Shown here: positions 1 through 21,912 of the stretch, piece by piece
How the letters are laid out: every line of letters starts with the position of its first letter
Position numbering within the stretch: position 1 is the stretch's first letter
Origin: a virus
Length of the DNA: 21,912 nt
IMG/VR virus record: IMGVR_UViG_3300020195_000177
Coordinates: 1-21,912 of that record
Strand: one strand, 5' to 3'
Translations under genes and position numbers: made by a program
The notes under the pieces: generated by a model
What the model was told of the DNA's origin: nothing
Databases searched by the model: none
The model's input: only the letters and a program-made list of their open reading frames with translations

Positions 1-1
1 G

Positions 2-49
2 GGCGGTGTGGGTGGAGTAGGCGCGATTTACATAATCTCAAGTAGATAA
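2..49 (+). CDS. C-terminal end of a gene that begins before the window
   Basis: An open frame enters from the left edge and encodes 15 residues ending in GGVGGVGAIYIISSR before a TAA stop. The next gene starts two bases later, so this is probably the end of an upstream gene in the same plus-strand virion operon. The Gly-rich tail cannot be assigned to a family. Only this fragment is visible, so the function is unknown. Confidence 0.6.
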   Translation, partial: GGVGGVGAIYIISSR

Positions 50-51
50 CG

Positions 52-552
52 ATGCTCGTCGCCCCTCTCAACGAAATCGTCCCTCTCCGGATGCTGGCAT
101 CCGACGGCGGCGAATCCCTGTTTGGGCGAATAAATCTCTACAATTCGGCCGGGGTTCTGGTCAGCTCTTTATCTGCCCTCCATTTGGCCGAGGGATTATA
201 CAGCGCAACCTGGACTCCCGCCATAGAGGGACTCTATACGGCTGTTGGGCAATTTTTTTTTGACTCTCTTTTCACCATAGATGCTGATTACGAAAAAACT
301 ATGGAAGATGTCGATGTCTCAACGCTGAAGGCCAACATCATCCGCCTGCTCGGACTAGTGCAGGAAAATACCGTAATAGACAATCAAGTCTATGACTTGC
401 AGAGCAATCTGACGGCAGCTAGAATCCGTACCTACAACTCCAAGACCAACGCTCTAGCGTCTGGAGTGACGGGGCTTGTGGCTTCCTACGGCATGACTGC
501 CGCCTACAGTTCGGGGAGGTTGGTGGATTACAAAGTAGTGAGAGACCTGTGA
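52..552 (+). CDS. Probable virion structural protein, unknown family
   Basis: This encodes 166 residues starting at ATG. The first half is beta-rich, and a helical stretch from about residue 85 to 130 (around LQSNLTAARIRTYNSK) looks like an oligomerising segment. There is no signal peptide, membrane segment or catalytic motif. Its stop codon overlaps the GTG start of the next gene (GTGA), which indicates translational coupling. Position in the operon leading to the tail sheath suggests a neck, tail or baseplate accessory role, but this is inferred from context only. No strong Shine-Dalgarno sequence is seen before the ATG; an ATAATC...AGATA motif lies at 32-48. Confidence 0.75.
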   Translation: MLVAPLNEIVPLRMLASDGGESLFGRINLYNSAGVLVSSLSALHLAEGLYSATWTPAIEGLYTAVGQFFFDSLFTIDADYEKTMEDVDVSTLKANIIRLLGLVQENTVIDNQVYDLQSNLTAARIRTYNSKTNALASGVTGLVASYGMTAAYSSGRLVDYKVVRDL

Positions 553-1679
553 ACGCGACTAGTCTCATCACTAGGGGGTATGTTTGCCCTACGTTGGAGC
601 AAATAGTCTATCAGGTCCAATTACCGCCTGGTGAGAGTCAGAATCTTCTGAGTAGGGCCTTACAATTGCCATTACCTAGTTCGATGACCGAAGCCAAGGG
701 GATTTTTCAATCGGATGTCATATTCCGCACCGCTCTAGTCATGGCGATTGCGGACATGCGCGCCAACCCTTGGCTCCTGGACCATGTTTTTGCGTCACTC
801 ATTCAAGATGAACAGACAGCTAGTTCGTACGGTGAAAAAGAACGGCAGCGAGCCAAAGACTGGTTTTTGAAAACTGCTATCCCTGTCGTGTTGGATTATC
901 GGTTCGAGGACATGGAATATGCCATGGTCTCGATTTCACTAGTAGAGTCTTCCGAAGCAGAAAATACTCTAGGAGACATACACTATATTCCACAAGAAGA
1001 AGTGGAAGCGGATTGGCCTCCTCTCTCTGGTGCCTTCAGTCCTACCGCCTATAGTCCCGCCACCGGTATCCTTAGATTACCTACATCTGTATCGGACCAA
1101 CTTATCGTAGTCGCCGGGATGGTAATCGTTGACAAAGTCGGACGAACTCACGAAATCCAATCAATTATCGACAAAAACACCGTAGTAATCACCCCAGGGA
1201 CGGTGGCAGATTTTAGCAACTCAATCGTCAAGGGTCAGAAACCCCGATTGCTACAGGCGGTAGAGTCCTTGTCGTTCAAGGAGTCGTACCGAATTGGGTG
1301 CCACGTCCATGGCGAACCTTTCCACCTGACCTGGCTACACTCAGTTATCTCGTTTTGCTTGCTGCGTTATAAGCAGGCTCTCCTAGAGGCTCGTGGATTT
1401 GAGCGGTCTGTGATGAATTCTACCCCGTTCGCGAAAAATGAGGCGCTAGGAATAGAGAACTACTGGACGAGGTATATCAATATCACCGGATTCGTCAGGA
1501 ACTACTGGCCCAAGGTCTTGTCCGAACGAATTACGTCCGTCTCTACTAATGGTAGCGACGGCTTGCCAACATTATTGGTTTCACAAGTAGGGAACCTTTC
1601 CGAATCTTACAAACAAGACCCATCAGACCTCGAATCCGAGTGGATGGCACAAGACGGAATCGGGTTACCAATTACTTAG
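549..1679 (+). CDS. Probable virion structural protein, unknown family
   Basis: This encodes 376 residues from a GTG start that overlaps the previous stop by four bases. The N-terminal half is mostly helical (residues about 40-130). The middle, about 165-230, looks like a beta-rich insert. The C-terminal third is rich in aromatic residues (for example YWTRYINITGFVRNYW) and ends in an acidic tail. No enzymatic motif is visible. The coupling to the previous gene and the run toward sheath and tube genes suggest a particle protein such as a tail-completion or connector component. I cannot choose among these from sequence alone. Confidence 0.8.
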   Translation: MNATSLITRGYVCPTLEQIVYQVQLPPGESQNLLSRALQLPLPSSMTEAKGIFQSDVIFRTALVMAIADMRANPWLLDHVFASLIQDEQTASSYGEKERQRAKDWFLKTAIPVVLDYRFEDMEYAMVSISLVESSEAENTLGDIHYIPQEEVEADWPPLSGAFSPTAYSPATGILRLPTSVSDQLIVVAGMVIVDKVGRTHEIQSIIDKNTVVITPGTVADFSNSIVKGQKPRLLQAVESLSFKESYRIGCHVHGEPFHLTWLHSVISFCLLRYKQALLEARGFERSVMNSTPFAKNEALGIENYWTRYINITGFVRNYWPKVLSERITSVSTNGSDGLPTLLVSQVGNLSESYKQDPSDLESEWMAQDGIGLPIT

Positions 1680-1722
1680 ATGCCACTTATTTTAACGTAC
1701 ATTCTCCTTTAAGGTTGCTTAA

Positions 1723-2268
1723 ATGCCAATTATCGCACTTCACTCAAAGTCTATCGGTCCGTTCCTCGGGACAGGAGCGTATTCAATCGTTTCCGCTGGG
1801 CGTAACTTAAACAACGCTATAGATAGCGAAAAATCGGACGAACAAATCGCACAGAGACACTCCAGTCTACAGAGCGATTTGGATACGGGCGGGTATCACT
1901 ACACCCCGGTAAAGGGTCACTACGGGGGAGAGGAAAACTCCTTTATTGTCCATACTCCTAATTCCACAGCTATGAATGAGCTAGGGAAGAAATACAATCA
2001 AGACTCTGTTATCCACAGCGCACAGGGGGCGAACAAGCTTCAGTTTGTTACCGGCCCTCATGCCGGTAAACACCATGCGGGCAAGGGATACCAAGAACTT
2101 CCAGATGCTTCAGACTACTACTCGGTCGTCAACACGTCCGACGGAGAAGCCAAGAAATTCAGTCTCAACCTCGACTTCGACAATCTGCACGACGAGACAG
2201 TCTCCAAAAAAGAGATTGCAGAGATGTTAATAGTAGCTCTCAAAAAAGCCATGAATAAGTCGTACTAG
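1723..2268 (+). CDS. DUF3293-like protein with a C-terminal SKKEIA helix
   Basis: This encodes 181 residues. Residues about 15-110 fit the pattern I know for DUF3293: a Y-S-I-V-S-A strand, an asparagine-rich loop, a paired-helix stretch with RHSSLQSDL, a GYHYTPVKGHY segment, an E-N-S-F-I-V strand, and a K-Y-N-Q-D-S-V segment followed by a final strand. The biochemical role of DUF3293 is not known to me. The last 25 residues form a separate helix (VSKKEIAEMLIVALKKAM) that recurs at the N-terminus of the next gene product. Location inside the virion operon suggests it may be packaged or particle-bound, which is inference. The gene starts at ATG, with an AAGG about 9 bases upstream. Confidence 0.75.
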   Translation: MPIIALHSKSIGPFLGTGAYSIVSAGRNLNNAIDSEKSDEQIAQRHSSLQSDLDTGGYHYTPVKGHYGGEENSFIVHTPNSTAMNELGKKYNQDSVIHSAQGANKLQFVTGPHAGKHHAGKGYQELPDASDYYSVVNTSDGEAKKFSLNLDFDNLHDETVSKKEIAEMLIVALKKAMNKSY

Positions 2269-2339
2269 TCCCCCGCTGGGAAACAATTTTTGTAGCGTTA
2301 ACCTCAAACATAATCATATAGATACTACGGACGAAGAAA

Positions 2340-3680
2340 ATGTCAGAGAATATATCTAAAAAAGAAATCGCACTAGGCCTAGCAAAGGCTCTTCGGGAAG
2401 CTGTGAGCCGTATAGAACTAGCCTCCAATAAAGAGGCTTTTGGAGTCAAGAAACTCAGCAAAAACATGGGCGGAGGGTTCCCTGGATTGGGGAATCAGGT
2501 TCCTATGGCTAGAGGCGAACCAGAAGCTGACGAATCGTCAGATGGTGGTAACGACGGGGACAACTGCAAAGCCTGTAACGGGCGCAACGAACATCTTGGT
2601 TCGTTGGGCAACCGGATTCATTTTCTTTGCAAGGGCTGTGGACTCACTTCGTCTAAAGCTCACGATGAGCATGTCCAGAAAAAGGAAGTGCTGCCCGGCG
2701 ATAAAAAGTCCCAAGTGGTCGTCGCTGAAGGTAGCGGCGGCGGAATTATCAAAAAGAGTTTGACCGAAACGGACCTAAAATCCGTTGGCAATATGCAGGC
2801 TCAGGCTTCCGCTTCTCCGGTCCGCCAAGGTGCGGGTATGCAGGCTACTAAAGCAGCGGCGAGCAAACCCCCACTCCAAAAAGATGCGATGGACGTTGCT
2901 GTAGGCGTAGGCGCCAGGAGCCCCATGCCTGCCGGTCGTCCTAAACTGCCCGGTATGACTCCTAGTCGTTCTGTCAAGCCTGCAACGCCTAACGCCTCTG
3001 TGAGCGCAGAACAGAAGCCCGCTGCGTTTATTCGTAAGCCTGTGGGTGAGGTCGCAAAACAGCCTGACTCTTCTGAAATTTCTGCCGCTGAAAAAAAAGC
3101 TGCTGGAATTGGATTCCTCTCTAATTTGATTTCAAAGTTTCGCGGCACTGGTAATAAGACGTGGTCGGACCTGCGCGGCGCCGGTACTGTTTCAGCGGGC
3201 AAGGCCGTTAGTCGCATGGGGGCCCGTATGGCCCTCGCGGAAACATCTCCATCTCAGGTTCAAAACGAACTAAAGGGTTTTAAATCCTTGGCGGGCGGAG
3301 CCCCAAACCAACCCAAGGCTGGTGGAACCGAACTAAAGGGGTTTAAATCTCTAGTTCATAAGGGTGAAACGTCTCCATCTCAGGTTCAAAACGAGATGAA
3401 AGGGTTTAAGTCCTTGGCGGGCGGAGCCCCAAACCAACCCAAGGCTGGCGCCGGAACCGAACTAAAGGGGTTCAAATCTCTAGTTCATAAGGGTGAAATG
3501 CAGAAAGACGAAAAAGGGATTCCAGCGGCCCCTAAGGCTCCTGGCGCTCCTGCTCCTGCGACGGCTACCCCCAAAGCGCCTAAAATAGCTCTCACAGGTC
3601 CAACAGGAGCGAAAGGCGCAAGCCAAAGTAACGCAGCTCCCCCCTCGGCCCCGGCGATGAAGTCCGAAGGCAAGAAATAA
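2340..3680 (+). CDS. Low-complexity protein with Cys4 finger and internal 42/43-residue repeats
   Basis: This encodes 446 residues. Residues 4-25 form a helix (ISKKEIALGLAKALREAV) matching the C-terminal helix of the preceding protein. Cys76, Cys79, Cys97 and Cys100 form a CxxC-x17-CxxC arrangement suitable for zinc. From about residue 110 the chain is low complexity and rich in Ala, Pro, Lys and Ser. Two near-identical repeats follow, each carrying two LKGFKSL-type motifs, and the C-terminus is Pro/Ala rich. There are no catalytic motifs. A start at ATG 2340 is supported by the matching helix at the N-terminus, although upstream bases show only a weak GAAG ribosome site. Likely a particle-associated or scaffold-like protein, but this is not established. 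Confidence 0.75.
   Translation: MSENISKKEIALGLAKALREAVSRIELASNKEAFGVKKLSKNMGGGFPGLGNQVPMARGEPEADESSDGGNDGDNCKACNGRNEHLGSLGNRIHFLCKGCGLTSSKAHDEHVQKKEVLPGDKKSQVVVAEGSGGGIIKKSLTETDLKSVGNMQAQASASPVRQGAGMQATKAAASKPPLQKDAMDVAVGVGARSPMPAGRPKLPGMTPSRSVKPATPNASVSAEQKPAAFIRKPVGEVAKQPDSSEISAAEKKAAGIGFLSNLISKFRGTGNKTWSDLRGAGTVSAGKAVSRMGARMALAETSPSQVQNELKGFKSLAGGAPNQPKAGGTELKGFKSLVHKGETSPSQVQNEMKGFKSLAGGAPNQPKAGAGTELKGFKSLVHKGEMQKDEKGIPAAPKAPGAPAPATATPKAPKIALTGPTGAKGASQSNAAPPSAPAMKSEGKK
3243..3497 (+). repeat. Tandem in-frame repeat, 126 and 129 bp
   Basis: Two adjacent copies at 3243-3368 and 3369-3497 encode 42 and 43 residues. Each copy begins TSPSQVQNE and contains two (L/M)KGFKSL motifs. The copies are nearly identical at DNA level; the second has a one-codon insertion (AGAGT versus AGGT) and a few silent or conservative changes. 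This indicates a fairly recent duplication within the gene. Confidence 0.9.
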
Positions 3681-3716
3681 TTTTAAGTTTTAAGATTGAA
3701 TAAGGAAAGATAAAAA

Positions 3717-6203
3717 ATGCCCCAGCAATACGTAACAGATTCCGGCGTCCTGATTATTCCAGGTGCCTACCCCAAAACCAACGTCGCCAGTAACCCAGGC
3801 GGTATTGCTACTACTGGGATTTTGATGGTGGTCGGCGAAGCCCAGGGCGGCGCGGACTACTCTCAAGAGGAAGACCTGAGCCTCAACTCCTACGGCCCCG
3901 ACCAGATTAGTGATATCACTGCTAAATACGGTTCCGGTCCACTCGTTGACGCATTCCGTCTAGCTGTGGCTGCGTCAAACGATGCTGGCATTGTTGGGTC
4001 TTTTAGCCGATTTATTCCCGTCAAAACCAACCGGTCCGTCTCAGCGACAGGAACTATTCCTGCGATTGGTGGCGGTAATTATGCAAATATCCTTGCCAAG
4101 GTTTCCGGGAAATCCGGAAACCTCATTACTCGTACTCTGACGGCGGCGTCCTCTGAGGTTGTCCCTACCACGGGCTCGGCAATTATTGCGCCTCCTCAGG
4201 TCAATACCAATATCGAATTCAGAGTCAATGGTGGAGCGGCAGTTACTGCCTCTCTGACTGCTGCTGATATACCGTCCGCAATTCGGACGGCTATCGACTC
4301 CTTGACAGGTGTCGCGGCTAGCGGCGGAGTTAGTCGTAACGTGATTACTGGAGTGGCTGGCAGCTTGACAGTTGCCATCGTCTCTGGATTTACCGTCACT
4401 ATTACAATCACTGGTGCAGCGTACGCCGCTCTCCCTACGGTTGGAGACATCCTACTAATTCCGACGGGCAGTCCGCTCGCTACGGCGAACGAAGGTACCT
4501 ACGCAGTGACTGCCGCTGCTGGCGCAGTCATCACGGCCCGAAAGGTCCTAGACGCATCTGGGGCTGGCTCTACTCTGACGGCCCCTTCTGCTGAAGGTCC
4601 TATCGTCATCTCGGCAATTACAGACCTCCGGGCATTTAGCCCCATCGTCATTTCCAATGAAGCTGGCGTAGTTGTTCCTGGGCTCGGCAAGAGCTTGGAA
4701 ATTGCGAACACTTCTACTGGGTCGTTCTCGGATATCGCGTTCAGCGCGTCCGGCGTAGCAGCCACCTGGGTCTCTACCTCGGTCCTGCCTGTTAGCATCG
4801 CGTCGGGTACGGAATACTCCGTCAATGTCAACGTAGCTCGCCAGACAGACGCCATCTCCGACAACGTTATATCGGGCGGCAGGGTAGTACTAGCTATCGG
4901 TTACACCGGCACTACGGCCAGTGCAGTCATTGCAAGCGGTGTCCTGACGATTACCGTCACAGGCGGTGCAGGAGCAAATCAGACGATTACTCTGAGCGAC
5001 TACCCCACAATAAATGACCTTGTGACATTTATCAATACCTTTACGGGCTATTCGGCTGCGGCCGGAAATGCCACACTAGGTCAAAGAGCGTCAACGGCGT
5101 TGGACGCAGGCACTTACACCATCGCGAACCGACATGGGGCGAGAAATGGCCGCATTAAGTCCGACGGGGCAAGTTTCCTCACGGACGTAAATACCGGGAA
5201 TATTCTCGCCAACGTCGCGGCAATTTCTCCTGCTACCCGATTAGTCGGTCTGCCGGATGTCTCCAGCCTTGCATTTCTGTCCGGTGGCAGCAAGGGCGGC
5301 ACGACAAACGCGAACATCCTAGGGGCTCTAGATGCCCTGGCCGGAGTTCGAGGGAATTTTATCGTCCCCTGCTTCTCCCGGGACGCAACGCTGGATATCG
5401 TCGACGGTCTGACGGAGGCTACGTCTAGCTACACGATTGACTCCATCCATACCAATGTCCGGTCACACGTACTCTCGATGAGCAGCTTCAAAAAGCGTCG
5501 GCCTCGTCAAGGGTTTTTGAGCACCAAAGGGACATTCGCCGAATCGAAAAACAAGGGCGCTAATATGGCCTCGGGCCGTCTCTCGATGTCGTTCCAGGAT
5601 GTCCGCGACACTAACTCGGCGGGTAACCTGGTGCAGTTCCAACCCTGGGCTAAAGCGGTCAAGGCTGCTGCGATGCAGGCTGCTGGTTTTTACCGACCCA
5701 TCGTCAATAAATTCGTCAACGTTTCTGGAGCAATCCAGGCTGCTGGCGATTTTAATGACCAAAATGATACCAACCTCGAAGACGCCTTGTCGTCGGGTTT
5801 GCTCATTATTACTCGCGACGAGGCTGGCGGATATCGCTGGGTTTCGGACCAGACTACGTACACGATTGATGACAATTTTGTGTACAATTCTATCCAGGCA
5901 GTCTACGTCAGTGACGTGATTTCGCAAACGACAGCACGTCGAATGGAAAAAGCGTTCGTGGGACAGTCGGTAGCTGATATTAGCGCCAGCCTGGCTCTGA
6001 CAACCCTAGAATCAATCATGATTGACCTAGGTCGTCTAAAGCTGATTGCTCCGTCGTCCGATGCTGGACGGGGTTTTAAGGACGCCAAAATCAAGATTTC
6101 TGGCGGAGCGATGGTTGTGTCCGTGACAGTCAAACTGGCTGGAGCAATCTACTTTATCCCAATCACCTTCTTGGTCACCCCCGTACAACAGTCGGCTGGC
6201 TAG
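3717..6203 (+). CDS. Contractile tail sheath protein
   Basis: This encodes 828 residues. The N-terminus (VLIIPGAYPKTNVAS, followed by TTGILMVVGEAQGG) matches the opening of phage tail sheath proteins. The C-terminal domain from about residue 527 has sheath features: a conserved NANILGALDAL segment, then TYTIDDNFVYNSIQAVYV, and a final domain with RMEKAFVGQSV and a beta-hairpin terminus. The region between about residues 110 and 510 is a Thr/Ala/Gly-rich beta-sandwich-like insertion, which makes the protein longer than T4 gp18 (659 residues). Sheath subunits form the contractile outer layer of the tail. The tube-like gene follows 47 bases later, as usual. A ribosome site AAGGAAAG precedes the ATG. 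Confidence 0.93.
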   Translation: MPQQYVTDSGVLIIPGAYPKTNVASNPGGIATTGILMVVGEAQGGADYSQEEDLSLNSYGPDQISDITAKYGSGPLVDAFRLAVAASNDAGIVGSFSRFIPVKTNRSVSATGTIPAIGGGNYANILAKVSGKSGNLITRTLTAASSEVVPTTGSAIIAPPQVNTNIEFRVNGGAAVTASLTAADIPSAIRTAIDSLTGVAASGGVSRNVITGVAGSLTVAIVSGFTVTITITGAAYAALPTVGDILLIPTGSPLATANEGTYAVTAAAGAVITARKVLDASGAGSTLTAPSAEGPIVISAITDLRAFSPIVISNEAGVVVPGLGKSLEIANTSTGSFSDIAFSASGVAATWVSTSVLPVSIASGTEYSVNVNVARQTDAISDNVISGGRVVLAIGYTGTTASAVIASGVLTITVTGGAGANQTITLSDYPTINDLVTFINTFTGYSAAAGNATLGQRASTALDAGTYTIANRHGARNGRIKSDGASFLTDVNTGNILANVAAISPATRLVGLPDVSSLAFLSGGSKGGTTNANILGALDALAGVRGNFIVPCFSRDATLDIVDGLTEATSSYTIDSIHTNVRSHVLSMSSFKKRRPRQGFLSTKGTFAESKNKGANMASGRLSMSFQDVRDTNSAGNLVQFQPWAKAVKAAAMQAAGFYRPIVNKFVNVSGAIQAAGDFNDQNDTNLEDALSSGLLIITRDEAGGYRWVSDQTTYTIDDNFVYNSIQAVYVSDVISQTTARRMEKAFVGQSVADISASLALTTLESIMIDLGRLKLIAPSSDAGRGFKDAKIKISGGAMVVSVTVKLAGAIYFIPITFLVTPVQQSAG

Positions 6204-6250
6204 TAATAATCTATAAGATACCAAATGTTCACTAAAGTAGGAAATAAATA

Positions 6251-6745
6251 ATGGCACCTCCAAAAGTTATGAACGGCGCCCGAGCCACTGTCGGCTGGAC
6301 TGTCGGCGGCGAGGGCGGTGTAGCTAAGCCAACAATTGTTGGCCTGTTTACGAACATCAGTTACGGCGTCACATACGACGTGCAGCCTGCCTATATCCTA
6401 GGTCGGTATACGGCGGCTGAAATTGACTATACGGCGGCTGAAGTTGTGAATATCACTGCTTCGGGATGGCGTGTTGTTGATAGCGGCTGGCATAAGGCCG
6501 GACGATTACCACGAGTACAAGACCTGGCTACTGCCGAGTATATCGAGCTAGTGGTCACCGACCGCCAGACGGGTAAGCGGATTGCGATTATCCGCAACGT
6601 CAGACCTACGTCGGTTTCGGGAGGGTTTTCAGCCCGCTCACTGTCGGAGTCTAGCCATACCTTCGTTGGTATTTTGGTGGACGATGAAGAGGCAGAGGAG
6701 GGCGTTACGAATTTCGAGGGCCCCGGCTCGCCAAGCTTCCCGTAA
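6251..6745 (+). CDS. Probable tail tube protein
   Basis: This encodes 164 residues, mostly beta-strand in character, with an acidic C-terminus (DDEEAEEG) and no membrane segment. Size, composition and placement straight after the sheath gene fit the inner tube subunit of a contractile tail, but I do not see a diagnostic motif and the assignment rests mainly on synteny. Residues about 55-67 contain a short tandem duplication (YTAAEIDYTAAEV), encoded by near-identical bases at 6408-6447. The ATG is preceded by AGGAAATAA, a good ribosome site. It is the last gene of this plus-strand block. Confidence 0.75.
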   Translation: MAPPKVMNGARATVGWTVGGEGGVAKPTIVGLFTNISYGVTYDVQPAYILGRYTAAEIDYTAAEVVNITASGWRVVDSGWHKAGRLPRVQDLATAEYIELVVTDRQTGKRIAIIRNVRPTSVSGGFSARSLSESSHTFVGILVDDEEAEEGVTNFEGPGSPSFP

Positions 6746-6763
6746 CTCCTTGCTTAGCCTATC

Positions 6764-6787
6764 AATGCCTCCTTTAATGGGGGCATT
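6764..6787. terminator. Hairpin after the tube gene, probable transcription stop
   Basis: AATGCCTCC at 6764-6772 pairs with GGGGGCATT at 6779-6787 (one G-T pair) around a six-base loop. It sits between converging genes and could act in both directions. The downstream T-tract is weak (gctatttat), so efficiency is uncertain. Confidence 0.6.
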
Positions 6788-6788
6788 G

Positions 6789-6977
6789 CTATTTATAGCG
6801 GTACTCTTTGAGTATTGTGCGGGCTTTGGTTATCGCGTCGATAAACTCGACGCCTCCGTTGCATTTGCACAGCTCTTCGGTGGCACAGTCCGAAGTGCCG
6901 TCCGTAGATGTAATATTACACCAGGCCCGGACAACATTCTGTAACACTGTTTTTAGCTCGTTATCGTTTTTTGTCAT
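6789..6977 (-). CDS. Small unknown protein with Cys cluster
   Basis: This encodes 62 residues. A helical N-terminus (NELKTVLQNVVRAW) is followed by a Cys-rich centre (Cys20, then DCATEELCKC) and a second helix (EFIDAITKARTILKEY). The ATG has a strong ribosome site (GAGGGAACG before the start). It is the last gene of the minus-strand block and lies 12 bases after the 26-residue membrane peptide gene. The cysteines could bind a metal, but the spacing is not a recognised finger. Function unknown. Confidence 0.65.
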   Translation of the reverse strand: MTKNDNELKTVLQNVVRAWCNITSTDGTSDCATEELCKCNGGVEFIDAITKARTILKEYRYK

Positions 6978-6989
6978 CGTTCCCTCTCA

Positions 6990-7070
6990 TTATAGGTGGA
7001 GTAATACAAACGCCAGGACCGTGCCGACAACTATCACTAGATACAGTCGCGAGATGTTTTCGTCGTTCAT
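6990..7070 (-). CDS. 26-residue membrane peptide
   Basis: A short gene with an ATG at 7070 overlaps the stop of the upstream gene (ATGA), arguing for real, coupled translation. The product begins MNDENISR and continues with a single hydrophobic helix (LYLVIVVGTVLAFVLL) to the end. A longer in-frame reading to 7283 exists, but it runs through the upstream gene in another frame and has the Arg-rich composition of a shadow frame. The product resembles phage membrane micropeptides in form only; the function is unknown. Confidence 0.6.
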   Translation of the reverse strand: MNDENISRLYLVIVVGTVLAFVLLHL

Positions 7071-7462
7071 TTCAGATGCTCTTGTGCCCATACGCGCATC
7101 CGCACCCATCTTTCTGATGGGGTCTCTGGGCCGAGGGCTCCGTCGTCGTTTTCGTGTGCGACCTCGCAAGCTATCATCCAGGGGATACCCAGCATATACC
7201 CAGCCTCCTGCGGGTCCTCGTAGTTTAGCCGACCGGGGTTTTCTACTCCCCTCGACAGTGCGACCGCGCCCAACGCGCAGCATTCCCCACTATCCTCGTC
7301 CACAAATATGACTTCTGCCAGCTCGCGCTGGGGCATTGCGTCGAGTGACTCTATCATTTCGCGTAAAAACGCTTGACCTCGTTTCCCACCGATTGACCGG
7401 TCGACATTGGCCCGGTACAGTTCTAGGTATTCGCAATCTTCGGAATATCCACTTCGACTCAT
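7067..7462 (-). CDS. Conserved-looking small phage protein, unknown function
   Basis: This encodes 131 residues. The core has GGKRGQAFLREMIESLDAM followed by an acidic strand and a CCALGAV motif, a combination I have seen in unnamed phage and bacterial hypothetical proteins. A second half contains GIPWMIACEVAHEND and a basic, Trp-containing C-terminus. There is no signal peptide or membrane segment. Both ends overlap neighbours by four bases (ATGA), so it is translated within a coupled set. No enzymatic activity can be deduced. Confidence 0.75.
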   Translation of the reverse strand: MSRSGYSEDCEYLELYRANVDRSIGGKRGQAFLREMIESLDAMPQRELAEVIFVDEDSGECCALGAVALSRGVENPGRLNYEDPQEAGYMLGIPWMIACEVAHENDDGALGPETPSERWVRMRVWAQEHLK

Positions 7463-8160
7463 TGTGTCTTCTCCTCGTCACGCAGCACACAGGGCGTTGC
7501 TGCTACCATGATTTCTATCAAAGCATCGGCCATCCTCTCAGCGGCCCCCTTTGTGCGGGGTACGTTGGCGTAAGCTGAGACGGCTGGCGTAGATGCCCAA
7601 TAGGTATGTGATGCGTCGTCTTCATGGTGCACATATGCGTTGTGCTTGCAGATGTCCGTACCTTCGTGTACGTACGACGCCACGGCGGCGTTAGTTTCCT
7701 CGTCGGCGCCCTCCCACGCATCGCGACTCGGCTCGTCACCGGCAATTCGGCGCTCAAACAGCGCCGCCATTTGTTCCGTGTGCAAAACACCGGCATCCCG
7801 AAGCTCGACACGCAATAACCACACGCACCAGTAGGACCACACGTGCGTGGTGTCAGCTCCAGGCGTGAGCGCGTTCGCCACACGACCAGGCCAGTCGAGT
7901 GACAACTCTCCTGGTAGTAGTTCGTGTAGCTGACCAACCAGGTAGGCCACATCTAACCCTTCATTTTTTGTATTGTTTCCCGTGACCAAATCTGCATACA
8001 CTGAACGAGCTGCGTCGTGGACGCTGCACCTAATTGCGCCACCGCGCTTACCATCCCACCCAACGACCTGGATTATTTCGCCTGCTGCTCGATGCGCGGC
8101 GATGCGGGCTCTTATTATTTCGTGTTGGCCGGTCGCCCATGCGGTCATGCTCATTTTCAT
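7459..8160 (-). CDS. Unknown cytosolic phage protein, 233 residues
   Basis: The ATG at 8160 has a strong ribosome site (GGAGACA directly upstream). The protein is mostly helical: an N-terminal helix with ARIAAHRAAG, a segment with GWDGKRGGAIRCSVHDAA, a Trp-rich centre (VWSYWCVWLLRVELRDAG), and a C-terminal half with AAERMADALIEIMVAATP. The C-terminal CVLRDEEK resembles the CVLRDILERKK ending of a small gene at 8685-8921. That similarity is short and may be chance. The stop overlaps the next ATG. Function unknown. Confidence 0.8.
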   Translation of the reverse strand: MKMSMTAWATGQHEIIRARIAAHRAAGEIIQVVGWDGKRGGAIRCSVHDAARSVYADLVTGNNTKNEGLDVAYLVGQLHELLPGELSLDWPGRVANALTPGADTTHVWSYWCVWLLRVELRDAGVLHTEQMAALFERRIAGDEPSRDAWEGADEETNAAVASYVHEGTDICKHNAYVHHEDDASHTYWASTPAVSAYANVPRTKGAAERMADALIEIMVAATPCVLRDEEKTQ

Positions 8161-8193
8161 TGTCTCCTTTTACGTAGGCACATGTCAAGAAAA

Positions 8194-8209
8194 GCCCGCT
8201 TGTGCGGGT
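8194..8209 (-). terminator. Rho-independent terminator, minus strand
   Basis: On the minus strand ACCCGC, loop ACAA and GCGGGC form a short GC-rich stem followed by TTTTCTT. It lies 15 bases after the 70-residue gene ending at 8225 and before the 233-residue gene. This suggests that the block has partial read-through or a separate promoter downstream. Confidence 0.65.
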
Positions 8210-8224
8210 CCTTGACCTTTGGGG

Positions 8225-8437
8225 CTAAAGCGCGCCTAGCGCGCAGTACAACTCACCCGAATACTCGTCTTTTAGGACGGCAACCGATACCTTGCCGTCG
8301 CGCCCTACGTAATCAGGCTCGCTAGTGCGCGTGCCAGTATAGCGCCCTTCTAGCGTGCTTACGATGCGCCACAAGTAGCCGCCGCACGGCACGTGGTCGC
8401 CAAGGGTAGGGGCTAATTGGCAATGTTTCGTTTCCAT
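8225..8437 (-). CDS. Small unknown protein, 70 residues
   Basis: I chose the ATG at 8437 (METKHCQLAP). Upstream lies a plausible promoter (TTGCTC, 17 bases, CATAAA) ending seven bases before this ATG, like other near-leaderless genes here. A TTG at 8473 would add 12 residues but has no convincing ribosome site. The sequence looks like a small beta-barrel: GDHVPCGGYLWRIV, then DYVGRDGKVSVAVL, ending ELYCALGAL. The CALGA tail echoes CCALGAV in the 131-residue gene at 7067. Function unknown. Confidence 0.6.
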   Translation of the reverse strand: METKHCQLAPTLGDHVPCGGYLWRIVSTLEGRYTGTRTSEPDYVGRDGKVSVAVLKDEYSGELYCALGAL

Positions 8438-8471
8438 GTATTTATTTATGCCGTATTTCAGCGCGAAGAGC

Positions 8472-8496
8472 AAGAAATAAATGTCATTTATTTTTT
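8472..8496. repeat. AT-rich inverted repeat
   Basis: The bases are symmetric about 8484 (AAGAAATAAATG against CATTTATTTTTT, one G-T pair). The site overlaps the end of the 66-residue gene and the upstream region of the 70-residue gene. It could be a weak hairpin terminator or an operator for the downstream promoter. Confidence 0.5.
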
Positions 8497-8688
8497 TTCA
8501 TCCCATATCACGGGGCACACAGGGCAGATATCGGTACACGATCCGCACAGCGTGCAAGCAAAGGGCAAAGAGCGATGCTCACCCACCGCAGCCAGTTGCG
8601 CGGCCAGTTTATCCCGCTCGGCCGTACAGTCTCTGAGTTCTTTGCGCAACTCACTAATGATTACCCAAAAATCTGGATTGTCGGTCAT
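8488..8688 (-). CDS. Coiled-coil plus Cys-cluster protein, paralogue 1
   Basis: This encodes 66 residues. The N-terminus MTDNPDFWVII leads to a helix with ELRKELRDCTAERDKLAAQL and AAVGE, then a Cys-rich end with two CxxC pairs (CTLCGSC, CPVC) and the tail DEKK. The helix and the Cys cluster are shared in order with the next two genes upstream, so these are tandem paralogues. The Cys spacing suits a zinc ribbon, which is inference. The ATG overlaps the previous stop (ATGA), with GGAGAGGAAG as ribosome site. Confidence 0.7.
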   Translation of the reverse strand: MTDNPDFWVIISELRKELRDCTAERDKLAAQLAAVGEHRSLPFACTLCGSCTDICPVCPVIWDEKK

Positions 8689-8921
8689 TTCTTCCTCTCC
8701 AATATATCACGCAGCACACAGGGCAGACAACGCTCGCAATCGTCGTCGTGTTCCTCACCGTAATCCGTGTGGTCGCAGTCACATCCGCACGAGTGCCGCC
8801 CAACTGCCTCACCCACCGCAGCCAACCTATCCCGCTCGGCCATGCACTCTGTGAGTTTGCATTTGGCTATTGCAAGGTCCTGATTGCTATACTTCGCTAG
8901 CAAGTAATCTACATGGGTCAT
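8685..8921 (-). CDS. Coiled-coil plus Cys-cluster protein, paralogue 2
   Basis: This encodes 78 residues. It has a helical segment with LTECMAERDRLAAVGEAVG, then a dense Cys/His/Asp cluster (HSCGCDCDH, DDDCERCLPC) and the tail CVLRDILERKK. It matches paralogue 3 in the cluster and tail, and paralogue 1 in the helix. The start at 8921 (MTHVDYLL) is ten bases downstream of an ATG that overlaps the upstream stop. That other ATG opens only a 14-codon frame (MTDNDP...), a remnant matching the MTDN start of paralogue 1, so the original start may have been shifted. A good GGAGAGGAAG site serves either start. Confidence 0.65.
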   Translation of the reverse strand: MTHVDYLLAKYSNQDLAIAKCKLTECMAERDRLAAVGEAVGRHSCGCDCDHTDYGEEHDDDCERCLPCVLRDILERKK

Positions 8922-8927
8922 TGTCGG

Positions 8928-9332
8928 TCATTTCTTCCTCTCCAATATATCAGATATCACGCAGGACCAGCAGGGGTCGCAGTTATCGTTATGTCTCTCA
9001 TGATTCATGGAGCAATCGCAGTCGCAGTTACATCCGTTGTCCGCGACTGCCTCACCCACCGCAGCCAGTCGAGCAGCCAGTTCGTCGCGCTGGGTGACAC
9101 ACTCGGCAATCTCGACACGCAATTTGTCGTGCTTGGCCTGGCTACGTAGCTCTCCAGGCCAAAGGTCCCCTTGGAGGGGGTCCTGGTTGTATCCAGGACA
9201 GTCGACGACGCATAAGTCAGAAAACCTCTCCAACGGAATGTCTCGTCCTCGTGGCGCCTTGCACCGGCCGCAAACCGCACAGAGCACTTCACTACCCACC
9301 ACTATCAGAGACAGTTCTCGACTTATTCCCAC
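8928..9332 (-). CDS. Coiled-coil plus Cys-cluster protein, paralogue 3 (extended)
   Basis: This encodes 134 residues from a GTG start, with GGGAG about ten bases upstream. It has an extra N-terminal part containing its own CAVCGRCKAP pair, a proline-rich loop (PGYNQDPLQGDLWPGEL) and a helix with IAECVTQRDELAARLAAVGEAV. It ends with NGCNCDCDCS, NDNCDPCWSC and the tail DILERKK, nearly the same as paralogue 2. The Cys clusters suggest metal binding. It may be the parent copy of the two shorter genes. No known domain name fits with confidence. Confidence 0.7.
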   Translation of the reverse strand: MGISRELSLIVVGSEVLCAVCGRCKAPRGRDIPLERFSDLCVVDCPGYNQDPLQGDLWPGELRSQAKHDKLRVEIAECVTQRDELAARLAAVGEAVADNGCNCDCDCSMNHERHNDNCDPCWSCVISDILERKK

Positions 9333-9334
9333 AG

Positions 9335-9679
9335 CTATAATGCTCCCAGCGAGAGCACGAAGGTCTGGTGGTCGACGAATTCAGCGGCGGTTTTTAAATC
9401 CAGAACCAGCCTTTCCCTCACCGCCACGATGCGTTCGACACGACTGGTCATTTTTTTTTCTTTGTCGGTGAGCCCGACAACGGAGGCCTCATGGATTTTT
9501 CTCTGGTTGCGAAAGTTCAAAAAACTACGCAACGCTTCAATAGACTGCTCATCCAGAATGATACCTCCTGGTCTGTCAGACCATCCAATTTTTTTACTGC
9601 CGACTGGATAGCCTGGACCTACGTCTGTGACGCAAAGTCCGCTATTGTCTCCCTGTTTCCAAATCGTTACGCTTCTCAT
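9335..9679 (-). CDS. Unknown small protein, first gene of the minus-strand block
   Basis: This encodes 114 residues from ATG at 9679. The N-terminal half is beta-rich (VTIWKQGDNSGLCVTDVG) with a stretch DEQSIEALRSFLNFRNQRK, followed by a long helix from about residue 66 (VVGLTDKEKKMTSRVERIV), coiled-coil-like. There is no Shine-Dalgarno sequence; a sigma70-like promoter ends nine bases before the ATG, so the message would be nearly leaderless. It ends two bases before the next start. Function unknown. Confidence 0.7.
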   Translation of the reverse strand: MRSVTIWKQGDNSGLCVTDVGPGYPVGSKKIGWSDRPGGIILDEQSIEALRSFLNFRNQRKIHEASVVGLTDKEKKMTSRVERIVAVRERLVLDLKTAAEFVDHQTFVLSLGAL

Positions 9680-9688
9680 TTTATGTTA

Positions 9689-9717
9689 AATGTATAGGTA
9701 GTCAGGTCAGGTGTCAA
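9689..9717 (-). promoter_or_regulatory. Sigma70-like promoter for the minus-strand block
   Basis: TTGACA (9712-9717 complement), a 17-base spacer and TACATT (9689-9694 complement) point toward the ATG at 9679, nine bases beyond the -10. The -35 overlaps a CAATCTTTT box on the plus strand that precedes the divergent gene, so both directions may be mutually regulated. Confidence 0.7.
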
Positions 9718-9723
9718 TCTTTT
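9715..9723 (+). promoter_or_regulatory. CAATCTTTT box, candidate phage promoter element
   Basis: CAATCTTTT preceded by a G-rich stretch (AGGTCAGGTGT) lies eight bases upstream (counted from CAATCT to the A of ATG) of a small reading frame. The same box occurs before other starts at 10370, 12799, 21504 and, on the minus strand, 21461-21466. Confidence 0.45.
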
Positions 9724-9727
9724 CTTT

Positions 9728-9808
9728 ATGATTTACAGATTTCCGGATACTTGGTATCGCGCTCGCCCCATCATAGCCGGACTTGTGGTAGAATTTAAGA
9801 AAGGGTGA
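9728..9808 (+). CDS. 26-residue leader peptide
   Basis: A short frame starts at ATG just after the CAATCTTTT box and encodes MIYRFPDTWYRARPIIAG followed by LVVEFKKG. Its last codons (AAA GGG TGA) form the ribosome site of the next gene, whose TTG start is four bases after the stop. That arrangement suggests coupled translation or a regulatory leader. Without the downstream overlap I would not call it, so confidence is moderate. Function unknown. Confidence 0.45.
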   Translation: MIYRFPDTWYRARPIIAGLVVEFKKG

Positions 9809-9812
9809 TTTT

Positions 9813-10193
9813 TTGTCAAAGGAAAATTTTTCGCAAGAAGTGTTCGATCAAATGCTGGAGAAGTACCCCACCTTTGAAAACCAGCAACAAGCTCTTGCTG
9901 AGGTCGTCAAATTCACTATTTGTGAGACCTATGACCAAAGTAAGCAGTTTTTTGCTACTCAATTAGTCAGCTACTTAAACGATATGTGGACCGTTATGTC
10001 AATCCAAAAGGTCCCAAAGACCTTAGTGGCAGCCGTCAAAAGGGACCCCCAGGAATCCATGAGAATGGCCGTCACCGCCGTGGCGCGAAAAACGGTAGAA
10101 GTCATAGCGCAATTAAGTTCTATCAGTCTAGAGTCTTTAGATTCGACTGACCCCACGGACGAAGAGGTAGGAGACCCCAAGGGGACATGCTGA
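9813..10193 (+). CDS. Unknown helical protein, 126 residues
   Basis: The start is TTG, with AAAGGGTGA five to ten bases upstream, a good ribosome site. The product is almost wholly helical (ENQQQALAEVVKFTICETYDQ, split by an aromatic-rich FFATQLVSYLNDMW) with an acidic C-terminus (DSTDPTDEEVGD). There is no signal, membrane segment or motif. It is directly followed by a small zinc-ribbon gene with only the stop codon between. This is the start of the plus-strand block leading to the proteases. Function unknown. Confidence 0.75.
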   Translation: MSKENFSQEVFDQMLEKYPTFENQQQALAEVVKFTICETYDQSKQFFATQLVSYLNDMWTVMSIQKVPKTLVAAVKRDPQESMRMAVTAVARKTVEVIAQLSSISLESLDSTDPTDEEVGDPKGTC

Positions 10194-10352
10194 ATGGACA
10201 ATCACGATGACCTGGACGCGCTCCCCGAGGAGCCAGTCGTTCAAGAACTAGCCCGAGCCCTAGATTGTTACCTCTGTAGTTCCGTATTTCCTTCCTTCGG
10301 AGGGAGGCTCTACTGCGAAAAATGCCGGAAGCAGTTTTTTTTGGATTTGTAG
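10194..10352 (+). CDS. 52-residue zinc-ribbon-like protein
   Basis: The ATG follows the previous TGA directly, and AAGGGG lies about nine bases upstream. The product has an acidic helix (DDLDALPEEPVVQELARAL) and then Cys25-x2-Cys28 and Cys41-x2-Cys44 around FPSFGGRLY, a compact CxxC...CxxC ribbon. It ends KCRKQFFLDL. Phage ribbons of this size often bind nucleic acid or protein partners, but no partner can be named here. Confidence 0.7.
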   Translation: MDNHDDLDALPEEPVVQELARALDCYLCSSVFPSFGGRLYCEKCRKQFFLDL

Positions 10353-10369
10353 GGTTAGGGAACAGGTGG

Positions 10370-10380
10370 CAATCTATTTA
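10370..10380 (+). promoter_or_regulatory. CAATCTATTTA box before the metzincin gene
   Basis: A box GGTGGCAATCTATTTA lies immediately before GGGT and the ATG at 10385, nine bases from the end of CAATCT to the start. It matches the other CAATCT boxes, especially the minus-strand one at 21461. Confidence 0.45.
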
Positions 10381-10384
10381 GGGT

Positions 10385-11026
10385 ATGACCACCCCCTTGA
10401 TTATAATTTGTCTGGTTTTAGTAGGACTGACAATTGGCGGGTGTCTCATATACAGGGACATAGCACGGTCCTATGAGCAGGGGTTCTTTGAGACGGGCGA
10501 AAAAGGGGACGGACCGGACCTAGACGGCGACGGAATCGGGAATGATGTCCATTGGCCCAAAAACAGAATTCCGATTAGGGTAATAATCAGCCCGACCCTG
10601 CCCAAGGCCTACCTCGCAGAGGTCATCCTCGCGATTTCCAAAATCAATACCATCGTACCGGTGTTCGGACCTCTAGAGACCGGTTCGACACATCTCTCTA
10701 ATTACATCGAGATAGGCGGAACCAGGCCTCCTACTGGTGTGCTCTATATCCATAGCGACGCAGGAGACGACCCATCACACGGGATTGCTACCACCTATAG
10801 GTCAGCTAGAGGTGAGATTATTAGCTGTACTCTACAATTTCCGGAATCCGGCGTGAAGCTCGCCAAAAGCATTGTCCTGCATGAGCTTATGCACGCGTTA
10901 GGCTTTGCTCATGATGAAAACAGGAATTCGATTATGTGGCCGTATGCAACCGACCAGCCACAAAAAATCACAAAAAACGACAGCAGGTTGATGGAAAAGG
11001 CGTACGGAAATGCGAAAAGCGATTAG
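10385..11026 (+). CDS. Membrane-anchored metzincin-type zinc protease
   Basis: This encodes 213 residues. Residues 5-23 form a hydrophobic N-terminal anchor or signal (ending IGGC at Cys20, a weak lipobox without the usual basic residues). Residues 45-54 are a DLDGDGIGND calcium-loop-like stretch. The catalytic motif HELMHALGFAH gives His166, Glu167, His170 and His176, the metzincin HExxHxxGxxH signature; SIM at 182-184 is the Met-turn. This places it with matrixin-like proteases, which cleave peptide bonds with a zinc-activated water. With its N-terminal anchor it likely acts outside the cytoplasm. The next gene, a ClpP-like lipoprotein, overlaps its end by 17 bases. The phage substrate is unknown. 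Confidence 0.85.
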   Translation: MTTPLIIICLVLVGLTIGGCLIYRDIARSYEQGFFETGEKGDGPDLDGDGIGNDVHWPKNRIPIRVIISPTLPKAYLAEVILAISKINTIVPVFGPLETGSTHLSNYIEIGGTRPPTGVLYIHSDAGDDPSHGIATTYRSARGEIISCTLQFPESGVKLAKSIVLHELMHALGFAHDENRNSIMWPYATDQPQKITKNDSRLMEKAYGNAKSD

Positions 11027-11771
11027 TGGCATTATCTTTCTGAGTGTTTTGATGGGTTGTAACCAACCTATTATTCGACCGGCCAAGAGCGAGACTCTTG
11101 CTCCTCCCGACATCGTTGCCGCTCTTGCTGCTCCTGCCGCTCCTGCCGAACCTGCTGCTCCTGCCGAACCTGCCACCGTCCTCTGTCCAAAACGCCCCTG
11201 CATCCTAGTAGTAGCCCTACTGGGCCATATCGCGGGCAACATCAGCGAATTGCTGACTGAATTTATCGAGGGCGCCGAAAAGGAAAAGGCCGAAGCTCTG
11301 GTTTTTATCATCGCCTCCCCTGGAGGGGATTTCAACAAAGCCGAATCTATTTATGACTCAATTAAGAATACCAGCATACCTACCTTTTGTTACGTCAAGG
11401 GGATGGCCGCATCAGGAGCTTTCTGGATTTTGCAAGCCTGTACCGAACGGGTAGCAGAACCCAAAGCGCGACTCATGACCCACGCGCCCTACGTAGTAGC
11501 CAAGGCAGGAGTCGCCATGAAACGAACAGACCTAGTCAATGCCATCAACGAAATCGATATGCTTAACGACATTCAAGCATTCGGAATTGCTAGCCGGATG
11601 AAAATGCCGCTCAAGGAGTACAAATCGCGTCTCGGCGGGGCAGACTGGTGGTTTTCAGCGGCGTCTGCGGTGGAATTAGGGGCTATCGATTCGATTGTTG
11701 AGGTCGACGTTGATACCTACATTAGTCAGATTCCTGAAAAGCTCCTAAAATTAAAGGCAAGGTCTAAATGA
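11010..11771 (+). CDS. ClpP-like serine protease with lipoprotein signal
   Basis: This encodes 253 residues. Residues 1-17 are a lipoprotein signal: basic start (MRK), hydrophobic core and lipobox LMGC with Cys17. A linker of repeated Ala-Pro-Ala-Glu units (about 36-56) follows. The protease domain has SPGG at 103-106, nucleophile Ser135 in GMAASG, His158 in LMTHAP and a candidate acid Asp212 in ADWWFSAASAVELGAID. These match the ClpP/SppA-crotonase-fold serine proteases. A secreted, lipid-anchored version is unusual for ClpP, which is cytoplasmic; SppA-like enzymes act at membranes. It follows the metzincin and is coupled to the next gene by an ATGA overlap. Confidence 0.85.
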   Translation: MRKAISGIIFLSVLMGCNQPIIRPAKSETLAPPDIVAALAAPAAPAEPAAPAEPATVLCPKRPCILVVALLGHIAGNISELLTEFIEGAEKEKAEALVFIIASPGGDFNKAESIYDSIKNTSIPTFCYVKGMAASGAFWILQACTERVAEPKARLMTHAPYVVAKAGVAMKRTDLVNAINEIDMLNDIQAFGIASRMKMPLKEYKSRLGGADWWFSAASAVELGAIDSIVEVDVDTYISQIPEKLLKLKARSK

Positions 11772-12130
11772 CCAATAATCACGACGTAATAATCGAAGCG
11801 CACGAAGACCGCATACAAGAACTAGAGAGGTCTTTTAATTCGCTAGCTGTGCAAATTCTCCCAACCCTGGCGCGCCTAGAGGAAACCGTCGAGAACGGTT
11901 TTGAGCGAATGTCCGAATCCATACAAAAAGGGGACAAGCGATTTGACCGACTGGAAACGGCCCTGGAAGAAATAGAAGATTGTGCAGAGGAAAACACCAG
12001 TGCCCTGGCCGTCCTTAAAGACGCCCACCAAACCCGCAGCGAACACAAAAAAATATTCGTCAAATGGGTGCTAGGGGTAATTAGCGCAATTATCATTGCA
12101 GTCCTAGTGTCTAGGATTGGTCTAAAGTAG
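11768..12130 (+). CDS. Coiled-coil protein with C-terminal membrane anchor (XhlA-like form)
   Basis: This encodes 120 residues. Heptad-like helices run from about residue 5 to 85 (EDRIQELERSFNSL; GDKRFDRLETALEEIED). A single membrane helix spans about 98-115 (VKWVLGVISAIIIAVLVS), with a short basic end. This layout resembles haemolysin XhlA-type phage lysis accessory proteins and could serve in lysis, but sequence identity to them cannot be judged here. It starts by ATGA overlap with the protease gene. It is the last gene before a converging minus-strand pair. Confidence 0.7.
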   Translation: MTNNHDVIIEAHEDRIQELERSFNSLAVQILPTLARLEETVENGFERMSESIQKGDKRFDRLETALEEIEDCAEENTSALAVLKDAHQTRSEHKKIFVKWVLGVISAIIIAVLVSRIGLK

Positions 12131-12165
12131 ACCCTTCAATTTCTTCCGGCATACTGATGCAGGTA

Positions 12166-12363
12166 TCAGACATTGTGGCAACCTGGACGCCACGGTTGCC
12201 ACTGTCTGTCGACCCTCACGTTCCAATCGATGGGTTGAGGTTTACTTGCCAGTCTCCTTAGGATGGCTCTAGCTATCTCCGCTTCTGCCCCCTCCTGGGA
12301 GGCATGGGCCTTAAGAGCTTCTAGGCGTCTTGAGCTGCTTAAGCTGCTTATTTTATATTCCAT
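12166..12363 (-). CDS. Small unknown helical protein, 65 residues
   Basis: ATG at 12363, 12 bases after the upstream gene stop. A helical hairpin (RRLEALKAHASQEGAEAEIA, then RAILRRLASK) dominates, a pattern common in small phage proteins. The C-terminal quarter (about WNVRVDRQWQPWRPG) is encoded by the strong inverted repeat at 12168-12207, so the end of the protein may be shaped by that DNA element. The ribosome site is weak (AGAAAGAAAT). Function unknown. Confidence 0.55.
   Translation of the reverse strand: MEYKISSLSSSRRLEALKAHASQEGAEAEIARAILRRLASKPQPIDWNVRVDRQWQPWRPGCHNV
12168..12207. repeat. Strong inverted repeat between converging genes
   Basis: GTGGCAACC (12175-12183) and GGTTGCCAC (12194-12202) pair perfectly around a ten-base loop; AGACA and TGTCT extend it after a two-base bulge, giving 14 pairs. 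It lies just past the plus-strand gene end and within the end of the minus-strand gene. There is no flanking T-run, so it may be an RNA processing or protein-binding site as much as a terminator. Confidence 0.7.
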
Positions 12364-12375
12364 ATTTCTTTCTAG

Positions 12376-12744
12376 TCATTTTTTGTTTTTCCGGGCAAAA
12401 ACAGTGTCAAAGGACATGACGCCCTTAGAGGTGATTTTACACCAGCTAGCGCTAATTACCTCTTCGCCCGACTGGAGGTCGAAAAAGTATGCCTTCTCGT
12501 ATGGGTTGTACGCGACCCTGACCCCACTGAGAAACGAATACGGGTCGTCAGGGACGCTCAAGGTACCACGCACGAAGGCATGTAGGTTTTTACGCTGTTC
12601 TCTCAATACCCTTTGCCGTCCGGCTTCATCGACAATATATGTGGCATCTGTTAACCACAGCGAATCAGTATTGAGGAGCAGTCTCCCCTTATACCTAAGG
12701 GACAGCCCTCCCGCCTGAAGGTCTCTGAAGACATCTACAACCAT
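12376..12744 (-). CDS. Unknown protein, 122 residues, leaderless start
   Basis: ATG at 12744. The sequence looks mostly beta, with YKGRLLLNTDSLWL, SGVRVAYNPYEKAYFF and a final SFDTVFARKNKK; a helix with EAGRQRVLREQRKNL lies in the middle. No known motif. A sigma70-like promoter (TTGACA, 17 bases, TATCGT) ends five bases before the ATG, leaving no room for a ribosome site. The next gene follows 12 bases later. Function unknown. Confidence 0.7.
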   Translation of the reverse strand: MVVDVFRDLQAGGLSLRYKGRLLLNTDSLWLTDATYIVDEAGRQRVLREQRKNLHAFVRGTLSVPDDPYSFLSGVRVAYNPYEKAYFFDLQSGEEVISASWCKITSKGVMSFDTVFARKNKK

Positions 12745-12749
12745 TCCGT

Positions 12750-12778
12750 ACGATATCCACTTTTCACAATTCTGTCAA
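12750..12778 (-). promoter_or_regulatory. Sigma70-like promoter, leaderless
   Basis: TTGACA (12773-12778 complement), 17-base spacer and TATCGT (12750-12755 complement). The -10 ends five bases before the ATG at 12744, so transcription would start at or near the start codon. Confidence 0.7.
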
Positions 12779-12798
12779 TATTTATCAAGAGGGGGACT

Positions 12799-12807
12799 CA
12801 ATCTTTT
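12799..12807 (+). promoter_or_regulatory. CAATCTTTT box before the holin-like gene
   Basis: CAATCTTTT preceded by GAGGGGGACT, with seven bases between CAATCT and the ATG at 12812. A GAGGGGG lies 16 bases upstream, too far for a normal ribosome site. Confidence 0.45.
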
Positions 12808-12811
12808 CCGA

Positions 12812-13081
12812 ATGGAACAAGATGTAATCGAAAAAGACGGTGGCGCCAGGAGCCGAAAGCTTTGGTTTTCTGGAGCCACGTCGGCGCTGGTAATTATAGC
12901 GAGCCTCTTCGTCCCTTCTGCCGTGTTTGGCGAGGTCGTCACCGGCCTTATAACTGTCTGCGGCATCTACGTAGGCGGCAATGCGGCCACTCGTTGGATT
13001 ACCTTGACGAAAACCCAAAAGGCGCCTACTCCCGCCAAGCCAAAAAAGGAAGCACCAATTCTCGAAAGAGAAGAGGAATAA
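12812..13081 (+). CDS. Two-helix membrane protein, holin-like
   Basis: This encodes 89 residues. Two hydrophobic helices lie at about 17-34 (LWFSGATSALVIIASLFV) and 40-58 (GEVVTGLITVCGIYVGG), with a short turn between. The tail is hydrophilic and charged (KTQKAPTPAKPKKEAPILEREEE). This matches the size and form of class II phage holins. The holin role is inferred from form and from the nearby metalloproteases and XhlA-like gene. No endolysin is seen in the window. Confidence 0.6.
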   Translation: MEQDVIEKDGGARSRKLWFSGATSALVIIASLFVPSAVFGEVVTGLITVCGIYVGGNAATRWITLTKTQKAPTPAKPKKEAPILEREEE

Positions 13082-13085
13082 AAAA

Positions 13086-13784
13086 ATGGTCAATCAGAAC
13101 AATGCACGTCTCAATGCCGCGACCAGATTGGTATGTCGGTTCGTTCCGGAATTCCGGGTGATACAAAAATCCGGGTCGCTGTTCCACAAAGTGGTGGGGG
13201 TGCTTTTTGGCCTCATTGGCAATAAGGCATATATGCACCAGTTCTGGACTACTATCAACTACACCACAGCAGCTCCTAAATGCTACGATGATGGATACGA
13301 TGCAGAGTCGTGGAAGACTGTCCTGCACGAGGGGTGGCACGCAATCCAACGCAAGAAATACGGTATCTGGTTCCCCATAGGGTACCTATTCCCGCAAGTG
13401 CTAGGAATAGTCGGCATCATCTGCAATGTGGCACTGCTCTCTGTCGGTTGGTGGACACCGTGGGTCCTCATCCCTCTAGCCTTCCTGTTGCCCCTACCAG
13501 CTCCTTTTAGAGCCTTGTGGGAGTGGGAGGCCTACAAGATATCAATAGCGTGCGATTTCTGGCACTGGGGGGATATCAAGGAAAAGGCTCTCCCTAAATA
13601 CGTATCGGGGTGGCTAGTTGCTAACTTTACCGGGCCGTCCTATTATTTCATGTGGCCTTTTCGGGGCATGATTGAACGGGAATCCTACCTGTTCATCGAA
13701 CGGCTCAAGAGAGCGAACGTGCCCATAGACCTCTATCTAAACGAGTGCCGCACTTTGTGCGTGAGTCACCGCAAAAAATCCTAG
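13086..13784 (+). CDS. Membrane HExxH metalloprotease-like protein
   Basis: This encodes 232 residues. His81, Glu82 and His85 (VLHEGWHAIQRK) form an HExxH zinc motif. Two membrane helices lie at about 98-138, and WEWEAY at 145-150 offers Glu146 or Glu148 as third zinc ligand, in the HExxH...E-A-Y style of gluzincins. The chain is rich in Trp. The rest has no clear domain name, and activity is a prediction. It begins five bases after the holin-like gene stop and probably shares its transcript. The overlap of its end with the next frame is 40 bases. Confidence 0.7.
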   Translation: MVNQNNARLNAATRLVCRFVPEFRVIQKSGSLFHKVVGVLFGLIGNKAYMHQFWTTINYTTAAPKCYDDGYDAESWKTVLHEGWHAIQRKKYGIWFPIGYLFPQVLGIVGIICNVALLSVGWWTPWVLIPLAFLLPLPAPFRALWEWEAYKISIACDFWHWGDIKEKALPKYVSGWLVANFTGPSYYFMWPFRGMIERESYLFIERLKRANVPIDLYLNECRTLCVSHRKKS

Positions 13785-13954
13785 ATGGGGATTATCAGGA
13801 CTCCTCTGTCCTTTACCTCTTTAACGACCTCTCTCGGAGAGTCGTCGTAAAATGTCGGGGCGTACAATGGCAATTGCACTTCCTCGACAACGGACCTTTT
13901 TTGCTTTTTAAGGATAAGGATTCTTTCTATCAGGAATGGTTCCACTTTAGCTAG
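13745..13954 (+). CDS. Small unknown protein, 69 residues
   Basis: The frame opens at GTG 13745, inside the end of the metalloprotease-like gene; another GTG at 13757 is equally possible and neither has a strong ribosome site. The portion beyond the overlap is beta-rich (DYQDSSVLYLF, RRVVVKCRGVQWQLHF, FLLFKDKDSFYQEWFHF) and looks like a small barrel. It has no known motif. It lies between two likely genes in the same direction with tight spacing, which supports translation. Confidence 0.5.
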   Translation: MPHFVRESPQKILDGDYQDSSVLYLFNDLSRRVVVKCRGVQWQLHFLDNGPFLLFKDKDSFYQEWFHFS

Positions 13955-13969
13955 CCTCCAGGTAAAAGA

Positions 13970-14197
13970 TTGCAACAGACACGCTCCAAAAAGTCGTCAT
14001 ATCCACAACAGGCCAAGGAGGGACAAAAACAAGCCCCGCCGCCTGGTAACTATAAGGTAGTCACGAAGGCCCAGGCAATTACATGCCCACACTGTCGGAC
14101 TCCGTACTACAGCGAGTTCAGCAATGGCGGCTGGACGGAAGGGTACTGTACCTGGTGCAGTATGGAGACTAGGGTTCAAAAAAAACAAAACCTATAG
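13970..14197 (+). CDS. Small protein with CxxC...CxxC zinc finger
   Basis: TTG start with CCAGGTAAAAGA upstream as ribosome site. A basic, Gln/Pro-rich N-terminus (SSYPQQAKEGQKQAPPPG) precedes Cys39-x2-Cys42 and Cys60-x2-Cys63 flanking a Tyr/Gly-rich loop, a compact zinc-ribbon arrangement. The end is basic (RVQKKQNL). Its last 22 bases overlap the end of a converging minus-strand gene. It could bind nucleic acid, but that is inference. Confidence 0.65.
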   Translation: MQQTRSKKSSYPQQAKEGQKQAPPPGNYKVVTKAQAITCPHCRTPYYSEFSNGGWTEGYCTWCSMETRVQKKQNL

Positions 14198-14388
14198 GCA
14201 CTCCAAGCTGCGTAGGCTTCGTCATACGCAGCCCGTGTGGCATTAAGAGTCGTACAAGCTCGTAAGTATACGAGGTGTTCAGTTTCACGTTTGAGCCGCG
14301 CAGCGTCGTATTGACTACACGCGACTAGATAGGCGTCGTAGGCGGCGTCGAGGGCCACTGATTTATCATCCGTTGATTCATCATCCAT
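14176..14388 (-). CDS. Short helical Ala/Tyr-rich protein
   Basis: 70 residues from ATG 14388 (MDDESTDDKS), with AGGGGG upstream as ribosome site; it overlaps the end of the upstream gene by eight bases. The rest is one long amphipathic stretch of AYDAYLVACSQYDAARL and similar repeats (YDEAYAAWSAY), coiled-coil-like, ending RFCFF. A longer in-frame reading to 14589 passes through the upstream gene and is basic and implausible. Function unknown. Confidence 0.6.
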   Translation of the reverse strand: MDDESTDDKSVALDAAYDAYLVACSQYDAARLKRETEHLVYLRACTTLNATRAAYDEAYAAWSAYRFCFF

Positions 14389-14803
14389 TGTTGGCCCCCT
14401 CGCAAGTGTCCAGAGACGTTTGGAACCAATCAGGCAATTCGGCCTGCAAAAAATAACCAAACCCAGTGTTGTCATATTTAACGTAGGTTGGATTTTTGAA
14501 TGCGTCCAGGAGCTGCCGAAGAGAACTCTCCTTCTCCAACTTCGTCTTCCCGAGCCACGGGAGGACGCAGACCTCCGCTGAGGCGACAACTAGAGCGTAC
14601 CAGGAGTAGACAGTCTCTTGAGAGGCCGTCTCTGGGAGATTCCGCTGCAACGTGAAGGAGACTTCCTCGCCTCGAAAATAGCGGGAAAAACCCTCCCCCT
14701 CTTTGACTACCTTGAAGAACTCTATTCGGAGTTGTTCAATTCCAATTGAGTGAAACGTCTGGCGACCCACCCGAAATGCCCACTTTGCCTTGTTCTTGTT
14801 CAT
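14381..14803 (-). CDS. Unknown protein, 140 residues, leaderless start
   Basis: ATG at 14803 (MNKNKAKW). An alternating alpha/beta sequence with HSIGIEQLRIEFFKVVKEG, EVSFTLQRNLPE and AELPDWFQTSLDTCEG; no known motif. It starts 6 bases past a TAGATT -10, so the mRNA has no real leader and no ribosome site is present. The preceding tRNA-Leu (UAG) ends 11 bases from the -35. Function unknown. Confidence 0.7.
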   Translation of the reverse strand: MNKNKAKWAFRVGRQTFHSIGIEQLRIEFFKVVKEGEGFSRYFRGEEVSFTLQRNLPETASQETVYSWYALVVASAEVCVLPWLGKTKLEKESSLRQLLDAFKNPTYVKYDNTGFGYFLQAELPDWFQTSLDTCEGANNG

Positions 14804-14809
14804 TCATTT

Positions 14810-14837
14810 AATCTACAGGAATCAAATTAAATGTCAA
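14810..14837 (-). promoter_or_regulatory. Sigma70-like promoter, leaderless
   Basis: TTGACA (14832-14837 complement), 16-base spacer and TAGATT (14810-14815 complement). The stretch TTGACATTTAATT and a following GATT...CTGTA are shared with the promoter at 16813-16841. Confidence 0.75.
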
Positions 14838-14847
14838 TAAATAATTG

Positions 14848-14928
14848 TGCGAGAAAAAGGACTCGAACCTTCACGGATTGCTCCACTGGATTCTAAGTCC
14901 AGCGTGTCTACCATTCCACCATTCTCGC
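14848..14928 (-). tRNA. tRNA-Leu(UAG), CUA codon
   Basis: Acceptor arms GCGAGAA and TTCTCGC pair fully, discriminator A. The anticodon stem CTGGA/TCCAG holds loop CTTAGAA, anticodon TAG. A long variable arm (TGGAGCAATCCG) marks it as a type II tRNA, consistent with Leu. T-arm GGTTCGAGTCC is present. CCA is not encoded. Many CTA codons appear in the window. Confidence 0.92.
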
Positions 14929-14935
14929 AGGAACG

Positions 14936-15019
14936 TGTCAAAAGCGAGACTCGAACTCGCACTCCAGAGGTTGGAAAAGGATTTTAAGTCCTCCGCGTCT
15001 ACCGTTTCGCCATTTTGAC
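14936..15019 (-). tRNA. tRNA-Leu(UAA), UUA codon
   Basis: Acceptor GTCAAAA pairs with TTTTGAC, discriminator A. Anticodon stem GAGGA with TCCTT around loop CTTAAAA, anticodon TAA. A long variable arm (about TTCCAACCTCTGGAGT) is present, as expected of Leu. T-arm GAGTTCGAGTCTC is intact. It lies seven bases from tRNA-Leu(UAG) and ten bases after the end of the neighbouring coding gene. Confidence 0.9.
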
Positions 15020-15028
15020 AAAATCTAT

Positions 15029-15403
15029 CTATTTTCTGGGTCTTTGATGTGAGACGAAGAAGTCGGCTGCTTCTGGTGACGACCACCCAAAATATGAATG
15101 ACTATCCATACTGATGAAATGGACAAAAAAATCAAGAGGCAGTTTGCAGTGACACCCATCCTCAAAGGTCAAAGACGTAGCGACGGTATCATGAGAGGTA
15201 GATACCACTCCCCTCCACACCATAAAGAATGCATCGTACCACGAATCTCCAGTTTTCAGAATCGATGCTTCAGCCGTTTCGTACTGTACGTCCTCTAATA
15301 CTGGTTGACGTACCTCGATTTCGTCCCACGACTGCATGACTAAGGAGTTATATTGTGCCTTTTTAACGGAGCGAGAGATATCACTATATGGTGTTTTTTT
15401 CAT
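15029..15403 (-). CDS. Unknown protein, 124 residues, between tRNA genes
   Basis: ATG at 15403 (MKKTPYSDIS). A helix with ISRSVKKAQYNSLVM is followed by beta-like segments with SWYDAFFMVWRGVVS and CHCKLPLDFFVHFISM, and a final aromatic stretch HSYFGWSSPEAADFFV. No signal or membrane segment. A frame running upstream passes through the tRNA-Thr gene, so the start at 15403 is preferred, lying seven bases past the tRNA. Function unknown. Confidence 0.65.
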   Translation of the reverse strand: MKKTPYSDISRSVKKAQYNSLVMQSWDEIEVRQPVLEDVQYETAEASILKTGDSWYDAFFMVWRGVVSTSHDTVATSLTFEDGCHCKLPLDFFVHFISMDSHSYFGWSSPEAADFFVSHQRPRK

Positions 15404-15409
15404 TTTATG

Positions 15410-15481
15410 AGCCCGTTGCAGGAATCGAACCCGCCTATCCGGTTTACAAGACCGGAACATCGCCACCAATGCTTAACGGGC
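15410..15481 (-). tRNA. tRNA-Thr(UGU), ACA codon
   Basis: Acceptor GCCCGTT pairs with AACGGGC, discriminator T. Anticodon stem CCGGT/ACCGG around loop CTTGTAA gives anticodon TGT. T-arm GGGTTCGATTCC is intact. The first nine bases overlap the end of the upstream coding gene, whose stop codon lies inside the tRNA. Confidence 0.92.
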
Positions 15482-16177
15482 CAAGATTTTCATCGCAGTG
15501 TGGTCAAAATCTAGGATATGAATCCTATCTAGCCAGTGCTTGGCGAGCCAGTCCTTCCCCCACACGCGAGGGTAATACTTCTTAAAAATTTTCTTCAGCT
15601 TGCTACTGAATGCCTTGTTCATCTTAAAGTCGACGCCCGTTAAGCCCGTGCAGACGTAGGCGTTGATTTCGTCCATAATCACTCGGGGCATATATCCACA
15701 GGCGGTAAGCCAACTAGATAGCTGCTTGATAAAATGCCTAGTCTCCTCGTCCGCGTCGAATGATACCTTGATAGCCTCCAGCACTTCGGTCCGGTACGCT
15801 TCATCCAAGAAAAAACACCCGTGCACGATTTCATGCGCTACGGTAGAGTGGCTCTTCTGCCCGGTGGCAATGATATACCCGTCAGTTATTGACGAGAAAT
15901 GGTCCAAAAAGGCACTTTCCTTTCGGGTGAACGGGAGGAAGTCCTCGTCTAAATAGAAGCGAGCTAGGGCCCGAACAGGAAAATTAAATCCAGACCAGTC
16001 CTGGTGGTACATCCTACCTCCAGTCTCCTCCTCATACCAGTCCTCGTACTCCTCCCGCGAAAAGGACGCGCCCGCAAACTTAGGCGATTCGTAGTGTTCC
16101 TGGAATCGCATCATGGTGGTCCCGCACAGATATTGTGTAGGGAACCCCACAAAATATATGGGGAGTTTGGTTGGCAT
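15473..16177 (-). CDS. HExxH phage protein, predicted metalloprotease
   Basis: This encodes 234 residues. An N-terminal signature MRFQEHYESPKF followed by an aromatic DWSGFNFP segment recalls an unnamed phage protein family that I know only by pattern. His115, Glu116 and His119 (VAHEIVHGCFF) form the zinc motif, and DEINAY at 169-173 offers Glu170 as a third ligand. No signal peptide or membrane segment is visible, so it would act in the cytosol or be packaged. The substrate is unknown. The ATG follows the previous stop directly. Its last nine bases, including TAA, are also the 5' end of tRNA-Thr. Confidence 0.7.
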   Translation of the reverse strand: MPTKLPIYFVGFPTQYLCGTTMMRFQEHYESPKFAGASFSREEYEDWYEEETGGRMYHQDWSGFNFPVRALARFYLDEDFLPFTRKESAFLDHFSSITDGYIIATGQKSHSTVAHEIVHGCFFLDEAYRTEVLEAIKVSFDADEETRHFIKQLSSWLTACGYMPRVIMDEINAYVCTGLTGVDFKMNKAFSSKLKKIFKKYYPRVWGKDWLAKHWLDRIHILDFDHTAMKILAR

Positions 16178-16486
16178 TTAGGGAGCCTTTATTCCGACAA
16201 CTAACTGGTTGTGTTGGGTCCGGTGTAGTCCGACCGTGAAGTCGAGCAAGTCAGCACAAACTAACAATGTTTTTATTTCTTCAAAAAAAGTACGAATATT
16301 TTTGATTAGACCGATATCAAATTCGTCCACCACATACCACCCCTGCCCCTCGTCTCCGCCGATTTCGGGAAGGCGTGTTAGGAAGTCATCGGGCCAGAAA
16401 TCTACATCGTCTGGACTAAATGTAACGTACACCTTACCGGCACGGATACTGCCCAGGATATTCAGTCTTTTTAGCCTTGAAAACAT
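16178..16486 (-). CDS. Unknown protein, 102 residues, leaderless start
   Basis: ATG at 16486 (MFSRLKRLNILG). Beta-rich start (GKVYVTFSPDDVDFWPDDF), an aromatic GWYVVDEFDIGLIKNIRTFF region and a C-terminal strand FTVGLHRTQ. No motif identified. It is preceded by TTGATT, 17 bases and TAAAAT ending six bases before the ATG. The downstream HExxH gene starts with the next base after its stop, so they form one unit. Function unknown. Confidence 0.65.
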   Translation of the reverse strand: MFSRLKRLNILGSIRAGKVYVTFSPDDVDFWPDDFLTRLPEIGGDEGQGWYVVDEFDIGLIKNIRTFFEEIKTLLVCADLLDFTVGLHRTQHNQLVVGIKAP

Positions 16487-16492
16487 TATTTA

Positions 16493-16521
16493 ATTTTACC
16501 ATATATCCGGTGAAAAATCAA
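16493..16521 (-). promoter_or_regulatory. Sigma70-like promoter, leaderless
   Basis: TTGATT (16516-16521 complement), 17-base spacer, TAAAAT (16493-16498 complement), then six bases to the ATG at 16486. Confidence 0.7.
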
Positions 16522-16561
16522 GCCTGCCTTATTAATTAGATTGAATCCCAAATCCGAGTGA

Positions 16562-16807
16562 CTACTCGATGGTAGGCAGGCCACCTTCGCGGCGGCATTC
16601 TCCCCTTATCCACCACTGCTTGAGCCCGTTGCCGCCCTCGATAGCGGGCAAGTCGTTGTCACGGTGGAGCTGTCCATTCTGGTACCACTCCTTGGTACCA
16701 TTCTCCTTCTCAACGGCAGGCAAGGGTCCGTCACGATGGAGCTGACCTTTTTCGTTGTGCCAACGGACGGTTCCGTATTCATCCGTACTTACTTTGCTAT
16801 TGCCCAT
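16562..16807 (-). CDS. Short Trp-rich 24-residue repeat protein, paralogue 4
   Basis: 81 residues starting at ATG 16807 (MGNSKVSTDEYGTVRWHN). A TTG 18 bases upstream lies within the promoter and is rejected. Three units with the shape HRDxxLPAxE...G.K.WW..G follow; the last is cut off at LPTIE. The N-terminus aligns with those of the three neighbours (S-T-D..GTVRW-N), so it is a family member with its own leaderless promoter. Repeats of this style resemble YwqK/MORN-like phage repeats, whose function is not settled. Confidence 0.75.
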   Translation of the reverse strand: MGNSKVSTDEYGTVRWHNEKGQLHRDGPLPAVEKENGTKEWYQNGQLHRDNDLPAIEGGNGLKQWWIRGECRREGGLPTIE

Positions 16808-16812
16808 TATTA

Positions 16813-16841
16813 ATGGTACAGACAATCGAATTAAATGTCAA
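16813..16841 (-). promoter_or_regulatory. Sigma70-like promoter, leaderless
   Basis: TTGACA (16836-16841 complement), 17-base spacer, TACCAT (16813-16818 complement), five bases to the ATG at 16807. The stop of the preceding paralogue (16838-16840) lies inside the -35. The -35 and spacer begin TTGACATTTAATT, the same as the promoter at 14810-14837. Confidence 0.75.
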
Positions 16842-17344
16842 CCGTCATTGCTCCTTTTTTCCCGTTCGACGGTAGGCAGGTCTCCCCATTCAATAATGGG
16901 CAACCCTCCATCGCGATGGAAGAGACCGTCTTTCCACCACTGCTTGGTCCCGTCTTTCCACTCGATAGCAGGCAAGCCTCCTGCTCGATGGGGTTTGCCA
17001 TTTATCCACCATTCCTTGTGTCCGTCTGTGTATTCGACAGCGGGAAGGTCTCCTTCACGATGAAGCTGCCCCCTTACCCGCCACGACCTATTTCCGTCTG
17101 CCCATTCGATGGAGGGCAGGCCGCCGTCACGGTGACGCTGGCCATCTACCCACCACTCCTTGCTCCCGTCTGCGTGTTCGACGGCGGGTAGGCCTTCACT
17201 GCGATGAGGAAGGCCGCTTTCGTCAAACCAACGGACAGTTCCGTCTTCGTCGACTACTTTGTTCTTCATTTTATCTTCTCGGATTTTTCGATACCGTACT
17301 AAATCCGCTTCTACTACGTTTAGCCACCACTGTTCGTCGGTCAC
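16838..17344 (-). CDS. Trp-rich 24-residue repeat protein, paralogue 3
   Basis: 168 residues from a GTG at 17344 that shares one base with the previous TAG (TAGTG); GGTGGAG eight bases upstream is a ribosome site. An internal ATG at 17275 or nearby gives a start aligning with the other paralogues (MKNKVVDEDGTVRWF). The first part has WWLNVVEADL, similar to FWFNVVESF in the upstream paralogue. Five repeat units follow; the last is truncated into WGDLPTVEREKRSNDG. It has 13 Trp in 168 residues. Function unknown. Confidence 0.7.
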   Translation of the reverse strand: MTDEQWWLNVVEADLVRYRKIREDKMKNKVVDEDGTVRWFDESGLPHRSEGLPAVEHADGSKEWWVDGQRHRDGGLPSIEWADGNRSWRVRGQLHREGDLPAVEYTDGHKEWWINGKPHRAGGLPAIEWKDGTKQWWKDGLFHRDGGLPIIEWGDLPTVEREKRSNDG

Positions 17345-18006
17345 TAGGAAATCTCCACCAATTTATATCTCTTGCCGCCAATCTCGATAATGTCAGAGCA
17401 GGAAGGAGGAGGTCGAACTTCCTCACCTTTGATATACCACTGCCTTTCCCCGTCCGCCCGTTCGACGGCGGGCAAGCCTCCGTCACGGTGAAGTTTCCCG
17501 TTCACGTACCAATGCTTGGTCCCATTTAACCACTCGATAGCAGGCAGGCCGCCGTCACGGTGGGGCTGTCCGTCCACCCACCACTGCCTTTCCCCATCTG
17601 GCCTTTGGAAGGCGGGCAACCCGCCGTCACGGTGAAGGAGTCCGTTTACTCGCCACTCCTTATGTCCGTCTGCCCGTTCAACGGCAGGTAATCCACCATC
17701 ACGGTGACGCTGACCGTCTACGTACCACTGCCTGGTCCCGTTCGACCGCTCAACAGCAGGCAATCCGTCGTCACGGTGAAGGAGGCCGTTTTCCCACCAC
17801 TCCCTACCGCCGTCTGTCCATTCGACGGCAGGCAGGCCGCCATCGCGGTGAGGAAGTCTCAGGTTATTATACCAGCGAATGGTACCGCTAGAGTCCGTTG
17901 TCGAATTTTCAGTGTTCATTTTTGCCTCTATGCCGCCGGATTCCGGTAACTGTTGCCGGAATAGTTGCCGGAATGATTCTACTACATTAAACCAGAAAAT
18001 GGTCAC
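17344..18006 (-). CDS. Trp-rich 24-residue repeat protein, paralogue 2
   Basis: 220 residues from a GTG overlapping the previous TAG by one base, with GGTGGAGA six bases upstream. An ATG at 17919 (MNTENSTTD), with AGAGGC before it, would align with the start of paralogue 1. Six full repeat units (HRDGGLPAVE...DG...W) are followed by a conserved tail: GEEVRPPPSCSDIIEIGGKR, then YKLVEIS. The tail is shared with paralogue 1. There is no signal or membrane segment. It may form an elongated solenoid for binding, an inference from its repeats. Confidence 0.78.
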   Translation of the reverse strand: MTIFWFNVVESFRQLFRQQLPESGGIEAKMNTENSTTDSSGTIRWYNNLRLPHRDGGLPAVEWTDGGREWWENGLLHRDDGLPAVERSNGTRQWYVDGQRHRDGGLPAVERADGHKEWRVNGLLHRDGGLPAFQRPDGERQWWVDGQPHRDGGLPAIEWLNGTKHWYVNGKLHRDGGLPAVERADGERQWYIKGEEVRPPPSCSDIIEIGGKRYKLVEIS

Positions 18007-18728
18007 TAAATCTCCACCAATTTATATCTCTTGCCACCAATCTCGATAAGGTCAGAGCAGGAAGGAGGAGGTCGAACTTCCTCACCTTTGATATACCACG
18101 ACTTGGTTCCGTCCGCCCGCTCGACGGCAGGCAAGCCTCCGTCACGGTGGAGTTCTCCGTCCGTGTACCATTTTTTGGTTCCGTCTGCCCACTCGACCGC
18201 AGGCAGGCCGCCGTCACGGTGGGGCTGTCCGTTTATTCGCCACTCTTTAGTTCCACTTGCGCACACAACGGCAGGCAGGCCGCCGTCACGATGACGGTGG
18301 TCGTTCACAAACCACTGTCTGTCGCCATCTGCCCCCTCAATAGCAGGAAGGTCGCCGCCACGATGGCGCTGGCCGTCTACGTACCACTGCTTGGTCCCGT
18401 CTAACCACTCGACCGCAGGCAAATCATCTTCGCGGTGGAGTTGACCGTCCGTCCACCATTCCTTGGTCCCGTCTACCTGTTCAAAGGCAGGCAATCCTCC
18501 ATCACGATGACGAACACCGTTTGTCCACCACTCCTTGGTGCCGTCTGGTCGTTCGATTGCGGGCAGGTCTCCTCCACGGTGGGGGCGTCCATCCACCCAC
18601 CATTCCTTGGTGCCGTCTGGTCTCACGATGGCGGGCAGACCTCCGCCACGATGAAGTTCCCTATTCTGGTTATACCAGCGAACGGTTCCGACTGAGTCTG
18701 TTGAGACTTCAAATACTCCATATACCAT
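18006..18728 (-). CDS. Trp-rich 24-residue repeat protein, paralogue 1
   Basis: 240 residues from ATG 18728, with CTAAAGGA as ribosome site eight to nine bases upstream. A short N-terminal part (VYGVFEVSTDSVGTVRWYN) is followed by eight units of 24 residues with the pattern HR-D/G-G-G-LPA, E, DGTKEW(W)..G. The tail EEVRPPPSCSDLIEIGGK ends RYKLVEI. It has 14 Trp in 240 residues. It resembles YwqK/MORN-like repeat proteins of large phages in style. The gene lies in the block carrying tRNA-Trp. Function unknown. Confidence 0.8.
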   Translation of the reverse strand: MVYGVFEVSTDSVGTVRWYNQNRELHRGGGLPAIVRPDGTKEWWVDGRPHRGGDLPAIERPDGTKEWWTNGVRHRDGGLPAFEQVDGTKEWWTDGQLHREDDLPAVEWLDGTKQWYVDGQRHRGGDLPAIEGADGDRQWFVNDHRHRDGGLPAVVCASGTKEWRINGQPHRDGGLPAVEWADGTKKWYTDGELHRDGGLPAVERADGTKSWYIKGEEVRPPPSCSDLIEIGGKRYKLVEI

Positions 18729-18741
18729 GGATTCGTATCCT

Positions 18742-18990
18742 TTAGTTCGTCATACTTGTTGGCTTGGAAAGACTATGTACCATCACCCCTTCAGGAGTGA
18801 CTATGATGTCGCCATCGTGCAAAAAATGAGAAATATCAGCTACGCATTCGTAGACCAGGCCTGCCTGCTCGCCTAGGAATATTTTTTTCCCACTCCTCTC
18901 GACAAACACCAAAAATGAACTGATTGGTATCTCATTGCCTGTAGAGGCGATGAGATTTCGGTGCGTGGGGAAAAAGGTCCATCGTCTCAT
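18742..18990 (-). CDS. Small unknown protein, 82 residues
   Basis: ATG at 18990 overlaps the previous stop (ATGA). Beta-rich sequence with IPISSFLVFVERSGKKIFLG, HFLHDGDIIVTPEGVMVHSL and basic N-terminus (MRRWTFFPTHRNLI). No motif recognised. The stop is 13 bases before the first repeat protein, so translation is likely linked. Function unknown. Confidence 0.65.
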   Translation of the reverse strand: MRRWTFFPTHRNLIASTGNEIPISSFLVFVERSGKKIFLGEQAGLVYECVADISHFLHDGDIIVTPEGVMVHSLSKPTSMTN

Positions 18991-19421
18991 ATTTTTACCA
19001 GTGCAGTTTTCAGGGCTATCAACTCTCGTTTTAATCTGACGTTCCGGCCTATTTCTTTGTCAGCCTTGCTGAGAAAGTAGTCATTGGAGACTTGCAAGTC
19101 TTCCGACGCCTGGAGGACTTCAGAAGGTATATCACATTTTATGATTTTACGGAACACGAATTTGAGGGCTTCGGTAGTAAGCAGCCATTTTGGAAGTGTA
19201 GACAATCTGGTCTGCCATTGCCACCGAACGGTCAGATAGGACCTGGTCGAGAATGGCCCCATTTTTCGCTTGAACCCACTCCGCTCTATCAGGTGCCCCA
19301 TGATGCAGACTGGACGACCTCTAGTGTCAAATACAGCACCAGTAGAAATTTTCAGTTTTCTTATGTTGCCTATAGACCAATCAATAGTATTGATGAAACG
19401 CGCCAGCTCTTTTGTATTCAT
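18987..19421 (-). CDS. Unknown basic protein, 144 residues
   Basis: I place the start at ATG 19421 (MNTKELARF), six bases from AGAG; the ATG three bases upstream is possible. Longer frames run back into tRNA-Trp. It has a DWSIGNIRKLKISTGAVFD segment, GRPVCIMGHLIERSGF, an aromatic basic region (LPKWLLTTEALKFVFRKII) and a C-terminal helix of charged residues. No known motif, but it is not low complexity, so I judge it a real gene. The stop overlaps the next start. Confidence 0.68.
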   Translation of the reverse strand: MNTKELARFINTIDWSIGNIRKLKISTGAVFDTRGRPVCIMGHLIERSGFKRKMGPFSTRSYLTVRWQWQTRLSTLPKWLLTTEALKFVFRKIIKCDIPSEVLQASEDLQVSNDYFLSKADKEIGRNVRLKRELIALKTALVKI

Positions 19422-19434
19422 CATCTGCTCTCTG

Positions 19435-19508
19435 CGCACCAGGAGGGATTCGAACCCCCAACCCGAGGATTTGGAGTCCTCTGCTCTCCCAATTGGAGCT
19501 ACTGGCGC
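19435..19508 (-). tRNA. tRNA-Trp(CCA), UGG codon
   Basis: Acceptor GCGCCAG pairs with CTGGTGC (one G-T), discriminator G as in bacterial tRNA-Trp. Anticodon stem GAGGA/TCCTC around loop CTCCAAA gives anticodon CCA. D-arm and T-arm (GGGGGTTCGAATCCC) are intact. It lies 13 bases before the next gene start and 27 bases after tRNA-Arg. Confidence 0.94.
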
Positions 19509-19535
19509 ATGTATCATTTTTAATTCATCTGCCTG

Positions 19536-19608
19536 CGCGCCCGGAGGGACTCGAACCCCCGACCATAGGCTTAGAAGTCCTCTGCTCTTCCATCTGAGCT
19601 ACGGGCGC
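19536..19608 (-). tRNA. tRNA-Arg(UCU), AGA codon, with weakened anticodon stem
   Basis: Acceptor GCGCCCG pairs with CGGGCGC, discriminator G as in E. coli argU. Loop CTTCTAA gives anticodon TCT. The stem GAGGA with GCCTA has only three standard pairs: A31-G39 and G27-A43 mismatch. The D-arm (GCTC/GAGC) and T-arm GGGGGTTCGAGTCCC are intact. It could be functional after modification or slightly decayed. Confidence 0.85.
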
Positions 19609-19613
19609 GTGCA

Positions 19614-19865
19614 TTAAATTTTTTCTACAGGTGTATTGTCTTCTGTCGACATATCCTTGCCTGGAACTTTTACGACCACCACGAAGGCGTTCCCCAACCG
19701 ACGTGGTAGATAGTCTTGGAGATAGAATTCATCAATCACCTCGACGAGAAGCCGAGGCCCTGCATCGTCGAGGGTCCGGTATGCGTCATAAAACCAGACG
19801 CATTCACCAAATTCTTTTAGAAGCAGTTCGGTGGCTTCCACCACCTCAGTTGTTTCTGCTGCCAT
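19614..19865 (-). CDS. Small unknown protein, 83 residues
   Basis: ATG at 19865. An acidic N-terminal helix (EVVEATELLLKEFG), then beta strands around AYRTLDDAGPRLLVEVI and a Y-L-P-R-R-L-GNAFVVVVKV strand, a pattern of helix plus strands as in ferredoxin-like folds; I cannot name a family. It is preceded closely by the upstream stop and lies five bases before tRNA-Arg, so the tRNA would be processed from the same transcript. Function unknown. Confidence 0.62.
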   Translation of the reverse strand: MAAETTEVVEATELLLKEFGECVWFYDAYRTLDDAGPRLLVEVIDEFYLQDYLPRRLGNAFVVVVKVPGKDMSTEDNTPVEKI

Positions 19866-19867
19866 TG

Positions 19868-20101
19868 TTAGACCACTTCCTTGGCGGGCTCACGACGCTC
19901 ATGGTCTCGACGGTCGTGTTCTCGACGGTCGAAATTGATGCACAAGGTCTTCGCGAGGTACCCAGTACCATTCACGAGAAATAGGGTCGCTGGGCGTCCC
20001 TTTTTATCGGTGTGGATTTTTTCAGCACTGGTAATGATACCAGTCTCTCCACCAGCAGTTTTTACGAACGTGTGCCCCACGATTATATCTTTCATTCTCA
20101 T
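19868..20101 (-). CDS. Small protein with charged repeat tail
   Basis: 77 residues from ATG at 20101 (MRMKDIIVGHTF), with AAAGGAAATAAA as a good ribosome site; a longer frame to 20152 lacks support. The core is beta-rich (GETGIITSAEK, ATLFLVNGTGYLAK). The end is a charged stretch of 5-residue repeats (DRREH, DRRDH, ERRE) from a 15-base tandem repeat. It is the first gene after the promoter at 20151-20178. Function unknown. Confidence 0.65.
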   Translation of the reverse strand: MRMKDIIVGHTFVKTAGGETGIITSAEKIHTDKKGRPATLFLVNGTGYLAKTLCINFDRREHDRRDHERREPAKEVV

Positions 20102-20258
20102 TTTATTTCCTTTGTTTCCTTTGTTTTGTGCCCTCAAAGGCCACAAATTCAATATACCTACTCTAAATAAAAATGCAACAAATTTCTACTGAAACGTTGC
20201 GTTATATCGAACTCTTAATCTTTAGCCTGACCACGCCACCACAACCCAGGAGAGACGC
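20102..20258. other. Divergent intergenic region (157 bp)
   Basis: This region holds the minus-strand promoter above and the upstream region of the plus-strand chaperone-like gene. A TTAATCTTTAG sequence at 20215-20225 resembles the CAATCTTTT boxes but lies about 35 bases from the ATG, which has its own AGGAGAGA ribosome site. Nothing else stands out. Confidence 0.5.
20151..20178 (-). promoter_or_regulatory. Sigma70-like promoter with a normal leader
   Basis: TTGCAT (20173-20178 complement), 16-base spacer and TATATT (20151-20156 complement). It lies about 50 bases upstream of the ATG at 20101 and probably starts the large accessory block. It differs from the leaderless promoters by having a leader and a strong ribosome site. 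Confidence 0.6.
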
Positions 20259-20654
20259 ATGAAGACAGTCCAGTTCGTAGTAAATGTTACCGGCTCAATC
20301 ACCCAAGAAAAATTTGAGGGGCTGTTCGAGGCCAAGATTTTCCCAAGTCACCGTGATACACTGCGGGAAGACGAGGTACGGAGGTCTGTCCTGGGCATGA
20401 AATCGTCCGAGGCGTCGGAACACGCTCAGAGTATCGCCACCGGTATCGCGTTCCTAACCACGCGTATTACAAAGTCCCCGAACTGGTTTTCAAGTTCAAA
20501 CAACGGGATTGACCTAGAAGATGACAATGTCTTGATTGAGGTGCATAATGCCTGTTTTGGCGCCATCACCGAAGAGGTGACATCGCTCCACAAAAAAGCC
20601 GAAGAAGCAAAAGAAAAACTGAAAAAGCATATTGAGCCCACCCCTGTGGTTTAA
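20259..20654 (+). CDS. Tail assembly chaperone-like protein (first gene)
   Basis: 131 residues, ATG with AGGAGAGACGC upstream. A beta-rich start (TVQFVVNVTGSITQEKFEG), a middle with charged helices and a coiled-coil end (SLHKKAEEAKEKLKKHIEP). It lies just before the tape-measure gene set, where two small chaperone genes are normally found. The assignment rests on position and size, not on a conserved motif. The next frame starts five bases after the stop; no clear slippery heptamer was found. Confidence 0.6.
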   Translation: MKTVQFVVNVTGSITQEKFEGLFEAKIFPSHRDTLREDEVRRSVLGMKSSEASEHAQSIATGIAFLTTRITKSPNWFSSSNNGIDLEDDNVLIEVHNACFGAITEEVTSLHKKAEEAKEKLKKHIEPTPVV

Positions 20655-20659
20655 GAATC

Positions 20660-21181
20660 GTGGACCTCTATAGAGATTTGAGATTGCTCGCCCTAGCAAA
20701 CGTGCTAGCTGAAGACGACTCAGAGTACTCTATTCGTAAGGTGTTTCGCTGGTACAGCAAAGAGTTTTTCACTCCACTACACATGGTAGAAGACCTCCCC
20801 CTAGACGAAATCATGACTCACTACTATGAGTCGCATTATGAGGCCCTCGAAGGACAAGATGTTCAAGAGGAGATATCCCAACTGATGCTCACCCCAGAAG
20901 AGGTTAATAAGGTTCAGACGGGGAAGGAGCTTGAGGCGATGCGAGAGGCGCAATTCCTCCAGAGTGTTGAGAAGCAGGCCTACAAAGCTGGCCTACGCGC
21001 AAGCCTCGAAAAAGAGGTCGTGCCCCCAAAGGCCACGAAGAAAACAGACGCTCTCGAAGACCTCGGAGAGGAAAAAATCTCCATGTCTTTTGTCGAAATA
21101 GGAGACCTAGAAAAGGCCTTGACGGAGATGGGGGGACTTTGGACCGAGCCAGAGGATGACACCTTTACCGGTGTCGAGTGA
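20660..21181 (+). CDS. Tail assembly or baseplate chaperone-like protein (second gene)
   Basis: 173 residues from GTG, with only a weak AAGAA upstream. The N-terminal part, with the segment FRWYSKEFFTPLHMVEDLPL followed by MTHYYESHYE, is a pattern I associate with myovirus tail-assembly proteins that lie before the tape measure. The rest is acidic and helical. It may be translated by coupling with the previous gene. A minus-strand gene sits between it and the tape-measure gene. A small hairpin (GACACC/GGTGTC) lies at 21158-21175 near its end. Confidence 0.68.
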   Translation: MDLYRDLRLLALANVLAEDDSEYSIRKVFRWYSKEFFTPLHMVEDLPLDEIMTHYYESHYEALEGQDVQEEISQLMLTPEEVNKVQTGKELEAMREAQFLQSVEKQAYKAGLRASLEKEVVPPKATKKTDALEDLGEEKISMSFVEIGDLEKALTEMGGLWTEPEDDTFTGVE

Positions 21182-21183
21182 CC

Positions 21184-21453
21184 TCATCGTCTACCGGTAA
21201 CCCAAAACGCCAAAAACGCACCCAGCAGGTCGGCCCAGATATCCGTTATCCACCGATTATACCAGGGCTCACGGAACTCCATCCAAACCTCTACGGTATG
21301 CGGCTCTACGACCTCCCAGCCGATACCCGCAATAATCACACTCGCCAGTACCCACCTACGTCTCCCTAGCATCGTGAGGGCTACCAATGCTCCACAAAAC
21401 CACCCGACCAAATGGATGGCGCTCCAAATATCTACCAGATACGGAACCCACAT
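21184..21453 (-). CDS. Small membrane protein between tail genes
   Basis: 89 residues with three likely membrane helices: YLVDIWSAIHLVGWFCGALV, RWVLASVIIAGIGWEVV and DIWADLLGAFLAFWV. The loop EPWYNRWITDIWADLLG resembles unnamed small phage membrane proteins. It faces away from its neighbours. Upstream a CAATCTATAAGGT box ends directly before the ATG, which is close to the box before the metzincin gene. Function unknown. Confidence 0.65.
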   Translation of the reverse strand: MWVPYLVDIWSAIHLVGWFCGALVALTMLGRRRWVLASVIIAGIGWEVVEPHTVEVWMEFREPWYNRWITDIWADLLGAFLAFWVTGRR

Positions 21454-21460
21454 ACCTTAT

Positions 21461-21466
21461 AGATTG
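21461..21466 (-). promoter_or_regulatory. CAATCT box before the minus-strand membrane protein gene
   Basis: GGCACAATCTATAAGGTATG on the minus strand, with seven bases from CAATCT to the ATG at 21453. It matches the GGCAATCTATTTAGGGTATG box at 10370 on the plus strand. Confidence 0.45.
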
Positions 21467-21503
21467 TGCCGTCTGGCCGTCCGTCTAGGTTTTTGTCAAG
21501 GGG

Positions 21504-21512
21504 CAATCTTTT
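21504..21512 (+). promoter_or_regulatory. CAATCTTTT box before the tape-measure gene
   Basis: CAATCTTTT preceded by TTGTCAAGGGG, with nine bases between CAATCT and the ATG at 21519. No ribosome site lies between, so a leaderless or unusual start is possible. Confidence 0.45.
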
Positions 21513-21518
21513 GATTCA

Positions 21519-21912
21519 ATGGCCGACAAACAAATAAAAATAGCCTTTGCGGTGGACGAGACGGCGGCGGCGCGAGCCAAAACCCTTATCGACGCTATGA
21601 CGGCCTCGATTACGGCCTTAGTCAAGGCGTCGAACCAGGCATCTGGTGGCGGTGCCTCAGGGATGAAGGTGGGGGCAGGCCGCACGATGCCAGGCATCGG
21701 AGGTACCTCCCATCAGGCATCCGCCGGAGCCCAAAAGGGAGGAGGGGGAGTAATACCTTCCGTCCTGGGTATTTCCGACAGTTCGGCACTGCGGAACCTT
21801 ATTCAGGGCACTCAGCAAGGGTTTAGGGCCCTCCAGAGTAACATTAAGTCATTCGTAGACCGAGCCTCTGAAGATATCGACAAACTCAGAAAATCCGTCG
21901 ACGGACTTAACA
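21519..21912 (+). CDS. Tail tape-measure protein, N-terminal part (runs off the window)
   Basis: 131 full codons are visible from ATG, starting MADKQIKIAFAVDETAAARA. The opening strand followed by a long helix (KTLIDAMTASITALVKAS), a Gly-rich spacer (GGGASG, AGAQKGGGGVIPS) and another helix (LRNLIQGTQQGFRALQSN) are typical of tape-measure N-termini. The protein sets tail length and helps DNA injection. The assignment is supported by the preceding chaperone-like genes and the sheath/tube genes in this region. The remainder lies beyond 21912. Confidence 0.75.
   Translation, partial: MADKQIKIAFAVDETAAARAKTLIDAMTASITALVKASNQASGGGASGMKVGAGRTMPGIGGTSHQASAGAQKGGGGVIPSVLGISDSSALRNLIQGTQQGFRALQSNIKSFVDRASEDIDKLRKSVDGLN

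What the first reader, a model, noticed from the sequence alone, without database searches (positions are those of the whole stretch)
16562..18728. Four tandem Trp-rich 24-residue repeat genes with a copied junction
Units of 72 bases occur 3, 5, 6 and 8 times in adjacent genes with the same N-terminal block (GTVRWYN) and, in two, the same tail (GEEVRPPPSCSD and IEIGGKRYKLVEI). TAGTG overlaps and GGTGGAG ribosome sites are copied. Units keep HR, G, LPA, E, G and W but vary at positions about 11-12, 15-17 and 19-24, the pattern of a solenoid with a tunable surface, such as a binding or decoy protein. Similarity to YwqK/MORN-like repeats is in style.
Basis: partly seen in the sequence, partly recalled or inferred. 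Interest (0 to 1): 0.62.

Follow-up and report, generated by a model that had tools for sequence, protein, structure and literature searches.

The report
Phage array of MORN-like solenoid genes
A contractile-tailed phage related to Myxococcus phage Mx1 carries a row of four duplicated genes whose tandem 24-residue repeats are predicted with high confidence to stack into a MORN-type beta-solenoid, a rod-shaped scaffold that large viruses copy, lengthen and insert into other proteins, probably to bind partner proteins early in infection.

Summary
Four adjacent minus-strand genes carry 3, 5, 6 and 8 units of 24 residues; two share a near-identical 3' end and a copied TAGTG junction. AlphaFold2 gives a confident beta-solenoid for the 8-unit protein (pLDDT 91.5), and its best solved matches are MORN repeats, so the MORN likeness is one of fold, although no Pfam model reaches its cut-off. 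The window is a fragment of a phage related to Myxococcus phage Mx1. A 98.5%-identical strain and a contig from the same sample, probably the same genome, carry at least 17 more repeat genes plus a 2083-residue NUDIX/nuclease/kinase protein with about 25 interleaved units; Mx1 has none in the 94% scanned. Several genes sit behind copied sigma70-like promoters, suggesting early expression. Relatives fill large phage contigs, reach giant viruses and a few bacteria and plasmids, and are fused to the scaffold of a T4-like phage. Unit number changes between close relatives (30 versus 28). Most likely they are extendable protein-binding adaptors expressed early; the partner is unknown. Fold and evolution are well supported; function is inferred.

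The parts
18006..18728 (-). Gene D: N-cap GTVRWYN, 8 units of 24 aa, C-terminal tail
   Evidence: AlphaFold2 model pLDDT 91.5
17344..18006 (-). Gene C: GTG start overlapping the stop of D, 6 units, same C-terminal tail as D
   Evidence: units C2/C5/C6 match D4/D7/D8 (81, 78, 88% DNA identity), i.e. D with two units more
16838..17344 (-). Gene B: GTG start overlapping the stop of C, 5 units and a fused remnant of a sixth, no tail
16562..16807 (-). Gene A: ATG at 16807 (MGNSKVSTDEYGTVRWHN), 3 units (third degenerate), stops after LPTIE
   Evidence: the TTG start at 16825 listed by ORF calling lies inside the promoter
16808..16841 (-). Promoter of A: TTGACA-17-TACCAT, 5 bases before ATG (leaderless arrangement)
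   Evidence: same core in front of repeat genes in L117 and L118
18004..18018 (-). Copied junction D|C: GGTGGAG ATT TAGTG
17342..17359 (-). Copied junction C|B: GGTGGAG ATTTCC TAGTG
18009..18098 (-). C-terminal module of D: WYIKGEEVRPPPSCSDLIEIGGKRYKLVEI (predicted beta hairpin)
   Evidence: the motif recurs at the end of repeat proteins in G001, L016, L049, L055, L083, L089, L092
17347..17439 (-). C-terminal module of C
   Evidence: near-identical DNA to that of D

Best explanation
The four genes encode small proteins built almost wholly of a divergent, virus-enriched MORN-type repeat. Each 24-residue unit forms two short beta hairpins (positions 9-10/16-17 and 19-20/23-24) joined by an HRxGGLPA loop; units stack into an extendable rod capped by GTVRWYN and, in C and D, ended by a constant C-terminal hairpin. 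Fold: shown by prediction. Arrays grow by copying whole genes, either with the translational junction (D-C-B) or with a sigma70-type promoter (A and the arrays in L117/L118), and by gain or loss of whole units: shown by sequence. How it works (inferred): the proteins are made early from host-type promoters and act as protein-binding adaptors. The constant end would dock to a shared partner or dimerise, as MORN1 does through its C-terminal repeats, while the rod with variable turn and hairpin residues, differing in length and sequence between paralogues, engages host (or phage) proteins or peptides, for example components of host defence or host regulation. That they bind proteins rather than lipids or nothing, and that targets are host factors, is not shown.
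For: Fold: pLDDT 91.5, pTM 0.79. Foldseek PDB top 8, E 1.8e-7 to 1.7e-5, are all MORN1 and junctophilin; VIA Z 9.3-9.9 for MORN1 and junctophilin-2, 10.5 for the CPAP TCP10/G-box. A 23-residue-unit relative gives the same topology and the same MORN1 matches. Solved MORN repeats are protein-interaction modules that dimerise by their C-termini (PMC7725318), and MORN4 binds myosin IIIa (PMC4379085). Purifying selection on framework positions (pN/pS 0.08) with near-free variable positions (0.85) shows the units are maintained proteins. The constant tail recurs in unrelated contigs, only in repeat proteins among ORFs held. Gene copying: D/C tails and junction, C(i)=D(i+2) register (p 0.025). Unit indel in close relatives. 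Promoter-gene cassettes: 16 hits v 0-2 in controls; the core sequence only in window, L118 and L117 among the distinct loci held. In the likely same genome the repeat is also built into a NUDIX + PBECR5 nuclease + PI3/4-kinase-like protein.
Against: No partner, no expression data, no neighbouring gene with a known conflict function; padloc finds nothing. Variable positions give no sign of positive selection. In a T4-like phage the same repeat sits in prohead-core proteins, which points to a structural use at least there. The constant tail is absent from A and B. No promoter of this type was found in front of the D-C-B operon, so early expression is predicted for A only. TM-scores to MORN structures are modest (0.39-0.43), perhaps because long rods differ in twist.
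Confidence: 0.5

Rival explanations
1. Virion or prohead module: the solenoids are spacers or internal proteins of the capsid, packed or built into scaffold and ejected enzymes, and the free-standing genes are a store of copies that recombine into such proteins.
For: T4-like contig L078: two repeat proteins lie between portal and prohead protease, where T4 has its prohead core genes, and the gp22-type scaffold (PF25623, 7.5e-46) carries five units at its N-terminus. In G001 units are interleaved between catalytic domains of a giant protein encoded downstream of the capsid gene; one of its arrays lies next to the major capsid gene.
Against: The window genes are on the strand opposite to the structural genes, in an accessory region with tRNAs, and A has a host-type promoter. 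No capsid-targeting sequence was recognised in them.
Confidence: 0.2
2. Antitoxin or immunity bank: like YwqK, the MORN_2-type antitoxin of Bacillus, each paralogue neutralises a host toxin, and tandem duplication widens the range.
For: YwqK is described as the antitoxin of a putative toxin-antitoxin pair (PMC6024767) and carries MORN_2-type repeats (family knowledge); gene A has a weak MORN_2 hit (15.1 bits); BFVD lists a Pithovirus 'Antitoxin' among structural matches. Tandem paralogue arrays resemble poly-immunity loci.
Against: MORN_2 is far below its cut-off (29.6 bits) in A and absent in B, C and D; no toxin gene was recognised next to the array.
Confidence: 0.13
3. Recombination-driven coding repeat with little specific function: copies persist because repeats amplify easily, and variable positions are simply unconstrained.
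For: Degenerate third unit in A, remnant in B, places with internal stops in G001; pN/pS at variable positions close to 0.85; arrays absent from the related isolate Mx1.
Against: Framework pN/pS 0.08 over 20 unit copies with synonymous sites near saturation; promoters, ribosome sites and start codons kept with the genes; hundreds of viral loci.
Confidence: 0.12
4. Lipid or membrane binding, as the name MORN suggests.
For: Junctophilin MORN regions are membrane-associated (literature reviewed in PMC7725318).
Against: The same paper finds no membrane binding by a pure MORN protein. The proteins show no signal or transmembrane segment on reading.
Confidence: 0.05

Closest known systems
MORN repeats of solved structure (MORN1 of T. 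brucei, T. gondii, P. falciparum; junctophilin-1/2; MORN4)
   Same: 23-24-residue tandem units, W-x-N-G-x-x-H core like the published YEGEWxNGKxHGYG, two-strand hairpins stacked into a rod
   Different: The GxG after H is replaced by R-x-(D/G)-G-(L)-P-A; one extra residue (L/K before PA) gives 24 in this lineage; no Pfam MORN model passes its cut-off; viral
Uncharacterised 'HREDGPA' proteins of giant viruses and phages (mimivirus R871, Powai lake megavirus, Marseillevirus LCMAC101, Agrobacterium phage Atu_ph07, Celeribacter phage P12053L)
   Same: Same kind of repeat, in P12053L with 23-residue units; the best BFVD matches are 29-47% identical over the same fold; P12053L also shares the C-terminal tail
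   Different: The window's 24-residue LPA form and its junction- and promoter-copied arrays are particular to this Mx1-like lineage and a few other contigs
CPAP/SAS-4 TCP10 (G-box) domain
   Same: Single-layer beta rod of glycine-rich hairpins, VIA Z 10.5; weak Tcp10_C hits in relatives
   Different: rmsd 8-9 A, eukaryotic centriole protein, repeat sequence different
YwqK-type MORN_2 antitoxins
   Same: MORN_2-like repeat style; weak hit in gene A
   Different: No linked toxin, score far below cut-off
Polyvalent proteins of phages (PMC5512222)
   Same: The G001 giant protein combines NUDIX, PBECR5-type nuclease and kinase-like domains
   Different: That paper has no mention of MORN repeats; the window genes are repeat-only

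Membership tests
MORN repeat | Tandem units of about 23 residues | tested here: met
   24 in the window, 23 in most relatives
MORN repeat | Beta-hairpin solenoid fold of solved MORN proteins | tested here: met
   AlphaFold2 model; Foldseek top 8 all MORN1/junctophilin, VIA Z 9-10, repeated on a 23-aa relative. By prediction only
MORN repeat | Match to Pfam MORN/MORN_2 at the curated cut-off | tested here: not met
   MORN_2 15.1 bits v 29.6 in A, none in B, C, D; NCBIfam none
MORN repeat | Conserved GxG after NGKxH | tested here: not met
   W-x-N/D-G-x-x-H is kept but followed by R-x-x-G-LPA. Hence called MORN-type / MORN-like, not a member of the Pfam family
YwqK antitoxin | Linked toxin gene (YwqJ-like) | tested here: not met
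   No toxin recognised among the neighbours by Pfam or padloc
YwqK antitoxin | Neutralises a toxin | not testable with these tools
   Needs an experiment
DUF6745 (PF20530) | Match at the curated cut-off | tested here: not met
   No hit for the window proteins; 23-aa relatives hit only about 17-40 of 206 positions
TCP10 / G-box domain | Tcp10_C profile and fold | tested here: inconclusive
   Fold Z 10.5 but rmsd 8.2; Tcp10_C 13.6 bits v 36 in D
Polyvalent phage protein (for the G001 giant protein) | Several effector domains in one polypeptide | tested here: met
   NUDIX 3.2e-21, PI3/4-kinase 2.4e-10, PBECR5 2.1e-7
Polyvalent phage protein (for the G001 giant protein) | Packaged and injected with the genome | not testable with these tools
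   Needs virion proteomics

The most novel reading that the evidence does not exclude
Large DNA viruses, phages and giant viruses alike, share a portable, length-adjustable MORN-like rod that spreads both as promoter-gene cassettes and as insertions into their enzymes and capsid scaffold, and use it as a general repertoire of binders against host proteins, comparable in role to the ankyrin or LRR repertoires of other intracellular parasites.
Probability: 0.18. Interest if true: 0.75.

Novelty: new variant of a known kind. Interest (0 to 1): 0.5.

Why it matters
The repeat is very common in large phage contigs (272 confirmed stretches in one scan), yet no library searched here holds a curated family for it and no function is known. 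Showing that it is a MORN-type solenoid, that it spreads as gene cassettes with their own promoters, and that it is built into a capsid scaffold and a multi-enzyme phage protein makes a concrete target: one pull-down or one deletion in a culturable relative (Celeribacter phage P12053L, Agrobacterium phage Atu_ph07) would tell what hundreds of viral genes do.

Tried and rejected
Sequence search of the PDB with D and with a 28-sequence profile: nothing meaningful. Pfam/NCBIfam hits such as DUF834, PetP, Mago-bind, Inhibitor_I66: short composition-driven matches below cut-off or over a few residues. Portal (L012) and QueE-like (L010) ORFs first flagged as carrying units were false positives of my pattern; read by eye and dropped. 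Positive selection at variable positions: not found. Recent unit-by-unit duplication: adjacent units are no more alike than distant ones (66.1 v 66.1%), so the recent event is gene duplication plus a two-unit length difference. Other strains carrying this very array: none found in IMG/VR; the strain contig 3300015360_000332 stops before it. A neighbour gene (15473-16177) found no relatives. The two collection scans used different patterns, so their counts give only a rough idea of viral enrichment. The absence of repeats in Mx1 rests on about 160 of 169.6 kb.

Full report
WHAT IS THERE. Four genes on the minus strand of the window carry 3, 5 (plus a fused remnant), 6 and 8 tandem units of 24 residues, typically HRDGGLPAVEWADGTKEWWVNGQL. 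The longest regular run is 8 units; 200 Markov shuffles of the window give at most 2. D and C share the C-terminal tail and the stop/start overlap TAGTG preceded by GGTGGAG; C and B share the same overlap. Gene A does not: it stands behind its own promoter, TTGACA-17-TACCAT with ATG five bases on, so its likely start is 16807, not the TTG at 16825.

HOW IT EVOLVED. DNA identity between units is about 65% whether they are neighbours or not, but C2, C5 and C6 match D4, D7 and D8 at 81, 78 and 88%. The register C(i)=D(i+2) is better than any other (permutation p 0.025), and the last unit, tail and junction are nearly identical. The recent event is thus a whole-gene duplication with a difference of two units, not stepwise unit duplication. 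The same kind of change is seen directly elsewhere: two close 174-kb viruses have the same ORF with 30 and 28 units, differing by a 48-residue gap. On codons, framework positions have pN/pS 0.08 and variable ones 0.85, with synonymous sites near saturation. In recent orthologue pairs, which are not saturated, the variable positions have 0.68. The protein is maintained; its variable positions are loosely constrained; positive selection is not shown.

WHOSE GENES. The tail sheath is 44% identical over its length to that of Myxococcus phage Mx1, and flanking genes are collinear with Mx1 36.5-42.7 and 74.3-75 kb. The array lies in the accessory block between (window 6.7-20.2 kb, with five tRNA genes). 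Contig 3300015360_000332 is a strain of this phage (98.5% over 8.2 kb) that extends 6.3 kb or more to the left and begins inside another array of at least three repeat genes. Contig 3300015360_000051 (G001, 57 kb, same sample) is Mx1-like in polymerase, terminase, portal, protease and capsid genes, covers a different part of the Mx1 map, and has three further groups of repeat genes (at 0.2-4.3, 20.8-22.6 and 45.2-47.1 kb) and a giant ORF. A 29-bp promoter core is shared by the window, 000332 and G001 and by no other locus held, Mx1 included. I infer, not prove, that the three contigs belong to one phage lineage or genome; two of them begin inside a repeat array. Mx1 itself has no unit in the 160 kb scanned.

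PROMOTERS. In six loci of this lineage, 16 sites read TTGACA (one mismatch allowed)-16..18-TAnnnT-3..8-ATG/GTG with an ORF of 40 or more codons, against 0-2 in ten Markov controls; Mx1 has two weak ones in 160 kb. The start codon falls where transcription should begin, so these genes are predicted to be leaderless and transcribed by the host enzyme, that is, early. Several of the sites stand directly before repeat genes (window A, L118 244, L117 16884, 17677, 18128). No such site was found before the D-C-B operon.

FOLD. AlphaFold2 on D with 27 relatives: mean pLDDT 91.5, pTM 0.79, a beta rod with one strand pattern per 24 residues. Foldseek against the PDB: the only hits below 1e-3 are MORN1 proteins and junctophilins. 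VIA Z is 9.3-9.9 for MORN1 and junctophilin-2 and 10.5 for the CPAP G-box, with rmsd 6-9 A. A 23-residue relative (L015) gives pLDDT 93.4, the same strand pattern with a loop one residue shorter, and MORN1 hits from 1.9e-9. The published MORN consensus YEGEWxNGKxHGYG (PMC7725318) shares W-x-N-G-x-x-H with the phage unit; the following GxG is replaced by R-x-x-G-(L)-P-A. By fold it is MORN-type; by curated sequence model it is not a member.

WHERE ELSE. One scan of viral contigs confirmed 272 of 313 candidate stretches, against 5 of 261 in 85,000 prokaryote species with other patterns. Carriers include a 402-kb phage contig with 58 matching places, mostly adjacent genes that share a helical-looking N-terminal domain, proteins of giant viruses found by structure, a few plasmids and few isolated phages (P12053L, Atu_ph07). 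Two fusions are informative. In G001 about 25 units are interleaved with NUDIX, PBECR5-type nuclease and PI3/4-kinase-like domains in a protein of at least about 2070 residues. In a T4-like contig (L078) two repeat proteins sit between portal and prohead protease, and five units are fused to the gp22-type scaffold.

HOW IT LIKELY WORKS. Shown: maintained, extendable rods, copied as genes and as units (fold by prediction). Predicted from sequence: early expression of A and of the promoter-borne copies. Inferred: protein-binding adaptors. MORN repeats of known structure are protein-interaction modules and dimerise through the C-terminus (PMC7725318); MORN4 binds the tail of myosin IIIa (PMC4379085). 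The recurring C-terminal tail in many repeat proteins fits a constant docking or dimerising end beside a variable rod. Rivals, in order: virion/prohead module, antitoxin bank, weakly functional amplifying repeat, lipid binding.

NOVELTY. MORN-annotated repeats are known as abundant in giant viruses (PMC8208085) and were noted as enriched in long-read marine viral data (PMC9238414). In the open-access papers searched I found no description of gene arrays with copied promoters or junctions in phages, nor of this repeat in a T4-type scaffold or a polyvalent enzyme; that is a limited search. Hence: new variant of a known kind.

Noticed in passing
window 16841-16805, 14837-14801, 12778-12742 (minus): Sigma70-like promoters TTGACA-16/17-TAnnnT placed 5-6 bases before the ATG, i.e. 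predicted leaderless genes; a conserved 29-bp core recurs in L118 and L117.
   Followed up: partly
L078 9383-10954, 5641-6849, 6981-8231 (contig 3300022745_000018): T4-like phage with 24-residue MORN-like units fused to its gp22-type scaffold and in two proteins between portal and prohead protease, some beside a repeated motif EALDRIAISILESxQEQIDELSKTTLASY.
   Followed up: partly
L021 6177-12425 (contig 3300015360_000051, 50496-56744): ORF of about 2080 residues joining NUDIX, PBECR5-type nuclease and kinase-like domains with about 25 repeat units; Mx1 has a separate NUDIX protein and kinase there.
   Followed up: partly
window 10385-11026, 13086-13784, 15473-16177: Three ORFs with HExxH zinc-peptidase motifs (HELMH, a matrixin PF00413 at 4.5e-7; HEGWH; HEIVH) within 6 kb of the accessory region, plus a ClpP-like protease at 11010-11771.
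   Followed up: partly
L006/L008/L059 (contig 3300027985_000918, about 87-110 kb): About 20 kb of adjacent repeat genes, most with the same N-terminal domain (QVTLFQEFLGDREGVEPTPEVVREAALYGLDV) that no library searched names.
   Followed up: no
window 3266-3478 within ORF 2340-3680: Another coding repeat, 63 bp, ETSPSQVQNELKGFKSLAGGAPNQPKAG, in a 446-aa protein beside the tail sheath.
   Followed up: no
window 8213-8443 against L118 14470-14478: About 230 bp of the window are missing in the near-identical strain contig 3300015360_000332, between minus-strand accessory genes.
   Followed up: no
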